Under the pieces are notes generated by a model. The model ran no database searches and had not been told where the DNA came from. It worked only from the letters and a program-made list of their open reading frames with translations. From Sphingomonas kyeonggiensis (GTDB lineage: Bacteria; Pseudomonadota; Alphaproteobacteria; Sphingomonadales; Sphingomonadaceae), in assembly GCF_014204495.1 (NCBI RefSeq), contig NZ_JACHLN010000003.1, positions 434,001 to 498,000 on the forward strand: DNA of 64,000 nt, read 5' to 3'. Made by a program: the position numbers and the translations under genes. How positions within the stretch are numbered: position 1 is the first letter of the stretch; each line of letters opens with the position of its first letter. This document shows positions 1 to 64,000 of the stretch, in pieces.

Positions 1-36
1 CGGCAATATCTGATGCGCGGATTGCAGAAGGGTTAG
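1..36 (+). CDS. C-terminal end of an unidentified gene (partial)
   Basis: The first 36 bases read in frame to a TAG stop at 34-36 and end in ...MRGLQKG. A strong stem-loop follows nine bases later, as expected at the 3' end of a gene. The product cannot be recognised from eleven residues. Position upstream of the xylan genes suggests sugar uptake, hydrolysis or regulation, but this is only a guess from context. Confidence 0.3.
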   Translation, partial: RQYLMRGLQKG

Positions 37-44
37 GCACTCTT

Positions 45-70
45 CCCTCTCCCGCGAAAGCGGGAGAGGG
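45..70. terminator. Perfect stem-loop with GAAA tetraloop between convergent genes
   Basis: Eleven base pairs (45-55 with 60-70) close on a GAAA tetraloop. The hairpin lies between the end of the partial plus-strand gene and the end of the minus-strand alpha-glucuronidase gene, so it can serve as a bidirectional 3' end. The CCCTCTCCC core resembles the other palindromic repeats found at gene ends in this window. Confidence 0.6.
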
Positions 71-83
71 AATTCGGGAAAGG

Positions 84-2234
84 CTACTTCCCCTGCCCCG
101 GGGCGTAGGGGTTGGAGATCGCCTTGTAATATTCCAGATCATGCGCGGGCGGCTTGTGCCCGGCCGGCAGCGGGCGCTTCGAGATCGACTGGAAATAGGC
201 GATCGAGGCGTCGCGCCACCAGGTCGCTTCGGCATGCTGGATCGCCAGGAAGTCGCGGACCTCGGCCCAGCGGGTCTCGTCGACCTTGCCGCGCAGGGCG
301 GCCCAGTCGGCCTGCATCTTGCCGACGACATCGACACCCGCGTCATAGCGGGTGACCAGTTCGTCCCACAGAGTGCGGCCGGATTTGGTGCGATAGTCCC
401 AGGGCAGGTGGTGGAACCAGAGCAGCAAATTCTCCGGAATGGTCTTCGGGCTGCCCCAGGCCTTCACGACCTCCGGGGCATATTGCGACAGCGCATCGCT
501 GCCCTTGGCCGTCCGGTCGAAGCCGATCCCGGCCGCATCGGCCTTGTGGTAATAGACCGGGTTCCATTCGGGACGGGCCAGGTCGGACACCCAGGGGCCG
601 GGGCCATAATGGTGGCCCGTCGCCATCAGGTGCGCGAGGCCGAGCGGGGTCATGTAATCGACCACCGCCTCGCGCGAGCCCATCATCATGCGGACCACAG
701 GATCGGCGGCTTCCCTGCCCCAGGTCATCGCCGCCCAGTCGCGCGCGATCGCTTCGGCCTTCGCGTCGGGATCCCAAGCGAAGCGGCCGAACGCATACCA
801 GTTAGCCTGGTCGAACTGCGAGCCCGACCAGTTGCGGTCGCTGCCGATATTGGCGACCCCGGCCATGCCGGTAGCGGCGCCGGCATCGACCGGCGTCTCG
901 ATCACCTTGGCGACGGTGCTGCCCTTTTTCGGGCGGAAGGTATCGGCCTCGAGCACCTCCTCCCACATCGTGCCGAGATAGGCGAGGTGCGTAGCGAAGC
1001 CGAGATATTCCTTGGTGATCTGGAATTCCATCATCAGCGGCGTTTTCGGCATCGCACCGAACAGCGGATGGAAGGGCTCGCGCGGCTGGAAGTCGATCGC
1101 GCCGTTCTTGACCTGGACCAGCACATTGTCGCGGAACTTGCCGTCGAGCGGCTGGAACTCGGTGTACGCCTGCTTGTGCCGGTCCTCGGCATTCTCGGCG
1201 GCATAGACGAAGGCACGCCACATCAGGATGCCGTGATGCGGGGCAAGCGCATCGGCGAGCATGTTGGCGCCCTCGGCATGGGTGCGCTTGTAATCCGCCG
1301 GGCCGGGCTGGCCCTCCGAATTGGCCTTGACCAGCAGACCGCCGAAATCCGGGATTACCGAGTAGATCTCGTCGATCTTGGCCTTCCACCACGCCTGGAC
1401 CTGCGGGTCGAGCGGATCGGCGGTCTTGAGCTTGCCCAGCTCGATCGGAGCGGAGAAGCGCGCGGTGAGGTAGACCTTGATGCCATAGGGCCGGAAGACC
1501 TCGGCCAGCGCCTTCACCTTCTGCAGGTAATCGGGGCGCAGGATATCGGCATTGGCGTTGACGTTGGTCAGCACCGTGCCGTTGATGCCGATAGAGGCAT
1601 TGGCGCGGGCATAATCGGTGTAGCGCGGGTCCTTGTGCAGCGGCAGCTTCTGCCAATCCCATAGCGACTGCCCGGCATAGCCGCGCTCGACATGGCGATC
1701 GAGATTGTCCCAATGGTTGAGCACGCGGACCTTGAGCTTGGGCGCATCGACGATGTCGAGATTGTCGATCGGCTGGCCGGTCTGGAGCAGCTTCAGGAAG
1801 CGGAACACGCCGTAGAGCGTGCCGACATCACTGTTTCCGGCGATGATCGTCGTACGGTTGCCGGCAATCACCGCAGTGCGGATCAGATAGCCTTCCTCGC
1901 CCAGCTTCGCGAACGGCAGGTCGAGCCCCTTGAGGTTCGGGGAATCGGCCCGGGTGACGAGCACCGCGCCGTTGCCCATCAGTGTCTCGCGCTGGACGAG
2001 GTCATAACCGAACATCGCCTTGAAGCCGCGCTGCAGTTCGTCGGTGGCAGCCCGGATCGTCGGGCGCGCATTGGGCGCCACCAGATGCGTGACGAGCGGC
2101 TCGTAACGCGCCTTCGCGCTGGATTCGAGCGGCTGATAGCGCAGCCAGAGGTCATATCCGTCTTCGGCATGGCCTTGATTCGCAAGGCCGAAACACAAAA
2201 ACGCAGACAAAATAGCCAGCAATTTCCGAAGCAT
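84..2234 (-). CDS. aguA: GH67 alpha-glucuronidase, exported
   Basis: Predicted to release (4-O-methyl)-D-glucuronic acid from the non-reducing end of aldouronic acids made from glucuronoxylan. The 716-residue length is usual for GH67. An N-terminal signal peptide (about residues 1-23, MLRKLLAILSAF, cleavage after GHA) points to the periplasm; this decides the start, because an upstream in-frame ATG would place 14 polar residues before it. Candidate catalytic residues are E307 (NSEGQPGP, general acid) and the pair D381 and E409 (AIDFQP, ITKEY), with the 28-residue spacing known for this family. It is divergent from the mannonate dehydratase gene across a LacI-type palindrome, and a GH10 xylanase lies beyond. 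The family call is firm; substrate details are from family knowledge. Confidence 0.93.
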   Translation of the reverse strand: MLRKLLAILSAFLCFGLANQGHAEDGYDLWLRYQPLESSAKARYEPLVTHLVAPNARPTIRAATDELQRGFKAMFGYDLVQRETLMGNGAVLVTRADSPNLKGLDLPFAKLGEEGYLIRTAVIAGNRTTIIAGNSDVGTLYGVFRFLKLLQTGQPIDNLDIVDAPKLKVRVLNHWDNLDRHVERGYAGQSLWDWQKLPLHKDPRYTDYARANASIGINGTVLTNVNANADILRPDYLQKVKALAEVFRPYGIKVYLTARFSAPIELGKLKTADPLDPQVQAWWKAKIDEIYSVIPDFGGLLVKANSEGQPGPADYKRTHAEGANMLADALAPHHGILMWRAFVYAAENAEDRHKQAYTEFQPLDGKFRDNVLVQVKNGAIDFQPREPFHPLFGAMPKTPLMMEFQITKEYLGFATHLAYLGTMWEEVLEADTFRPKKGSTVAKVIETPVDAGAATGMAGVANIGSDRNWSGSQFDQANWYAFGRFAWDPDAKAEAIARDWAAMTWGREAADPVVRMMMGSREAVVDYMTPLGLAHLMATGHHYGPGPWVSDLARPEWNPVYYHKADAAGIGFDRTAKGSDALSQYAPEVVKAWGSPKTIPENLLLWFHHLPWDYRTKSGRTLWDELVTRYDAGVDVVGKMQADWAALRGKVDETRWAEVRDFLAIQHAEATWWRDASIAYFQSISKRPLPAGHKPPAHDLEYYKAISNPYAPGQGK

Positions 2235-2269
2235 CGCTCTTCCCGTCTCTACGCGGTCATACGCCGCCG

Positions 2270-2309
2270 TTGACAAGCTTGTATCAGCGCAACAATGGTA
2301 GCGCTACCA
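2270..2309 (+). promoter_or_regulatory. Divergent control region with perfect 14-bp LacI-type palindrome
   Basis: TGGTAGCGCTACCA at 2296-2309 is its own reverse complement with a central CG, typical of LacI/GalR-family operators. A TTGACA hexamer at 2270-2275 lies about 18 bases upstream, so the palindrome would cover the -10 region of a promoter reading toward the mannonate dehydratase gene. It also sits 62 bases ahead of the alpha-glucuronidase start on the other strand. Repression of both genes by a sugar-acid or xylose-responsive LacI regulator is inferred; no lacI-type gene is in the window. Confidence 0.7.
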
Positions 2310-2366
2310 AGCATAGTGGCGCGCGGCGACGACGCGCCGGACCAGGAAGGGGAAGCAGGGAACGTC

Positions 2367-3578
2367 ATGGCCGAGATCGTATCCGCGCGCGTGATCGTCA
2401 CTTGCCCCGACCGCAATTTCGTGACGCTCAAGATCGAGACCGCCGACGGCACGACCGGCATCGGCGATGCGACGCTCAACGGCCGCGAGATGGCGGTGGT
2501 CGCCTATCTCCAGGACCACGTCATCCCCTGCCTGATCGGGCGCGACGCGCACCGGATCGAAGACATCTGGCAGTATCTCTACAAGGGCGCGTACTGGCGG
2601 CGCGGCCCGGTGACGATGTGTGCGATCGCCGCGGTCGACATGGCGCTGTGGGATATCAAGGCCAAGCTCGCCGGGATGCCGCTCTACCAGCTGCTCGGCG
2701 GGGCGAGCCGCGAGGGCTGCATGGTCTATGGCCATGCCAATGGCGCGACGATCGAGGAGACGATCGAGGAAGCCGTCCGCCATGTGGAAGAGGGCTACAA
2801 GGCCGTCCGGCTGCAGGCGGGCGTACCGGGGCTGAAATCCACTTATGGCGTCGCCAAGCCGGGCCAGCGCTACGAGCCGGCCGACGGTTCGCTGCCGACC
2901 GAAAGCCTCTGGTCGACCGAGAAGTACCTGCGCTCGGTGGCGCCGCTGTTCGAGAAGGCGCGTGAGGTGCTGGGCTGGGACGTGCACCTGCTCCACGACG
3001 TCCATCACCGGCTCACCCCGATCGAGGCGGGGCGGCTGGGCAAGGAGCTGGAACCGTACCGGCTGTTCTGGCTCGAGGATGCGACCCCGGCGGAGAACCA
3101 GGCCGGCTTCCGCCTGATCCGCCAGCACACCACCACCCCGCTGGCGGTGGGCGAGATCTTCAACACGATCTGGGACTGCAAGCAGCTGATCGAGGAGCAG
3201 CTGATCGACTATGTCCGCGCGACGATGGTGCATGCGGGCGGGATCACGCACATACGCCGGATCGCGTCGTTCGCGGACCTCTATCAGGTGCGCACGGGCT
3301 GCCACGGCGCGACCGACCTGTCCCCGGTCTGCATGGCGGCGGCGCTGCATTTCGGCCTGTCGGTGCCCAATTTCGGCATCCAGGAGCTGATGCCCCACAC
3401 GGCGAAGACCGACGCGGTGTTCCCACATGCCTATTCGTTCAGGGACGGAATGATGCATCCGGGCGATGCGCCGGGGCTGGGTGTCGAGATCGACGAGGAA
3501 CTGGCTGCGAAATACGAATATAAGCGCGCCTATCTCCCCGTCGCACGGCTCGAGGACGGAACCTTGTTCAACTGGTGA
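2367..3578 (+). CDS. manD: D-mannonate dehydratase, enolase superfamily ManD type
   Basis: Predicted to dehydrate D-mannonate to 2-keto-3-deoxy-D-gluconate, the step after glucuronate isomerisation and reduction in hexuronate catabolism. The 403-residue product carries the full ManD active site: R148 and Y160 (catalytic dyad), metal ligands D211, E237 (FWLED) and E263 (AVGEIF), and H213. These are each one residue higher than in the characterised Novosphingobium aromaticivorans enzyme. ATG 2367 starts the conserved [10 protein letters not shown]-terminus; an upstream ATG at 2295 lies inside the operator and adds an unrelated stretch. The location beside GH67 and GH10 genes fits processing of glucuronate from xylan side chains. 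The xylanase gene follows 17 bases downstream, so both are probably co-transcribed. Confidence 0.93.
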
Positions 3579-3595
3579 GCGGGAGAGGCTTGCTG

Positions 3596-4735
3596 ATGAC
3601 TGACATTACGCGTCGTGGACTGCTGGGCGCCGGGGCGGCGCTCGCCACCCTGCCCTTCCCCGCCTTCGCGCAGGCGGTGGAGGGGATCAATGCAGTCGCG
3701 AAGACCAAGGGCATGCGCTTCGGCTCCTGCTTCGCCTGGGGACCGCCGGGGGCGGATCGCGGATCCTTCGCCAATCCGAAATATGCCGAGCTGCTCAAGC
3801 GCGACTGCGGCATCCTGGTGCCCGAGAACGAATTCAAGTGGCAGGCAATCCGGCCCGACGCCAAGACCTTCAACCTCGACCATTTCTCCGACATGCTCGA
3901 CTATGCCGAGGCGAACGGCATGGCGATGCGCGGCCACACGCTGCTGTGGCACAAGACGCAGTATTTCCCGAAATGGCTGAACGAGCATGACTTCGGCGCG
4001 TCGCCGGTGAAGGAAGCCGAGAAGATCCTCGGCCAGCACATCCGCACGCTCTGCAAGCTCTACGGCAGCCGCATCGTCAGCTTCGACGTGGTCAACGAGA
4101 CGGTGGAGGAAGGCACCGGCGCGCTGCGTACCTCGTCGCTCTCCAAGGCGTTCGGCGGGACCGAGGCGATGCTCGACTTCGCCTATCACACTGCCCGCGC
4201 GCATGCCCCGGGCGTCGAGCTGGTCTACAATGATTACATGAGCTGGGAGCCGGGCAATGATGGGCATCGCCTTGGCGTGCTCAAGCTGCTCGAAGGCTTC
4301 CGCAAGCGGGGCATTCCCTGCGACACGCTGGGCGTGCAATCGCATATCGGGCTGACTGGCGACGGCACGGTGGGCGCGCTGGTGAACCGGCAGGAGAAGC
4401 CGTGGCGCACCTTCCTCGATAGCGCCACCCAGATGGGCTACAAGCTGGCCGTCACCGAGTTCGACGTGGACGACCATCTGTTGCCGACCGACGCGAAGCT
4501 GCGCGACGGGATCGTCGCCAACTACGCCGCGGCCTATCTGGAGATCATGTTCTCCTACCAACAGCTCCGCGACGTGCTCGCCTGGGGCATGTGCGATCGC
4601 TTCACCTGGCTCAACGGGTTCAAGCCACGCAAGGACAAGACATTGCAGCGTGCCACGCCCTATAATGATCAGTACCAGTCAAAGGCACTCCATGGGGTGA
4701 TCCGGGATGCCTTTGCGGGTGCCGCGGCGCGATAG
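3596..4735 (+). CDS. GH10 endo-1,4-beta-xylanase with Tat-type signal
   Basis: Predicted to cleave internal beta-1,4 bonds of xylan. The 379-residue protein is one GH10 domain after a signal peptide. The acid/base glutamate is E168 (FDVVNE) and the nucleophile E288 (LAVTEFD); other GH10 marks are the HTLLWH stretch near residue 114 and YNDY near 211. The N-terminus has TRRGLLG followed by a hydrophobic run ending AFAQA, which fits a twin-arginine signal. ATG 3596 is preferred over an upstream in-frame start at 3575 because GGGAGAGG lies about nine bases before it. The gene follows manD closely and probably shares its promoter. The last codon is followed almost at once by an 18-bp inverted repeat. 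Confidence 0.93.
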   Translation: MTDITRRGLLGAGAALATLPFPAFAQAVEGINAVAKTKGMRFGSCFAWGPPGADRGSFANPKYAELLKRDCGILVPENEFKWQAIRPDAKTFNLDHFSDMLDYAEANGMAMRGHTLLWHKTQYFPKWLNEHDFGASPVKEAEKILGQHIRTLCKLYGSRIVSFDVVNETVEEGTGALRTSSLSKAFGGTEAMLDFAYHTARAHAPGVELVYNDYMSWEPGNDGHRLGVLKLLEGFRKRGIPCDTLGVQSHIGLTGDGTVGALVNRQEKPWRTFLDSATQMGYKLAVTEFDVDDHLLPTDAKLRDGIVANYAAAYLEIMFSYQQLRDVLAWGMCDRFTWLNGFKPRKDKTLQRATPYNDQYQSKALHGVIRDAFAGAAAR

Positions 4736-4737
4736 GT

Positions 4738-4755
4738 CGATCTTGTCCAAGATCG
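4738..4755. promoter_or_regulatory. 18-bp inverted repeat ahead of the P-loop kinase gene
   Basis: CGATCTTG-TC-CAAGATCG has 8-bp arms around two bases. Two bases is too tight for an RNA hairpin, so a protein-binding site is more likely than a terminator. It starts three bases after the xylanase stop and ends 53 bases before the next ATG, where a promoter for the kinase/pfkB pair would be expected. The binding regulator is unknown; it does not match the FNR/FixK consensus. Confidence 0.45.
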
Positions 4756-4807
4756 TTCAGGAAACTCGTGCTAGGGGCTGATTCGACGGACGAGAAAGGG
4801 GTGGGAT

Positions 4808-5809
4808 ATGGCGGCGCTGGCAGTGAGCCAGGACCCGGATTTCGAGGCGCTGCTGGGCGGCGAACTCGACACGGCCCAGCTGCACGCCCTTGCCGACCGG
4901 ATCGCCGCAGCGCACACCGCCGCGCCCAAGGGCGACGGCGGCGCCTTCCGCAAGACGCTGGCGCTGAGCGCCACCACCGACGCCCAGCGCACCGAGCTTG
5001 CCGCCCAGACCGACTCGATCGGCCGCCGCATCGCCGCCGGCCGCATCCGCGCGGTGATGGGCGAGCCGCTCGACGTGCTCCACGACCTTGCCCGCCCCGT
5101 GCTCGAAGTGATGCGCGGCGGCATGGCCGGCGAGGCGAACACGCTGGCCAACCGCTATCTCGACGTCGCGCCGCAGGGCGCGACCGGCTGGGCGCTGCTG
5201 CCGCTCTATCTCTCGTTGCGCGCCAGCATGGACGGCGATGCCGAGCTGGCCGACAGCCTGCTCGCACCGGCACGGCCGCGGCTGGTGGTGATCGGCGGGC
5301 TTTCGGGGACCGGCAAGTCGACGCTGGCGCGGCTGCTCGGCAGCCGGATCGGCCGCCTGCCCGGCGCGCGGGTGCTGCGCTCCGACGTGTTCCGCAAGCG
5401 CCTTGCCGGGGTCAGCCCGGAAACCCGGCTGCCGCCCAGGCATTATACCCGGCATAATGACGACGAGACCTATGAGGCGCTGTTCGAATCCGCCGACGAT
5501 CACCTCGCCTGCGGCAACAGCGTGATCCTCGATGCGGTGTTCATGGCGCGCAGCGAGCGCGACGTGGTGGAAGCGCTGGCCGATCGCTATCGCGCCGCCT
5601 TCACCGGCATCTGGCTGGAGGCCCCCGAGCGCGACCGGATCGCGCGGGTGAACGCACGCGCAAACGACGCGTCGGACGCGACCGAGATGGTGGTGCGCGA
5701 GCAGTCGCGCCGCTCGGTGGGCGAGATCCACTGGCACCGCATCCGGGTGAACCGCCCGCAGGAGGCGATCGTCGCCGCCGCGCGCGCCGCGCTGGACCGG
5801 ACCCACTGA
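4808..5809 (+). CDS. P-loop ATPase/kinase with degenerate phosphotransferase-like N-terminus
   Basis: The C-terminal half is a zeta-toxin/gluconate-kinase-like P-loop domain with Walker A GLSGTGKS at residues 164-171. The N-terminal 150 residues resemble the end of the aminoglycoside-phosphotransferase-like domain that precedes this P-loop domain in COG2187/COG0645 two-domain proteins (for example NRYLD and LLPLYLSLRA near 115-139). The catalytic HGDLHxxN stretch of that domain is absent; the equivalent region reads GRIRAVMGEP. At 333 residues it is much shorter than the roughly 500-residue two-domain proteins. It is followed three bases later by a PfkB kinase gene, so both are probably one operon. 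In other bacteria such genes are often found among low-oxygen or stress genes, but the substrate is unknown. Confidence 0.75.
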   Translation: MAALAVSQDPDFEALLGGELDTAQLHALADRIAAAHTAAPKGDGGAFRKTLALSATTDAQRTELAAQTDSIGRRIAAGRIRAVMGEPLDVLHDLARPVLEVMRGGMAGEANTLANRYLDVAPQGATGWALLPLYLSLRASMDGDAELADSLLAPARPRLVVIGGLSGTGKSTLARLLGSRIGRLPGARVLRSDVFRKRLAGVSPETRLPPRHYTRHNDDETYEALFESADDHLACGNSVILDAVFMARSERDVVEALADRYRAAFTGIWLEAPERDRIARVNARANDASDATEMVVREQSRRSVGEIHWHRIRVNRPQEAIVAAARAALDRTH

Positions 5810-5812
5810 TCC

Positions 5813-6742
5813 GTGGCCATTGCGACGCTGACGCTCAACCCGGCGCTCGACGTCACCACCTGTACCGAGAAAGTCCGCCCCGGCCACAAGCTGCGCTGCT
5901 CGCCGCCCCGCTTCGATCCGGGTGGTGGCGGGATCAATGTCGCGCGGGTCATCACGCATCTGGGCGGCGAGGCGGTCGCGGTATTCCCGAGCGGCGGGCC
6001 GGCGGGCGCGACGATCGTCCAGCTGCTCGAGGAACAGCGGGTCGCGATCCTGCCCGTGCCCATCAAGGGCGCGACGCGGGAGAGCTTCACCGTCGATGAG
6101 GGCAGGCCGGGCGACCAATATCGCTTCGTGCTGCCCGGACCCGGGCTGAGCGACGACGAACTGGCGACGCTGCTCGATGCGCTGTTCGGGGTGGAGGACG
6201 TCAGCCACATCGTGGTGAGCGGCAGCCTGCCGCCAGGCTGCGATCCGGCGATCCTCAAGCGGATCGGCAAGCGCTGTGCGGAGGCCGGCGTGAAGCTGGT
6301 GATCGATACCTCCGGCCCCGCCCTGGCCGCCTGTGAAGGCGCCGGCGCCTGGCTGATCAAACCGAGCCTGCGCGAAGTCGTCGACCTGCTTGGCCGCGAG
6401 ATCCGCAGCGAAGACGACGAGATGGCGGCGGCGCGCGAGCTGCGGAAGCGCGGCTTTGCTGAAATGGTGGTGGTGTCGCTCGCCGAACGCGGGGCGCTGC
6501 TGGTCGGCGAAGGCGTGGAATTGCGGGTGCCGGCCATCCCGGTCGAGGCCAAGGGCACAGTGGGTGCCGGGGACTCGATGGTGGCGGCGATCTCCCTTGC
6601 CGCATCGCAGGGCAAGGGGATCGAGGACGCTTTACACTATGGCATCGCCGCCGGAGCCGCGACGCTGATGACTCCCGCGACCGAGCTGGCCCGCAAGGAG
6701 GATGTCGACCGGCTTTACGCCGGAACGGCTTCGCGCGGCTGA
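5813..6742 (+). CDS. pfkB: PfkB-family kinase, 1-phosphofructokinase / 6-phosphofructokinase-2 type
   Basis: Predicted to phosphorylate a hexose phosphate (fructose 6-phosphate or a related sugar). The 309-residue length and motifs are typical of the PfkB family: NPALDVT near the N-terminus, DPGGGGINVAR near residue 40 for substrate binding, and GTVGAGDSM near residue 245 with the catalytic aspartate and anion hole. The start is GTG at 5813, three bases after the stop of the P-loop kinase gene. Its closest style is E. coli Pfk-2 or FruK, and sequence alone does not separate these or tagatose-6-phosphate kinase. The end overlaps by 28 bases the end of the convergent ArsR gene. Confidence 0.88.
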   Translation: MAIATLTLNPALDVTTCTEKVRPGHKLRCSPPRFDPGGGGINVARVITHLGGEAVAVFPSGGPAGATIVQLLEEQRVAILPVPIKGATRESFTVDEGRPGDQYRFVLPGPGLSDDELATLLDALFGVEDVSHIVVSGSLPPGCDPAILKRIGKRCAEAGVKLVIDTSGPALAACEGAGAWLIKPSLREVVDLLGREIRSEDDEMAAARELRKRGFAEMVVVSLAERGALLVGEGVELRVPAIPVEAKGTVGAGDSMVAAISLAASQGKGIEDALHYGIAAGAATLMTPATELARKEDVDRLYAGTASRG

Positions 6743-7029
6743 TCCGCTTCGGTGCGGTAGAACAGGCCGTACATCGCCTCGAACATCTGACGGACTTCGT
6801 CGCTGGCCAGCGAATAGAAGATCATCTGCCCGTCGCGACGCGCGGCAACCATGCCCTCACGTCGCAGGAGTGCCAGCTGCTGCGATACGGCGGTATCGCG
6901 CGCCTCGGTAAGGCGTGCGAGCTCACCTACCGACTTCTCGCCATCGAGGAGATGGCAGAGCAGCAGAAAACGGCTTCGACCCGATAGCGCCTTCAAGAAC
7001 GAGGAGGCGCGATCAACAACTGCGATCAT
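6715..7029 (-). CDS. ArsR-family winged-helix repressor
   Basis: A 104-residue protein with the ArsR fold: SVGELARLTEARDTAVSQQL is the recognition helix-turn-helix, followed by the wing ARRDGQMIFYSL. The canonical ELCVCDL metal site is absent; only one cysteine (LLLCHLL, near residue 25) remains, so this is not a classical arsenic or cadmium sensor. It could belong to the BigR/SqrR-like or another non-metal branch. ATG 7029 is used; a GTG four codons upstream is possible. A perfect 12-bp palindrome lies between this gene and the divergent AlkB-like gene, suggesting autoregulation and control of that neighbour. The 3' end overlaps pfkB by 28 bases. Confidence 0.85.
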   Translation of the reverse strand: MIAVVDRASSFLKALSGRSRFLLLCHLLDGEKSVGELARLTEARDTAVSQQLALLRREGMVAARRDGQMIFYSLASDEVRQMFEAMYGLFYRTEADQPREAVPA

Positions 7030-7119
7030 TTCGTTTTTCACGGTGCGGACAGCTAGGGAGGCTAGCCCCAGGTTGCAACCGCTATCTCGCGGGAAAGACA
7101 TAGGAATTCCATATAAATG

Positions 7120-7131
7120 TGAAGATCTTCA
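7120..7131. promoter_or_regulatory. Perfect 12-bp palindrome between arsR and alkB-like genes
   Basis: TGAAGATCTTCA is self-complementary and is flanked by an AT-rich ATATAAAT stretch at 7111-7118 that could be a -10 element for either strand. ArsR-family proteins bind short palindromes of this kind in their own promoters. It lies 91 bases before the ArsR start and 40 bases before the AlkB-like start. Binding by this ArsR protein is inferred from position. Confidence 0.5.
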
Positions 7132-7170
7132 TGTCTGGAAGTTGCTAGTCGCACTTCCCATATCCGGCAG

Positions 7171-7740
7171 GTGTCCACACTGTTTCCCGAGCTTTTCAGG
7201 AATGCGCTGCCACCGGGAATCGAACAGGCGAAGAATATCGTCAGCGCCGAGGAAGAAGCTGATCTGATTCGTCGGATCAATGGCGCGGCACTGGAGCCGT
7301 TCCGATTTCAGCAATGGCTGGGCAAGCGACTGACGCACAGTTTCGGCTGGCGCTACGACTTCACCGACGCAAGTCTTTCGGAGGCAGGGCCCCTGCCCGA
7401 CTGGCTGCTGCCGCTGCGCGAGAGGGCTGCGGCGTTGGCCGGCATGGCGCCTGATGCGCTCGTCCAGGCGCTGGTGACGCGCTATGACCCGGGTGCCGGG
7501 ATCGGCTGGCATCGCGACCGACCGGTGTTCGAGCATGTCGTCGGGGTGTCGCTGGGGGCGCCTGCGGTACTCCGGCTGCGCCGGCGACGGGCCGACGGCA
7601 GGTTCGACCGGGCGGAGATCCCGCTGGAGCCGCGCGGCAGCTACCATTTGTCCGGCGAGGCCCGGCACGGCTGGGAGCACAGCATCGCGCCGATGGACGC
7701 GAGCCGGTGGTCGGTGACGTTCCGGAGCTTGGCAGGATAA
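7171..7740 (+). CDS. alkB: AlkB-like 2-oxoglutarate/Fe(II) dioxygenase
   Basis: Predicted oxidative demethylase of alkylated nucleic-acid bases. The 189-residue protein has the iron-binding HxD in WHRDRP (near residue 114), the distal histidine in WEHSI near residue 170, and the RxxxxxR 2-oxoglutarate motif in SRWSVTFRS near the C-terminus. YDPGAGIGWH is typical of AlkB/ALKBH proteins. The start must be GTG 7171, since the next in-frame ATG lies far inside the fold. It stands alone, divergent from an ArsR regulator and convergent with threonine synthase. Whether it repairs DNA or acts on RNA or protein is not decided by the sequence. Confidence 0.85.
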   Translation: MSTLFPELFRNALPPGIEQAKNIVSAEEEADLIRRINGAALEPFRFQQWLGKRLTHSFGWRYDFTDASLSEAGPLPDWLLPLRERAAALAGMAPDALVQALVTRYDPGAGIGWHRDRPVFEHVVGVSLGAPAVLRLRRRRADGRFDRAEIPLEPRGSYHLSGEARHGWEHSIAPMDASRWSVTFRSLAG

Positions 7741-7761
7741 CTCCCCTCCCTTCCGGGGAGA
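7741..7761. terminator. Stem-loop between convergent alkB-like and thrC genes
   Basis: CTCCCC pairs with GGGGAG across an eight-base loop, directly after the AlkB-like stop and just before the threonine synthase stop. It belongs to the CCCCTCCC palindromic repeat type seen elsewhere in the window. A shared 3' end signal is the simplest reading. Confidence 0.45.
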
Positions 7762-7765
7762 GGAA

Positions 7766-9007
<1,242 letters not shown>

Positions 9008-9011
9008 TTTG

Positions 9012-10178
9012 CTACTCCGGGCGGGCGAGCGATTCCTCCGTCGGCGTATAGGCCGATCGTTTCCCCGGCACATCCGGAACATCGGTGGCGAAATAAACCA
9101 CGCCCTTGCCCGCCGCGCGATCGATCCACAGGCCGGACTTGAGGCCATAGGCATCGCCCGAATGGCCGAAGCGCTTGCTGCCGTCCCCGACCGGATCGTC
9201 CCGGCAGCCCGGCGCGCCGGTCGCGGTGAACATCACCGCCAGGCCATAGGAACAGGTCGCCCCGCCGGTCGGCACCGCGACCGAGATGTCGCCGCCGACA
9301 TCGCCATTGTGCCCGTCATAGGTCCAGAGCGGCGTCTCCAGCGCGCGGACCGAGCGCGCGCGCAGGATACGGGTGCCGTCGAGCGTGCCGTTGTTCAGGA
9401 ACATGCGGCCGATCCGGGCGAGCCCGCGCGCCGAGATGCGCAGCCCGCCCTGCGGCGCGAAGACCGCGCCATTCGCACCGGGGCGCCAGACGGCGAGGTC
9501 GCAGCTGCCATCCTTTGCCGGGGTGACCGGGCAGGCGGGCGCGGCGCCCCGATTGTCGTCCTTGGTCGGCTTGCGCTCGCGATACTGGACTACCGCCCGG
9601 GCAGCCGTCTCCGGCTTGCAGCTCGCCCAGTTGTAACAGGCATCGAGCTTCATCGGGCGGAGGACGAGGCGATCCATCAGCCGATCGAAACGCTCGCCGG
9701 TGGCGCGCTCCATCACCGCGGCGACGACCGGGAAGTTGAAGTTGGTATAGGCCCACCAGCTGCCGGGGGCGTGCTTGTCGTCCCAGGCCCTGGGGTCCTG
9801 CAGCACCGCGCGCATATCGGCATCGAGCGGCAGGACATAGTCCACCCGATCGGTCAGGCTGGAGCGGTGCGAGAGCAGCAGGCGCAGCGTGATCGGCTTG
9901 TCCGGAAAGGCCGGGTTGCGCAGTTTCCAGCCGAGCCAGCGCGAGACGTCGGCGTCGAGATCGAGCCTGCCCTGCTCGACCAGCCGCATCACGCCGATCG
10001 CGACGACGAGCTTGGAGATCGAGGCGATCCGCACCGGATCGTCGGCGGTGACGGGACGGGACGAAGAAAGGTCGGCCAGCCCTTTCAGGCTGACCGAAGT
10101 TTCCCCATGCGTGTCGAAGGTGATCCGGACCGCGGCGACCGGGTCCGATGCCGCCAGCAGGAGCGCGGCGGCGATCAT
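9012..10178 (-). CDS. Secreted serine hydrolase, class C beta-lactamase / esterase family
   Basis: The 388-residue protein has the penicillin-binding fold motifs: SISK with nucleophile S53, YTN in the WWAYTNFNF segment, and HSG near the C-terminus (FGHSGDAYG). A short hydrophobic N-terminus ([17 protein letters not shown]) looks like a weak signal peptide, so it probably acts in the periplasm. AAGGAG lies six bases before ATG 10178. The family includes esterases, D-aminopeptidases and peptidoglycan peptidases, so resistance to beta-lactams should not be assumed. It lies between a TonB receptor gene (38 bases upstream) and thrC (4 bases downstream) on the same strand, suggesting it trims a ligand of that receptor. 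Confidence 0.8.
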
Positions 10179-10215
10179 GCCGGCTCCTTCACAAGGGAGG
10201 GAGCCGGCATGGACG

Positions 10216-13200
10216 TTACTTCAGGCTGATGCGGATGCCCGCGCGGAACTGGCGCCCGAGCATATCCGAATAGGTGCTGTTCGCGGCAAGGCCGGTTTCC
10301 GGCACCAGCAGCGGCCAGCGGTTGAACAGGTTGGTCACGTTGATGAAGAACTGGGCCTTGTTGTCCCCGAAGTTCACCGTCTGGCTCAGGTTGAGATCGA
10401 CGTAGAACAGGCCCGAGACCTGATTGTTGTCATAGGTCTGGTAGGTCGAGGTCGTCGTGGTGACCGGGCAGCTGGTGGTGCACTCGATGCCGGTGGCCGA
10501 GTATTTGCCGGCGCTGACGCCGCGGCCGGTGACGGTGGCCGAGAAGGTCTCGGTCTCATAGGTCGCGCTGCCGCGGAAGATCCAGGTCGGCGTGCTCGCC
10601 TGGCCGCCATTCGCACCGACGGTGTTCACCGCCACCTGGCCGGCGATGCCGGTGTCGGACAGGTTCTCGATATAGCGCGTCGCGACACCCTTCAGGGTGA
10701 AGGCGTCCGAGCCGACCGGGATGCGATAGGCCATGTCGAAGTCGATGCCGCGCACCAGCTTGCGCACGAAGTTGAACGGCTGGCTGCGGATCAGCTTGTA
10801 CGGCGCCGTCGGCGTCGAACGGACCGGATCGTCGCTGATCGCGGCGCAATAGTCGGCAAGGCCCTCGGCGCAGCGGTTCATGATCTCCTGGGCGCTGATC
10901 GAGTCGATCGCCCCTTCGAGATCGATGCGGAAATAGTCCGCCGAGGCGGTGAAGCCCGGCAGGAAGCGCGGCGAGACGACCGCGCCGATATTCCACGAAT
11001 TGGCGATTTCCGGACGCAGGTTCGGATTGCCGGTGACCAGGCCCGAATAGCCGAAGGTCTGCGGGCCGTTCAGGCCGTCCGCCGTGTACTTCGGATTGCG
11101 GACGGAATCGCTGTTGGCGGTGCCGGCCTGGTAGAGTTCGTTGAGGTTGGGCGCGCGGATGTCACGCGAGCGGGTCACGCGGAAGCGGATGTCCGGGATC
11201 GGCGCCCAGGTCGCGCCGAGCTTCCAGGTGGTGACATAGCCGGCGTTGGAATAGTCGGTCGCGCGGACCGCGCCGTTGAACTCCAGCCCCAGGCCGAGCG
11301 GCACCACCGTCTCGAGATAGGCTTCCTTCACGCTGTATTCGCCGGTGAAGGGCAGGTAGTTGCCCACCGACCACGCATTGGTGGTGCCGGTGGTGGTGAT
11401 GACCGGCTGGTATTCCTTCGGCACGCTGCCGCGGATCTTCTCCTTGCGGACTTCGCCGCCGACCGAGACGCTGACGTCCCCGGCCCAGGTGGCGAACGGC
11501 GTGACCGACCAGTTGGTGCCGGCGACATATTGCTCGAGCACCTGGTCGCGATACGGGTTGCCGAGCACATAGTTGATCGCCGCCGGATCGGCGACGCCGA
11601 CGCCGAGGCGGTTCAGCGGCACGCAGTTCGGATCGTCGTTGGTGGTGCTGGTATCGACGTTGATCAGGCACTGGATCGAGCCGGTCGCATAGCCGCGGGC
11701 ATTGCCAGCCGGAGCGAAGGCAGCGGCGGTCGCATTGGCCATGCGCGTATTGTGCATGATGTTGCGCAGCTGCTCGCGCACGTCCGAGCGGCCGTACTGG
11801 GCATAGACTTCCCAGTGCGCGGCCTTGCCGAACGCTTCGAAATCGCCATTGGCGCCGACGACATAGCGCTGCACCTTGCGCTCATTGTCGATCGCGCGGA
11901 ACGGCAGGTCGGCGGCGGTGGTCGCCACCGTCACGCTGGTGACGCCGGCAAGCCGCGACGCGCCGAGCGCCTGGAGCGCGAAGGCGTTGCAGGTCACCGG
12001 AACCGGCACGGTGGTGCAGCCGGTGGTGTTGTAGGTGATGCCGGTCGACAGGTTCGGGCCCGCGTTGAAGAAGACCTTCTGCTTGTTGTACGAGCCCTCG
12101 GCGAACAGCTCGATGCCGTCGGCCACTTCGTAGCTCAGCCGGCCGAACACGCCCCAGCGATCGTCCTTCGGCATCAGGCCGATGCGCGTGCCGGAATCAT
12201 TGACCTGCCACGAGCCGCCCTGGGTGACGCTGGGCGCAGAGGAGCCGGCCGCGCGCGTGAAAGCCGGGAAGGTGAACGTGCCATAGTCGAAGGTGTTCAC
12301 CGCGCCGCCATAGCCGAAATACAGGCCGCGCAGCGCGTTGGCGGTGGTGCCGGCCGAGCCGGTGATCAGGCCGCCCGGGGTCGAGTTCGACGCGCCGACC
12401 TGGCGCTTGGTGGTGAAGTAGCGGTTGAAGGTGCTGCTGCCCGAAACCCAGGCGGGGTTCTCCACGCGGACATAGCCGGTGTGGTTCCACTCGCGGTCCT
12501 TGCCGACCTCGAAGATACCGTCCTGATGATCGATATTGGCGCTGAGCAGGATGTGGCCGCGGCCGCCGGCGAACGACTTGCCGCCCGCGATGCTCGCCGA
12601 ATAATTGCCGCCGTCGCCATAGGTGGTGATGCCGGTATCGGCCTCGATCTTCAGCCCCTCGAGCTTCTTGTTGAGCACGAAGTTGACCACGCCGGAGACG
12701 GCGTCCGAGCCATAGGCCGACGAAGCGCCGCCGGTGACGACCTCGACGCGATCGACCAGCGCCTGCGGGATCGTGTTGATGTCGACCCAGCCATAGATGG
12801 TCGAGCCGACCGAGCGGCGGCCATCGAGGAGGACGAGGACGCGGCCTTCGCCGAGGTTGCGCATGTTGAGCGCGTTGATGCCGGCCGAGCCGTTCGACAG
12901 GTTCAGGCGCGAATTGGCCGGCTTGGTCGAGCCGGCGAGCTGCGGCAGCTGGTTGACGAAGTCGGCGATGTTGTTGGTCGGCGACGTGTTCTGGATGTCC
13001 TGCTGGGTCAGCACGGTCAGCGGCGTCGGAGCCTGGAACCCGTCGCGGCGGATGCGCGAGCCGGTGACGAGGATCTCGCCCTCTTCGGCAGGCGCCGTCT
13101 GCGCCGTGGTTGCCTGCGGTTCCGGAGCCGCGGTCTGTGCCCAGGCCGGCATCGCAGTCGCAATCGCCGCGATCGCCGAGCTGCCCGCAAGTAGCTTCTT

Positions 13201-13221
13201 AAACGCCTTTACTTCGATCAT
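10216..13221 (-). CDS. TonB-dependent receptor
   Basis: A 1001-residue outer-membrane receptor. It starts [15 protein letters not shown], with a signal peptide ending AMPAWAQ, then a plug domain opening with [10 protein letters not shown] (near residue 50) and containing [12 protein letters not shown]-type plug strands and [11 protein letters not shown], then a 22-strand barrel ending in the terminal IRISLK with a final hydrophobic strand. No N-terminal STN signalling domain is present. ATG 13221 is chosen because it begins the signal peptide. The next gene downstream is a secreted serine hydrolase. The neighbouring receptor gene is related at the signal peptide and plug, and both share a conserved upstream leader. 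The substrate is unknown; peptides are a reasonable guess from context. Confidence 0.92.
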
Positions 13222-13332
13222 GTCGCCAATTCCCTGATACCCGCAACTCCCGTGCGGTGAGGGAACATTAGGTACCAAGAATGTTGCGCAGCGCCATAAT
13301 TTCTGTTCCCGGCGCCATAACCCGATGGCATC
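13222..13332 (-). promoter_or_regulatory. Leader of first TonB receptor, duplicated at second receptor
   Basis: About 110 bases upstream of the receptor start align along nearly their whole length with the segment at 16520-16630. On the coding strand both contain a TTATG-type element repeated 21 bases apart (TTATGGCGC twice here), then CATTCTTGGTACCTAATG. Two elements spaced two helical turns apart suggest an activator site or a shared promoter. No regulator gene is adjacent. Confidence 0.55.
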
Positions 13333-13390
13333 CGACGGGACGAGCCGAGGCCTGATTCCGGCGACCCGACGGTCCCTGCACCACCCGGCC

Positions 13391-13427
13391 GGAAAGGAAA
13401 AGGCCGGAGCATCGCTGCCCCGGCCTT
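13391..13427 (-). terminator. Rho-independent terminator of second TonB receptor gene
   Basis: On the minus strand AAGGCCGG pairs with CCGGCCTT across a 12-base loop and is followed by a T-rich tail (TTTTCCTTTCC). It lies 27 bases after the stop of the receptor gene ending at 13454, so the two receptor genes are probably separate transcripts. Confidence 0.7.
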
Positions 13428-13453
13428 CCCTGCGTGCCTCAGTCAATCGAGGA

Positions 13454-16400
13454 TCAGAACTGCACCTGCGCCGAGACGGTATAGGCGCGGCCGCGCGGAT
13501 CGGCGACACGCGGATCCCAGGAGCTGCCGGCGCCGCTGTTGCCGTCATAGGTGATGGTGAAGGGCGGATCGGTGTTGAACAGGTTCTTCACGCCCAGGCT
13601 CAGGCGATAGCCCGGCGCCAGGCCGTTGAAGCTGATCGAGGCGTTGTAGATGACATAGTCGTCGGTGCGGACATTATAGTCCGGACGCGTGACCGTGCCC
13701 GCCGCGATGCCCGGAAGGGCGCCGTTCTTGAAACCCTGACGGAAGATCTGGCTGAACGAGATCGACCACTGGTCGTTCGACCAGCTGACGAACGCGTTGT
13801 GCTTCCACTTGATGCCCAGGTCGCCCGCATAGCTGAACACGCCGATCAGGCTGGGGCCATAGGCCGAGCTGGGCGTGAGCTTCTCGCGCTTCTTGAGCAG
13901 CAGCGTGCCGTCCAGGCCGGTCGAGAACTTGCCACCCAGCGCCTCGAAGCCGCTGCGATAGGTGAATTCCAGGCCCTGGGTGCGGCGCGAACCCGCGTTG
14001 ATCCAGCGATCGTCGATCACCTGCACCGTGCCGCTCGCGTCGCGGACGAAGCGATCGGAGAACAGCGCGGCATTGTCGATCAGCTGGCGCAGCGTGAGCA
14101 GCTGGATCGTGTTGTCCACCGCGATCGACCAGAAGTCGACGGACAGGCTCATGTCCTTCATCGGCTGGAAGACCACGCCGGCGCTGAACTGCTTGGCCGT
14201 TTCCGGACGCAGGTCCGCGGTGCCGCCCGTCCAGATGTTCGGGCGGATCTGCGCGCAGGGCAGGCCGCTGCCGAAGTTGCTGGTCGGCACGCCGCCCGGG
14301 CACTTCACCGGATCGGCGATGTCCGAACCCGCATAGGGGGATTCGGTGATGCCGTTGTAGATCTGGTTGAAGGTCGGGACGCGGAAGCTGGTGTTGTACG
14401 AACCGCGGAACATCAGCTCGTTGATCGGGCGGTACTTGAACGCGATCTTCGGATTCTTGGTGCTGCCGAAGCCGGTGTAATCGTCGATGCGGCCGGCCAG
14501 GGTCAGCTCGAAGCCCTTGAACAGCGGCACGAGCAATTCGGCATAGGCCGCCTTCACGTCGCGCTTCTTCGGGGTGAGCGCGTTGACGTTGTCGAACGCG
14601 GCCAGGAAGATCACCGGCGCCGCCGCGGCAGCCGCCGCCGAGCCGTTGAACTCATAGGTCTCGCGACGATAGTCGACGCCTGCCGCGAGCTGGACGTCGC
14701 CACCCCAGATCGGGAAGAGCGGGCCCGAGATCGAGGCATCGGCCTGCTTCACTTCATAGCGGCCGCCATAGAGCGTCGCGCCATAGGCCGAGACCGATTC
14801 CAGCGCGGCAAGGCCGGCTGCGGTCTGGGTGAGGCTGAACGGGTTGATGAGGCCCGAATTCATCACGCCGACCAGGCCGCGCGCCTGCTGGCCGTTGATC
14901 AGGCCGGCGCCGGCAACGGCGGGTGCGTTGACGTCGTAGCTGCCGTTGGCGTTGGTGCCGCGATAATAATAACCGCTGCCGAGCACCGACGAGCTTTCGC
15001 TGCGCGCATAGGATGCGCCCGCGCGATAGTCCCAGCCGGTCCAGAGCGGACCTTCGAAGCCGAGCGCGGCGCGGAAGGTGCTGGTGTTGGTCTTGTACTC
15101 GCGCGGACCGCAGGGGATGCAGCGCCAGCGATAGGAGATCGGCTGGCCGAAGCGCGCGTTGAGCGCCGCGATCTGCGCGGTGCGGTTCGGGTTGGTCGGT
15201 ACGTCGAACGCCGAACGGATCGCGTTGAACACCGAGTCATACTGCGCCTGCGTCGCCGCATTGCGCGGATAGGCGATCGGCAGGTTGGTGGTGTTCGCGG
15301 TGAGCTGCGCGTTCGAGAAGCTCTTCGCCGAGTCCGCGTCCGATCCGGTCACTTCGAAGGCGACGATATGGTCGCCCGAGATGCGCCAGGTCGCCTTGGT
15401 GTAATAGGTCAGCGTCTGGATCGGCTGCTGGATCACCGCGGCGCGGCCCGTATCCCACGAACAGGCATATTGCGCGCTGGGCGTGTTCCACAGCTGCTCG
15501 TCATAGGCCATGCCGCCGTCGATCGAGTCACAGCCGGCGCCGCCTGGCAGGTCGAGGATGTTGATGCCGCCCGATGCGCCGTTCGCGCCGTTCGGCAGCG
15601 TCAGCGTCAGGCCGGTGAGCAGCGTGCCGCCGGCCGTGATGCTGCCCGGCTGGGTGTTCGCGCCGATGTTGAACGCCGTCGCCACCGGGGTGCCGCGGGT
15701 ATCGACCGAAAGGCCGCGATTGGGCTGGCTGCCGTTGACGAAGCTGCGCTCCGAACCGCGCAGCATCTTGTTCCAGCTATAGGCGACGGCGCCCATCACG
15801 TTGAAGCCGTCCTCGTCGAGGTCACCGAAGCCCGCGACGCCGCCGATGCGGTAGATGTTGCCGCCACCCTGTTCGGTGGTGTCGGTGAAGCCGTTGAGGC
15901 TGAGGCCCTGGAAGTCCTTCTTGGTGATGAAGTTGATCACGCCGCCGACCGCGTCGGTACCGTAGATCGCCGAGGCGCCGTCCTTGAGGACTTCGACGCG
16001 CTCGATCGCCGCGAACGGGATCTGGTTGACGTCGACCGCGGAGCCCGAAAGGCCGTGCGCGGCAACGCGGCGGCCGTTGAGCAGCACGAGCGTACCGCCG
16101 GCGCCCTGGCCGCGCAGGTTCGCCGCCGACAGGCCGTTGGTGCCGCGCTGCGCACCGGTGACGACGTCGGAGTTCGACGCGAGATTGTCCGCGCCGCTGC
16201 CGCTGGTCGTCAGGAACATCATCAGCTGCTCTGGGCTGCTGATGCCGTTGCGGGTGATTTCCTGCTGGGTGATGATCTGCAGCGGCAGCGCCGAATTGTT
16301 CGGGTCCTGCTTGATGCGCGAGCCGGTGACGATGATCTCGTTACCCTTGCTCGGCTTGCCGCTCTCGTCGGAATCCGTGGTGGGAACCGCGCCCGTTGGC

Positions 16401-16519
16401 GTTGCGGCTTCCTGCGTCGTGTTGTCGGTGCTCTGCGCCCAGGCCGGCATGGCGCTCGCCATGGCGGCGAACGCAACGCCCGAGACAAGAATCCTCCTGA
16501 GAGTCCTCGCTTCGATCAT
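13454..16519 (-). CDS. TonB-dependent receptor
   Basis: A 1021-residue outer-membrane receptor beginning MIEARTLRRILVSG, with a signal peptide ending AMPAWAQ. Plug-domain marks are GNEIIVTGSRI near residue 65 and AIYGTDAVGGVINF near residue 190; the barrel ends in the canonical terminal strand with a final phenylalanine (VSAQVQF). It has no STN domain. The signal peptide and plug resemble the downstream receptor gene, which suggests an old duplication followed by barrel divergence. It is divergent from an AmpG-type permease operon. The ligand cannot be read from the sequence; nearby peptidases favour peptide-like substrates. Confidence 0.92.
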   Translation of the reverse strand: MIEARTLRRILVSGVAFAAMASAMPAWAQSTDNTTQEAATPTGAVPTTDSDESGKPSKGNEIIVTGSRIKQDPNNSALPLQIITQQEITRNGISSPEQLMMFLTTSGSGADNLASNSDVVTGAQRGTNGLSAANLRGQGAGGTLVLLNGRRVAAHGLSGSAVDVNQIPFAAIERVEVLKDGASAIYGTDAVGGVINFITKKDFQGLSLNGFTDTTEQGGGNIYRIGGVAGFGDLDEDGFNVMGAVAYSWNKMLRGSERSFVNGSQPNRGLSVDTRGTPVATAFNIGANTQPGSITAGGTLLTGLTLTLPNGANGASGGINILDLPGGAGCDSIDGGMAYDEQLWNTPSAQYACSWDTGRAAVIQQPIQTLTYYTKATWRISGDHIVAFEVTGSDADSAKSFSNAQLTANTTNLPIAYPRNAATQAQYDSVFNAIRSAFDVPTNPNRTAQIAALNARFGQPISYRWRCIPCGPREYKTNTSTFRAALGFEGPLWTGWDYRAGASYARSESSSVLGSGYYYRGTNANGSYDVNAPAVAGAGLINGQQARGLVGVMNSGLINPFSLTQTAAGLAALESVSAYGATLYGGRYEVKQADASISGPLFPIWGGDVQLAAGVDYRRETYEFNGSAAAAAAAPVIFLAAFDNVNALTPKKRDVKAAYAELLVPLFKGFELTLAGRIDDYTGFGSTKNPKIAFKYRPINELMFRGSYNTSFRVPTFNQIYNGITESPYAGSDIADPVKCPGGVPTSNFGSGLPCAQIRPNIWTGGTADLRPETAKQFSAGVVFQPMKDMSLSVDFWSIAVDNTIQLLTLRQLIDNAALFSDRFVRDASGTVQVIDDRWINAGSRRTQGLEFTYRSGFEALGGKFSTGLDGTLLLKKREKLTPSSAYGPSLIGVFSYAGDLGIKWKHNAFVSWSNDQWSISFSQIFRQGFKNGALPGIAAGTVTRPDYNVRTDDYVIYNASISFNGLAPGYRLSLGVKNLFNTDPPFTITYDGNSGAGSSWDPRVADPRGRAYTVSAQVQF

Positions 16520-16630
16520 GTTGTCTTACCCCCTGAAACCGCGTTTCCCGCGCGGTGAGAGGGCATTAGGTATCAAGAATGCTGCGCCGCGCCATAGTTT
16601 CTGTGCACCGGGGCATAACCCAGTGGCATC
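16520..16630 (-). promoter_or_regulatory. Leader of second TonB receptor, conserved with first
   Basis: This stretch aligns with 13222-13332. Shared blocks include the reverse complements of ATTAGGTA(C/T)CAAGAATG, GCGCCATA(A/G)TTTCTGT and GGCATAACCC/GCCATAACCC, and the 21-base spacing between TTATG-type elements is kept (TTATGCCCC and CTATGGCGC). Conservation outside the coding region points to common regulation or recent duplication. Confidence 0.55.
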
Positions 16631-16748
16631 AAATGAGACGTTTCTGCGGGAAAGCGTGACACGACTGCAACACAAGCGTGCTAGCGTCGCCATTGACTGC
16701 GCCGCCGCCCCGTCCGAGCGTTAGGAAAACCAGGGCGAGGGAGCCTGC

Positions 16749-16784
16749 ATGAAGCGTTTTTACTGCCCGGTGCCGCGTGACTGA
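16749..16784 (+). CDS. Possible 11-codon leader peptide overlapping ampG start
   Basis: ATG 16749 opens an 11-residue frame (MKRFYCPVPRD) that ends with TGA at 16782-16784, overlapping the GTG start of the permease gene at 16777. An AGGGAG site sits five bases before this ATG, whereas the permease GTG has no clear site of its own. This arrangement fits translational coupling from a short leader. The coding nature is unproven. Confidence 0.3.
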   Translation: MKRFYCPVPRD

Positions 16785-18327
16785 GGCGCCGAGTCCCGCT
16801 GCGGCAGCGGTCCGCCCCGGCTGGGGGCGCATGGGCCTGTACCTGCTGCTCGGCTTTGCCGCCGGCCTGCCCTTCTACCTGTTCAGCGCCACGCTTTCGC
16901 TGCGGCTGGCGCGGCACGGCGTCGATATCGTGATCATCGGCTTCTTCGCCTGGGTCTCGCTGATGTCGACGATCAAGTTCGCCTGGGCCCCGCTGCTCGA
17001 GAAATATGACGTGCCCGGCTTCGGCCGCTTCTTCGGCAAGCGCCGTGGCTGGATCATGCTCTCCCAGCTCGCCATCTTCGCTTCGACCGTGGGCATGGCG
17101 TTCACGGCGTCGGACACCAACCTCCCGCTCACCGCGCTGTTCGCGGTGCTGCTCGCCTTCTGGACCAGCACGCTGGAGATCGCCGCGGACGGCTGGCGCG
17201 TCGAGCTGGCGCCCAATGCCGAGGAGCAGGGCCCGCTCGTCGCCGCGAACCAATGGGGCTATCGCGCCTCGATGGTGATCGCCAGCGGCGGCGCCATCTT
17301 CATGGCGGCGAAGTTCGACTGGACGATCGCCTATCTCTCGGTCGCGGTGCTGGCCTTCGTGCCCTTCCCGATCCTCGCTGCGATGCGGCCCGAGGCGGAA
17401 GGCGGCGGCGGCCGCTCGGTGGCGCTGGTCACCGGCATCCTCGCCAGCCTCGCGGCGATGGTGGCAAGCGTCCTGGTGGTCGGCGCGCTCGGCTGGGCAC
17501 TGCTCTCCGCGATCGGGTCGGGCGGGATCCGCAATCCCGGCGTGGTGAGCTACTGGGTGTTCGCGATCTGCCTGCTGCCCTTCATCATCCTCGGCACCGC
17601 GGTGCCCTGGCTGAAGAAGCTGCCCTGGGATGCGCCGCTGCGCCGCTCGGCCGCGGTCGGCCCCTATGTCGATGTCGCCTGGCGCTACGGGATCGTGGTG
17701 ATCCCGATCCTGCTGTTCATCTCGGTCTATCGCACCGGCGACGTGATGGCGAATGCCCTCTCCCACCCGATGTTCAACCATCTCGGCTATGGGCTCGAGC
17801 AGATCAGCGTCGCCGATGGCTTCGTTGCGCTGATCGCGGGCATGCTCGGGGTGACGATGGGCGGCATCCTCGCCGCCAAGGCACCGATGGGCTGGGCGCT
17901 GGTGATCGGCGCGGTGATGTCGGCGCTGTCCAACTGGATCTTCGCCTGGCTGGCCTATCAGTCGCCGGGCGGGCCGGTGTGGTTCTCGCTGTTCGGCGTG
18001 CAGGTGACCGCCGGCGATTTCGACCTGTACCTGGCGATGGCGATCGACCAGTTCGGCCACGGCTTCGAGGGTGCGGTGTTCGTCGTCTATCTCTCGCTGC
18101 TGGTGAACCCGCGCTTCCCCAGCGCGCAGTATGCGCTGTTCTCCGGCCTCGCCTTCCTGATCCCCAGGCTGCTCGCGGGCCTGTCGGGCGTGTTCCAGAA
18201 GGCGATCGGCTATGACGGCTTCTTCATCATGGCCGGCGCGATGAGCCTGGGCGCGCTGGTGTTCCTGCCCTTCATCGTGAAGGCCAAGCCGCGCCCGGAC
18301 GACACGCCCGAAGGCGCCGCGGCATGA
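16777..18327 (+). CDS. ampG: AmpG-family MFS permease (muropeptide-type transporter)
   Basis: A 516-residue inner-membrane protein of the major facilitator superfamily, AmpG branch, with about 14 membrane segments. Typical features are GFAAGLPFYLFSATLSLRL near residue 28 and the FFAWVSLMSTIKFAWAPLLEKY segment near residue 60. Family members import anhydro-muropeptides released by cell-wall turnover; close homologues in sphingomonads and Caulobacter-type bacteria may carry other ligands. GTG 16777 is the only start that keeps the full first helix. Its stop overlaps by four bases the start of a cytoplasmic serine hydrolase, which in turn overlaps a dipeptidase gene, forming a tightly coupled operon consistent with import and hydrolysis of murein peptides. 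Confidence 0.85.
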   Translation: MTEAPSPAAAAVRPGWGRMGLYLLLGFAAGLPFYLFSATLSLRLARHGVDIVIIGFFAWVSLMSTIKFAWAPLLEKYDVPGFGRFFGKRRGWIMLSQLAIFASTVGMAFTASDTNLPLTALFAVLLAFWTSTLEIAADGWRVELAPNAEEQGPLVAANQWGYRASMVIASGGAIFMAAKFDWTIAYLSVAVLAFVPFPILAAMRPEAEGGGGRSVALVTGILASLAAMVASVLVVGALGWALLSAIGSGGIRNPGVVSYWVFAICLLPFIILGTAVPWLKKLPWDAPLRRSAAVGPYVDVAWRYGIVVIPILLFISVYRTGDVMANALSHPMFNHLGYGLEQISVADGFVALIAGMLGVTMGGILAAKAPMGWALVIGAVMSALSNWIFAWLAYQSPGGPVWFSLFGVQVTAGDFDLYLAMAIDQFGHGFEGAVFVVYLSLLVNPRFPSAQYALFSGLAFLIPRLLAGLSGVFQKAIGYDGFFIMAGAMSLGALVFLPFIVKAKPRPDDTPEGAAA

Positions 18328-19328
18328 TCGGGCGCGCTTTCGCACCCGCCGCCGAAGCCGTCGCCTCGGGTCGCATCCCGGGCGCGACGCTCGGCGTGGT
18401 CGCGGCCGACGGTCGGCGCTGGGTGACGCATACCGGCATGGCGGCCCTCGTCCCCGAGCCCGAGCCGCTGACGCTCGATCACTGGTTCGACCTAGCCTCG
18501 GTCTCCAAGGTGGTGGCGACCACGACGATGATCCTCCGCCTCGCCGACGAGGGCCGGATCGATCTCGACGCCCCGCTGACCAGCGTGATCCCCGACCTGC
18601 GCCAGTACGACGTCGCCGGCGCCTATGAGCGCACGCTCACCTTCCGGGATTGCCTCGCCCACCGCACGCTCTTCCCCGCGGTCGAGCCGATCTACACCTA
18701 TGGCGACGATCCGGATCGCCTCCGCGCCTTCGTGCTCCAGCGCGAATGGAAGCACATCGCCGAGCCGGTCTATTCGGACATCAACTTCATCCTGCTCGGC
18801 ATCGCGATCGAGCGGGTGACCGGCGCGCCCCTGGGCGAATACCCGCTCGGCCCCGGGCTGAGCTACGGCCCGCCCCCCGGCCCCGCCGTGGCGACCGAGC
18901 GCTGCATGTGGCGCGGCCGCGTGCTCAAGGGCGAGGTCCATGACGAGAATTGCGCTGCGATGGGCGGGCAGACCGGCCATGCCGGGCTGTTCGGCACCGT
19001 CGCCGGGGTGCTCGACTTCGCGCAGGGCGTGCTGTCCGGCAGCTTCTCGCCCGCGATGCTCGAAGCGATCCGCACCCCGCAATACAGCCACCGCACCTGC
19101 GGCTGGGAACGCAAGTTCGCCGGCTGGTCGGGCGGCCAGGCCTGCTCCGACGAGACCATTGGCCATACCGGCTTCACCGGCACCGGCCTGTGGATCGACT
19201 TCGAGCGCGGCCTCGCCTGGACCCTGCTCACCAACCGCGTCCACCCGACGCGCCATTTCGACAGCGGCATCTTCGTGCTGCGCCCCGCGACGGGGGATGC
19301 CGTCATCACTGCCTGGGAGGCCCTATGA
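18324..19328 (+). CDS. Serine hydrolase of the beta-lactamase family, apparently cytoplasmic
   Basis: The 334-residue protein has S59 in SVSK, the YSDIN segment near residue 152 and GHTG near residue 280, the three motifs of the class C beta-lactamase/esterase fold. No signal peptide is visible (it begins MIGRAFAPAAEAV), so it likely acts in the cytoplasm, unlike most relatives. ATG 18324 overlaps the permease stop (ATGA), and the dipeptidase start overlaps its own stop in the same way. A cytosolic D-amino-acid-specific peptidase or amidase acting on muropeptides imported by the AmpG-like permease is a plausible inference. True beta-lactamase activity is unlikely without export. Confidence 0.8.
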   Translation: MIGRAFAPAAEAVASGRIPGATLGVVAADGRRWVTHTGMAALVPEPEPLTLDHWFDLASVSKVVATTTMILRLADEGRIDLDAPLTSVIPDLRQYDVAGAYERTLTFRDCLAHRTLFPAVEPIYTYGDDPDRLRAFVLQREWKHIAEPVYSDINFILLGIAIERVTGAPLGEYPLGPGLSYGPPPGPAVATERCMWRGRVLKGEVHDENCAAMGGQTGHAGLFGTVAGVLDFAQGVLSGSFSPAMLEAIRTPQYSHRTCGWERKFAGWSGGQACSDETIGHTGFTGTGLWIDFERGLAWTLLTNRVHPTRHFDSGIFVLRPATGDAVITAWEAL

Positions 19329-20512
19329 TCTCGCTCCTCGCTCTCGCCATCGCCCTGTCCGGGCCCGATAGCGACACGCCCACCCCGGCCGACCGGCTGG
19401 CGCACCAGCAGATGCTGGTGCTCGACACCCATCTCGACACGCCCGAGCTGTTCGAGCATCCCGGCTGGAAGTTCGACGAGTGGCACGACCGCGACTTCGA
19501 CAAGAGCCAGATCGACCTGCCGCGCATGGAGCAGGGCGGGCTCGATGGCGGCTTCTTCGTGATCTACACCGGCCAGGGCCCGCTCACCCCCGAAGGCTAT
19601 GCCAAGGCCCGCGACGCCGCGCTCACCCGCGAGATGTGGATCCAGCGCGTGGTGGCGGCGAACAGCGACAAGATGGAATTCGCGACCACCCCGGAGGACG
19701 CCTATCGCATCGCCAAGGCCGGCAAGCGCATCGTCTTCCAGTCGATCGAGAACAGCTATCCGCTCGGCACCGACCTGACCCTGCTGAAGTGGTATTACGA
19801 CCAGGGCGTCCGCATGGCCGGCCCGATCCACTTCCGCAACAACCAGTTCGGCGACAGCGCCACCGACAAGGTCAAGCAGTGGAACGGCCTGAGCCCCTTG
19901 GGCAAGCAATGGGTCGCCGAGATGAACCGGCTCGGCATGGTGATCGACGTCAGCCACTCGTCGGACGATGTGTTCGACCAGGCGATGGCGCTGTCCAAGA
20001 CCCCGATCATCGCCTCGCACTCGGGGCCCAAGGCGATCTACAACCACCCGCGCAACCTCGACGACGACCGGATGCGCAAGCTCGCCAAGGCCGGCGGCGT
20101 GCTCCAGGTCAACAGCGTCTACCTGGTCGATGGCGACCATGACGATGCGCGCAACAAGATCTCGAACCGTCAGGACGACTGGCACGCACTCTCGGACGCC
20201 GAGCAGAAGAAGCTGATCGCCGACAAGGCCAAGGCCGACGCGACCAACCCCTATCAGGGCGCCGATTTCGAGCTGTTCATGAAGAGCCTGCTCCACTGCA
20301 TCGCGGTGATGGGCGTCGACCATGTCGGCATCGGCGCCGACTGGGACGGCGGCGGCGGCGTGCGCGGCATGGAAGACATCACCGCGCTGCCGAAGATCAC
20401 CGCGCGGCTGAAGAAGGAAGGCTTCTCGGACACCGACATCGAGAAGATCTGGAGCGGCAACGTCCTGCGCGTGCTGAAGGCCGCCGAGGACTGGGCGGCG
20501 AAGCAGAAATAA
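19325..20512 (+). CDS. Membrane dipeptidase (renal dipeptidase family, M19)
   Basis: Zinc-dependent dipeptidase of 395 residues, a family that cleaves dipeptides, often those with a C-terminal D-residue. Metal-binding marks are DTHLDTP near residue 38, the bridging glutamate in QSIENSYPL near 144, the conserved VIDVSHSSDD near 208, IASHSG near 228, and the DHVGIGADWDGGGG aspartate near 340. ATG 19325 is used because it overlaps the previous stop and begins a weak signal (MISLLALAIALSG), suggesting export. It is the third gene of the permease operon and is followed by a clear terminator. Role in degrading murein or D-amino-acid dipeptides is inferred from family and context. Confidence 0.88.
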   Translation: MISLLALAIALSGPDSDTPTPADRLAHQQMLVLDTHLDTPELFEHPGWKFDEWHDRDFDKSQIDLPRMEQGGLDGGFFVIYTGQGPLTPEGYAKARDAALTREMWIQRVVAANSDKMEFATTPEDAYRIAKAGKRIVFQSIENSYPLGTDLTLLKWYYDQGVRMAGPIHFRNNQFGDSATDKVKQWNGLSPLGKQWVAEMNRLGMVIDVSHSSDDVFDQAMALSKTPIIASHSGPKAIYNHPRNLDDDRMRKLAKAGGVLQVNSVYLVDGDHDDARNKISNRQDDWHALSDAEQKKLIADKAKADATNPYQGADFELFMKSLLHCIAVMGVDHVGIGADWDGGGGVRGMEDITALPKITARLKKEGFSDTDIEKIWSGNVLRVLKAAEDWAAKQK

Positions 20513-20520
20513 CCCGTTCC

Positions 20521-20541
20521 CCTCCCTGCAAGGGAGGGGCT
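20521..20541. repeat. CCCCTCCCT palindrome, left arm of an inverted pair
   Basis: Nine-base arms (CCCCTCCCT/AGGGAGGGG) form a perfect small stem. Together with the following CTAGGGGTGGGTT it is the reverse complement of the segment ending at 20668. The same composite pair recurs at 54288-54409, which marks it as a dispersed palindromic repeat. Confidence 0.65.
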
Positions 20542-20556
20542 AGGGGTGGGTTAGAA

Positions 20557-20589
20557 AAGGTCGGGCTCGATGCCCGGCCTTTTCTTTAT
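20557..20589 (+). terminator. Rho-independent terminator of the ampG-dipeptidase operon
   Basis: AAAAGGTCGGGC pairs with GCCCGGCCTTTT (one G-T wobble) across a five-base loop and continues into a T-rich tail (TTTTCTTTA). It lies 45 bases after the dipeptidase stop, inside the inverted repeat pair. Confidence 0.75.
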
Positions 20590-20612
20590 CGCGGGCCGAT
20601 AGCTGAGCGCCC

Positions 20613-20630
20613 CCGGCCTTCGCCGGGGTC
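20613..20630. repeat. CCCCGGC-type palindrome (second repeat family)
   Basis: CCCCGGC, CTTC loop, GCCGGGG. The same unit appears near 55783, 61500, 61550 and 63830, always outside genes. It may act as an extra 3'-end hairpin. Confidence 0.55.
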
Positions 20631-20647
20631 GCCACCCACCCCCAACC

Positions 20648-20668
20648 CCTCCCTTGCAGGGAGGGGAG
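20648..20668. repeat. CCCCTCCCT palindrome, right arm of inverted pair
   Basis: Inverted partner of 20521-20541, lying nine bases before the end of the convergent carboxypeptidase gene. The two arms could fold together into one long stem enclosing the terminator. Confidence 0.6.
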
Positions 20669-20677
20669 TCTTGAAGA

Positions 20678-22129
20678 CTAGTTCCCCGCAGCCACCAGGT
20701 TCAGCGCATCGTCCATATATTTCGTCCCGCTGGCATCCTGCGGCACGTCGTTGGCGTAGAAGGCGAAGGTGTAGTTCTTCCCGCTCGCCCCCGTGAAATA
20801 GCCCGCCAGCGCGTTGGTCTGGTTGAGCGTTCCGGTCTTGGCGAACAGCCTGCCCTCCAGCGGGGTACCCTTGAACCGCCGGGCCAGCGTGCCGTCCACG
20901 CCGGCGATCGGCAGCGTGTCGCGGAACTGCGTGCCCCAGGGCTGGGCAGCGACCCAGCGCAGCAGCAGCACCGAACCGCGCGGGCTCACCCGGTTATAGC
21001 TCGACATGCCCGATCCGTCGGAAAAGTCCCAGGCGGTGCGCGGCACGCCTGCGGCGACCAGCACCTGCTCGACCTTCGCGACCCCGTCCGCGATCGAACC
21101 GCTGCCGCCGTCGAGCAGGCCGACCCGACGCAAGGTCAGCTCGGCATGAAGGTTCTGGCTGACCTTGTTGATATGCTTGAGGTCCTCGGCGAACGGCGCC
21201 GGGGTCAGCCGCGCGAGCGCGGGGATGCCGGGCACCGTGACCTCCACCGGCGGGAAGGTGCGGTTCGCACGATCATCCTGCGGGGTCAGTCGCCGATGCA
21301 GCGATTGAATCGCCCCCTTCACCTTCACCCCGCGTGCCTCGAGCAGCACCTTGAGCCGCCACGCCGCGTACTCAGCCGGATCGTCGATCCCCAGCTTCCA
21401 CACCCGCGGCTTGGCGTCCGCGCCGATGGTGCCGGTGATGTGGAGCAGCTTGCTGTTGGGATCACGGTCCCAGCCCAGCTCGGTCTTGTCGCCCGGCACC
21501 GTCTTCGCCTGGTTGTCGATCGTGAAATAGGGCCAGAGCTCGACCTTCGCGGCTTCTCCGGCCTTGGCGGGCGAAACGGTGAGCTTCAGCTCGTTATCGT
21601 CGAGCGTCAGCGCCGAGATGCCGGTGCCCGACGAGCTGGGGATGTTGTTCCAGCTCATCCCCGGGCTCCAGCGCTGGTCCGGGAAGAGCGTGTCGTCGCC
21701 GATGATGTTGCGGACATGCTTGGTCTTCGCCGCGATCGCATCGGCCAGCGTGGCGAGGCAATCGACGGTGCAATCGTCGGTGCTCGACAGCCGCGCGTCG
21801 CCCCGCCCTTCCAGCACGACATCCTGCCCCTGCAACCGCACTGCGGTACCGGCCGCCGCATCGGGCGCGTTGATGTCGGCCAGGTTCGCGAAGGCAGCCG
21901 CCGTCGTATAGACCTTGGTATTCGACGCGGGGATGAAGCGGCCGTCCGGGTTGATCGCGATGATCTCCTTGCCGCTGTCGTCCACCACCACCAGCCCGAA
22001 GCGGGTGCCCTGCGGCGCCTCGGCCAGCTTGGCGGCGACCCGCTGCTCCAGCGTCTGCTGCGCGAGCGCGGGGGTGGCGAGCGTCAGGGCGATGCCGAGC
22101 GCGACAGGACCAAGTGCGATGTGCTTCAT
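20678..22129 (-). CDS. dacB: D-alanyl-D-alanine carboxypeptidase/endopeptidase, PBP4 type
   Basis: Periplasmic class C penicillin-binding protein that trims or opens D-Ala-containing peptide cross-links in murein. The 483-residue sequence has a signal peptide (MKHIALGPVALGIALTLA, ending ALAQ), nucleophile S69 in SNTK, the SGMSSYN (SxN) box near residue 370 and AKTGTLN (KTG box) near residue 430, with the long insert between the first two motifs that is typical of S13/PBP4 proteins. It is divergent from an S9 peptidase gene and convergent with the dipeptidase operon, so peptidoglycan or peptide handling is the common theme of this region. Confidence 0.92.
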   Translation of the reverse strand: MKHIALGPVALGIALTLATPALAQQTLEQRVAAKLAEAPQGTRFGLVVVDDSGKEIIAINPDGRFIPASNTKVYTTAAAFANLADINAPDAAAGTAVRLQGQDVVLEGRGDARLSSTDDCTVDCLATLADAIAAKTKHVRNIIGDDTLFPDQRWSPGMSWNNIPSSSGTGISALTLDDNELKLTVSPAKAGEAAKVELWPYFTIDNQAKTVPGDKTELGWDRDPNSKLLHITGTIGADAKPRVWKLGIDDPAEYAAWRLKVLLEARGVKVKGAIQSLHRRLTPQDDRANRTFPPVEVTVPGIPALARLTPAPFAEDLKHINKVSQNLHAELTLRRVGLLDGGSGSIADGVAKVEQVLVAAGVPRTAWDFSDGSGMSSYNRVSPRGSVLLLRWVAAQPWGTQFRDTLPIAGVDGTLARRFKGTPLEGRLFAKTGTLNQTNALAGYFTGASGKNYTFAFYANDVPQDASGTKYMDDALNLVAAGN

Positions 22130-22251
22130 GCCGCAAGCGTAACCGCGCCCGTGCGGCGTGCAAACCCGCGATCATTCAGAGGCATGGCCCCGGCATAACC
22201 ACCGCGCATGCCAGCATTGTACCGGCAACATGGCACCGGCACGTTCGCGTA

Positions 22252-24267
22252 ATGAAGATGATCCGGATCACCCTCAACCTGTCCTGCGCGACGATGCTCG
22301 CAAGTGCCGCTCCCGCGCTTGCCCAGACCAACGACCTGGCCGCCGCGCTCGCCTTGCCGACTGCGAGCCAGATGGCCGGCGCCCGCGACGTGCCGCGCTT
22401 CGCCTGGGTCGAGAACCGGGCCGGCGCACGCAACCTCTGGGTGGCCGATGCCGGCCAGCAGGCGCGCCAGGTGACGGGCTATGCCGAGGATGACGGCATG
22501 ATGCTCTACGACGTGGCGCTCAGCCCGGACGGCAAGCGCATCGCGTTCGTGCGCGGCGGCGATGACGAGTTCCCCGACGGCAAGATCCCCAACACCGCCT
22601 CGCTGCCCTTCACGCCAAACCAGCAGCTCTTCCTCGCCGAGGACGGCCAATCCCCGGTCGCGATTGGCGAAGGCCATATGCCCGCCTTCTCGCCCGACGG
22701 GCAGCGCATCGCCTTTACCAGGCGCGGCGAGATCTGGGTCTGGGCCGGCGGCAAGGCGGCGCGGATCGGCGCGGTCGGCGGTGGAGTCAGCGATCTCAAA
22801 TGGACGCCCGATGGCAGGAAGCTGCTGTTCGTCGACAATCGCGATGGCCACGGCTTCGTCGCGTTGCTTGATGTGGATGCGGGCAAGCTGACGTACATGG
22901 ACCCGGCGCTCGGCTATTCGGCCGAGCCGGCGCTGTCGCCGGACGGCAGCCAGGTCGCCTATATCCAGTATCTCGATCCGCCCGCCGGCGCGGCGGGTGA
23001 CGGCGGGCCCTATTGGTCGATCCGCGTCGCCGATGCTGCCACCGGCAAGGCCCGCACGCTGTGGAGCGCGCCGAAAGGCATGGGCGGCCGCTATTACGGC
23101 ACCCGCCAGCACAATCTCTACTGGAGCAAGGCCGGTCAGCTGCTCTTCCCCTGGGAGCGCACCGGCTTCCTCCATGTCTATGCGATCGACGCCGCCAGGG
23201 GCGGCGAGCCCAGGGAGCTGACCCCCGGCAAGTTCGAGGTCGAGACCTTCATCCTCGGCGCCGACGATGTCGTCACCTTCGCCGCCAATGCCGACGAAGC
23301 CGATCGCCGCCATTTCTGGCAGGTCCCGGCCGGCGGCGGCGCGGCGAAGCGGGTAACCCAGGGCAAGGGCAGCGAGAGCCTGCCTTTGTTCGGCGGCGGC
23401 CAGCTCGCCGGCATCGCCGCCGATGCCGGCCACACCGCGCACCCGGTGCTGGCCAGGGGGCTGGCGCCGCTGGGCGGAGTCGCCGAGCTGAAGGGCGCGA
23501 TCACCCCCGAAGCGGTGACCTACACGGCCGAGGACGGCGTGACCGTCCATGCCCAGCTGTTCCGCGGCCAGGGCAAGGGCAAGCATCCCGCGCTGATCTT
23601 CGTCCATGGCGGCCCGCGCCGCCAGATGGTGCTCGGCTTCCACCACGCCCAATATTATTCGAACGCCTATGTGATGAACCAGGTGCTGGCGGCGAAGGGC
23701 TATACCGTGCTGTCGGTCAACTATCGCAGCGGCACCGGCTATGGCCAGGCGTTCCGCGACGCCCCCGGGATCGCCCGCGACGGCGCCACCGAATATCGCG
23801 ACGTGCTGGCCGGCGGGCGCTGGCTGGCGGCGCAGAAGGATGTCGAGTCCGACAGGATCGGCATCTGGGGCGGCAGCTGGGGTGGCTATCTCACCGCCCT
23901 CGCCCTCGCCCGCAACAGCGACCTGTTCAAGGCGGGCGCCGACTTCCACGGCGTCCACACGCTGCTGCGCAACGTCGACACCAGCGTGTCGCCCGACCAG
24001 CAGGCCGCCATGCGTCAGAAGCAGTGGGAAAGCTCGCCCATGGGTTCGATCGCGACCTGGCGCTCGCCGGTGCTGCTCGTCCACGGCGACGACGACCGCA
24101 ATGTCGATTTCGCCCAGTCGCTGCTGCTCGCCCGCGAGCTGGCGGCCCGCGGCATCCCGCATGAGGAGCTGGTATTCCCCAATGAACGCCACGAATTCTT
24201 CCGCAATGCAGACTGGCTCGCTGCCTATGGCCGCACCATCTCCTTCTTCGACGCGCATCTGAAATGA
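22252..24267 (+). CDS. S9 prolyl-oligopeptidase-family peptidase, secreted
   Basis: The 671-residue protein begins with a signal peptide (MKMIRITLNLSCATMLASA, ending ALAQ), then a WD40-like beta-propeller (for example ALSPDGKRIAFV and ALSPDGSQVAYI), then an alpha/beta hydrolase domain. The triad is serine in GGSWGG near residue 542, aspartate in HGDDD near 612 and histidine in NERHEF near 646. Relatives are dipeptidyl- or acylaminoacyl-peptidases of the periplasm. ATG 22252 is chosen because it starts the signal peptide. It is followed by an amidohydrolase gene overlapping by four bases, so the two are co-translated. Confidence 0.9.
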   Translation: MKMIRITLNLSCATMLASAAPALAQTNDLAAALALPTASQMAGARDVPRFAWVENRAGARNLWVADAGQQARQVTGYAEDDGMMLYDVALSPDGKRIAFVRGGDDEFPDGKIPNTASLPFTPNQQLFLAEDGQSPVAIGEGHMPAFSPDGQRIAFTRRGEIWVWAGGKAARIGAVGGGVSDLKWTPDGRKLLFVDNRDGHGFVALLDVDAGKLTYMDPALGYSAEPALSPDGSQVAYIQYLDPPAGAAGDGGPYWSIRVADAATGKARTLWSAPKGMGGRYYGTRQHNLYWSKAGQLLFPWERTGFLHVYAIDAARGGEPRELTPGKFEVETFILGADDVVTFAANADEADRRHFWQVPAGGGAAKRVTQGKGSESLPLFGGGQLAGIAADAGHTAHPVLARGLAPLGGVAELKGAITPEAVTYTAEDGVTVHAQLFRGQGKGKHPALIFVHGGPRRQMVLGFHHAQYYSNAYVMNQVLAAKGYTVLSVNYRSGTGYGQAFRDAPGIARDGATEYRDVLAGGRWLAAQKDVESDRIGIWGGSWGGYLTALALARNSDLFKAGADFHGVHTLLRNVDTSVSPDQQAAMRQKQWESSPMGSIATWRSPVLLVHGDDDRNVDFAQSLLLARELAARGIPHEELVFPNERHEFFRNADWLAAYGRTISFFDAHLK

Positions 24268-25541
24268 GGGCGATCATGGCAGCGGCGGCACTGGCCGGAG
24301 CGGGCACGGCGCAGGCACAGGCGCAGGAGCGCGCGACGCTGATCCACGGCGCGCGGGTGTTCGACGGCACCGGCGGCAAGGCGAAGCTGAGCGACGTGCT
24401 GATCGAGGGCGACCGGATCGTGCGGGTGGGCAGGAAGCTGCGCGTGCCCGAAGGCACCGAGGTGATCGACGCGACGGGACTGACGCTGATCCCCGGGCTG
24501 CACGACCTCCACATCCACACAAGGCGCGAGGCCTTTACCGACGCCGCGTCGCTCCACCGTTTCTACGCACCGTACCTGCGCGCGGGCGTGACCAGCATCA
24601 ACGAATTCTCGGTCTCGGGCGAGATGATGGCCGGCATCCGCGCGCTCCGCGCCGATACCCCGCGCCTGACGCTGGCGGTGCGGCTCGGCGTGCCCGACGG
24701 GCATGGCACCGAGAGCCAGTTCACCAATGCGATCACGCTCCAGGTCACCAATCCGGAGGAGGCGCATGCGGCAATGGCCAAGGCGCTACCCTACAAGCCG
24801 GACATGGTGAAGGTGTTCGCCGATGGCTGGCGCTATGGCGACCCCGCCCGCCCCGACAAGCCGAGCATCGACGAGCCGACTTTGGCCGCGATCGTCGCGG
24901 ATGCGCACAGGGCGGGGATCAAGGTGATGACCCACACCGTCACGCTCGAGGGCGCCAAGATCGCGGCGCGCGCGGGCGTGGACTCGCTGGCCCACGGCGT
25001 CGGCGATGCGCTGGTCGACAATGAGCTGATCGGGCTGATGAAGAAGCACCACATGGCCTATGTCGCCACGCTGGCGACCTATGAGCCGCTCGAGGCGCGC
25101 GTGCTCGCGCCCGAGGAGCTGGCCCTGCTCACGCCCGAGCAGCAGGCCCGCGAGACGGCGCGTCTGGCCAGGGGCGAGGCGATCGCCCCCTATGACAGCA
25201 AGCGCTGGGAGATCATGCGCGAGAATATCCGCCGGCTCCAGGTCGCGCGGATCCGCATCGGCGTGGGCACCGATACCGGCATCGAGGGCGTCTATCCCGG
25301 CTTCGGCGCGCTGCGCGAGATGCGCATCCTCACCGAGCTGGGCTTCACGCCCGCCGAGGCGATCGAAGCGGGCACCAAGGTGAGCGCCGAGATCATGGGC
25401 CGCAAGGACGAAGGCGTGATCCGCAAGGGCGCCCGCGCCGACCTGGTGCTGGTAAATGGCGCGCCGGATGTGACGTTCCGGGATCTGTATGCGGTCAGGC
25501 GGGTCTGGGTCGCGGGGCGTGAGGTCAGCCTCGCCGACTGA
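24264..25541 (+). CDS. Amidohydrolase-superfamily protein (imidazolonepropionase/Xaa-Pro dipeptidase-like), exported
   Basis: A 425-residue metal-dependent hydrolase. Visible ligands are HxH in LHDLHIHT near residue 80, a candidate carboxylated lysine in DMVKVFADG near 180, histidines in MTHTV near 220 and LAHGVGD near 245, and aspartate in GVGTDTG near 335. The N-terminus (MRAIMAAAALAGAGTAQAQAQ) looks like a short signal peptide. Relatives act as prolidases or cyclic-imide hydrolases; the real substrate is not evident. Overlap of its ATG with the stop of the S9 peptidase suggests it processes products of that peptidase. A short GC-rich hairpin follows before the convergent symporter gene. 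Confidence 0.82.
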   Translation: MRAIMAAAALAGAGTAQAQAQERATLIHGARVFDGTGGKAKLSDVLIEGDRIVRVGRKLRVPEGTEVIDATGLTLIPGLHDLHIHTRREAFTDAASLHRFYAPYLRAGVTSINEFSVSGEMMAGIRALRADTPRLTLAVRLGVPDGHGTESQFTNAITLQVTNPEEAHAAMAKALPYKPDMVKVFADGWRYGDPARPDKPSIDEPTLAAIVADAHRAGIKVMTHTVTLEGAKIAARAGVDSLAHGVGDALVDNELIGLMKKHHMAYVATLATYEPLEARVLAPEELALLTPEQQARETARLARGEAIAPYDSKRWEIMRENIRRLQVARIRIGVGTDTGIEGVYPGFGALREMRILTELGFTPAEAIEAGTKVSAEIMGRKDEGVIRKGARADLVLVNGAPDVTFRDLYAVRRVWVAGREVSLAD

Positions 25542-25585
25542 TCGCGGCGCATTGCAATGTAGGATTTCGCCTGCTTGGCTGGAGC

Positions 25586-25602
25586 CGCCGGGGTCGCCCC
25601 CG
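25586..25602. terminator. Short GC hairpin between convergent genes
   Basis: CCGGGG-TCGC-CCCCGG, followed on the plus strand by GCTCTTTCTC. It lies between the amidohydrolase stop and the end of the symporter gene. The T content is modest, so termination is probable rather than certain. Confidence 0.4.
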
Positions 25603-25613
25603 GCCGCTCTTTC

Positions 25614-26864
25614 TCAGGCCCTATCCGGCGCGCGATAGACGTCCTCGTCCAACTCCCCTTCCCAGCGCGCGACCAGCGTCGCGACGGTCAGATTTGCCGA
25701 CGCACTGGGCACGGTTCGGGTCATGTCGAGCAGCCGGTCGAAGGGAAGTACGAATCCCACCACTAGCGCGGTCTGCTCAGGCGAAACGCCAACCGCGCTC
25801 AATACGGCGGCGAGCATGAACAGCGATGCCGAGGGCACCGGCGCCGTGCCAAAGGCGGCAAGCGCACCGGTCAGCAGCACGGCGGCATAGACGGTCGGGG
25901 TCAAATGCACCCCGAACGCCTGCAGCGCGAACATGCTCAGCAGGCCGACATACATCGCCGTGCCGTCCTTGCCGATGCTGGCACCGAGCGGCAGCACGGT
26001 CGAGAAGACCGGGCGACCGATGCCGAGATTCTGCTCGGACACCCGCATCGCCACCGGCAGCGTCGCGCCGCTCGATGCGGTCGAGAATGCCACCGCCAGC
26101 GCATCGACGATGCCGCGGAAGAAGGGCAGCAGCGGCAGCTTGGCGATGAAGCGCAGCAACAGGCTGTGCACCACCAGCATCTGGATCAGCGAGCCGAGCA
26201 CCACCGCCAGCGCCAGCCAGCCGACATGGACGAACACCGCAGCGCCATTGGCCGCCACCGCATTGGCGATCAGCGCGAACACGCCGAAGGGCGTCGCTTC
26301 CATGACGATGCCGACGACGCGGAGCAGCACCGCCGAGGTCGATTGCAGCAGGTTGGCGAAGGGCTTGCCCGCCTCGCCGGCCACCACCGTGCCGCAGCCG
26401 ATCAGGATCGATGTGAAGATCAGCGCCAGCATGTCACCCTTGGCCAGCGCGTCGAAGATGTTGGTGGGGATGATGTTGATCAGCTGCTCATAGGGCGTAA
26501 CCGGCTTGCCGAGCACATGTGCCTCGGCCGTACCGAGCGGCGCGCCCGCCCCCGGCTGGACGATCGCGGCGACCAGCGTGCCGACCGAGACGGCGATGAA
26601 GGTCGTCAGCGCGAACATGCCCACCGTCCGCCCGCCCAGGCTCCCCAGCCGCTTCGGATCGGCGAGCGAAGTGATGCCCGAGGCGATGGTGACCAGCACG
26701 ATCGGCGCGACCAGCATGCGGATCGCCCGGACGAACAGGTCGCCAATGAACTGGAGATAGGGAGCCCCCTGCGGCAGCACCAGCGCGAAGACCACGCCGA
26801 GGACGAGAAAGGCGAGGACGCGCTTCCACAGCGCCGTGCCGAACCACCAGGCCATCAGTTGCAC
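25614..26864 (-). CDS. Dicarboxylate/amino acid:cation symporter (DAACS family)
   Basis: A 416-residue inner-membrane transporter of the GltP/DctA family, with about eight transmembrane helices and two hairpins. Family marks are VRAIRMLVAPIVLVTIASGI near residue 45, and the serine-rich hairpin AFSTASSGATLPVAM near residue 265. These carry glutamate, aspartate, serine or C4-dicarboxylates with sodium or protons. ATG 26864 overlaps the upstream deacylase gene by ten bases; a second ATG three codons later is equally possible. As the last gene after dgcN, dgcA and a D-aminoacylase it is a good candidate importer of D- or L-amino acids for that pathway. Confidence 0.87.
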   Translation of the reverse strand: MQLMAWWFGTALWKRVLAFLVLGVVFALVLPQGAPYLQFIGDLFVRAIRMLVAPIVLVTIASGITSLADPKRLGSLGGRTVGMFALTTFIAVSVGTLVAAIVQPGAGAPLGTAEAHVLGKPVTPYEQLINIIPTNIFDALAKGDMLALIFTSILIGCGTVVAGEAGKPFANLLQSTSAVLLRVVGIVMEATPFGVFALIANAVAANGAAVFVHVGWLALAVVLGSLIQMLVVHSLLLRFIAKLPLLPFFRGIVDALAVAFSTASSGATLPVAMRVSEQNLGIGRPVFSTVLPLGASIGKDGTAMYVGLLSMFALQAFGVHLTPTVYAAVLLTGALAAFGTAPVPSASLFMLAAVLSAVGVSPEQTALVVGFVLPFDRLLDMTRTVPSASANLTVATLVARWEGELDEDVYRAPDRA

Positions 26865-28420
26865 CTCCCCGCGATCGGCATGTGAGAAATGGCGCGGCCC
26901 GCCGCCTTGCCGGTCATCGCCCCCTTGTCGACCGCGATCACGCCGTTGACCACCACGGTCTGCACACCGGCCGCGAGCAGCGCGGGCTGCTCATAGGTGG
27001 CACGCGAGGCATAGGTCCTGGGATCGAACACCACGACATCGGCATAGGCGCCACTGCGCAGATGCCCTCGCCCGGTCAGCCCGAAGGTGTCGGCGGTCAG
27101 CGACGAGCTGCGCTCGATGAACTGGCGCAGCGTGATGACATGGTCGGTCTTGACGTACTTGTCATACTTGCGCGCGAACGAGCCATAGACGCGCGGATGG
27201 CCGCCCGAGGCGTCCGACCCGGTCATCACCCAGGGCTGCTGCATGAAGGCGGCGATATCGGCCTCGCTCTGGTTGAACGACACGGTGCCGGGATCGCCGA
27301 TGCGGATCACCGCGATCGCGGCATCGACCGGCGACAGGTTCATTTCCTTGGCGACGGCATCGAGATAGCGGTTCTTGTACTTGCCCTCGACGATCAGCAG
27401 CTTGTCCGCCCCGCCGCGCTTGCGCAGGTTCTCGACCATGCCGGCATGCATCTTCTCGGCAAGCGACGGATCGTCGAAGCGCTTGAGCAGGGCCGGACGC
27501 CCGCCATCCTGCGCCCAGAGGGGCACCAGCGAGGCGACCAGGCTCGTGCCCGATGCCGACCAGGGATATTGGTTGGCGGTCACCTTCTCGCCGCGGGCAC
27601 GCGCGGCGTTGATCGTCGCGATGATCTTGGGCGCTTCGCCCTGCACATCGACGCCGAGCGCCTTGATATGGCTGATATGCGCGGGCAGCCCGCCCTCGCG
27701 GCCGATGCGGATCGCCTCGTCGATCGCCGCCACCAGACCGACGGTGTAGCTGCTCTCGTCGCGGATATGGCTGTCATAGCTGCCGCCGCGCTTGCCGGCT
27801 TCCTTGGCCAGCTCGATGACCTCCTCGGTCTTCGCGAAGCTCTGCGGCGCGTAGAAAAGACCGGTCGAGAGGCCGAGCGCACCCTGGCACATCGCCGAGG
27901 CGACCAGCCCCTTCATCCTGGCCAGCTCTTCCGGCGTCGGCGCGCGATTGTCCTCGCCAACCACCTTCTCGCGGATCGCCCCGAAGCCGACCCAGGCGGC
28001 ATAGTTGATGCCCACCGGCTTGGTCGCAGCACTGCCGAGCACCTTGGCGACGTCGGGATCGCCGCCGCCATCATTGCCGATGAACGCAGTGGTGACGCCC
28101 TGCATCAGGAAGGCCGGGACCAGCCGCTTGGCCTGGTCGTCCGAGGCAAGATCGCCGCCCATATGGGTGTGCGGATCGATGAAGCCGGGCGCGACGATCA
28201 TGCCCTTGGCATCGATGATCCGCGCAGCGGTGACGTTCGCGCGCTTGCTGACCGAGACGATCTCATCACCCCGGATCGCCACGTCCCCGACGAACGGCGC
28301 ATCCGAGCCGGTGTAGATCGTGCCGCCCCGGATCAGCAGGTCCACCTTCTGCGGCGGGAGCGGCGCGGCGGCGGCTCCCAGTGAGACAGCGGCAATCCCC
28401 AGCAGCAGCGCGACCTTCAT
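26855..28420 (-). CDS. N-acyl-D-amino-acid deacylase (D-aminoacylase family), exported
   Basis: Predicted zinc amidohydrolase removing an acyl group from N-acyl-D-amino acids. The 521-residue protein has a signal peptide (MKVALLLGIAAVSLG, ending AAA), HxH in DPHTHMGGDL near residue 85, the QGALGLSTGL loop near 185, HISHIK near 250, and the catalytic aspartate in MTGSDASGGHPR near 400. ATG 28420 is chosen because it overlaps the dgcA stop (ATGA); a start four codons earlier would give a longer overlap. It belongs to a five-gene set under a LysR regulator. A role in generating or recycling free D-amino acids fits the neighbours. Dihydropyrimidinase-like alternatives are less likely. Confidence 0.85.
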   Translation of the reverse strand: MKVALLLGIAAVSLGAAAAPLPPQKVDLLIRGGTIYTGSDAPFVGDVAIRGDEIVSVSKRANVTAARIIDAKGMIVAPGFIDPHTHMGGDLASDDQAKRLVPAFLMQGVTTAFIGNDGGGDPDVAKVLGSAATKPVGINYAAWVGFGAIREKVVGEDNRAPTPEELARMKGLVASAMCQGALGLSTGLFYAPQSFAKTEEVIELAKEAGKRGGSYDSHIRDESSYTVGLVAAIDEAIRIGREGGLPAHISHIKALGVDVQGEAPKIIATINAARARGEKVTANQYPWSASGTSLVASLVPLWAQDGGRPALLKRFDDPSLAEKMHAGMVENLRKRGGADKLLIVEGKYKNRYLDAVAKEMNLSPVDAAIAVIRIGDPGTVSFNQSEADIAAFMQQPWVMTGSDASGGHPRVYGSFARKYDKYVKTDHVITLRQFIERSSSLTADTFGLTGRGHLRSGAYADVVVFDPRTYASRATYEQPALLAAGVQTVVVNGVIAVDKGAMTGKAAGRAISHMPIAGRCN

Positions 28421-29406
28421 GGCGTTCCCCAAAATCCTTTGATGGGCGGATACAGCGTGCCGTCCCGGTCCTCGACACCGCCCGGATGATCCTTGGCGAG
28501 CCAGAGGGGACCGTCAAGGTCGGCGAAATCGGACATGCGGGCGATGTGCAGCGCGGCCGCGATCGACAGCGACGAGCTGACCATGCAGCCGGTCATCAGC
28601 CCCAGCCCGCGCGCTCGGGCGGCGTTGGCGAGGCGCAGCCCCTCGGTGAGCCCGCCCGCCTTGTCGAGCTTGACGTTCACCACCTCGTAGCGGCGCGCGA
28701 CCACGTCCAGCTCCGCGCTGGTGTGGATGGACTCGTCCGCGGCAATCGGCACGCGGTGCTCGAACGCCTCGAGGCAGGCATCGATCTCGGCCGAGACAGG
28801 CTGCTCGAGCAGATCGACCCGCAGCTCCGCCAACACCGGCTGCATCGCCTCGACCAGCCGCGCGTCCCAGCTCTCATTGGGATCGACGATCAGCCTGGAA
28901 TCCGGCGCGGCATTGCGGACCGCGCGGATCTGCGCATCGGGCAGGCGCCCATCGACCTTCACCTTGAGCAAGGGCGCTGCGGCGGCACGGCGCGCGGCGA
29001 CGCCCATCATCATCGGCGTGTCGATCACGATGGTGAGCGCGCTGGCGAGCGGCCCCGGCTCGGGCGCGCCGATCAGCTCGGCGACGCTCCTGCCCGCCTC
29101 CCGCGCCTCAAGATCCCACAGTGCACAGTCGACTGCGTTGCGAGCCGCACCCGCCGGCAGCAGCGACAGCAATTCCTCGCGCCCGGCGCCGGCCTCGATC
29201 GCCGGGCGGATGCCCTCGATCGCCTCCAACGAGCTCTCGACGCTTTCCCCATAGCGGGCATAGGGCACGCCCTCGCCCCGCCCTTCCAGCGCCCCCGCGC
29301 GGATCGTGACCGTGACCAAATCGGCCTCGGTCTTCACCCCGCGCGAGATGCGGAAAGGCCTGGTCAGGAGGAAGCGGTCGTGACGGGCCGCGAGACTTCG
29401 GTGCAT
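28417..29406 (-). CDS. dgcA: Enolase-superfamily dipeptide epimerase / N-acetyl-D-glutamate racemase (DgcA-like)
   Basis: The 329-residue protein is in the muconate-lactonizing subgroup of the enolase superfamily. Catalytic lysines are in LLKVKVDG near residue 155 and NVKLDKAGG near 255; metal ligands are in LIVDPNESW, LLEQP and IAADES. This subgroup includes L-Ala-D/L-Glu epimerases and DgcA, which racemises N-acetyl-D-glutamate. The neighbouring DUF1611 gene supports the DgcA role, but dipeptide epimerase activity on murein peptides cannot be excluded. ATG 29406 is the only usable start before the fold and overlaps dgcN by 43 bases, an unusually long coupling. Confidence 0.83.
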   Translation of the reverse strand: MHRSLAARHDRFLLTRPFRISRGVKTEADLVTVTIRAGALEGRGEGVPYARYGESVESSLEAIEGIRPAIEAGAGREELLSLLPAGAARNAVDCALWDLEAREAGRSVAELIGAPEPGPLASALTIVIDTPMMMGVAARRAAAAPLLKVKVDGRLPDAQIRAVRNAAPDSRLIVDPNESWDARLVEAMQPVLAELRVDLLEQPVSAEIDACLEAFEHRVPIAADESIHTSAELDVVARRYEVVNVKLDKAGGLTEGLRLANAARARGLGLMTGCMVSSSLSIAAALHIARMSDFADLDGPLWLAKDHPGGVEDRDGTLYPPIKGFWGTP

Positions 29407-30398
29407 AGCAATTCGTCGATGATCGCCTCGACCCCGAAGGCGATCGGATCGGTGCAGGGAAGTCCAAGCTCGGCCTCGATCCGCCGGCACAAGGCCTCGG
29501 CCTCAGCCTTCTCCATGCGGGAGGTATTGAGGCAGACGCCAACGGCGCGAACGTTCGGGCTGGTAAGGCGTGCGGTCTGGAGATTGGCCTCCAGGCATTC
29601 CTTCAGCCCCGGCAGCGCACGGCCCGGAATGCCGCGCATATGGCTGCGGCTCGGATCGTGGCAGAGGATCAGCGCCTCGGGCTGGGCGCCGTGAAGCAGG
29701 CCGGTCGAGACCCCGGCGAAGCTCGGGTGGAACAGCGAGCCCTGACCCTCGATCACATCCCAGCCGCCATCGGTGCGCTCGGGCGCAAGCGCCTCGATCC
29801 CGCCCGATATGAAATCGGCGACGACCGCATCGATCGGCACACCCGATCCCGCGATCAGGATGCCGGTCTGGCCCGTCGCGCGGAAATCGGCCTTCTCGCC
29901 CCGCGCCTTGAGCGCATCGGCGATGGCGATCGTGGTGTACATCTTGCCGACCGAGCAATCGGTGCCGACGGTGAGGATGCGGCGGCCGGCGCGCGCATAG
30001 CCATTGCCCACCTTCATGTCCGCCGGCGGATCGCGCACGTCGAACAGCTGCAGGTTCTTCTCCCGGGCCAGTGCGGCCAGCTCGGGCACGTCGCGCAGCC
30101 GCTGGTGGAGACCGGCGGCGATGTTCATGCCCGCATTGAGCGCGGCCATCGCATCGCGGACCAGGTCACCGCCCATGACGCCGCCCGAATTGGCAATGCC
30201 GAGCACGAGCGTCTTCGCGCCCGCCGCAGCGCCTTCCTCGATGGTCATGCGCGGCAGGCCGAGCGTGAGGGTGGAATCGTCGTGGCGGAACTCACCCACG
30301 CAATCGTGCCGCCGGAATTCGGCGAGGCCGCGCGAGGTCTTGATGCCTACGAAGTCGGTGCTGTGACCGAGGTAAAGGAGGTAAGGTGCCGGTATCAT
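29364..30398 (-). CDS. dgcN: DUF1611 family protein, DgcN-like
   Basis: A 344-residue protein of the DUF1611 family. It carries a P-loop-like GTDCSVGKMYTT near residue 145 and the conserved ATGQTGILIAGSGVPIDA stretch near 175. Homologues called DgcN act with DgcA in D-glutamate catabolism, where DgcN is reported to N-acetylate D-glutamate before racemisation. Gene order LysR-DUF1611-enolase matches that system. It starts 94 bases after the LysR gene, and GATAACGCTATC, a near-palindrome four bases ahead of the ATG, could be a regulator site. Function is by homology and context only. Confidence 0.82.
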   Translation of the reverse strand: MIPAPYLLYLGHSTDFVGIKTSRGLAEFRRHDCVGEFRHDDSTLTLGLPRMTIEEGAAAGAKTLVLGIANSGGVMGGDLVRDAMAALNAGMNIAAGLHQRLRDVPELAALAREKNLQLFDVRDPPADMKVGNGYARAGRRILTVGTDCSVGKMYTTIAIADALKARGEKADFRATGQTGILIAGSGVPIDAVVADFISGGIEALAPERTDGGWDVIEGQGSLFHPSFAGVSTGLLHGAQPEALILCHDPSRSHMRGIPGRALPGLKECLEANLQTARLTSPNVRAVGVCLNTSRMEKAEAEALCRRIEAELGLPCTDPIAFGVEAIIDELLCTEVSRPVTTASS

Positions 30399-30492
30399 TG
30401 GGTGATAACGCTATCGCTCCGCATCCGGCACCGCGCATAGCGAGTCGGCGCCTCGGCATAGCCAGCCGTTATGGCAGCCTAAGGGCTTGCCC

Positions 30493-31374
30493 TTAGGCGT
30501 CGATCACCTTGGCCAGCGTCTTGAGGAAATCGGTGGCCAGCGCCGTCGGCGGGCGGTTGAGCAGGAACATCGCATGGACGTCGAAGGTGAGCTGCGGCTT
30601 GAGCGGCCGCATCGACAGGCCCGGGACGAGCGAGGCCTGCGCCGTGAAGCTGTCCACCACCGTCATGCCCACGCCCTGCGCGACCAGGGCGGTGGCGATG
30701 TAGAAGGTCCGCGCCGAGATCACTTCGTCGAGATCGAGTTCCAGCCGCGCGCATTCCTGGCTGAACAGCTGGCCGATCGGGCCCGAATTGGCGAGGCTGA
30801 TGAACGGGCGGCCCCGGAGCCGCTCCAGCTCGATGCGCGGCGGCGCATCGGGCATGTCCTCCTCGCGATAGAGCACCACCAGCTCGCCCTCGCCCAGCCA
30901 GCGATGGCCGATCGGCGCGGCATGCGGCACTTCGTACGCGATCGCGACATCGGTCTCGCGCTCGTAGAGCTTGCGCAGCAGATCGTCGTGATGGACGGTC
31001 TGCAGGTCGAAGCGCACGCCTTCATGCCCACGCATGAAGCGCGCGACGGCGGTGGGCAGCGCGTTGAGCGCCAGGCTGGGCAGGGCCGAGACCTTGAGCA
31101 TGCCGCCGGCACCGCGCTTCAGGTTCCGCCCCGCTTCACGCAGCGCATAGACGCGGTCCTGGATCTCCGAGACTTCGGTGAACAGCGTATGCGCGTCCTC
31201 GGTGGGGACGAGCCGGCCATTGGTGCGGTGGAAAAGCTGGAAGCCGAGCAGGCTCTCGGCATGGCGCAGCATCTTCGACACCGAAGGCTGCGAGACGTTG
31301 AGCGCACGCGCCGCGCCGCTCACCGAGCCGTTGACATATACCGCGTGAAAGATCTCGATGTGGCGCAAGTTCAT
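30493..31374 (-). CDS. LysR-family transcriptional regulator
   Basis: The 293-residue protein has an N-terminal winged helix-turn-helix (MNLRHIEIFHAVYVNGSVSGAAR... SQPSVSKMLRHAESLLG, residues 1-60) and a periplasmic-binding-protein-like effector domain. ATG 31374 opens the canonical NLRHIEIF sequence; a start three codons earlier is possible. It precedes dgcN, dgcA, a D-aminoacylase and a symporter on the same strand, so it is the likely activator of D-amino-acid use, and resembles regulators of arginine/opine or D-glutamate genes. Being co-directional rather than divergent is less usual for a LysR gene. Confidence 0.88.
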   Translation of the reverse strand: MNLRHIEIFHAVYVNGSVSGAARALNVSQPSVSKMLRHAESLLGFQLFHRTNGRLVPTEDAHTLFTEVSEIQDRVYALREAGRNLKRGAGGMLKVSALPSLALNALPTAVARFMRGHEGVRFDLQTVHHDDLLRKLYERETDVAIAYEVPHAAPIGHRWLGEGELVVLYREEDMPDAPPRIELERLRGRPFISLANSGPIGQLFSQECARLELDLDEVISARTFYIATALVAQGVGMTVVDSFTAQASLVPGLSMRPLKPQLTFDVHAMFLLNRPPTALATDFLKTLAKVIDA

Positions 31375-31422
31375 TGCGCGCAAACTATAGTGGTTTGGAA
31401 AAAGGGAAAGGCCCCGCTGTCT

Positions 31423-31443
31423 CCCCTCCCTTCCAGGGAGGGG
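31423..31443. repeat. CCCCTCCCT palindrome at end of hutC
   Basis: Perfect nine-base stem with a TCC loop, four bases before the end of hutC and 48 bases upstream of the LysR start. It is the same unit as at 20521, 20648, 54288 and 54389. It may act as the hut operon terminator. Confidence 0.6.
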
Positions 31444-31447
31444 AATT

Positions 31448-32140
31448 TCAGCCCCCCGGCGTGAACTCCGCGACCAGATCGTAGCGATCGCCCGGGAAGG
31501 TCTGGCGGACGAAGGTCACCGCCCTGCCCGTGCGCCAGGTCCAGCGCTCGACCTGCAGGCAGGCGCTATGCGTATCGAGCTTGAGCCGCTTGGCCAGCGC
31601 GCCGCCCGCGGACACAGCGCGGATGCGGTGGCGTGCGTCGGTCCAGGGGACGTGGTGGAGCAACCAGGAGCCCGGCGCCTCGGTCTCGAACGTGTCGGCG
31701 CGGGGCACCGGTACCGTGTCGAGCGCGATCAGCCGGCGCTCGAGCGCGAAGGGCTGGCCACCGGCGAAATGCACGCCCTCGATCAGCAGGGCCGGCGCCG
31801 GGATGCCGGAGACTTCGATGTCCGGATCGCGGTTGACCACGCGGCAGGTGTCGAGCTCCCAGCCATAGGCCTCGCCGCGCGCTTCGATCAGCTGGGCGAG
31901 GTCGGGCACCTCGAGCACCGCGGCATGGACCTTGGGCTGGGCGACGAACGAGCCGACCTTGCGGCGGCGCTCGATCAGCCCGGCATGGGCGAGCCGCTCC
32001 AGCGCCTTGCTCACCGTGGCGCGGGCGCAGCCATATTGCGCGACCAGCTCATGTTCGAACGGGATGCGATCGCCGGGGCGCAACTCGCCCGAGCGGATGC
32101 GATCCTCGATGTCCGAGCGGATGCGTTCCTGGAGCGTCAC
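31448..32140 (-). CDS. hutC: HutC, GntR-family repressor of histidine utilisation
   Basis: The 230-residue protein has a GntR winged helix (residues 1-70, EHELVAQYGCARATVSKALERLAHAGLI) and a UTRA effector domain that binds urocanate in known HutC proteins. ATG 32140 overlaps the hutF stop by four bases, so repressor and enzyme are co-expressed. Its likely operator is the perfect 16-bp palindrome between hutF and hutI. The C-terminal RQTFPGDRYDLVAEFTP ending is typical of HutC. Confidence 0.93.
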   Translation of the reverse strand: MTLQERIRSDIEDRIRSGELRPGDRIPFEHELVAQYGCARATVSKALERLAHAGLIERRRKVGSFVAQPKVHAAVLEVPDLAQLIEARGEAYGWELDTCRVVNRDPDIEVSGIPAPALLIEGVHFAGGQPFALERRLIALDTVPVPRADTFETEAPGSWLLHHVPWTDARHRIRAVSAGGALAKRLKLDTHSACLQVERWTWRTGRAVTFVRQTFPGDRYDLVAEFTPGG

Positions 32141-33477
32141 CCGAGCAGGCGCTCCAGGGTTTTGTGATAATGATTAGCAATAACCTCCGCCGCGCGGTGC
32201 CTGCCGCGAACGACTTGCAACTGGCCGGCGCGCCAGACGCAGTCGATCGCGCCGGCGCGGCCGGCGAAGATCCAGCGATCGAGGAAGGTGCCGGCAGTAG
32301 CGCCGGCGAAGCTCGGATGGTCCATGTTCAGGCTCAGGATATCGGCAGGCGCGCCGGGCGCAATCCCGGTTGCGACGCCCAGCGCCTGGCCGGCGCCGGT
32401 TAGCGCCGCGTCGAACAGGGTTTCGCCGACCGAAGCGCCTTCGGGCGAGAGGATCGCGCGGCGGCGGAGCGACAGGCGCTGCGAATATTCGATCGAACGG
32501 AGTTCATGCGCCGCGTCGATCTGGATGTTGGAATCGGTGCCGGTGGCGATCCGCCCGCCGGCCGCCAGATAGCGTTCGGCCGGGAAGATGCCGTCGCCGA
32601 GATTGGCTTCGGTGACCGGGCACAGGCCGGCGACCGCGCCGGAGCGCGCGAGGCGATCGGTCTCGGAGTCATTGAGGTGCGTGGCGTGGATCAGCGTCCA
32701 GCGCGCATCGACCCCGGCATTGTGGAGCAGCCATTCGACCGGGCGCGCGCCGCTCCATTGCTCGCACGCCTCGACTTCCTTGACCTGCTCGGCGGCGTGG
32801 ATGTGGATCGGGCCGTCGGTCAGCGCGGTGACCGCGGCGAGTTCCTCGGGCGTGACCGCGCGCAGCGAATGCGGCGCGACGCCGAGCACGGCATCGGCGG
32901 GCAGCCTGGCGCGGCTCGCCTCGACCAGCCGGGCGAAGCTGTCGATGTCCGAAAGGAAACGCCGCTGACCGGGCTTGGGCAGTCGCCCGCCGAAATCGCT
33001 GTGCGCGTAGAAGACCGGGAGCAGGGTCAGGCCGATACCGGTCTGCTCGGCGGCGTTAATGATTGCGCCGGCGGTCTCGGCCGGATCGGCATAGCGGCCG
33101 CCGTCGACGTCATTGTGGAGATAATGGAATTCGCCGACGCGGGTGTAGCCGGTCTCGAGCATCTCGACATAGGCCTGGGCGGTGATCGCGGCGATATCGT
33201 CGGGGGTGAGCCGATCGAGGAACCGGTACATGATCTCGCGCCAGCTCCAGAAATCATCGTCCGGCCGGCCGCGGCGCTCGCTGAGCCCCGCCATGCCGCG
33301 CTGGAAGCCATGGCTGTGGACATTGCCGAGGCCCGGGATCGCGACGCGGTGGCGCTCGGCGTCGGGCGCGGGATCGCTGCCGGGAAGGACTTCGGCGATG
33401 CGCCCATCGGCGATGCACAGGGTGACGCGCTCGGCCCAGCCGGCGGGGAGCAACGCGGTTTCGAACCAGAGATACAT
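32137..33477 (-). CDS. hutF: Formimidoylglutamate deiminase
   Basis: Hydrolyses N-formimidoyl-L-glutamate to N-formyl-L-glutamate and ammonia. The 446-residue amidohydrolase has zinc ligands in NVHSHGFQ near residue 55, HIHAAEQ near 215, HATHLND near 250 and [10 protein letters not shown] near 305. ATG 33477 is chosen because AGGAGG lies seven bases before it; an upstream ATG at 33495 would place this site inside the gene and touch the operator. Presence of HutF together with HutG defines the five-step route of histidine breakdown, avoiding direct formimidoylglutamase. Divergent from hutI across the operator. Confidence 0.94.
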
Positions 33478-33494
33478 GCAAGGCCTCCTGCGCA

Positions 33495-33510
33495 TTATGT
33501 CTAGACATAA
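33495..33510. promoter_or_regulatory. Perfect 16-bp palindrome, probable HutC operator
   Basis: TTATGTCTAGACATAA is its own reverse complement. It lies 18 bases upstream of hutF and 27 bases upstream of hutI, so one bound repressor could block both divergent transcripts. GntR/HutC operators are palindromes with ATGT...ACAT half-sites, which this matches. Confidence 0.8.
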
Positions 33511-33536
33511 CTCAAGCCACAGGCAAGGATGCGCGC

Positions 33537-34718
33537 ATGGATCGACTCTGGACCAACGCACGGATCGCGACGATGGCGGGGCCTGGCCTCGGCATGATCG
33601 AGCGGGGTGCGGTGGCGGCCCGGGACGGGCGGATCGCCTGGGTCGGGCCCGCAAGTGAGGCGCCCACGGCTGCAGAGACGATCGACTGCGAAGGCCGCTG
33701 GATCACCCCCGGCCTGGTCGATTGCCACACCCACCTGGTCCATGGCGGCGACCGCGCGCAGGAATTCGAACTGCGGTTGCAGGGCGCCAGCTATGAGGCA
33801 ATTGCGCGTGCCGGCGGCGGGATCGTCTCGACGATGCGCGCCACGCGCGAAGCCGGCGAGGCCGATCTCGTCGCCAGTGCCCTGCCCCGGCTCGACGCGC
33901 TGATCGCCGAGGGCGCGACCACGGTCGAGGTGAAGTCGGGCTATGGCCTGTCGCTCGACGGCGAGCTGAAGATGCTGCGCGCGGCCCGGGCGCTGGGCGA
34001 TGAACGCCCGGTGCGGATCGCGACAACCTTCCTCGGCACGCATGCCCTGCCGCCCGAATATGCCGACGACCGCACCGGCTATGTCGATCTGGTCTGCGAC
34101 GAGATGATCCCGGCGCTGGGCGGCCTGGCCGACGCGGTCGATGCGTTCTGCGAAGGGATCGGCTTCACCCCCGACGAGACCCGGCGCGTGTTCGAGGCTG
34201 CAAGGGCGCATGGCCTGCGCGTGAAGCTCCACGCCGAGCAGCTCTCCAACCAGCATGGTGCGGCGCTGGCGGCTTCGTACGATGCACTGTCGGCGGACCA
34301 TCTCGAATATCTCGATGACGCGGGCATCGCGGCAATGGCCAAAGCCGGCACGGTCGCGACCCTGCTCCCGGGCGCCTATTACTTCGTCCGCGAGACGAAA
34401 CTGCCGCCGATCCAGGCGCTGCGCGACGCCGGCGTTCCGATCGCGCTGGCGACCGACTGCAACCCCGGCACCTCGCCGCTCACCAGCCTGCTGCTCGTCA
34501 TGAACATGGGCGCGACGCTGTTTCGCCTCACCGTCGAGGAATGCCTGGCCGGTGTAACCCGCGAGGCGGCGCGCGCGCTGGGGCTGCAAACCGAAATCGG
34601 CACAATCGAACCCGGCAAGTCCTGTGACCTCGCGATCTGGGACATCGAGCGGCCGGCCGAGCTTGTCTATCGCATGGGGCTGAACCCGCTCCATGCCCGT
34701 ATTTGGAAGGGCGTATGA
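33537..34718 (+). CDS. hutI: Imidazolonepropionase
   Basis: Hydrolyses 4-imidazolone-5-propanoate to N-formimidoyl-L-glutamate. At 393 residues it has the usual length, with metal ligands in [13 protein letters not shown] near residue 65, KLHAEQLSN near 232 and ATDCNPGTS near 305. It is the first gene of hutI-hutH-hutG-hutU, with four-base overlaps throughout, and is divergent from hutF. Expression is probably controlled by HutC at the intervening palindrome. Confidence 0.95.
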
Positions 34719-36244
34719 CCGAGATTCTCCTGATCCCCGGCGACGTGCCGCTGGCCGAGTGGCGCGCGATCTGGCGCGGCGCAGTGCCCAGGCTCGACCC
34801 CGCCAGCGCCCCGCGCATCGCCGAGAGCGCGGCCGCGGTCGCCCGCATCCTCGCGCATGGCGCGCCGGTCTATGGGATCAACACCGGCTTCGGGAAGCTT
34901 GCCAGCGTCAAGATCGAGGCGGAGGACCTCGCGACGCTCCAGCGCAACATCGTGCTGAGCCACGCCGCCGGCATCGGCGCGCCCTCGCCCGCCCCGGTCG
35001 TCCGACTGATGATGGCGCTCAAACTCGCCAGCCTCGCCCAGGGCGCCTCGGGCGTGCAGCCCGCCACCGTCGCGCTGCTCGAGGCGATGCTCGCCAAGGG
35101 CCTCACGCCGGTGGTGCCCAGCCAGGGATCGGTCGGCGCCAGCGGCGACCTTGCCCCGCTTTCGCACATGGCCGCGACGATGATCGGCGTCGGCTCGATC
35201 GAAATCGATGGCCGCGTGCTGCCCGCCGAACAGGCATTGGCCGAAGCCGGCCTCGCCCCGGTGACGCTCGGGCCCAAGGAGGGCCTCGCCCTGCTCAACG
35301 GCACCCAATTCTCCACCGCCAATGCCCTTGCCGGCCTGTTCGAGACCGAGACGCTGTTCCAGGCAGCGCTGGTCACCGGCGCGCTGTCGACCGAGGCAGC
35401 CAAGGGCACTGACGCACCCTTCGATCCGCGCATTCACCAGCTGCGCCGCCATCCCGGCCAGATCGTCGTCGGCGCGACGCTGCGCACGCTGATGGCCGGC
35501 TCCGCGATCCGCGCCTCGCACCGCGACGACGATCCGCGCGTGCAGGATCCCTATTGCCTGCGCTGCCAGCCCCAGGTGATGGGCGCGGTGCTCGATCTGC
35601 TGCGCCAGGCCGGCACGACGCTGGAGACCGAAGCGAACGGCGTCAGCGACAATCCGCTGATCTTCCCGGAGACCGACGAGGCGCTGTCGGGCGGCAATTT
35701 CCACGCCGAGCCCGTCGCCTTCGCGGCGGACATGATCGCGCTGGCGATCTGCGAGATCGGTTCGATCGCAGAGCGCCGGATCGCGATGCTGGTCGATCCC
35801 GCCCTGTCCAACCTGCCCGCCTTCCTCACTCCGCAGCCGGGGCTCAATTCGGGCTTCATGATCCCGCAGGTGACCGCCGCCGCACTGGTCTCCGAGAACA
35901 AGCAGCGCGCCACCCCGGCGAGCGTCGATTCGATCCCGACCTCGGCCAATCAGGAAGACCATGTCTCGATGGCCGCGCACGGCGCCCGCCGCCTGCTCGA
36001 CATGGCGGCGAACTGCGCCGGGGTGATCGGCATCGAGCTGCTCGCCGCCGCGCAGGGCTGCGACTTCCATGCCGGGCTCACTTCGTCGGAAGCGCTGGAG
36101 CGGGTCCGCGCCCGCCTTCGCCAGGATGTGCCGACGCTCGACCATGACCGGCATTTCCACCCCGATATCGAAGCCGCGACCGCCTTGGTCCGTGCAGGCG
36201 CGGTGGCCAAGGCGGCGGCGATCGCGCTGCCGGGGGTCGCATGA
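34715..36244 (+). CDS. hutH: Histidine ammonia-lyase
   Basis: Deaminates L-histidine to urocanate. The 509-residue protein has the ASG triad that cyclises to the MIO cofactor at A142-S143-G144 ([12 protein letters not shown]), and Y53 in YGINTGFG, both in the same positions as the Pseudomonas enzyme. ATG 34715 overlaps the hutI stop; a start four codons upstream is unlikely. The C-terminal domain includes [17 protein letters not shown] near residue 410, conserved in histidases. Confidence 0.96.
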
Positions 36245-37046
36245 GCTGGCTGGAGATCCATCGCGGCGAGGCGCCGCTGATCGTCGCCTTCCCGCACACC
36301 GGCACGGACCTTGCCGATGTCGAGGCGCAGTTCGTCTCGCCCTGGCTGGCGCGCAAGGACGCGGATTGGTGGATCGACCAGCTCTATGACTTCGCCGCCG
36401 GGCTGGGTGCGACGACAATCCGCACCGCCCTCTCCCGCAGCGTGATCGACGTGAACCGCGATCCCTCGGGCGCCTCGCTCTATCCGGGCATGGCGACGAC
36501 CGAGCTTTGCCCCACCACGACCTTCGACAACGAACCGCTCTATCGGGACGGCAATCCCGGCGCGGACGAGATCGCCCGGCGCCGCGTCGCGTATTTCGAT
36601 CCCTATCATGCCGCTATCGAAGCGGAGATCGCCCGCCTCCGCGCGATCCACTCCGGGATCGTCCTCTACGACGCCCATTCGATCCGCAGCCATGTGCCGC
36701 GCCTGTTCGACGGCGAGCTGCCCCAGTTCAACATCGGCACCAACGGCGGCACCACCTGTGCGCCCGCGCTCGCCCCTGCGGTCGAAGCCGCATGCGCGGC
36801 AACACCGTGGAGCCAGGTGACCGACGGCCGCTTTCGCGGGGGCTGGACCACCCGCCATTATGGCCGGCCCGAACAGGGCGTTCACGCCATCCAGATGGAG
36901 CTGGCCTGCCGCGGCTATATCGACGAGCCCGAGGTCTGCGACGAAGCCCATTGGCCGACGCCCTACACCGAAGCTCGTGCCGCCCCGATGCGCGCCGCGC
37001 TGACCCGCATCCTCACCGCCTGCCTCGAATTTGCCGGAGCCCCGGA

Positions 37047-37050
<4 letters not shown>
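36241..37050 (+). CDS. hutG: N-formylglutamate deformylase
   Basis: Hydrolyses N-formyl-L-glutamate to L-glutamate and formate, the last step when HutF is present. The 269-residue protein shows [12 protein letters not shown] near residue 18, VDVNRDPSG-type [14 protein letters not shown] near 65, [16 protein letters not shown] near 143 and [12 protein letters not shown] near 164, typical of this amidohydrolase. Start and stop overlap hutH and hutU by four bases each. Confidence 0.93.
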
Positions 37051-38702
<1,652 letters not shown>

Positions 38703-38776
38703 GCAGTCCTTCTTTCCGGAAACGGAGAGACTGGAGGCGGGCCATGCTGCAACCAAGGTCCGCCTCTGGCAACCCC

Positions 38777-38861
38777 GTCATGCTGAACCCATTTCAGCAT
38801 CCAAGGAACCGCGAGGATATCGCCGGTGGAGCATTGGACCCTGAAACAAGTTCAGGGTGAC
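38777..38861. repeat. Palindromic repeat pair GCTGAAC...TTTCAGC / CCCTGAAACAAGTTCAGGG
   Basis: At 38777-38802 GTCATGCTGAAC and TTTCAGCATCC form one small stem; at 38836-38861 a second palindrome (CCCTGAA-CAAG-TTCAGGG) follows. The pair lies between the convergent hutU and asparaginase genes. The first unit recurs at 63767-63792. It is a dispersed intergenic repeat of the REP type and may also end transcription. Confidence 0.65.
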
Positions 38862-38883
38862 GATGGAACGGCAGGGTTAGCCC

Positions 38884-39375
38884 TCAAATTTCCACGAAAC
38901 GCCCGGCTTCGCGGTCCTTCACCACCTTGCCCGCTTCGAACACGGTGCCGTTCATCGTGATATAGACGCCCGGCTGCGCGACCTGGACCGTGGCGAAGGC
39001 CATGCCCAGGTTGAAGGTGGCATCGCTCTCCGCGAAGCGCGCCGGCGCCAGCGCGCCGACCAACACGATCGTCTTGCCCGGGATGCCGGCCAGCGCCTTG
39101 GCGGTCTCGGTCATCGTGTCGGTGCCGTGCGTGATGACGATGCGCTCCGCATCCGAAGCGGCGACACGGGCGGCGATCGCCGCGCGGTCGGCATCGTCCA
39201 TCTCCAGGCTGTCCTTGCGCATCACTTCGTCGATCTCGAAGGGATGCAGCACCCGGCCCAGCTCGAACAGCCGGGTCACCATCGTGCCAACGATCGTATA
39301 CTGGCTCGAGGCGTCGAAATATTGCTTGTCGATAGTGCCGCCAGTGGTGAGCACGAGAATGGGCTGCTGGGTCAT
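38884..39375 (-). CDS. Short asparaginase-like protein (N-terminal domain only)
   Basis: A 163-residue protein with the two active-site loops of L-asparaginases: TTGGTIDKQY near residue 10 (nucleophilic threonine) and THGTDTMTET near residue 82 (threonine-aspartate pair). Full asparaginases are about 330 residues; this one stops after the N-terminal domain, without a frameshift or other sign of decay. Such single-domain proteins are a recurring family and their activity is poorly known. ATG 39375 is set by the conserved N-terminus. It stands alone, convergent with hutU. Confidence 0.83.
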   Translation of the reverse strand: MTQQPILVLTTGGTIDKQYFDASSQYTIVGTMVTRLFELGRVLHPFEIDEVMRKDSLEMDDADRAAIAARVAASDAERIVITHGTDTMTETAKALAGIPGKTIVLVGALAPARFAESDATFNLGMAFATVQVAQPGVYITMNGTVFEAGKVVKDREAGRFVEI

Positions 39376-39495
39376 GCGCGGCCCCTTACGCCGGTTCGCC
39401 TCTCGGGGAAACCTGCACGGTTGGACAAAATGCCCATCCCCTTCGACGCATTCCTGACGTGACAGGCGGCGGCGAAGCGAATAGCCCGGTCTTCC

Positions 39496-39894
39496 ATGGG
39501 GGCATGGCGCGTCTTCCTGAAGGAGCATCGCTGGCTGGCATTGTGGCTGATCGCCACGGCGCTGGCGGCGAAGGCGCTCGTGCCCGCCGGCTATATGCTC
39601 GGCGAAACCGGCGGCAAGACGCTGACCATGGTGATCTGCGACGGCAGCGGGCCCGCAACCATGACCGTCGACATCCCGATGGACCCCGATCACGCCAAGC
39701 CCAGTGACAGCGGCAAGCAGGACTGCGCCTGGTCGGGGCTCGGCCATGCCATGCTCGGTGGCACCGACCCGGTGCTGCTGCTCGCCGCGCTCGCCTTCCT
39801 GCTCGCGCTCGGCTTCGCACCCGCCACCACTCCGGCACCGGGCCGCCGCGCCTTTGCCCAACCGCCTTCGCAAGGACCGCCCTCGCTCGCCTGA
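39496..39894 (+). CDS. DUF2946 family membrane-associated protein
   Basis: A 132-residue protein with an N-terminal hydrophobic helix (WLALWLIATALAAKALV), the MVICDGSG stretch near residue 46 typical of DUF2946, a second helix near residues 92-110 and a proline-rich tail. DUF2946 genes often lie beside TonB receptors and copper- or iron-related membrane proteins, as here with a receptor and PepSY protein downstream (33-base gap). Function is unknown. Confidence 0.75.
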   Translation: MGAWRVFLKEHRWLALWLIATALAAKALVPAGYMLGETGGKTLTMVICDGSGPATMTVDIPMDPDHAKPSDSGKQDCAWSGLGHAMLGGTDPVLLLAALAFLLALGFAPATTPAPGRRAFAQPPSQGPPSLA

Positions 39895-39927
39895 ACCCTT
39901 GGCCCTTCCTCGTTCAGGTGAGTTTTC

Positions 39928-42210
39928 ATGTCTTCTTGTCGTCGCGCGCGCATTGCCGCGCTGCCGCTGTTCTGCATTGCCGTTCCCGCGCTCGCCCAGG
40001 AGGCGCAGGACGAACCTTCCATCCTCGTGGTCGGCCAGAAGGACGCGCCGATCAGCATCGATCCGCGCGGGCTCTCGGTGAGCCTGGGCGAGGCGCAGTT
40101 CGCCGGCGTCAACGCCCAGAATGTCGAGGACCTGATGAAATACGCGCCCGATTTCTTCGTGCGCAAACGCTATGCCGGGGACTCGAACGGCGTGCCGGGC
40201 TTTCGCGGCACCCATTCGATGCAGAGCGCCCGCACGCTGGTGATGGTCGATGGTTTCGTGGTGTCGAACTTCCTCGGCAACAGCTTCGCCTTCGCGCCCA
40301 AATGGGGCGTGGTCGGCCCGGGCGAGGTCGAGCAGTTCGACATTGTCTACGGCCCCTATTCGGCGCGCTACAGCGGCAATTCGATGGGCGGCATCGTCAA
40401 CATCACCACCCGCTCGCCGGAAAAGACCGAAGCCTTCGCGACCGTACAGGGACTGGCCGAGCCCTATGACCAGTACGGCACCCACGCGACCTATTGGGGC
40501 TGGTCGGGCGAGGCGGGGCTTGGCTGGCGCCAGAAGGACGGGCCGTGGTCGGCACGGCTTTCCGGGCGGCACTTCAGGAACGATGGCCAGCCGATGAGCT
40601 GGTATGGCCTCACCCCGGCAACCGGCACGCCCGGCACCGTGGTGACCGGCGCGATCGTCGATACGGGCCAGGCGATCCCCAATTCGCCCGGCCGGCCGAC
40701 CAGCCCGATCTTCGCGGCGCAGAGCCCGGCGCGGACGACGCAGGACCAGGCCAAGCTGCGCATCGGCTATGACGGCACCTCGGGCATCACCGGCGAGGCG
40801 CTGCTGGCCTGGTGGCACAATGTCGACGCGCAATATGCGCCCGACTGCTATCTGCGCGACGCCGCTGGCAACAAGGTCTGCGAAGGCAGGGTGACCACGC
40901 TCGGCCAGAGCTGGACGGCGTCCGGCGCGCGCTGGTCGCGCACGGTGCGCGACGAGTTCCTGGTTGGCGGCAAGGTTGCCGTCCCGGTCGCGCCGGAGGT
41001 GACCGCGAAGCTCAACGTCTCGACCTACCAGATCGCTCGCTCGGACGGCTTCACCTCGGCAAGCTGGACGGCGGGGGCAAACAATGGCGCGGGCACGCTG
41101 GCGCGCCAGGGGCCGACCGGCTGGTACACCGCCGAGCTCTCGATCGACGGCCGCACCGGCGCGTTCGAGCTTGCGGGCGGGGCCAGCGCCAATCTCTACC
41201 AGACCGACCAGATCAACTACACGTTGCCGGTGTGGCGCGGCGATGGCGGGCGCGCCTTCTCCACCCGCACCCATGGCAAGACCCGGCTGCTCGCCGGCTG
41301 GGCCGAGGGGCGGCTGCGGGCGGATGCGCTGGTCTTCACGCTCGGCGCGCGGCTGGAGAGCTGGCGGGCGTTCGACGGCGGGCTCGGGCGGCTCGGAACG
41401 GGCGGCACCCCGGTCACCAATCGCTATGCCGCGCGCGGCAATACCGCGTTCGATCCGAAATTCTCGGTGGAATGGCATGGGCAGACGACCAGCGTGCAGC
41501 TCAGCCTGGCCGAGGCGACGCGCTTCCCGACGGTGGGCGAGCTGTTCCAGGGCAGCCTCAACGGCGATGGCAGCTTCAACCCGAACAGCTTCGATCCCAA
41601 CCTCAGGCCCGAGCGCTCGCGCGACGCCAATCTGCTCGTCGCGCATGACTTCGGCGGGCTGAAGCTCACCGGATCGGCCTTCTGGCAGCGGGTGGAGGAC
41701 ACGATCTTCGCGTTCACCGGCTTCAACCAGAACGGGATCACAACCTCCAGCTTCAAGAATATCGACACGACCCGCCAGGTCGGGCTCGAGCTGATCGCCG
41801 AGGCGCGCGATGTCGGCGTGGCCGGCCTGGATATCGACGCCAACGCCGCTTGGATCGACTCGAAGACCGTGCGTAACGACAGCGCGCCGGCGGCCGAGGG
41901 CGTGCAGTTCCCCCGCATCCCGCGCTGGCGGCTCAACGCCAATATCCGCTACGAGATCAGCCCGCGCGTGCTGGCCTCGATCGGCATGCGCTATGCCACC
42001 CGGCCCAATACCGACCTGTTCGGCACCCAGCGCGGCGATACGTTCGGCTATACCTCGGAGCTGTTCGCGCTCGATGCCAAGGTGAACTGGAAGATGACCG
42101 ACAATTTCCGGCTGAGCGCAGGCGTGGACAACATCACCAACAACAAGGCGTGGGTGTACCATCCCTATCCGCAGCGCAGCGTCCTGGTCGAAGCGGGGTG
42201 GACGCTGTGA
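39928..42210 (+). CDS. TonB-dependent receptor, metal or siderophore type
   Basis: A 760-residue outer-membrane receptor with a signal peptide (MSSCRRARIAALPLFCIA, ending ALAQ), plug domain (residues about 30-150, with FRGTHSMQSARTLVMVDG and YSARYSGNSMGGIVNI) and a barrel ending in VLVEAGWTL. It has no STN domain. The gene overlaps the PepSY membrane protein gene by four bases. PepSY-TM proteins often accompany siderophore or metal receptors, where they may reduce or release the metal. The ligand itself is not identifiable. Confidence 0.9.
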   Translation: MSSCRRARIAALPLFCIAVPALAQEAQDEPSILVVGQKDAPISIDPRGLSVSLGEAQFAGVNAQNVEDLMKYAPDFFVRKRYAGDSNGVPGFRGTHSMQSARTLVMVDGFVVSNFLGNSFAFAPKWGVVGPGEVEQFDIVYGPYSARYSGNSMGGIVNITTRSPEKTEAFATVQGLAEPYDQYGTHATYWGWSGEAGLGWRQKDGPWSARLSGRHFRNDGQPMSWYGLTPATGTPGTVVTGAIVDTGQAIPNSPGRPTSPIFAAQSPARTTQDQAKLRIGYDGTSGITGEALLAWWHNVDAQYAPDCYLRDAAGNKVCEGRVTTLGQSWTASGARWSRTVRDEFLVGGKVAVPVAPEVTAKLNVSTYQIARSDGFTSASWTAGANNGAGTLARQGPTGWYTAELSIDGRTGAFELAGGASANLYQTDQINYTLPVWRGDGGRAFSTRTHGKTRLLAGWAEGRLRADALVFTLGARLESWRAFDGGLGRLGTGGTPVTNRYAARGNTAFDPKFSVEWHGQTTSVQLSLAEATRFPTVGELFQGSLNGDGSFNPNSFDPNLRPERSRDANLLVAHDFGGLKLTGSAFWQRVEDTIFAFTGFNQNGITTSSFKNIDTTRQVGLELIAEARDVGVAGLDIDANAAWIDSKTVRNDSAPAAEGVQFPRIPRWRLNANIRYEISPRVLASIGMRYATRPNTDLFGTQRGDTFGYTSELFALDAKVNWKMTDNFRLSAGVDNITNNKAWVYHPYPQRSVLVEAGWTL

Positions 42211-43592
42211 GCGAGGGGACCGTCCGCCACGAACGCTGGTTCCGCGCGGTGTGGCGCTGGCATTTCTATGCCGGGCTGTTCTGCCTGCCCTTCATCCTGT
42301 GGCTGTCGGTCACCGGGGGCATCTATCTCTTCAAGCCGCAGATCGAAGGCTGGCTCTACGCGCCCTACACCCATGTCGCGACGCCCGGCCGCTCGATGCT
42401 CGCGCCCGAGCAGATCGTCGCGACCGGCACGGCTGCGGTGCCGGGCGCGGTGCTACACAAATACATCCTGCCCGAAGCTCCGGACGACGCCGTCCAGCTG
42501 CTCGTCGGCTCCGGTGCGGAGGAAACGCGCGTCTGGGTGCATCCCCAGACCGGAAAGGTGCTCAAGACCGTATCCGAGGAAGACCGCTTCATGCGCGTGA
42601 TCTTCCGCCTGCACGGCGAGCTGCTTGCCGGGAAATGGGGATCGGCGCTGGTCGAGATCGCCGCCTGCTGGACGATCGTGCTGCTCCTCACCGGCCTGTT
42701 TCTCTGGTGGCCGCGTGGCCGCAAGGGCAAGGGGCTGGGCGGCATCCTCTGGCCGCGCCTCAGGGCCGGCAGGCGCATCTTCTGGCGTGATCTGCACGCG
42801 GTGATCGGGCTGTGGGTGTCGATCGGCGCGATCTTCCTGATCGTCTCCGGCCTGCCCTGGGCAAAGAACTGGGGCGACTATCTCAAGCAGGTGCGCATCG
42901 CGACCGGCACCGCCGTCGTCCGCCAGGACTGGTCCGCCGGCTCCGAGGCCGATGCGGCGGCACGTGCCGATCTCGACAAGGGCGTCCGCGCGATGCTCGA
43001 CGAGCATGCCGAGCATCACGGCATGACCATGGTGCATGTCGCGCCCAAGGGCCCCGCGCTCGATCGCGTCGTGGCCAAGGCCAAGACGCTGGGGCTGGCC
43101 ACCCCCGCCGAAGTCAGCCCGCCCACCAAGGCGGGAGGCCGCTGGCTGGTCCAGTCCCAGGCGGAAGACCGCACCCGCCGAGTCTCCGTCGAAATCGGCG
43201 ACGACGGCGCGGTGATAGGATCGCAGGGCTTTGGCGACCGCCACTGGATCGATCGCGCGGTCGGCTTCGGGGTCGCGGTGCACGAAGGTGCGTGGCTGGG
43301 GCTGCTCAACCAGCTCGTGAACCTGCTCGTGCTGATCGGGCTGGTGCTGCTGGCAGTGTCGAGTGCCGTGCTGTGGTGGCGCAGACGCCCCCAGGGAGTG
43401 CTGGGCGCCCCCACTCCCAAGGATCCGCTGCGGCACAGCTGGGCGCTGGTAGGGCTCGCGATCCTGCTCGGCGTGCTGATGCCCCTGTTCGGCATCACCC
43501 TCGCCCTCGCCGCCGCCTTCGACCAGGCCGCACGGCGAGTCGCCCCGCGGACCGCCCGCTGGCTCGGCCTGCGCCGCCTCTCCAACTTGTAA
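42207..43592 (+). CDS. PepSY-associated transmembrane protein
   Basis: A 461-residue inner-membrane protein. It begins with the FRAVWRWHFYAGLFCLPFILWLSVTGGIYLFKPQIE helix region typical of PepSY_TM proteins, followed by periplasmic PepSY-like segments and three to four further helices (near residues 150-170, 200-220, 370-390 and 420-450). GTG 42207 overlaps the receptor stop (GTGA) and gives the standard N-terminus. Such proteins are linked to ferric-siderophore reduction or metal handling. The tail carries the RR/KR-rich ending RWLGLRRLSNL. Confidence 0.85.
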   Translation: MSEGTVRHERWFRAVWRWHFYAGLFCLPFILWLSVTGGIYLFKPQIEGWLYAPYTHVATPGRSMLAPEQIVATGTAAVPGAVLHKYILPEAPDDAVQLLVGSGAEETRVWVHPQTGKVLKTVSEEDRFMRVIFRLHGELLAGKWGSALVEIAACWTIVLLLTGLFLWWPRGRKGKGLGGILWPRLRAGRRIFWRDLHAVIGLWVSIGAIFLIVSGLPWAKNWGDYLKQVRIATGTAVVRQDWSAGSEADAAARADLDKGVRAMLDEHAEHHGMTMVHVAPKGPALDRVVAKAKTLGLATPAEVSPPTKAGGRWLVQSQAEDRTRRVSVEIGDDGAVIGSQGFGDRHWIDRAVGFGVAVHEGAWLGLLNQLVNLLVLIGLVLLAVSSAVLWWRRRPQGVLGAPTPKDPLRHSWALVGLAILLGVLMPLFGITLALAAAFDQAARRVAPRTARWLGLRRLSNL

Positions 43593-43631
43593 CCTTCCCG
43601 ACACCGCCGGGACACGTGCGCTCGGGCAAAG

Positions 43632-43667
43632 CCTGTCTCACGGTCGACGAGCGACCGGTGAAACAGG
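43632..43667 (+). promoter_or_regulatory. Stem-loop overlapping the ribosome-binding site of the 41-residue gene
   Basis: Bases 43632-43646 pair with 43652-43667 (one C-A mismatch and one bulged G) around the loop ACGAG. The 3' arm includes the start of the AGGAGG site at 43665-43670. In the mRNA this fold would partly hide the site, so translation could respond to temperature or a binding factor. Structure is read by eye only. Confidence 0.4.
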
Positions 43668-43677
43668 AGGCCTGAAG

Positions 43678-43803
43678 ATGTCCAATCCCCGCATCGCAAT
43701 CGCGCTTCTGGCGCTGGCCACGCTCGTCTCCGGCTCGGCTGCATGGTCGACCGCCGACGCCCGGCTGTCGCACCAGACCCCGAGGGTCGCAACAGGACGC
43801 TGA
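43678..43803 (+). CDS. 41-residue secreted peptide, unknown function
   Basis: ATG 43678 follows a strong AGGAGG by seven bases and opens a 41-codon frame. Residues 6-22 are hydrophobic (IAIALLALATLVSGSA) like a signal peptide, leaving a short basic tail (ARLSHQTPRVATGR). The gene follows the PepSY gene by 85 bases and is followed by three stem-loops, the last a strong terminator. No family is recognised. It may be a small envelope peptide. Confidence 0.55.
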   Translation: MSNPRIAIALLALATLVSGSAAWSTADARLSHQTPRVATGR

Positions 43804-44118
43804 TCGAACAGCTCCGGCATCGCCCGAGCTTACCCTGTTCCGGGCGATGTCAGCGGGTGCGGGTACCCTCTTTACCCCGCACCCGCACCTCTGAACGGCC
43901 GGCGTGCTTCCCCTGCACGCCGGCCGTTTTGCTTGTCCAAACCGCTCACATGACAGGAAGTTAATGCCGCGGGCAGGTCCGGGAAGGACTGGCGGGGTTA
44001 ACCAGACAGCGTCGGCCATATCCGCGTTCATGGCCGGCAAACCAGCGGCGCCCGGCCCTCCTGCACTCCTCGGGCCGGGCGTCGCACCACCAGACATTGC
44101 AACCAGGGCACAGAGGCG
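43804..44118. other. Non-coding stretch with three tandem stem-loops
   Basis: This 315-base gap holds hairpin 1 (CATCGCCCG 43818-43826 with CGGGCGATG 43841-43849), hairpin 2 (GCGGGTGCGGG 43853-43863 with CCCGCACCCGC 43876-43886) and the terminator listed separately. The remainder up to 44118 should hold the promoter of the polysaccharide gene; GGCCGGGCG and similar GC tracts are present but no clear -35/-10 is seen. Confidence 0.6.
43894..43934 (+). terminator. Strong rho-independent terminator
   Basis: AACGGCCGGCGTGC pairs with GCACGCCGGCCGTT across a seven-base loop (TTCCCCT) and runs into TTTGCTTG. It closes the DUF2946-receptor-PepSY-peptide unit and separates it from the downstream polysaccharide gene. 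Confidence 0.85.
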
Positions 44119-47100
44119 ATGGAACGTCCGATCTTCTTCGACGCAAGCGGCAAGCGAAACCGCTGGACGATGCGCGCCTTCTTCGCGCTCCTGCTGGTCA
44201 TCGTGCTGGCCGCCGGCGCCTTCGCGATGACCGTGGTCCGCGTGCCCACCCCGGGGCCGCTTGCCATGGCGATGGAGCATCCCCAGCCTCGTTCGCTGAA
44301 GCAGCAGGCCAATCACCTGCGCCACAGCTTCGCTTCCTGGCTGCCGCGCGGCAAGGCGCATGCCTCGAGCGCGCCGCTCTCGGTCGGCTTCTATGTGCCT
44401 TGGGACGATGCCAGCCGCGCCTCGCTGCGGCGCCATGTCAACGATCTCGATTGGGTCGTGCCGTCGCTCTACAGCGTCACCGGCGGGCAGCACGCCATCG
44501 CCGTCACCCCCGACCCGCAGTTCGACACGATCATCGCCGGCGCCACCAAACGCCCCAAGGTCCTGCCGATGGTGCAGAACGCCACCGGCGACAATTGGGA
44601 CAGCGCCGGCGCCGCCGCGCTGCTGCGCGATCCCAAGGCGCGCGCCGCCTTCCTCGACAGCCTCCAGCGCACCCTGGTCGCCCGCAAGGCAGACGGCGCC
44701 GTGTTCGACTTCGAGGAGCTGCCCACCGCCGCCCAGCCCGGCTACCTCGCCCTGCTGCACGACGCGCATGCCCGCTTCGCCGCCGCGAAGATGAGCGTCT
44801 CGGTCACCGTCCCCGCCCAGGACGACGACTGGAACATGAAGGCCTATGCCGCCGCCACCGACAAGCTGATCCTGATGGACTATGACGAGCACGCGCCCGT
44901 CACCGCGCCCGGCCCGATCGCCAGCCAGGCCTGGTTCGTCAACCAGATGAACGCCGCGCTCACCCAGGTCCCGGCCGACAAGCTGATCGTCGGCATCGCC
45001 AACTATGGCTATAACTGGACCGCCCCCGGCAAGGCCGATCCGATCTCGATCGAAGAGGCCTGGCTGATCGCGCATGACAGCGACGCCACCGTCACCTTCG
45101 ACAAGGCAAGCGGCAACCAGAGCTTCGCCTATGAGGAGAACGGCACCGAGCACACGGTGTGGATGGCCGACGCCACCACCGCCTGGAACCAGCTGCGCGC
45201 CGCCAACATCAAGGGCGTCGGCGGTGTCGCGCTGTGGCGCCTGGGCTCGGAAGACTCGAACTTCTGGCCCGCCCTTGCCGCCGCGCATTCGGGCAAGATT
45301 CCCGATCTGCGCCGGATCGAGGCGGTCGGCGATGTCGACGTCGAGGGCTCGGGCGAGATACTGCGCATCACCAGCACGCCCAGCGTGGGTGCCCGCACCA
45401 TCGTCCAGAACCCGAACGGCCTGATCGTCGACGAGAGTTTCCAGTCGCTGCCCACGCCCTATGTCGTCACCCGCACCGGCTATATGCCCGGCAAGGTCGC
45501 GCTGACCTTCGACGACGGCCCCGATCCCGACTGGACGCCGAAGATCCTCGACATCCTGAAGGCCAAGCAGGTTACCGGCACCTTCTTCATGATCGGCGAG
45601 AATGCGATGGCCGAGCCCTTCCTCGTCCGCCGCGTCGTCGACGAAGGCAATGAGATCGGCAGCCACACCTTCACCCACCCGAACCTGGCGCTCGCCTCGG
45701 CGCGCGGCACAAGGATCGAGCTCAACGCCACCCAGCGCCTGCTCGAAGCCTATACCGGCCGCTCGGTCCGCCTGTTCCGCGCGCCCTATTTCGGCGACGC
45801 CGAGCCGACCACCGCGGACGAACTGATCCCCGCGCTCACCGCGCAGCGCGCCGGCTATACCAATGTCGGCCTGCATGTGGACCCGAACGACTGGCAGCGC
45901 CCGGGCACCGACGAGATCGTCAACACCGTGCTGCGCGAAGTGGAGGCCGGCAATTACGAGCAGTCCGGCCAGATCATCCTGCTGCACGACGGCGGCGGTG
46001 ATCGCTCGCAGACCATCGCCGCGCTGCCCCGCATCATCGATGCGCTCCGGGCGAAGGGCTATCAGTTCGTCCCCGTCTCGCAGCTCGCCGGCCTCACCCG
46101 CGACCAGGTGATGCCCGAAGTGAAGGGCGCCGATCTTGCCGCGGTGCGTACCGATGTCGGCATCTTCCTCGTCGCCGCGATCATCGGCTTCGCGCTGAAA
46201 TGGCTGTTCTTCGTCGCGATCGCGCTCGGCATCGCCCGCGCCCTGGTCCTCGCCGCGCTGGCGGTGAACGGCAACCGCAGGAAGAACCGGCCGGTCGCTC
46301 CCGCGATCGATCAAGGCCGCTTCGTCTCGGTGCTGATCCCGGCATACAACGAGGCCAAGGTGATCGAGAATTCGATCCGCCGCGTGCTCGCCAGCGAACA
46401 GGTCAATGTCGAGGTCATCGTGCTCGACGACGGCTCGAAGGACGGCACCAGCGATGTGGTCCGCAACGCCTTCTCCGCCGAGCCGCGCGTCAAGCTGCTT
46501 ACCCTGGAGAATGGCGGCAAGGCCCGCGCGCTCAACAAGGGGCTGGAGATCGCCCGCGGCGACATCGTCATCGCGCTCGATGCCGATACCCAGTTCGAGC
46601 CGCTGACCATCGCCCGCCTCGCCCGCTGGTTCGAGGATGACGAGATCGGCGCGATCGCCGGCAATGCCAAGGTTGGCAACCGGATCAACCTGGTCACCCG
46701 CTGGCAGGCTGTCGAATATGTCACCTCGCAGAATCTCGAACGGCGCGCGCTGGCCAGCCTCGATGCGATCATGGTCGTCCCCGGCGCGGTCGGCGCGTGG
46801 CGCAAGGCGGCGCTGGACGATGTCGGCGGCTATCCGGTCGACACGCTGGCCGAGGACCAGGACCTGACCATCGCGATCCAGCGCAAGGGCTGGCGCGTCG
46901 GCTATGACATCGACGCGGTCGCCTGGACCGAGGCGCCCGAGAGCTTCGGCGCACTCGCCAAGCAGCGCTTCCGCTGGGCGTTCGGCACGCTCCAGTGCCT
47001 GTGGAAGCACCGCGCCATCCTGCGCACCCGCAAGCCCGCGGGCCTCGCGCTGGTCGGCATTCCCCAGGCCTGGGTATTCCAGATCGCCTTCGCGCTGATC

Positions 47101-47484
47101 TCGCCGCTGATCGACGCCGCACTGCTCGTCTCGATCCTCGGTACCGCGCTGCGCGTCTACCAGCATGGCTGGGCGCAGACCGAGAGCGACGTGATCCGCA
47201 TGGGGATCTACTGGGTGTCGTTCATGGCGATCGACTATCTGTGCGGCTGGATCGCGTACCGGATGGAAAGGCGCGAGAAGCGCTATCCGGGCCTGCTGCT
47301 GCTCGCCCAGCGCTTCGTCTATCGCCAGCTGATGTACTGGGTGGTGATCCGCGCGGTCGCCAATGCGCTGCGCGGCCCCTGGGTCGGCTGGGGAAAGCTG
47401 GAGCGCAGCGGCCGGGTGGAAGCCCAGGCCGTGGCCGAGCCGGAAGCCAAGGTGGAAACCCGGACCCCGGTTGCCGCCGAGTGA
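44119..47484 (+). CDS. Three-domain protein: GH18-like, CE4 polysaccharide deacetylase and GT2 glycosyltransferase
   Basis: A 1121-residue membrane protein. After a cytoplasmic start and one helix (residues 18-40) comes a GH18-like domain (about 85-400) with the DGAVFDFEE active-site strand near residue 193. Next is a CE4 deacetylase domain (about 440-680) with TFDDGPDP near 460, the metal-binding SHTFTH near 520 and LLHDGGGDR near 620. After a second helix pair (about 675-715) lies a GT2 domain (about 735-1000) with VLDDGSKDG near 775, ALDADTQFEP near 815 and the QRFRW acceptor motif near 950, followed by four or so helices. The set would polymerise, deacetylate and cut an amino-sugar polymer. 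The product is unknown; hyaluronan/chitin-synthase-like or poly-GlcNAc-like chains are possible. A small membrane protein gene overlaps its end. Confidence 0.9.
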   Translation: MERPIFFDASGKRNRWTMRAFFALLLVIVLAAGAFAMTVVRVPTPGPLAMAMEHPQPRSLKQQANHLRHSFASWLPRGKAHASSAPLSVGFYVPWDDASRASLRRHVNDLDWVVPSLYSVTGGQHAIAVTPDPQFDTIIAGATKRPKVLPMVQNATGDNWDSAGAAALLRDPKARAAFLDSLQRTLVARKADGAVFDFEELPTAAQPGYLALLHDAHARFAAAKMSVSVTVPAQDDDWNMKAYAAATDKLILMDYDEHAPVTAPGPIASQAWFVNQMNAALTQVPADKLIVGIANYGYNWTAPGKADPISIEEAWLIAHDSDATVTFDKASGNQSFAYEENGTEHTVWMADATTAWNQLRAANIKGVGGVALWRLGSEDSNFWPALAAAHSGKIPDLRRIEAVGDVDVEGSGEILRITSTPSVGARTIVQNPNGLIVDESFQSLPTPYVVTRTGYMPGKVALTFDDGPDPDWTPKILDILKAKQVTGTFFMIGENAMAEPFLVRRVVDEGNEIGSHTFTHPNLALASARGTRIELNATQRLLEAYTGRSVRLFRAPYFGDAEPTTADELIPALTAQRAGYTNVGLHVDPNDWQRPGTDEIVNTVLREVEAGNYEQSGQIILLHDGGGDRSQTIAALPRIIDALRAKGYQFVPVSQLAGLTRDQVMPEVKGADLAAVRTDVGIFLVAAIIGFALKWLFFVAIALGIARALVLAALAVNGNRRKNRPVAPAIDQGRFVSVLIPAYNEAKVIENSIRRVLASEQVNVEVIVLDDGSKDGTSDVVRNAFSAEPRVKLLTLENGGKARALNKGLEIARGDIVIALDADTQFEPLTIARLARWFEDDEIGAIAGNAKVGNRINLVTRWQAVEYVTSQNLERRALASLDAIMVVPGAVGAWRKAALDDVGGYPVDTLAEDQDLTIAIQRKGWRVGYDIDAVAWTEAPESFGALAKQRFRWAFGTLQCLWKHRAILRTRKPAGLALVGIPQAWVFQIAFALISPLIDAALLVSILGTALRVYQHGWAQTESDVIRMGIYWVSFMAIDYLCGWIAYRMERREKRYPGLLLLAQRFVYRQLMYWVVIRAVANALRGPWVGWGKLERSGRVEAQAVAEPEAKVETRTPVAAE

Positions 47485-47825
47485 AGGGGCCGCCGCAGGA
47501 GCATCACAGCCAGTACATGCTCGACGAGCGTGCCTGCCGGATGATCTGCCCGATCGCCGCCGCGATGGTCGGCGTATGCCTCACGGCGATCGGCATCCTC
47601 CGGGTGGTGATCGCGGTGCGCAAGGCCAACACGCTGGCCGACGACATGCTGGCGCTCGATTCGGTGCTGTTCCTGATCGCGACGCTGACCAGCTATTTCG
47701 CGATCCGCCACGGGCCGGCCAAGCGCCTGCATGAGCTGGAGCGGATCGCCGATGTGACCTTCATCGCGGCCATGTCGCTGATGACGGTAGCGGCACTGGT
47801 GATCACCTACGCGCTGGCGGTTTGA
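47481..47825 (+). CDS. Small three-helix membrane protein
   Basis: A 114-residue protein starting at GTG 47481, which overlaps the stop of the polysaccharide gene (GTGA). Hydrophobic stretches near residues 22-44, 56-74 and 92-114 (ICPIAAAMVGVCLTAIGIL, SVLFLIATLTSYFAI, FIAAMSLMTVAALVITYAL) indicate three membrane helices. An internal ATG at 47517 is an alternative start. No family is recognised with certainty. Coupling suggests a helper of the glycosyltransferase protein. Confidence 0.65.
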   Translation: MKGPPQEHHSQYMLDERACRMICPIAAAMVGVCLTAIGILRVVIAVRKANTLADDMLALDSVLFLIATLTSYFAIRHGPAKRLHELERIADVTFIAAMSLMTVAALVITYALAV

Positions 47826-47828
47826 CCT

Positions 47829-47861
47829 TCCTTCCCCTCTACCGCTTGAGGGAGAGGGAGC
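47829..47861. terminator. Imperfect hairpin between convergent genes
   Basis: CCCCTCT and AGGGAGAGGGAG can pair imperfectly around ACCGCTTG. It lies between the small membrane protein stop and the end of the sensor kinase gene and resembles a decayed CCCCTCCC repeat. Confidence 0.35.
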
Positions 47862-49223
47862 TTAGAACCGCAGCACCGCCCGCAGCCCCGGCCCGGCATT
47901 CTCCAGCGCGAAGCTTCCCTGGTGCAACCGCGCCACCGCCTCGACCAGCGACAGTCCCAGGCCCGACCCGACGATATGCCGCGCCGGATCGAGCCGTCCG
48001 AAGCGGCTCAGTGCCTCGGCCCGGCGCGCCTCGGGAATGCCCGGCCCGTCATCGGCTACCGAGAGCGAGACCCCGCTGCCCTCGCGCGCGGCTCGCACCG
48101 TGATCCGGTGCCCGCCCTCGGCATATTTGGTGGCATTCTCGATCAGATTGCCCAGCGCCTGCCCCACCAGCTCGCGGTGCAGTGCCATGTGCAACCCCGG
48201 CTCCGCCTCGACCGCGATCTCGAAGCCGCGATCCTCGGCCAGCGGGCCATAGACCTCCGCCAGGTCCTCGAGCAGCGCGGCGATGTCGGTATCGACGAAG
48301 CGGTCGCGCCCGATCCCCGCTTCGGCCCGGCTGATCAGCAGCGCGGTGGAAAGCATGCCGAGCAAGGTCTCCGCCTCGCCCGAGACACGTTCCAGCGCCG
48401 CCAGCGCGGTCTCGTCCTCGGTCTCGATGATCGCGCGCTCCAACGCCACCTTGATCCGGGTGACCGGCGATTTCAGGTCGTGCGCCAGCCCGTCGGTCAT
48501 CATCCGCAGCTGCGATACCAGCGCCTCGATCCGGTCGAGCATCGCATTGACCGATTGGCCGAGCGCGTCGAACGCGTCGCCGCTGCCGTCTATCGGCACG
48601 CGCCGGCCCAGCCGCCCCTCGCCCACTTCGCGCGCGGTGATCACCACGCCCTGGATCTGGTTGGAGAGCACCCTGCCGATCAGCAGCGCGCTGAGCAGCG
48701 CGAAGATCACGCCGATCACCAGCGCCGCGGTGATCGCTTCCTCGTTCACCCGCGCCAGGCGCACGCTGGAACTGATGACGTGCCCGGCCAGCAGCAATTC
48801 GCCGTTGGGAAGCGTGGCGGAGGATACCCCCATCAGCTCCGCCCGGTCGCTGCCGGTGCGGTAGAGCTCGATCGCCTGCCAGTCGGTCCGCGCCGGGATC
48901 ACCGTCGGCCAGTCGCCCAGATTGCCGCGGATCGGGTCCTGCCTGGCGGTGGCGAGCAATATCACCGGCGGACTGGCATGCGCCTGTTCCAGCCGGGCAT
49001 CGATCAGCCGGCGCAGCCCCTCGTCCCCGCCGGCACGCCAGGCCGAGACCAGGTCGTCGCGCAATTCGGCGACCAGCGTCTTCTGCTCCGCCGCCAGCGC
49101 GCGCTCGCTCGCCTGCTGGACGAACAGCAGGATGCCGCCGGTGACGATGAGCTGGACGAGGAAGGCGACGATCACGAAGCGCGCCGTCACCGAGCGCGCC
49201 AGCTGCCCCAGGCGGAGCGTCAT
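47862..49223 (-). CDS. Sensor histidine kinase
   Basis: A 453-residue inner-membrane kinase. Two helices (residues about 14-36 and 165-187) flank a periplasmic domain; then a HAMP region, the dimerisation box with phospho-accepting histidine in GLAHDLKSPVTR near residue 243, and the ATP-binding domain with NLIENATKYAEGG near 360, DDGPGIP near 390 and GSGLGLSLV near 420. It starts one base after the response-regulator stop (TGAGATG). Together with the PDZ protein gene it forms one transcription unit that is divergent from lipid-modification genes, so envelope stress sensing is a fair inference. Confidence 0.92.
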   Translation of the reverse strand: MTLRLGQLARSVTARFVIVAFLVQLIVTGGILLFVQQASERALAAEQKTLVAELRDDLVSAWRAGGDEGLRRLIDARLEQAHASPPVILLATARQDPIRGNLGDWPTVIPARTDWQAIELYRTGSDRAELMGVSSATLPNGELLLAGHVISSSVRLARVNEEAITAALVIGVIFALLSALLIGRVLSNQIQGVVITAREVGEGRLGRRVPIDGSGDAFDALGQSVNAMLDRIEALVSQLRMMTDGLAHDLKSPVTRIKVALERAIIETEDETALAALERVSGEAETLLGMLSTALLISRAEAGIGRDRFVDTDIAALLEDLAEVYGPLAEDRGFEIAVEAEPGLHMALHRELVGQALGNLIENATKYAEGGHRITVRAAREGSGVSLSVADDGPGIPEARRAEALSRFGRLDPARHIVGSGLGLSLVEAVARLHQGSFALENAGPGLRAVLRF

Positions 49224-49224
49224 C

Positions 49225-49908
49225 TCAGGCCGCCGGGCCGAGCCGATAGCCGGCGCCGCGGATCGTGTGCAGGATCGGCTCGCCGCCATCGTCCAGCTTC
49301 TTCCGGAGCCGGCTGATATGGACGTCGATCACGTTGGTCCCCGGATCGAAATGATAGTCCCACACGCCTTCGAGCAGCATGGTGCGGGTAATCACCTGGT
49401 CCGGGTGGCGCAGGAAATATTCGAGCAGGCGGAATTCGCGCGGCTGCAGGTCGATCACCCGCGCGCCCCGCTTCACCCGCCGCGACAGCAGGTCCATCTC
49501 GAGGTCGCCGGAATTGAGCTTGGTCACCGCGCCCTCGGCCGCCCCGCGCTTGCGCAGCAGCAGGCGCACGCGGGCGAGGAGTTCAGCAAAGGCGAAGGGC
49601 TTCACGAGATAGTCGTCGGCGCCCGAGGTGAGCCCGCCGACCCGGTCGTCAGGCGTGCCGAGCGCGGAGAGGATGATGACCGGGGTCTCGATCTTCGCGG
49701 CGCGCAGCGCGCCGAGCACGGCCATGCCGTCCATGCCCGGCAGCATGCGATCGAGCACGATGGCGTCGTAGCTGCCGTCACTGGCGAGGAACAGACCGTC
49801 GCGCCCGTTGTCGGCGCGGTCGACCGTGAACCCCTCTTCGGTCATTCCTTTGACGATGTACGCGGCGGTGGCCTCGTCATCCTCCACCAGCAGCAGCTTG
49901 TGCCCCAT
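49225..49908 (-). CDS. OmpR/PhoB-family response regulator
   Basis: The 227-residue protein has a receiver domain (VEDDEATA near residue 8, phospho-accepting aspartate in IVLDRMLPGMDG near 52, lysine in DYLVKPF near 102) and a winged-helix DNA-binding domain (RVIDLQPREFRLLEYFLRHP, then VDVHISRLRKKL). ATG 49908 begins the canonical HKLLLVEDD strand and lies inside the end of the PDZ gene by 32 bases. It is paired with the sensor kinase immediately downstream. Confidence 0.93.
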   Translation of the reverse strand: MGHKLLLVEDDEATAAYIVKGMTEEGFTVDRADNGRDGLFLASDGSYDAIVLDRMLPGMDGMAVLGALRAAKIETPVIILSALGTPDDRVGGLTSGADDYLVKPFAFAELLARVRLLLRKRGAAEGAVTKLNSGDLEMDLLSRRVKRGARVIDLQPREFRLLEYFLRHPDQVITRTMLLEGVWDYHFDPGTNVIDVHISRLRKKLDDGGEPILHTIRGAGYRLGPAA

Positions 49909-50353
49909 TCTCTCCACTCGCACTTCGCAAGAGCTTGAGATGGCGTAGCTGCTTTTGGTGGACCAAGTCGAGATATACCTCTGGATGACGGTCGTCACGC
50001 AGGTAGCGCCGCGCCTGATCGAGCGTGTCGATCCCGCGGCCGTCGATCGCGACGATCGCGTCGCCCACTTCCATCCCGTCCTGCGCCGCCTCGCTGCCCG
50101 AACGCAGGCTGGTGACGACCAGTCCGTGCGCGGCGCCGCTGGGGGTCTCGGCGGTGAAGCCGGGGAACATGTTGGCGCCGGTCTGCGCGGCGAAGACGTG
50201 GTTGATTCCCGATCGCCAGGCCCAGCCCAGGATCACCATGGCGCTGAGCGCGAAAGAGAGGACGAGGATCAGCACGAACCCGTCGGTCCCGCGCATCGCG
50301 CGGCCGGCGGTTCTGGCGTCTTCCCGGATTTCATTGGTGGTCATTTCGAGCAT
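49877..50353 (-). CDS. Membrane-anchored PDZ-domain protein upstream of two-component genes
   Basis: A 158-residue protein with one membrane helix (FVLILVLSFALSAMVILGWAW, near residues 27-45) and a periplasmic PDZ domain (GLVVTSLRSGSEAAQDGMEVGDAIVAIDG near residues 80-110). No protease domain is attached. The start is uncertain: ATG 50353, ATG 50344 or an upstream 50383 are all in frame. It overlaps the response-regulator gene by 32 bases, so all three are co-translated. A PDZ protein of this kind could sense misfolded outer-membrane protein tails and feed the kinase. Confidence 0.72.
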   Translation of the reverse strand: MLEMTTNEIREDARTAGRAMRGTDGFVLILVLSFALSAMVILGWAWRSGINHVFAAQTGANMFPGFTAETPSGAAHGLVVTSLRSGSEAAQDGMEVGDAIVAIDGRGIDTLDQARRYLRDDRHPEVYLDLVHQKQLRHLKLLRSASGENGAQAAAGGG

Positions 50354-50463
50354 CGGGATGCCCGCCACCGGTCGGCAAGTCACGTTAAGCTTTGGTCATG
50401 ATCCGGCCACTCCTGCGCGAACTGCGGCAGGCTACACGGCGAGCAGTTTCAAGGAGTTCGCGC

Positions 50464-51198
50464 ATGCGCCGTAGCCGCCGCAAGTTGAAGATCGCACTGG
50501 TCGCCCTGGCGCTGGTACTCGCCGGATTCACCGGCTTCCTGACCTATATCGGCTATTTCGGCGGCCCGGTCTTCTATGACATCGCACCCACCAAACCCAC
50601 GCCCCCGCAAGCGCGCGGTCTGGCGGTGGTGCTGGTCTCGGGCGACATGGGCTTCAAGATCGGCATGGGCCCGGAGATCGCCAGGCGCTTCGCCGCGGAG
50701 GGCGTGCCGGTGGTGGGCGTCAGCTCGCTCGCCTATTTCCGCCAGCAGCGCAGCCCTGCCGAGGTCCAGGCGCTGATCGCCGCCGCCGCGCGCCGCGCGC
50801 TCGCCTTCGGGCACGCGGAGCGGCTGGTGATGATCGGCCAGTCCTTCGGCGCGGACATGATGCATGTCGGCCTGACCGGTCTGCCCGCCGACCTGCGCGC
50901 CAGGGTGAAGGTGGTGTCGCTGGTAGTGCCGACCGACACGGTCTTCTTCCGCGCCTCGCCCAACGAGCTGTTCAACTGGGCCAAGCCCGATGCGATGGCG
51001 CTGCCCACCGGCCGCCGGCTCACCTGGGTGCCGACGCTCTGCGTACAAGGCGTGGAAGAGACTGACAGCCTCTGCCCGAAGCTGACCCAGCCCAATGTCC
51101 GCCGCATCGTGCTGCCGGGCGGGCACATGCTCCACCACGATCCGGCCGCGCTGTTCACGGCGCTCCACGCCGGCATCGCCAACATTACCAATATTTAG
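50464..51198 (+). CDS. VirJ/AcvB-domain protein, probable lysyl-phosphatidylglycerol hydrolase
   Basis: A 244-residue protein with an N-terminal signal anchor (KIALVALALVLAGFTGFL) and a VirJ alpha/beta-hydrolase domain: VLVSGDMGFKIGMG near residue 55, nucleophile serine in IGQSFGADMMH near 125 and GGHMLHHDP near 220. AcvB/VirJ proteins of Agrobacterium and Rhizobium hydrolyse lysyl-phosphatidylglycerol and are paired with LpiA/MprF, whose gene lies two positions downstream here. ATG 50464 is chosen because AAGGAG sits nine bases before it; an earlier start would add a basic stretch. Confidence 0.83.
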   Translation: MRRSRRKLKIALVALALVLAGFTGFLTYIGYFGGPVFYDIAPTKPTPPQARGLAVVLVSGDMGFKIGMGPEIARRFAAEGVPVVGVSSLAYFRQQRSPAEVQALIAAAARRALAFGHAERLVMIGQSFGADMMHVGLTGLPADLRARVKVVSLVVPTDTVFFRASPNELFNWAKPDAMALPTGRRLTWVPTLCVQGVEETDSLCPKLTQPNVRRIVLPGGHMLHHDPAALFTALHAGIANITNI

Positions 51199-51274
51199 GT
51201 TTGGGATCACGCGGCGGACAGCCGCGCCTACCTAGAGCGGGCCGCGACAACGGACCAACAGAGGGACATTCGAC

Positions 51275-51700
51275 ATGCGCTTCGGCAAGATCCTGGCCGG
51301 CCTCGGCCTCGCCGCGACGGTGCTCGGCACGATGCAGGCCTCCGCCCAGGCCCCGGTCGCCGCCGCGACCGGCGTGATGGGCACCTGGGTCAATCCGCGC
51401 GGCACGGTGAAGGTGCAGACCGGCGCGTGCGGCGACAAATTGTGCGGCTGGGTGGTCTGGGCCAATGCCGAGGCGCAGAAAGACGCCAAGGACAGCGGCA
51501 TCGACAAGCTGATCGGCACCGAACTGCTCCAGGACTATCACCCCACCGGCAACGGCAAGTGGCAGGGCCGGGTCTATGTCCCCGACATGGGCCAGACCTT
51601 CTACTCGAAGATCGAGCAGCAGGGCCCGAACAGCCTGAAGATCAGCGGATGCATCCTGGGCGGCTGGATCTGCAAGTCGCAGGTCTGGCAGCGCGGCTGA
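51275..51700 (+). CDS. DUF2147 family secreted protein
   Basis: The 141-residue protein has a signal peptide (MRFGKILAGLGLAATVLG, ending ASAQA) and a DUF2147 domain opening with GVMGTWVNPRGTVKVQT, including CGDKLCGWVVW and ending GCILGGWICKSQVW. Members are periplasmic proteins of unknown role, sometimes linked to steroid or lipid metabolism. AGAGGGAC lies nine bases before ATG 51275. It sits between the VirJ and MprF genes on the same strand, so a role in lipid or envelope handling is possible. Confidence 0.85.
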   Translation: MRFGKILAGLGLAATVLGTMQASAQAPVAAATGVMGTWVNPRGTVKVQTGACGDKLCGWVVWANAEAQKDAKDSGIDKLIGTELLQDYHPTGNGKWQGRVYVPDMGQTFYSKIEQQGPNSLKISGCILGGWICKSQVWQRG

Positions 51701-51711
51701 GGGCCGACGCG

Positions 51712-54279
51712 ATGCGCCCCGCCCACAAAACCGCGCTCCAGATCGGCGCCGTCATCGGCATCGTCGCGCTCGCCTTCGCGGCGCTGCACGGGCTGCTCCA
51801 CGAGGTCCGCTGGCGCGACGTGCGCCACGCCTTCCACGCGATCGGCCCCTGGCAGGTTGCCGGCGCGCTGGCGCTGACCGTCGGCAGCTACCTGATGCTG
51901 ACGCTGTACGACGTGCTGGCGCTGCGCATCATCGGCCGTCCGCTCCCCTATCGCACCGCCGCGCTTGCCTCGTTCACTAGCTATACGCTGAGCCACAACC
52001 TTGGCTTCGCGCTGCTCACCGGCGGTTCGGCACGCTATCGTGTCTATCACGCGGCCGGGCTCGACACCGCCGATGTGCTCAAGATGATCGCCACCGCGAG
52101 CCTCACCTTCTGGTCGGGCGTAATCGTCATGGCCGGTGCCGCGCTCGCGCTGCACGGCAGCGGCCTGGAACTGGCGGGCTTCACCATCTCTGCCGGCGTC
52201 CAGCGCGTGATCGGCATCGCCATCCTCGCGACCACGCTCGGTGTGCTGGCCGTGCTGCGCGCAAACCCCCGCGACCTGCGGCTGGGGCGCTGGCACGCCC
52301 CGCTCCCCAGCCGGATGCAGGCGCTCGGCATGATCGCCACCTCGGCCATCGACCTCGCCCTCGCCAGCGCCGCCCTGCTGATCCTTGTTCCCGGCGCTGG
52401 TCTCCACGCCTTCCCGGCCTTCTTCCTCGGCTATGCGCTGGCGATCATCGCCGCGCTGGTCACCCATGTCCCCGGCGGCGTCGGCGTGTTCGAGGCGGTG
52501 ATGCTCGCGGTGCTGCCCGGCGCCGATCCGTCGCGCATCCTCGCCGCGCTGATCCTCTACCGGCTGATCTATTACGTCCTGCCGCTGCTGGTCGCCGCCG
52601 CCCTGCTCGCGGTGCATGAGCGCCGCCAGCTCAGGAAGCCCCTCGCCGCAATCCGCGCGGTCGGCCTGGCGATGCACGGCCTCGCCCCCACCTTCCTCGC
52701 GGCACTGGTCTTCGTCGGCGGCATCGTGCTGCTGGTCTCGGGATCGCTCCCCGCCATCCCCGCGCGCCTGCGTGACCTCCACGCCTTTGTCCCCCTGCCC
52801 TTTGTCGAGGCGTCGCACATCGCGGCCAGCCTCGCCGGCACCGCGCTGCTGCTGATCGCCCCCGCGCTCTACCGCCGCCTCGACGCCGCCTTCCTGCTCT
52901 GCCGCACGCTGCTGCTCGCCGGCGCGCTGTTCTCGTTGATGAAGGGCGTCGATTATGAGGAAGCGGTGATCCTGCTGATCATCGCCGGCCTGCTCCAGCT
53001 GTCGCGGACCGCCTTCTATCGCAAGACCGCGCTTACCAGCGCGCTCACCGGCCGCGCGCTCCTGTCCGTCGCGGTCGCCGTCGCGCTTGCCACCTGGATC
53101 GGCTTCTTCGCCTTCAAGCACGTGCCCTATCAGGACAATCTCTGGTGGGAATTCGCCTGGAAGGGCGATGCCTCGCGCTTCCTGCGCGCCAGCTTCGCCA
53201 CTGCCGTGGCGCTCACCTGCGTCGCCGTCACCCAGTGGTTCGGCTATGCCCAGCCCAGACGCGAGGAGCATACGCCGGACACCGAGCTCCCGCGCCTCGC
53301 CCTGGTCCATGCCAATCGCACCGACGCGCTGCTCGCCTATGCCGGCGACAAGCGCTTTCTGCGCTCGGCAAGCGGCGAGACGCTGCTGATGTACCAGGTC
53401 CAGGGCCAGAGCTGGATCGTGATGGGCGATCCCGTCGGCCCGAAGGAGGAATGGGGCGACCTGCTCTGGCAGATCCGCGAGATCGCCGATGCCGCCCAGG
53501 GCCGCCTGCTGCTCTACCAGATCTCGACCGACACGCTGCCGATCGCGATCGATCTCGGCCTCCAGCTGGTGAAATATGGCGAGGAAGCCCGTGTGCCGCT
53601 TCCCGGCTTCTCGATGGATGGTTCGGAAAAGCGCTCGCTCCGCCATTCCGATCGCCGCGCCGCCCGCGAAGGCGCGGTCTTCGAGATCGTGCCCGCCGCG
53701 CAGGTCCCTGCCTTGATGCCCGAGCTGCGCGCCGTCTCCGATGCCTGGCTCGCCGACAAGGGGCATGGCGAGAAGGCTTTTTCGGTCGGCCGCTTCGATC
53801 CCGCCTATATCGCCCGTTTCGATTGCGCGCTGGTCCGCCAGCACGGCAGGATCGTCGCCTTCGCCAATGTCTGGGCCACCGAGAATCGCGAGGAGCTGTC
53901 GGTCGATCTGATGCGCCATCTCAACGAGATGCCCTACGGCACGATGGACTTCCTGTTCGTCCAGCTGATGATCTGGGGCCGAGACCAGGGCTATCGCTGG
54001 TTCAACCTCGGCATGGCGCCACTGTCCGGCATCGAATCCCGCCGCCTCGCCCCGATGTGGGCGCGCATCGGGGCACTGCTATACCGGCACGGCGACGCAT
54101 TCTACGGCTTCGAGGGCCTGCGCGCCTACAAGGACAAGTTCTCGCCGGTCTGGACCGCCCGCTATATCGCGGCACCTCCGGGCCTGGGCCTGGCGCGCGG
54201 AATGATCGACCTGCAGACGCTGATCGGCGGCAGCTCGCGCAGCGCGGCGAGAAAGCGGCGGCTGCGGCTGGTGGCCTAA
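51712..54279 (+). CDS. mprF: Bifunctional lysyl-phosphatidylglycerol synthase/flippase
   Basis: An 855-residue inner-membrane enzyme that transfers lysine from lysyl-tRNA to phosphatidylglycerol and flips the product. The N-terminal half has about 13 helices of the flippase domain (GPWQVAGALALTVGSYLML near residue 42; GGSARYR near 103). The C-terminal DUF2156 synthase domain (about residues 530-840) has NRTDALLAYAGDKRFL, QSWIVMGDPVGPKEEW, and FNLGMAPLSGIE near 765. ATG 51712 opens the first helix and lies eleven bases after the DUF2147 stop. Gene order VirJ-DUF2147-MprF mirrors the lpiA-acvB pairing of rhizobia. The product alters surface charge and resistance to cationic peptides. Confidence 0.92.
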   Translation: MRPAHKTALQIGAVIGIVALAFAALHGLLHEVRWRDVRHAFHAIGPWQVAGALALTVGSYLMLTLYDVLALRIIGRPLPYRTAALASFTSYTLSHNLGFALLTGGSARYRVYHAAGLDTADVLKMIATASLTFWSGVIVMAGAALALHGSGLELAGFTISAGVQRVIGIAILATTLGVLAVLRANPRDLRLGRWHAPLPSRMQALGMIATSAIDLALASAALLILVPGAGLHAFPAFFLGYALAIIAALVTHVPGGVGVFEAVMLAVLPGADPSRILAALILYRLIYYVLPLLVAAALLAVHERRQLRKPLAAIRAVGLAMHGLAPTFLAALVFVGGIVLLVSGSLPAIPARLRDLHAFVPLPFVEASHIAASLAGTALLLIAPALYRRLDAAFLLCRTLLLAGALFSLMKGVDYEEAVILLIIAGLLQLSRTAFYRKTALTSALTGRALLSVAVAVALATWIGFFAFKHVPYQDNLWWEFAWKGDASRFLRASFATAVALTCVAVTQWFGYAQPRREEHTPDTELPRLALVHANRTDALLAYAGDKRFLRSASGETLLMYQVQGQSWIVMGDPVGPKEEWGDLLWQIREIADAAQGRLLLYQISTDTLPIAIDLGLQLVKYGEEARVPLPGFSMDGSEKRSLRHSDRRAAREGAVFEIVPAAQVPALMPELRAVSDAWLADKGHGEKAFSVGRFDPAYIARFDCALVRQHGRIVAFANVWATENREELSVDLMRHLNEMPYGTMDFLFVQLMIWGRDQGYRWFNLGMAPLSGIESRRLAPMWARIGALLYRHGDAFYGFEGLRAYKDKFSPVWTARYIAAPPGLGLARGMIDLQTLIGGSSRSAARKRRLRLVA

Positions 54280-54287
54280 GCGTCACT

Positions 54288-54409
54288 CCCCTCCCTGAAA
54301 GGGAGGGGTCGGGGGTGGGTCGATATACGCGTTACGACACGGCCACCGACTGGGGCAGCAGTATCGCCAGGACACCACCCACCCCTAGCCCCTCCCTTCC
54401 AGGGAGGGG
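54288..54409. repeat. Inverted pair of CCCCTCCCT palindromes
   Basis: CCCCTCCCTGAAAGGGAGGGG (54288-54308) followed by TCGGGGGTGGGT, and its inverted partner (ACCCACCCCTAGC then 54389-54409). Arms are arranged as at 20521-20668, with a different middle (67 bases). It fills the gap between the convergent mprF and glycosyltransferase genes and may terminate both. Confidence 0.65.
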
Positions 54410-54416
54410 AACAAGT

Positions 54417-55565
54417 TCAGTACCGCCCCCACACGAAACGCGACGACAGCGCGAAGTTCCAAACCGCCGCCACGCCGATTCCGGCCAGCGCCGACAGCCG
54501 CCAGTCGCCATGCTGGACATTGTGGAGGAACGCCGCGACGCCGACGTTGGCCGCCGCGCCCGCGCCGCACACGACGCAAAAGCTGGCCCAGCCGCGCAGC
54601 AGCTTCGCCGCACCCTTCAGCCGCTGCTCGCGATAGGTCAGCGCATTGTTGAGGAAGAAGTTGAACGTCATAGCGCCCAGCACCGCGAACATCGTCGCGC
54701 CGACGAACGACAAGCCGATCCCGCAGAACAGTGCAGACAGCACCGCGAAATGCACCGCCGCACCCAGCGCGCCGATGCCGGAGAACATTGCGAAGCGCAC
54801 CGGCACGACCTTGCCGAACATCCGGTCATAGAGCGCGATGAGGTACTCCATCGCCACGACATGATCGAGCTTGGACTCGCCCAGCGCGCGGGTACGGAAC
54901 ACATAGGGCAGCTCGACGAACTTCAACGGCCGCGGCGAGGCGGTCATGATGTCGAGCAGGATCTTGAAGCCGATCGCCGAGAGCCTGGGCACCAGGTCGC
55001 GTACCACGCCGGCGCGGATCATGAAGAAGCCGCTCATCGGATCGGAGAGATCGGCCTTGAGCACCTTGCGGGAGAGCCTGGTCGCGAAGGCCGACTTGGC
55101 GACCCGGTCCTCATCCCACTCGCCGGTGCCGCCGCCATCGACGAAGCGCGAACCGATCGCCACGTCGAGGTTCTGGTCACGCTCCAGCGCATCGAGCATC
55201 TTGGGCAGCAGCGTCTCGTCATGCTGCAGGTCGCCGTCGATCACCGCGACGAAGGGCGCCGAAGTGGCGCACATGCCCTCGATACAGGCCGAGGAGAGCC
55301 CGCGCCGGCCGATCCGCTGGATCACCCGCACCCGCATGTCCTTGCGGCCGAGCGCACGGGCCGCATCGGCGGTACCGTCCGGGCTGTTGTCGTCGACGAA
55401 GATCGCTTCCCAGCTCCGCCCTTTCAGCGCCGCGGCGAGCTTGTCGATGAGCAGCGGCACATTGGCGCGCTCGTTGAAGGTGGGGATGACCACGGCAAGT
55501 TCGAGATCGGCGCCGGGTGCGATGCGCGCGAAACGCGCGATCTCGCCGTCGAGGAAGAGCTTCAT
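54417..55565 (-). CDS. Membrane glycosyltransferase: GT2 (DPM1-like) plus GtrA domain
   Basis: The 382-residue protein has an N-terminal GT2 domain (FVDDNSPDGTAD near residue 57, VIDGDLQHDE near 110, GSRFVDGGGTGEW near 140) of the dolichyl-phosphate-mannose-synthase type, which makes polyprenyl-phosphate sugars. After residue 240 come four helices of a GtrA domain (for example AMFSGIGALGAAVHFAVLSALF), known to flip such lipids. ATG 55565 opens KLFLDGEIARFAR; an upstream in-frame start would include the long leader hairpin. The leader also has a TTGCGG-17-CGTCTC element shared with the glycosyltransferase gene at 59762. Likely role: lipid-linked sugar supply for envelope glycans. Confidence 0.88.
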   Translation of the reverse strand: MKLFLDGEIARFARIAPGADLELAVVIPTFNERANVPLLIDKLAAALKGRSWEAIFVDDNSPDGTADAARALGRKDMRVRVIQRIGRRGLSSACIEGMCATSAPFVAVIDGDLQHDETLLPKMLDALERDQNLDVAIGSRFVDGGGTGEWDEDRVAKSAFATRLSRKVLKADLSDPMSGFFMIRAGVVRDLVPRLSAIGFKILLDIMTASPRPLKFVELPYVFRTRALGESKLDHVVAMEYLIALYDRMFGKVVPVRFAMFSGIGALGAAVHFAVLSALFCGIGLSFVGATMFAVLGAMTFNFFLNNALTYREQRLKGAAKLLRGWASFCVVCGAGAAANVGVAAFLHNVQHGDWRLSALAGIGVAAVWNFALSSRFVWGRY

Positions 55566-55595
55566 GCGATCCCTTTTCTGGGCCCTTGAATTGGG

Positions 55596-55648
55596 CCCCG
55601 GGAGGGGCGCGCCGGGGCACAGATACGCAATGGCGCGCCCTCCCGGGG
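55596..55648 (-). other. Long GC-rich stem-loop in leader of the GT2-GtrA gene
   Basis: CCCCGGGAGGGGCGCGCC (55596-55613) pairs with GGCGCGCCCTCCCGGGG (55632-55648), 17 base pairs with one bulged G and an 18-base loop, lying 31 bases before the start codon. It would be in the mRNA leader if the promoter at 55711 is used. No T-run follows, so a classical terminator is unlikely. Confidence 0.45.
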
Positions 55649-55710
55649 GTTCGAGACAGCGAATGCGGTGCCGGGGGACGACTAAGCATTCCTGCCTCGG
55701 GGGCATGGTT

Positions 55711-55739
55711 GAGACGGAGCCCCTGTCGCGATCCCGCAA
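55711..55739 (-). promoter_or_regulatory. Candidate promoter TTGCGG-17-CGTCTC (glycosyltransferase pair, copy 1)
   Basis: On the minus strand TTGCGG, GATCG, eight variable bases, GCTC and CGTCTC. The same arrangement and spacing occur at 61382-61410 ahead of the GT39-type gene. An AT-rich block at about 55751-55788 lies just upstream and could act as an UP element. Confidence 0.5.
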
Positions 55740-55782
55740 CGCTTTCGGGAAAAATTCCGGGAAATCGAAAATTAATTCCCTG

Positions 55783-55798
55783 GCGAAAGCCGGGGACC
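55783..55798. repeat. Partial GGCGAAAGCCGGGG repeat unit
   Basis: A half copy of the CCCCGGCnnnnGCCGGGG palindrome family, just beyond the end of the TonB receptor gene. Confidence 0.4.
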
Positions 55799-55808
55799 AG
55801 CCGAGCGC

Positions 55809-58193
55809 CTAGAACCCCAGCTCAACCCCCAGCCGCACGGTGCGCGGGCGCAGCGGGGTGATCTGCTTCTCGTCGCGGATCAGCAGCGGCGATCCCAGCG
55901 CGAAGCGGTTGCCGCGGGTATCGAGCAGATTGGTCGCCGACAGGGTGATCGCCCGCCGTCCGCGCTCCAGCCGCAGCTCCATGCCGGTATCGACATAGTC
56001 GCCCTGCGGCTTGCCCAGCACCGGGCCGATGCCCAGCGTCGAGCGCCCGACATAGCGCAGATAGCCGCTCGCCGAGAATTCGGTCTCGCCGCCCAGCGCG
56101 GTGCGATAGGCGGCACCCAGCCGCCCGCTCGCATCGGCGACATTGGGCAGCCGGTTGAAGTCGGACGGGCCCTCGGCGAGCGGGAACACCGCAGCCGACG
56201 GATCGGTCACCTTCGAAGCGTTCAGATAGAGCGAACCGTCCAGGTCCAGCCCCGGCAGCGGCCGCCAGCGCACCGCCATCCCCAGCGACAGCACCCGCCC
56301 GTCGCCGATGTTCGACGTGGTCGGGAAACCATAGCCGTCGATCAGGTCCGCCTGGATACTGGTCCACCAGGTCATCGATGCGCTGGTCGATACGCTCAGC
56401 CCATTGGCGGTGTAGCGCGTGCCCGCCTCGACCGTGGAAAGCCGGTCGCCCTGGAAACGCTGGATCAGGTCGCGCCGCACCGCCAGGCCGCCGGGGCGGA
56501 AGCCCTGCTCGAAGCGGCCGAACACGGTGAGCCCGTCGAACGGACGATAGGCGATCGCGGCCGAGGGCAGCAGCCGCGTCTCGGTGCGCGCCGCCTTCGC
56601 GCGTGGATCGGCGCGGAAGGCGAAGAAACGGTCCGCGTCCTGCGCATTGCCGGTCAGGTGCGAGCGCGTCAGCCGCCCGCCCGCGGTGATCGTCACCCCG
56701 CGCACCGGCTCCACCGTGCCCTCGCCGTAGAGCGTCGCCTCGTCCACGGTGTTGCGCACGCCGGTCAGCGCCGCGCGCATCGACCCATAGCTGCGGTTCA
56801 CCCGGCCGCGATTCTCGAGGAAACTGACCCCGATCAGCCATCCGGTACCGCGCGGGCCGCGCCGCGACAGCCGCGTCTCCGAGGTGATCATGCTCACCCG
56901 GTTGATCTGCTGATAGCCGATCAGCGGCGAGTTCAGCGCGGGCAATGGGAAACCCTGGTTGACGTCGTCGACCGAGGCACCGGCAAAGACTTCGGAGACA
57001 TATTGCCGGGCATAGGCACCGGCCGTGCTCAACTCGATATCGCCCCAGCGCTTGCGAGCGACCAGCTCGGCCAGCCAGAAGTCATTCTGGAACGGCTGGG
57101 CGATCGGGCTCCTCCGGCTCAGGCCATCGCCCTTGCCGTCCGAATATTGCGCGTCATTGCCCTTGATGCTCTGGCCGACGCCGCCCACGTCGATCGTCCA
57201 GCCATCGACTTCCCAGCGCAAGGCCGCGCGGCCACCGGTGGTGCGCACGCTGTTGACGTCGGCCAGCCCGCGCTCGCGGTCGTCGATATAGCCGCCGTCG
57301 CGCGAACTGAACGCGAGCGCGCGGAAGGCCAGCTCGCCTTCCTTGATCGGCATGTTGACGATGCCGCCCACGTCCCAGCTCGGATCGCCATGCTGGGTGA
57401 GCGAGCCGCCGCCCCAGACCTGGCCGCCGGTTGCCCAGAAGTCCGGCGCGCGCGGCACCACACGGACCACGCCGCCCAGCGATCCCGCGCCATAGAGCGT
57501 GCCCTGCGGCCCCTCGAGCACTTCGACCCGGCCGATGTCGTACAGCTTCAGGTCGGGATCGGGCGCACTGTAGGTGATCCGGCTGTTGCCCCAATATTGG
57601 CCAACCGTCGCCTGGGTCGGGCCGACGAAGCTGGAATCGGCGATGCCGCGGATGAACAGCTTGTTGCGCCCCGGCCCGAGATGGGTGGAAGCGAGGCTGG
57701 CGACGCGGTTGGCGATGACATCGCTGCCCTTGCCGCCTTCGGAGACCGGAATATCCTCGCCCTCGACGATCTGCACGCCGCCGGGATAGGCCTTGAGCGG
57801 CACGTCGCGCTTGCTGCCGGTGACCAGGATCTCGGCCGGCGGCGCATCGGGCTCCTCGCGCGGCGGTGGCGGCGGCGCCGGACGATGCCGCACCGGCGGG
57901 GCGCGTTCGATCAGCCAGGTGCCGGGGGCGACGCGGCGCGCACGCGCGCCGGTGCCGCGCAGCATCTCGGCCAGCGCACCGTCGACACTGTGCTTGCCCT
58001 TGATCGGCCGCACCGTGATGCCGCCCAATGCGGGCTCGCGCAGGCCGATGCTGCTGCCAGTCTGCTTGCCGAGCGTGAACACCGCGGCATCGAGCCGTCC
58101 GGCAGGCACGGAGACGCTATGCCGCTTCTCCTGCGCAAGCGCAGGCGAAGCCGCCAGCAAAGCGATCGGGAGGATCAGCTTAGTGCGGTGCAC
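55809..58193 (-). CDS. TonB-dependent receptor with STN signalling domain (FecA-like)
   Basis: A 794-residue receptor. A signal peptide (HRTKLILPIALLAAS, ending ALAQ) is followed by an STN domain (about residues 22-100, VPAGRLDAAVFTLGKQTG), a proline-rich linker, the TonB-box/plug region (EILVTGSKRD near 120, YGAGSLGGVVRVVP near 235) and a barrel ending VRLGVELGF. The STN domain indicates surface signalling to the FecR and FecI homologues encoded just upstream. GTG 58193 is preferred, giving a normal signal peptide and a 14-base overlap with fecR; ATG 58220 would add nine odd residues. The ligand is not certain; such systems often sense iron chelates or glycans. Confidence 0.9.
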   Translation of the reverse strand: MHRTKLILPIALLAASPALAQEKRHSVSVPAGRLDAAVFTLGKQTGSSIGLREPALGGITVRPIKGKHSVDGALAEMLRGTGARARRVAPGTWLIERAPPVRHRPAPPPPPREEPDAPPAEILVTGSKRDVPLKAYPGGVQIVEGEDIPVSEGGKGSDVIANRVASLASTHLGPGRNKLFIRGIADSSFVGPTQATVGQYWGNSRITYSAPDPDLKLYDIGRVEVLEGPQGTLYGAGSLGGVVRVVPRAPDFWATGGQVWGGGSLTQHGDPSWDVGGIVNMPIKEGELAFRALAFSSRDGGYIDDRERGLADVNSVRTTGGRAALRWEVDGWTIDVGGVGQSIKGNDAQYSDGKGDGLSRRSPIAQPFQNDFWLAELVARKRWGDIELSTAGAYARQYVSEVFAGASVDDVNQGFPLPALNSPLIGYQQINRVSMITSETRLSRRGPRGTGWLIGVSFLENRGRVNRSYGSMRAALTGVRNTVDEATLYGEGTVEPVRGVTITAGGRLTRSHLTGNAQDADRFFAFRADPRAKAARTETRLLPSAAIAYRPFDGLTVFGRFEQGFRPGGLAVRRDLIQRFQGDRLSTVEAGTRYTANGLSVSTSASMTWWTSIQADLIDGYGFPTTSNIGDGRVLSLGMAVRWRPLPGLDLDGSLYLNASKVTDPSAAVFPLAEGPSDFNRLPNVADASGRLGAAYRTALGGETEFSASGYLRYVGRSTLGIGPVLGKPQGDYVDTGMELRLERGRRAITLSATNLLDTRGNRFALGSPLLIRDEKQITPLRPRTVRLGVELGF

Positions 58194-59133
58194 CGTCGAT
58201 CGCGTCCAGCATCCATCCATTGCCCGCGCGGGTCGCCCGGGTACCGGTCAGCGCGGCGATGCGCTCGACCACGGCTCCCGGACCGCCCTGGGTAGAGATC
58301 GTGCCCGTGAACGGAATGGCTTCCGTTCCCTTCCCCACCCGCACCTTGACGCCCAGGTTGCGGGAGAGATCGGCGGCGACGCGCTCGAGCGTCGCATTGC
58401 GATAAACGAGCTGTCCGCCGCGCCACGCCCCGATATCGGTGACGATGGTCCGGCTGACTTCGGGGCGGCCGCTGCCGGCAACGCTCAGCGAGTCGCCTGG
58501 GCTCAGCCGCACCGCTTCGGCCTGGGGCTGGTAGATCACCGCGCCCTCGGCCACCGAGACGCGCAACCCGGTCTCGTCGCGCACCACATTGAACACGGTG
58601 CCGGCATCCTGCAGCGTGACGCCGCCGGTCTTGACGATGAACGGGTTGGCGGCGTCGTGGCGCACTTCGAACAGTGCCTCGCCCTCGATCAGTTCGGCGC
58701 TGCGCTTGTCGAGCACCGCCACGCGGGTGGCGCCGTTCAGCACCATCCTCGATCCGTCCGCCAGCGCGACTTCGCGGCGCTCGCCGGCGCGCGTGGCATA
58801 TTCATGCCCGCCGGGGCCGCTGCCCAGGCTGGACCAGCCGACCACCACCGCCAACGCAGCGGCGACCGCACCGCCCGAAATCAGGAACAGCCGCCGCGGG
58901 GCGCGGGGCGCCACCGGCTCGGCCTCGGGCACCACCACCGGCGCGGGCGCGAGCTGGAACAGCCCCGCCATCGCCTCATCGGCGTCGAGTGCCTGGTTAT
59001 AGGCCTGCAGATGCGCGGGATCGCGCTCCAGCCAATCGGCGAAAGCGTCCCAATCGGCGAAAGCCGAGTCCTGCAGCCGGATCACCCACCCCCGGGCGTC
59101 CTCTGCAAGAAGTTCCGAAACCTGCCCGTTCAT
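58180..59133 (-). CDS. fecR: FecR-family anti-sigma/sensor protein
   Basis: The 317-residue protein has an N-terminal cytoplasmic DUF4880 region (WVIRLQDSAFADWDAFADWLERDP, residues 15-40), one helix near residues 82-104 (LFLISGGAVAAALAVVVGW), then a periplasmic FecR domain (TRAGERREVALADGSRMVLN near 115) and a C-terminal secretin-like part. It would bind the sigma factor inside and the receptor STN domain outside. ATG 59133 has GAGGTG before it; the GTG two codons earlier is less likely. Its end overlaps the receptor start. Confidence 0.92.
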   Translation of the reverse strand: MNGQVSELLAEDARGWVIRLQDSAFADWDAFADWLERDPAHLQAYNQALDADEAMAGLFQLAPAPVVVPEAEPVAPRAPRRLFLISGGAVAAALAVVVGWSSLGSGPGGHEYATRAGERREVALADGSRMVLNGATRVAVLDKRSAELIEGEALFEVRHDAANPFIVKTGGVTLQDAGTVFNVVRDETGLRVSVAEGAVIYQPQAEAVRLSPGDSLSVAGSGRPEVSRTIVTDIGAWRGGQLVYRNATLERVAADLSRNLGVKVRVGKGTEAIPFTGTISTQGGPGAVVERIAALTGTRATRAGNGWMLDAIDGAPH

Positions 59134-59166
59134 GCCCACCTCAACCCGAGGACGGAGTCGATGCGA

Positions 59167-59679
59167 TCATTCCGCATCGAACCGGTCCTTCAGCTGGGCG
59201 AGGGCGCGGTACGCCTTCTGCAGATCCTTTTCCACCGAGCTCAAGCTTATCCCCAATTCCCGAGCGATCGCTGCCTGGCCAAGCCCCTCCAGCCGGTAGC
59301 GACGGAAAACCTGATCGACTCGCGGCCCAAGTGCAAGCAGCGTCGTCTCCGCCTCGCGCAATCGCTCGCGCGCGATCAGCACGCGCTCGCCCTGCGGCGC
59401 GTGATCGCTGGCCGCGAGGTCCTGCCATTCGTGCTGGCGCCGGCCGCGACTCAGGTTGGCGCGCTGGCGATCGCGCAGCACATTCTCGGCGGCGCGGAAC
59501 AGATAGGAGATCGGATCGGAGACCGGGCGCGCCTCGGTGCCCGAGATCTTGTGCCACAGGTCCTGCAGCACATCCTCGGCATCGTCGCCCGCCCCGCGCG
59601 CGGCGAGGAAGCGCAGCAGCCGCGGCCGCTCGTCCTCGAGCACGCGCTGCAAGCCGCTGATCGACGAAGTGGCAGTCAT
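59167..59679 (-). CDS. fecI: ECF sigma factor, FecI-like
   Basis: A 170-residue sigma-70 family protein with region 2 (RFLAARGAGDDAEDVLQDLWHKI, residues 23-45, and YLFRAAENVLRDRQR) and region 4 (RRYRLEGLGQAAIARELGISLSSVEKDLQKA near 125-155). ATG 59679 gives the normal N-terminus; an earlier in-frame start would run back into the upstream gene. It precedes fecR and the STN receptor and would direct their transcription after signal transfer. It begins 82 bases after the GT39-type gene. Confidence 0.93.
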   Translation of the reverse strand: MTATSSISGLQRVLEDERPRLLRFLAARGAGDDAEDVLQDLWHKISGTEARPVSDPISYLFRAAENVLRDRQRANLSRGRRQHEWQDLAASDHAPQGERVLIARERLREAETTLLALGPRVDQVFRRYRLEGLGQAAIARELGISLSSVEKDLQKAYRALAQLKDRFDAE

Positions 59680-59761
59680 GCCCGAAGCCAAAGCATTGCG
59701 CGCTTCTCTTGCCAAGCCTTGGCTGCGAGATGGCGCAATTGCGGCAGCGGAAAGGAGGAGC

Positions 59762-61354
59762 TCAGGCACCCGCCCGCCGCCGATAGACGATGCGGCTGCG
59801 GCTCCCCACCGGCACTTCCAGCGCCGGCGCATAGTCGCGCGCCAGCAGCCCGGTCATGTAATCGAGCACTTCGGGGCTCAGGTCGCGGTCGGGCCGGGTG
59901 CTGGCGACGACGAATTCGGGCCGCGCCGCCATGATCCGCTTCACTTCGGCCATGGGATCCACGCCGATCGCGCGCGATTCGCGGGTGAGGCTCAGATGAC
60001 TCGGGAACGGCCAGCGCGTCGGCAGGCAGCTGCCGGTCAGCCGGTAGAGCGCCGGCTCGCCGTCGAACACGTACAGGCAATCGCGCAGCTGCGGCCGGAT
60101 ATAGTCCGCCATCCGCTCGACCTGCGGGCCCCAGCCCCGGTCGCGGCGATTGTCGTTGACGATGTTGAGCGAGATCGTGGCGATCAGCGCCATCATCGCC
60201 ACGCCCGCCGGGATCCGCCAGCGCGTCCGCCCCGATGCGAGCACCAGCCCCGCCGCGCCGTCGCCAAACCAGGCGGCGGCCAGCACGCAGAGCGGCGCGA
60301 CCAGCGGCAGCGCATAATGGTCGAAGAAGGTGCCGAAGAGCAGCACGCCGCCGATCGCCGCGATCGCCCAGCCGTCGAGCAGCTTGCGCACATCCTCGCT
60401 CACCGGCCGCGCCATGCCGCGCCCCAGCCACGCCGCAATCCCGAGCGGCGCGAGCAACAGCGCCATCCAGCCCAGCCGCTTGAGCACGATGCCGGTGCCG
60501 TCCGAGCTGCGCTCGAGGATCGACAGGAAATTCGCCTGCACGAACGCGTCGCCCTGTCCGATCGCGGCATACCAGCCCCATGCAGCCAGCGTCGGCAGCA
60601 GCGCCGCGGCGATCCAGGCCGCGCCCATCGCCACCAGCGCCCCGCGCCCGGCCCCGCGCTGCCCGGCGAACCACAGCAACGCCAGCCCAAAGAACACGCC
60701 TTCGAACAGGGCGGTGTACTTCACCTGCATCGCCGCGCCGATCAGCAGCATCACGCCCAGCCCACCGGCGAAGCCCAGCCAGTCGAAGCCTGGGCGACGC
60801 ACGATACCGGTCATCGCCCAGGCCGCGAGCGCGACGAACAGATTGTAGAAGACCGGCGACTGGCCGCCTTCGCCGCCGAAGATGCCGAGATAGAGGATAT
60901 AGACCACGCCCGCCGCCGCCGCGCCGTGCGGCCCGGCCAGGTTGCGGGCGATCCGCGCGATGACGAAGGCCGTGGCCACCGCGAACAGCGTCGCCACCAG
61001 CTGGTATGCCAGCACGCCTTCCCCGCCGAGCAGGCGGATCGCGGCATAGATCAGGAACAGCCCGATCGGCTTGCGGTCCCAGATATCGACATAGGGCAGC
61101 GCCCCATGGAGCATCCGGTCGCCGGTCAGCAGGTAGAATTCGTCATCGACCTGGACGACGGGATTGCCGAACTGCGCCGCCCGCGCGGCGATCGCGACGA
61201 CCAGCAGCAGCGCGGCCAGCAAGGCCGGGTTGCTCGCCCATACCCGCGTCGCCGCCGCCACCCGCGCCGTCCAGGGCAGATGCCCGGGCTCAACCAGCCG
61301 GAGTGGCCGGTGGCGAGGCGCGTCGAGCAGGGTGCGGGCTGGGAAATGCTGCAT
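59762..61354 (-). CDS. Membrane glycosyltransferase, ArnT/PMT-like (GT39/GT83 type)
   Basis: A 530-residue protein with about 11 helices. The first periplasmic loop contains VVQVDDEFYLLTGDRML near residue 68, the acidic motif of GT-C enzymes that use polyprenyl-phosphate sugar donors, and DIWDRKPIGLFLIY near 90. The C-terminal 120 residues form a soluble tail. ATG 61354 is used; TTG two codons before it is possible. A TTGCGG-17-CGTCTC element shared with the GT2-GtrA gene ends 28 bases upstream, and the two proteins could act in sequence, one making and flipping the lipid donor, the other using it. Confidence 0.85.
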   Translation of the reverse strand: MQHFPARTLLDAPRHRPLRLVEPGHLPWTARVAAATRVWASNPALLAALLLVVAIAARAAQFGNPVVQVDDEFYLLTGDRMLHGALPYVDIWDRKPIGLFLIYAAIRLLGGEGVLAYQLVATLFAVATAFVIARIARNLAGPHGAAAAGVVYILYLGIFGGEGGQSPVFYNLFVALAAWAMTGIVRRPGFDWLGFAGGLGVMLLIGAAMQVKYTALFEGVFFGLALLWFAGQRGAGRGALVAMGAAWIAAALLPTLAAWGWYAAIGQGDAFVQANFLSILERSSDGTGIVLKRLGWMALLLAPLGIAAWLGRGMARPVSEDVRKLLDGWAIAAIGGVLLFGTFFDHYALPLVAPLCVLAAAWFGDGAAGLVLASGRTRWRIPAGVAMMALIATISLNIVNDNRRDRGWGPQVERMADYIRPQLRDCLYVFDGEPALYRLTGSCLPTRWPFPSHLSLTRESRAIGVDPMAEVKRIMAARPEFVVASTRPDRDLSPEVLDYMTGLLARDYAPALEVPVGSRSRIVYRRRAGA

Positions 61355-61381
61355 ACTCAACCTGAAAACTGGGTTCAGGTC

Positions 61382-61410
61382 GAGACGGAGCTACGGCGCC
61401 GATCCCGCAA
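61382..61410 (-). promoter_or_regulatory. Candidate promoter TTGCGG-17-CGTCTC (glycosyltransferase pair, copy 2)
   Basis: On the minus strand TTGCGG, GATCG, eight variable bases, GCTC and CGTCTC, identical in layout to 55711-55739. It ends 28 bases before the ATG of the GT39-type gene, as expected for a promoter. Confidence 0.5.
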
Positions 61411-61499
61411 GGCAACGCGACCAAACGGCACTCCGGGGCGACGGAATACAGGCCTCCCTTCCGCGGACAAGCCAGGAGGGATTGCCTTCAGCGCTTCGC

Positions 61500-61574
61500 T
61501 CCCCGGCGAAAGCCGGGGCCCAGGGTTTCTCTGCCGTGCCGCTTGTTACCCTGGCCCCCGGCTTTCGCCGGGGA
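61500..61574. repeat. Large inverted repeat with CCCCGGC units between two genes
   Basis: TCCCCGGCGAAAGCCGGGG plus CCCAGGGT on the left is complementary to ACCCTGG plus CCCCGGCTTTCGCCGGGGA on the right, giving a stem of about 27 bases around a 20-base loop. Each arm is itself a palindrome of the second repeat family. It lies after the end of the small secreted-protein gene and may be its terminator. Confidence 0.6.
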
Positions 61575-61589
61575 ACAGCTAGTCCACCC

Positions 61590-61997
61590 TCAGCTGCGCG
61601 GCGGCTTGGGATAGGGCACGAAATCGCCCAGCCCCACCCAGCCGGTAACCGAGCGCAGGCCGGTGTCGTACAGCCGCACCGTGTCGATCCGGCAGAGCTG
61701 GCTCAGCGTCGTCTCGGTGACCAGCACGTCGGTCCAGTCGAGCGTCTGCGCACCGCTCCGGGGGCGGTTCACATATTTCACGCCGTTGTTCATCTCGTAG
61801 ATGATCGCGGTCCCGTCGATGATCTTCGACGAGCGGATGTCGCGCAGGTTGATGCAATCCACCGGCTTGCCGGCAGTACGCCCGGCGACCGCCTTGGCGA
61901 TCTCGGCCTCGCCGTCCCTCTGCCCGGCCGCGGCGGCCGGCATGGCCAGCCCGGCCAGCAAGGCGGCGCCGAGAAGCTTGATCGAAATCCTGTTCAT
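61590..61997 (-). CDS. Small secreted protein, DUF6491-like
   Basis: The 135-residue protein has a clear signal peptide (MNRISIKLLGAALLAGLAM, ending AAAAG) and a domain with VDCINLRDIRSSKIIDGTAI, IYEMNNGVKYVNRP and TTLSQLCRIDTVRLYD, ending in a proline-rich tail. The two cysteines could form a disulphide. The pattern resembles DUF6491 proteins of alphaproteobacteria, but this match is from memory. ATG 61997 begins the signal peptide. It follows the SulP gene on the same strand by about 100 bases. Confidence 0.7.
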   Translation of the reverse strand: MNRISIKLLGAALLAGLAMPAAAAGQRDGEAEIAKAVAGRTAGKPVDCINLRDIRSSKIIDGTAIIYEMNNGVKYVNRPRSGAQTLDWTDVLVTETTLSQLCRIDTVRLYDTGLRSVTGWVGLGDFVPYPKPPRS

Positions 61998-62099
61998 GGC
62001 ACTGTCCTTTCGAGCCCCCATGATCCGATGACGGAGCATATAAGCACGATCCGCATCCGGGTCATCGGCTCGCCGGGCGATTTTGTGTCGCAATCGGTA

Positions 62100-63695
62100 T
62101 CATTGCTCCAGCCGCCGCACCGCATCGGCAACGCTGTAGTCGCTCCGCTCCACCACCTCCGGCGCGCCCGCTGCATGCAGCAGGTCGCGCACCCGGTCAT
62201 GCACCCGCGCATAATGGACGCGCAGCCCCTTTGCCGCCATCGCCCGGTCGAACTCGAGCAGCGCGTCGAGCGCCGTGCTGTCGATATCGATGCTCTCCTC
62301 CAGGCTGATCACCACCGCGTGCAGGTCCGGCTCGGCCAGCGTCCGCCGGGCCACCTCGGCGAACATCCGCTCGGCATTGGCGAAGAACAAAGGCGCCGCC
62401 GGCCGCCAGATCGCGATTCCGCCGGGCATCACCGCGTTGTGGTGGCGATAGGCATCGACGAAGTCATGGCTCTCCCCCAGCCGCCCCAGTCGCGCCAGGC
62501 GGGCATTGCCGAAGCGCTGCACCAGCGCCGCGAGCGAGAGCAGGATCGCGCAGAGCATGCCGTCGAGCACGCCGAGCACCAGCACGCCCAGCGCGGCGGC
62601 GAGCGCGATATACTGGTCGCGGTTGAGTCCCCAGAGCCGCAGGATCGGTCGCGGATCGAGCGAATGGGTCAGCGCCGCGATCACCACCGCCGCCAGCACC
62701 GGCTGGGGCAGCAGCGCGACTAGCGGCATCGCGAACAGCACCAGCGCGCCCAGCGCCAGCGCCGCCGCCGTGCCGGCCAGTCGCGAGCGTGCGCCCGACG
62801 CCTCGTTCGCCGCGCTGGCGGAGAGCCCCGCCCCCACCGGCATGCCCTGCACCAGCGCCGACGCGAGATTGGCCAGCCCCAGCGCGCGCAGCTCGCGGCC
62901 GGAATCGAGCAGGTCGCCGTGGCGCAGTGCCAGCGTCCGCATCGTCCCCCAGCTCTCGGCCAGCAGGATCAGCGCCAGCGGCACCGCGACCTGCGCCGCT
63001 TCCAGCAGCATCGCCGGTGAGTAGGCCGGTATCGTCGCCCTCTCCGGCATCAGCGCGATGTGCCCCACCGTCGCCACGCCGTGTGCCTGGAGTTCGAGCA
63101 GTCCGGAAGCCGCGACGCCCGAGACCAGCACGATCAGCGCCGCCGGTACGCCGGGCCAGCGCCGCAGCACCAGCAGCGTCGCCAGCGCGGCCAGCCCCAC
63201 CGTCAGGCTCGGCACATGCCAGTGCGGTACCGCCCGCAGCACTGCCAAGCCGGTGTCGAACAGCGTTCCGCCCGGCGCGGGCACGCCCGCGAGCACCGGC
63301 AGCTGCTTGATGCTGATCGTGATCGCCAGTCCGAAGGCGAAGCCGCGAAGCACCGGATGCGAGATGAATCCGGTCAGTCCGCCCAGCCGGAACGCCCATG
63401 CAAGCAGGAACAGCAGCCCAGCCAGCGCCACCGCCATCATCAGGAACAGCATGCGCATCCCCTCCCCGCCCGGCACATTGGCAAGCGAGGCGGCAAGGAT
63501 CGCCGCGGAGGAGGAAGTCGCCGATACGATCGCGAACCGGCTCCGCCCGGCCAGCGCATAGACCAAAGTGCCGACCAGTGCGGCCAGGATCGCATGCCCC
63601 GGCGCCACACCGGCGATCCCGGCATAGGCCACCGCCTCGGGCAGCATCAGCCCGGCAACCGCGAGGCCGGCGACGATATCGGCACGAATCTTCAA
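62100..63695 (-). CDS. SulP-family anion transporter with STAS domain
   Basis: A 531-residue inner-membrane transporter with 12 to 14 helices (for example AGLAVAGLMLPEAVAYAGIAGVAP near residue 10, the SulP signature) and a C-terminal STAS domain (about residues 420-525, VVISLEESIDIDSTALDALLEFD). Members carry sulfate, bicarbonate or dicarboxylates in symport; the anion is not clear here. Start ATG 63695 fits the short cytoplasmic N-terminus. It stands alone between a small secreted-protein gene and a regulator. Confidence 0.9.
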   Translation of the reverse strand: MKIRADIVAGLAVAGLMLPEAVAYAGIAGVAPGHAILAALVGTLVYALAGRSRFAIVSATSSSAAILAASLANVPGGEGMRMLFLMMAVALAGLLFLLAWAFRLGGLTGFISHPVLRGFAFGLAITISIKQLPVLAGVPAPGGTLFDTGLAVLRAVPHWHVPSLTVGLAALATLLVLRRWPGVPAALIVLVSGVAASGLLELQAHGVATVGHIALMPERATIPAYSPAMLLEAAQVAVPLALILLAESWGTMRTLALRHGDLLDSGRELRALGLANLASALVQGMPVGAGLSASAANEASGARSRLAGTAAALALGALVLFAMPLVALLPQPVLAAVVIAALTHSLDPRPILRLWGLNRDQYIALAAALGVLVLGVLDGMLCAILLSLAALVQRFGNARLARLGRLGESHDFVDAYRHHNAVMPGGIAIWRPAAPLFFANAERMFAEVARRTLAEPDLHAVVISLEESIDIDSTALDALLEFDRAMAAKGLRVHYARVHDRVRDLLHAAGAPEVVERSDYSVADAVRRLEQ

Positions 63696-63766
63696 ATGGC
63701 CCCTCCCGGAGCCCCACCTCTGCGCCCGCTTGCAATGGATGGGAAGCCGCCCGTCTCTCCCCTCCT

Positions 63767-63792
63767 GTCACGCTGAACTTGTTTCAGCATCC
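63767..63792. repeat. GTCACGCTGAAC...TTTCAGCATCC repeat
   Basis: Second copy of the palindromic unit at 38777-38802 (GCTGAAC/TTTCAGC). It lies between the SulP and regulator genes, followed by another repeat unit near 63830. Confidence 0.6.
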
Positions 63793-63829
63793 AACTCTCC
63801 TTCCGCGACACAGCCAGGAGAGACATTGG

Positions 63830-63849
63830 GCCCCGGCCTTCGCCGGGGG
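63830..63849. repeat. CCCCGGCCTTCGCCGGGG palindrome
   Basis: CCCCGGC, CTTC, GCCGGGG, the same unit as at 20613-20630. It lies 28 bases beyond the stop of the regulator gene on the minus strand, so it could serve as its terminator. Confidence 0.55.
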
Positions 63850-63877
63850 ACACTTGGGTTGCACGTCATCAAAAGCC

Positions 63878-64000
63878 CTATCGAAGCTGCCGCTTCTCCA
63901 GCTTCCGCGCCAGCGTCCGCCGATGCATCCCCAGCCGCCGGGCGGTCTCGGAGATGTTGAAGTCGGTCTCCACCAAAGTCTGGTGGATATGCTCCCATTC
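63878..64000 (-). CDS. C-terminal end of RegA/PrrA/ActR-type response regulator (partial)
   Basis: The last 40 codons of a minus-strand gene cut by the window edge, reading [15 protein letters not shown], then [19 protein letters not shown] and ending KRQLR. This is the Fis-like helix-turn-helix of the RegA/PrrA/ActR family, redox-responsive regulators of alphaproteobacteria. The receiver domain would lie beyond the window. The motif is nearly identical to the family pattern, so the call is firm despite the short length. Confidence 0.88.

Follow-up and report, generated by a model that had tools for sequence, protein, structure and literature searches.

A 29-base element that precedes two membrane glycosyltransferase genes of Sphingomonas kyeonggiensis is, on comparison of sequences, very probably the promoter at which a FecI-like ECF sigma factor, encoded at 59167-59679 on the minus strand, starts transcription of a small regulon, and an outer-membrane receptor appears in this way to be linked to genes that add sugars to the bacterial surface. 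The window, i.e. the whole stretch of DNA that was analysed, comprises 64,000 nucleotides (contig NZ_JACHLN010000003.1, positions 434,001 to 498,000), and feature positions below are those of the window. The pattern TTGCGGGATCG-N8-GCTCCGTCTC, reported in the initial annotation from two places, was recovered without mismatch at 55711-55739 and 61382-61410. The two copies are on the minus strand, like the genes at which they point, and the 17-base interval between TTGCGG and CGTCTC is as described there. A chance reading was rejected, as no match arose in 100 shuffles (mean 0.00). A search of the complete genome (4,957,855 bp) returned these two exact matches and no third, plus two further matches at 3 mismatches, while the same pattern read backwards as a control gave 0.

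The two hexamers by themselves, at up to 2 mismatches, were no commoner in the window than chance predicts (11 vs 12.4 expected), so that the signal resides in extended boxes together with the hexamers. The refined consensus, [AT]T[GA]CGG[GA][AT]T-N11-[CT]TCCGTC[TC]C with fixed spacing, occurs exactly at 4 places in the genome, against 0 for the exact backwards control. Spacing is rigid: 97 matches have the observed gap, and no other gap between 5 and 17 has more than 4. The core CGTC is a feature of ECF -10 elements, and the element carries the features of an ECF-type promoter: this core in the -10 position, a -35 box and fixed spacing. The -35 box would be TGCGG(G/A)AT and the -10 box CTCCGTC(T/C)C, centred on CGTC, at a single spacing. 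That the two copies have no regulatory meaning, and arose by local duplication not long ago or as a mobile repeat that travels with the genes, might be suspected from their distance of 5.7 kb and from dispersed palindromes in the wider region, but similarity between them stops at the edge of the element (a 36-nt stretch of 78% identity), the boxes upstream of the PMT_2 gene are kept while spacer and flanks drift among relatives, and sites stand before other genes at two distant places in the genome and before unrelated genes in other genera. This explanation is hardly credible.

Between the two elements lies, as annotated initially, a unit of sigma factor, anti-sigma factor and TonB-dependent receptor, all on the minus strand. 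The putative reader of the promoters is a FecI-like protein of 170 aa (59167-59679, ATG at 59679), which matches PF08281 (37.7 bits vs cut-off 25.7) and, as the longer reading frame 59167-59832, the ECF sigma factor model TIGR02937 (56.8 bits vs cut-off 42.9). It scored 43.2 bits against the NCBIfam equivalog for ferric citrate FecI (NF041727, cut-off 260), and this score, far under the cut-off, indicates that the sigma factor is not FecI itself. Directly downstream of it, as in cell-surface signalling (CSS) systems, is the gene for a FecR-like anti-sigma factor of 317 aa (58180-59133; PF04773, 72.2 bits, cut-off 24). The receptor (55809-58220, 803 aa) is of the transducer type, with barrel (PF00593, 55.8 bits) and plug (PF07715, 42 bits) both above cut-off and a putative N-terminal signalling region; its match to the STN model is weak (18.3 bits vs cut-off 28.4), and its N-terminus aligns to the FpvA chain 5odw (residues 18-317) and to the PupB signalling domain 2a02 (E=2.7e-4). 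The locus thus resembles FecI-FecR-FecA, with an ECF sigma factor, a FecR anti-sigma factor and a transducer-type TonB receptor together in the same order.

Both downstream genes encode proteins of membrane glycosyltransferase type by Pfam, in agreement with the initial annotation. ECF-type promoter 1, TTGCGGGATCGGCGCCGTAGCTCCGTCTC (61382-61410, minus strand), lies 27 nt upstream of the start codon of the PMT_2-family gene (59762-61354, minus strand, 530 aa), and its boxes form a conserved island in 6/6 clade genomes. It is predicted to drive fecI as well as PMT_2, since the two genes are separated by 82 nt and no other such site stands between them; a separate weak fecI promoter is possible. 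The PMT_2 protein, a candidate GT-C-type partner of the fusion protein described next that presumably uses a polyprenyl-phosphate sugar, barely passes its Pfam cut-off (PF13231, 28.5 bits vs 26.1), has no NCBIfam match, and gave an unusable AlphaFold model (pLDDT 39.5, run with 6 orthologues). ECF-type promoter 2, TTGCGGGATCGCGACAGGGGCTCCGTCTC (55711-55739, minus strand), is situated 145 nt upstream of the start codon of the other gene (54417-55565, minus strand, 382 aa), a fusion of a GT2 domain (PF00535, 102.3 bits) with a GtrA/DPMS transmembrane part (PF04138, 73.7 bits). This fusion combines a Gtr-like synthase of the polyprenyl-phosphate-sugar type with a GtrA membrane domain and matches dolichol monophosphate mannose synthase (PDB 5mlz) at E=6.7e-49.

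Promoter 2 and GT2/GtrA are separated by a GC-rich 5' leader (55566-55704, minus strand) that is strongly folded (z-score -5.4 for 55560-55704) and conserved in 6 clade genomes. A riboswitch reading of this leader was discarded, with covariation too weak to claim it (two-sided change in 2/41 pairs). An Rfam search of 54000-64000 gave 6 matches, all far under their gathering scores, and a covariance model of the leader built from the 6 clade genomes matched 3/101 genus genomes, each among those 6, under the stricter filters that apply to scans of more than 40 genomes, without indicating a wider RNA family. One of those genomes also had a single weak match in antisense orientation.

Three sites consistent with the refined consensus were missed by the initial annotation. 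Within the unit, ECF-type promoter 3, ATGCGGAATGATCGCATCGACTCCGTCCT (59149-59177, minus strand, 1 mismatch), occupies the fecI/fecR gap, where it overlaps the stop codon of fecI and leaves 15 nt to the fecR ATG, and its equivalent position is kept across relatives; as its -35 box falls within fecI coding sequence (codons D-A-E-stop), some of its conservation could be coding. The other two sites are exact and distant, before a gene for an outer-membrane beta-barrel protein and before one for a TbpB-like lipoprotein (a PDB sequence search with the latter gave one meaningless match, E=0.45). At 1 mismatch, nine matches were found in the genome vs three for the control. Besides 59149, which was kept as a member, they include a weak promoter-like site, ATGCGGATCGTGCTTATATGCTCCGTCAT (62028-62056, minus strand, matrix score 16.9), 30 nt ahead of the point where a DUF6491-like gene, itself under its Pfam cut-off (18.9 bits vs 27.5), probably starts. 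Equivalents of this site score 11.3-17.0 in 4/5 clade relatives scanned, and its membership of the regulon is uncertain. A further match, C3:806951 (score 19.6), is 35 nt before a gene for a predicted secreted or lipoprotein and is retained as a candidate regulon site; the downstream protein was found in 0/5 clade genomes at E<=1e-20, in a search run without a positive control. The remaining 6 were rejected, lying inside genes on the ORF maps. Matches within other genes reach scores of 22.7 and 19.8, so that the motif alone is unspecific genome-wide.

Conservation of the motif was examined in relatives. The initial annotation proposed that its absence from orthologous promoters would speak against a shared promoter; it is present upstream of PMT_2 in 6/6 and of GT2/GtrA in 6/6 clade genomes, the window's included. 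The unrefined pattern, at up to 2 mismatches, matched in 9/151 genus genomes, all 9 of which have a FecI orthologue of at least 65% identity. Orthologues of at least 59% identity were found in 20/151 genomes, and the pattern at this stringency was present in 9/20 genomes with such an orthologue and 0/131 without (Fisher 1.9e-9, kinship ignored). At up to 3 mismatches, 26/131 genomes without the orthologue also matched, and the backwards control of the pattern matched in 11/151 genus genomes.

A matrix was trained on 30 sites from genus genomes, the window's two among them. In a first held-out test of ten loci (L113-L122), 9/10 of which came from six other genera, all 10 had a site scoring at least 15 within 1.5 kb of fecI; in L122 the best score (18.2) fell inside an M23 peptidase gene, probably by chance, and the site before an aldolase gene scored 16.9. 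For a larger set of FecI relatives (80 kept of 111 confirmed), sites scoring at least 17 in the available flanks (up to 6 kb) were found at 46/51 loci with FecI of at least 57% identity and at 0/29 below that value, counted irrespective of kinship and with a cut first set after the results of the first held-out test. The reversed-matrix control gave 0/80. The five close relatives without a site at threshold were L186, L194, L195, L205 and L209. Of the close relatives, 40/51 were counted as held out, meaning loci without a string identical to a training site, and sites were present at 35 of these 40; L174/G242, L187/G359, L191/G158, L211/G219 and L213/G341 were judged to be the same genomes in this set and the first test, and three others (L168, L171 and L172) are closely related to genomes used in training. 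In the FecI tree, a split at the site boundary (SH-aLRT 98) separates 29 rows with no sites from 52 rows, 47 of them with sites.

In a draw of genomes from the family, the exact consensus occurred in 5/10 genomes with a close FecI vs 33/287 without (p=0.004, kinship ignored), and the control was sizeable (24 control matches vs 45 matches). In 3 of these 5 the match is near fecI and outside a gene. The one inspected of the 33 genomes lacking a close FecI, G408, has its match in the fecI/fecR gap, next to a FecI of 49% identity. Strict covariation of the -35 box with the recognition helix was ruled out by three relatives (g70) that have TTGAGG in place of TTGCGG and the same helix.

An operator bound by an activator or repressor, rather than a sigma factor promoter, could also present as a conserved bipartite element of fixed spacing. 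Its probability is very low: the element is neither a palindrome nor a direct repeat; 81/97 sites in close relatives are followed on their own strand by the start of a reference gene, in most cases no more than 50 nt away (same-strand genes were searched, and 16/97 sites have no assigned downstream gene); and the ECF core CGTC lies at a constant distance past the stop of fecI in 43/51 close relatives and 24/29 others, unchanged in the sister clade even though the preceding bases differ. A Pfam profile search found no other regulator gene in the window's unit, while presence of the site tracks FecI.

Marginally less probable still is transcription by another ECF sigma factor, such as an ECF26-type factor or a second FecI paralogue. 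The genome holds 11 FecR loci and so several related systems, and promoters of RpoE1/RpoE4 of Sinorhizobium meliloti share the -10 sequence CGTCTC in the available text of PMC6180224; those same promoters, in our alignment of the sequences given there, have GGAAT at -35 instead of TGCGG. The motif is found at 1/11 FecR loci, that of the window, and is absent within 1.5 kb of the other 10 (best score 7.1 vs 23.6), and its presence follows the FecI orthologue in a comparison that covered FecI genes. The initial annotation's idea of a dedicated sigma factor for both copies, with the FecI homologue named as a possibility, is supported by this absence together with tracking of the FecI orthologue, the site before fecR and the receptor gene, promoter conservation and rigid spacing, and transcription by the FecI-like protein is kept as the most probable reading.

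In the proposed circuit, a ligand would bind the TonB-dependent receptor, whose N-terminal signalling region would contact FecR and release FecI, and RNA polymerase with the freed FecI would start at these promoters. In this genome it would switch on PMT_2-fecI, fecR-receptor, GT2/GtrA, the outer-membrane beta-barrel gene and the TbpB-like lipoprotein gene. Because fecI follows the PMT_2 promoter and fecR has a copy to itself, the sigma factor is predicted to reinforce its own synthesis in a positive loop, with anti-sigma factor supplied to match. Each preceded by a copy of the promoter, GT2/GtrA (by type a synthase plus flippase for a lipid-linked sugar) and PMT_2 (by type a user of such a sugar) would be induced together, each providing half of a single surface-glycosylation pathway. 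Between branches the downstream genes are unrelated (PMT_2, GT2/GtrA, HpcH-type aldolase, M23 peptidase, autotransporter), and targets seem to vary by clade, mostly among envelope or surface-glycan genes.

Lipid-linked glycosylation by GtrA/GtrB/Gtr systems and by ArnC/ArnT-type pairs relies on a PMT-type membrane enzyme together with a synthase for the polyprenyl-phosphate sugar and a GtrA-type membrane part. The genes described here appear to share this combination, and differ in that GtrA is fused to the synthase and in their predicted control by a CSS sigma factor. Of systems comparable in regulation, VreI/VreR is also named PUMA3, and HasI/HasS is from Serratia. The locus has the architecture of FecIRA-type signalling with a predicted output that is unusual. 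According to the accessible part of PMC9249621, the Escherichia coli system works in ferric citrate transport, and fecIR there is controlled by Fur and does not regulate itself, whereas here fecI is predicted to be transcribed from a promoter that its product reads, with glycosyltransferases and other envelope genes as predicted targets. VreI/VreR of Pseudomonas aeruginosa is also a CSS-type ECF system, and its output is given as virulence instead of nutrient uptake in the title and opening abstract of PMC2729926. HasI drives its own anti-sigma gene, as is predicted here for fecR, but its output is heme uptake and hasI is not autoregulated in the corresponding part of PMC9249621, unlike the autoregulation predicted for fecI. 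S. meliloti FecI belongs to an alphaproteobacterial fecI-fecR-receptor cluster as well, and no promoter motif could be identified for it in the available portion of PMC6180224, whereas one is defined here.

More speculatively, the system may be a sigma switch, gated by a TonB receptor and amplifying itself, with which sphingomonads remodel their own surface glycans instead of importing a nutrient, a reading that we hold tentatively and consider rather unlikely as a whole. Control of fecI by a promoter that its product reads, and of fecR by a second copy, might make such a switch bistable, with ON and OFF cells differing in surface sugar. The same promoter would precede different surface-glycan modules across genera: in the S. 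leidyi/S. kyeonggiensis group this could be the pair for lipid-linked glycosylation, and elsewhere an aldolase/polysaccharide-export operon.

Among the literature matches listed, with subscription journals mostly outside their scope, no report was found of receptor-to-sigma control of surface sugars with a self-feeding sigma gene. Sphingomonads are described as rich in TonB-dependent proteins in the accessible text of PMC9249621. A coincidence of two sequence copies has been turned into a testable regulon in these bacteria, for which a sigma factor, an anti-sigma factor, a receptor and a promoter consensus are named. On this prediction, surface sugars can come under receptor-to-sigma control, and the sigma gene would feed itself, unlike fecI of E. 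coli.

The element TTGCGGGATCG-N8-GCTCCGTCTC has exactly two copies in the window, one at 55711-55739 and one at 61382-61410, each on the minus strand, and 100 shuffles of the window gave no match to this 29-base pattern. The initial annotation was right in placing two same-oriented copies before membrane glycosyltransferase genes. The 61382-61410 copy ends 27 nt upstream of the ATG of a gene for a 530-aa PMT_2 protein (59762-61354), and the 55711-55739 copy ends 145 nt upstream of that for a 382-aa GT2 plus GtrA/DPMS protein (54417-55565), whose best solved-structure match was dolichol monophosphate mannose synthase (5mlz, E=6.7e-49). Between these genes, in minus-strand order, lie fecI (59167-59679), fecR (58180-59133) and a TonB receptor gene (55809-58220; plug and barrel). 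The FecI homologue scored 56.8 bits against the ECF superfamily (cut-off 42.9) and just 43.2 bits against the FecI proper model (cut-off 260), and FecR scored 72.2 bits (cut-off 24). The receptor N-terminus matched the signalling receptors FpvA and FoxA, and also the PupB signalling domain, with Pfam STN under its cut-off. Beside the GT2 gene, 50392-51198 and 51427-54279 (plus strand) encode, judging from the ORF translations, a putative AcvB/VirJ-like protein and a putative membrane protein of the MprF type, which would make another envelope-lipid module adjoining the regulon.

A search of the whole genome (4,957,855 bp, 8 contigs) returned the same two exact copies and two matches at three mismatches, and the pattern read backwards returned none. 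Bare hexamers with up to two mismatches were no commoner in the window than chance predicts (11 against 12.4 expected), and the information therefore sits in the extended boxes. With up to three mismatches the pattern matched 43 of 151 genus genomes (backwards control, 11 of 151), and related sites returned in conserved contexts among the matching genomes. Small exceptions aside, the consensus of 30 sites was [TA]T[GA]CGG[GA][AT]T-N11-[CT]TCCGTC[TCA]C; none of the 30 departed from T2, CGG or TCCGT.

This refined pattern occurred exactly at four places in the genome (exact control, none): at the two copies in the window, at C2:174751-174779, 35 nt upstream of an outer-membrane beta-barrel gene (PF13505), and at C3:843544-843572, ~170 nt upstream of a lipoprotein-like gene (L054:306-1331, minus strand) with a TbpB_B_D domain barely above cut-off (26.7 vs 26 bits). 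The leader of this surface-lipoprotein-like gene is similarly long in relatives, behind the same promoter type. One mismatch gave nine further matches in the genome against three in the control. One, at 59149-59177, overlaps the fecI stop codon 15 nt upstream of the fecR ATG, a position also occupied by a site in relatives. Another, C3:806951-806979 (L061:1501-1529, plus strand; score 19.6 on a matrix built from the 30 sites), lies 35 nt upstream of the ATG of a predicted secreted protein or lipoprotein, which had no match in five clade genomes at E<=1e-20; it is a candidate regulon member. A third, degenerate match at 62028-62056 (minus strand), upstream of a DUF6491-like gene (61590-61997), carries TATAT directly ahead of CTCCGTCAT, and similar sequence was present in four of five clade relatives; this uncertain member could represent an overlapping sigma-70/ECF promoter or could have arisen by chance. 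The other six fall within genes, and the matrix is not specific enough alone genome-wide, two one-mismatch matches inside other genes scoring 22.7 and 19.8.

The motif is retained ahead of the PMT_2 and GT2/GtrA orthologues in all six genomes of the S. leidyi/S. kyeonggiensis clade, and in the alignment upstream of PMT_2 both boxes stand out as conserved islands. The beta-barrel and lipoprotein sites were each found in five of the six; in G109, a clade genome, neither was found with the patterns used. The genome holds five supported sites, not two.

The initial annotation had suggested that a dedicated sigma factor, possibly the FecI homologue, reads both copies, and this was supported and extended, the sites tracking one FecI subfamily. 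Twenty of 151 genus genomes carry a FecI relative at 59% identity or above; with up to two mismatches the original pattern matched nine of them and none of the 131 others (p=1.9e-9, kinship ignored), or 3 of 14 and 0 of 131 without the window's own clade (p=7e-4, kinship likewise ignored). With up to three mismatches the counts were 17/20 and 26/131. A matrix score of at least 15 within 1.5 kb of fecI was reached at 30/30 relatives of at least 57% identity, including ten loci outside matrix building, nine of them from six other genera (one of the ten, L122, was weak, its best-scoring position being inside a gene), and at 2/29 more distant relatives (loci L136 and L090). Among 80 named GTDB-genome loci, retained out of 111, a score of at least 17 in flanks of up to 6 kb was found at 46/51 relatives of at least 57% identity vs 0/29 below, kinship ignored; 35/40 close relatives kept a site once loci holding a training string were removed, and the reversed matrix matched 0/80. 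No FecI identity in this set falls between 55.3 and 59.6%, so the result does not hinge on the precise cut. In the sigma-factor tree, a branch with SH-aLRT 98 parts 29 site-less distant rows from 52 rows, 47 of them with sites. The stronger point, compared with these kinship-blind tests, is that the same promoter precedes unrelated genes in different branches. Within the genome there are 11 FecR loci; the score reached 23.6 at this one, and at the remaining ten nothing within 1.5 kb exceeded 7.1.

A family-wide draw was much less clean: the exact refined pattern matched 5/10 genomes with a close FecI vs 33/287 without (p=0.004), at 45 matches against 24 in the control, and of the five only G158, G359 and G426 matched near fecI in expected places. 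Most of the 33 are read as chance; the one inspected, G408, has its match in the fecI/fecR gap beside a FecI 49% identical.

When the gap between the two 9-mers was varied from 5 to 17 in the 51 close relatives, the observed length of 11 gave 97 matches and no other length more than 4. Between fecI and fecR, 43/51 close and 24/29 distant relatives place CGTC 12 nt past the stop codon, and no other offset up to 40 nt is shared by more than two. Immediately ahead of CGTC, the close group has TC, TT, TA or TG, whereas the sister group has GG, GA or GT; the FecI systems of the sister clade, most of them Sphingobium, carry ATACGGAAT...GGCGTC at this position. The promoter code of each FecI subfamily might be readable from this gap. 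The -35 box there is partly fecI coding sequence, so the -35 half alone would be weak evidence. The -35 does vary: three g70 relatives have TTGAGG ahead of the aldolase gene, with the recognition helix unchanged.

Of the 97 sites in the 51 close relatives, 32 lie ahead of fecR, 24 ahead of an HpcH-type aldolase gene, 8 ahead of PMT_2, 7 each ahead of GT2/GtrA and of an M23 peptidase gene, and 3 ahead of fecI, with naming based on only 11 reference proteins and 16 sites left without an assigned gene. In the aldolase type, the aldolase gene is followed by inositol-monophosphatase-family, Poly_export/SLBB polysaccharide-export (checked in G337 and G219) and GT2 genes (checked in G064 and G337), and further along by PMT_2 (G064), GtrA (G158) and CDP-sugar-type genes (G064, opposite strand); an M23 gene is commonly directly ahead of fecI. 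In one relative, G426, a site lies ahead of an autotransporter gene. The targets have the cell envelope in common, and for the most part surface glycans.

The predicted GT2/GtrA leader (55566-55704, minus strand, ~139 nt) carries repeated CCCCCGG motifs and would fold very stably (-77 kcal/mol; 55560-55704 has z -5.4). It is strongly conserved in the six clade genomes, with weak covariation, was found in the clade only among 101 genomes searched, and had no Rfam match above cut-off. Dispersed REP-like palindromes of the type CCCCGGCGAAAGCCGGGG lie at 61500-61574, 63818-63848 and 55776-55800.

On this sequence evidence, the element is very probably a promoter read by this FecI-like sigma factor. 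With less confidence at each later step, a ligand would bind at the TonB receptor, the signal would pass through FecR, FecI would be released and transcription would begin at these sites. As fecI lies 82 nt behind PMT_2 without a site of its own, it is predicted to feed itself, and the map also gives fecR its own promoter copy. According to PMC9249621, by contrast, E. coli fecIR shows no autoregulation and neither does hasI, although HasI does drive hasS, as is predicted here for fecR. For S. meliloti FecI, PMC6180224 reports no identified motif, whereas here one is defined. Among the matches listed, mostly non-subscription literature in which absence is weak evidence, there was no report of such a FecI/ECF regulon. 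The system represents a new form of FecIRA-type cell-surface signalling, with a predicted circuit and a link to one sigma-factor subfamily that spans several sphingomonad genera.
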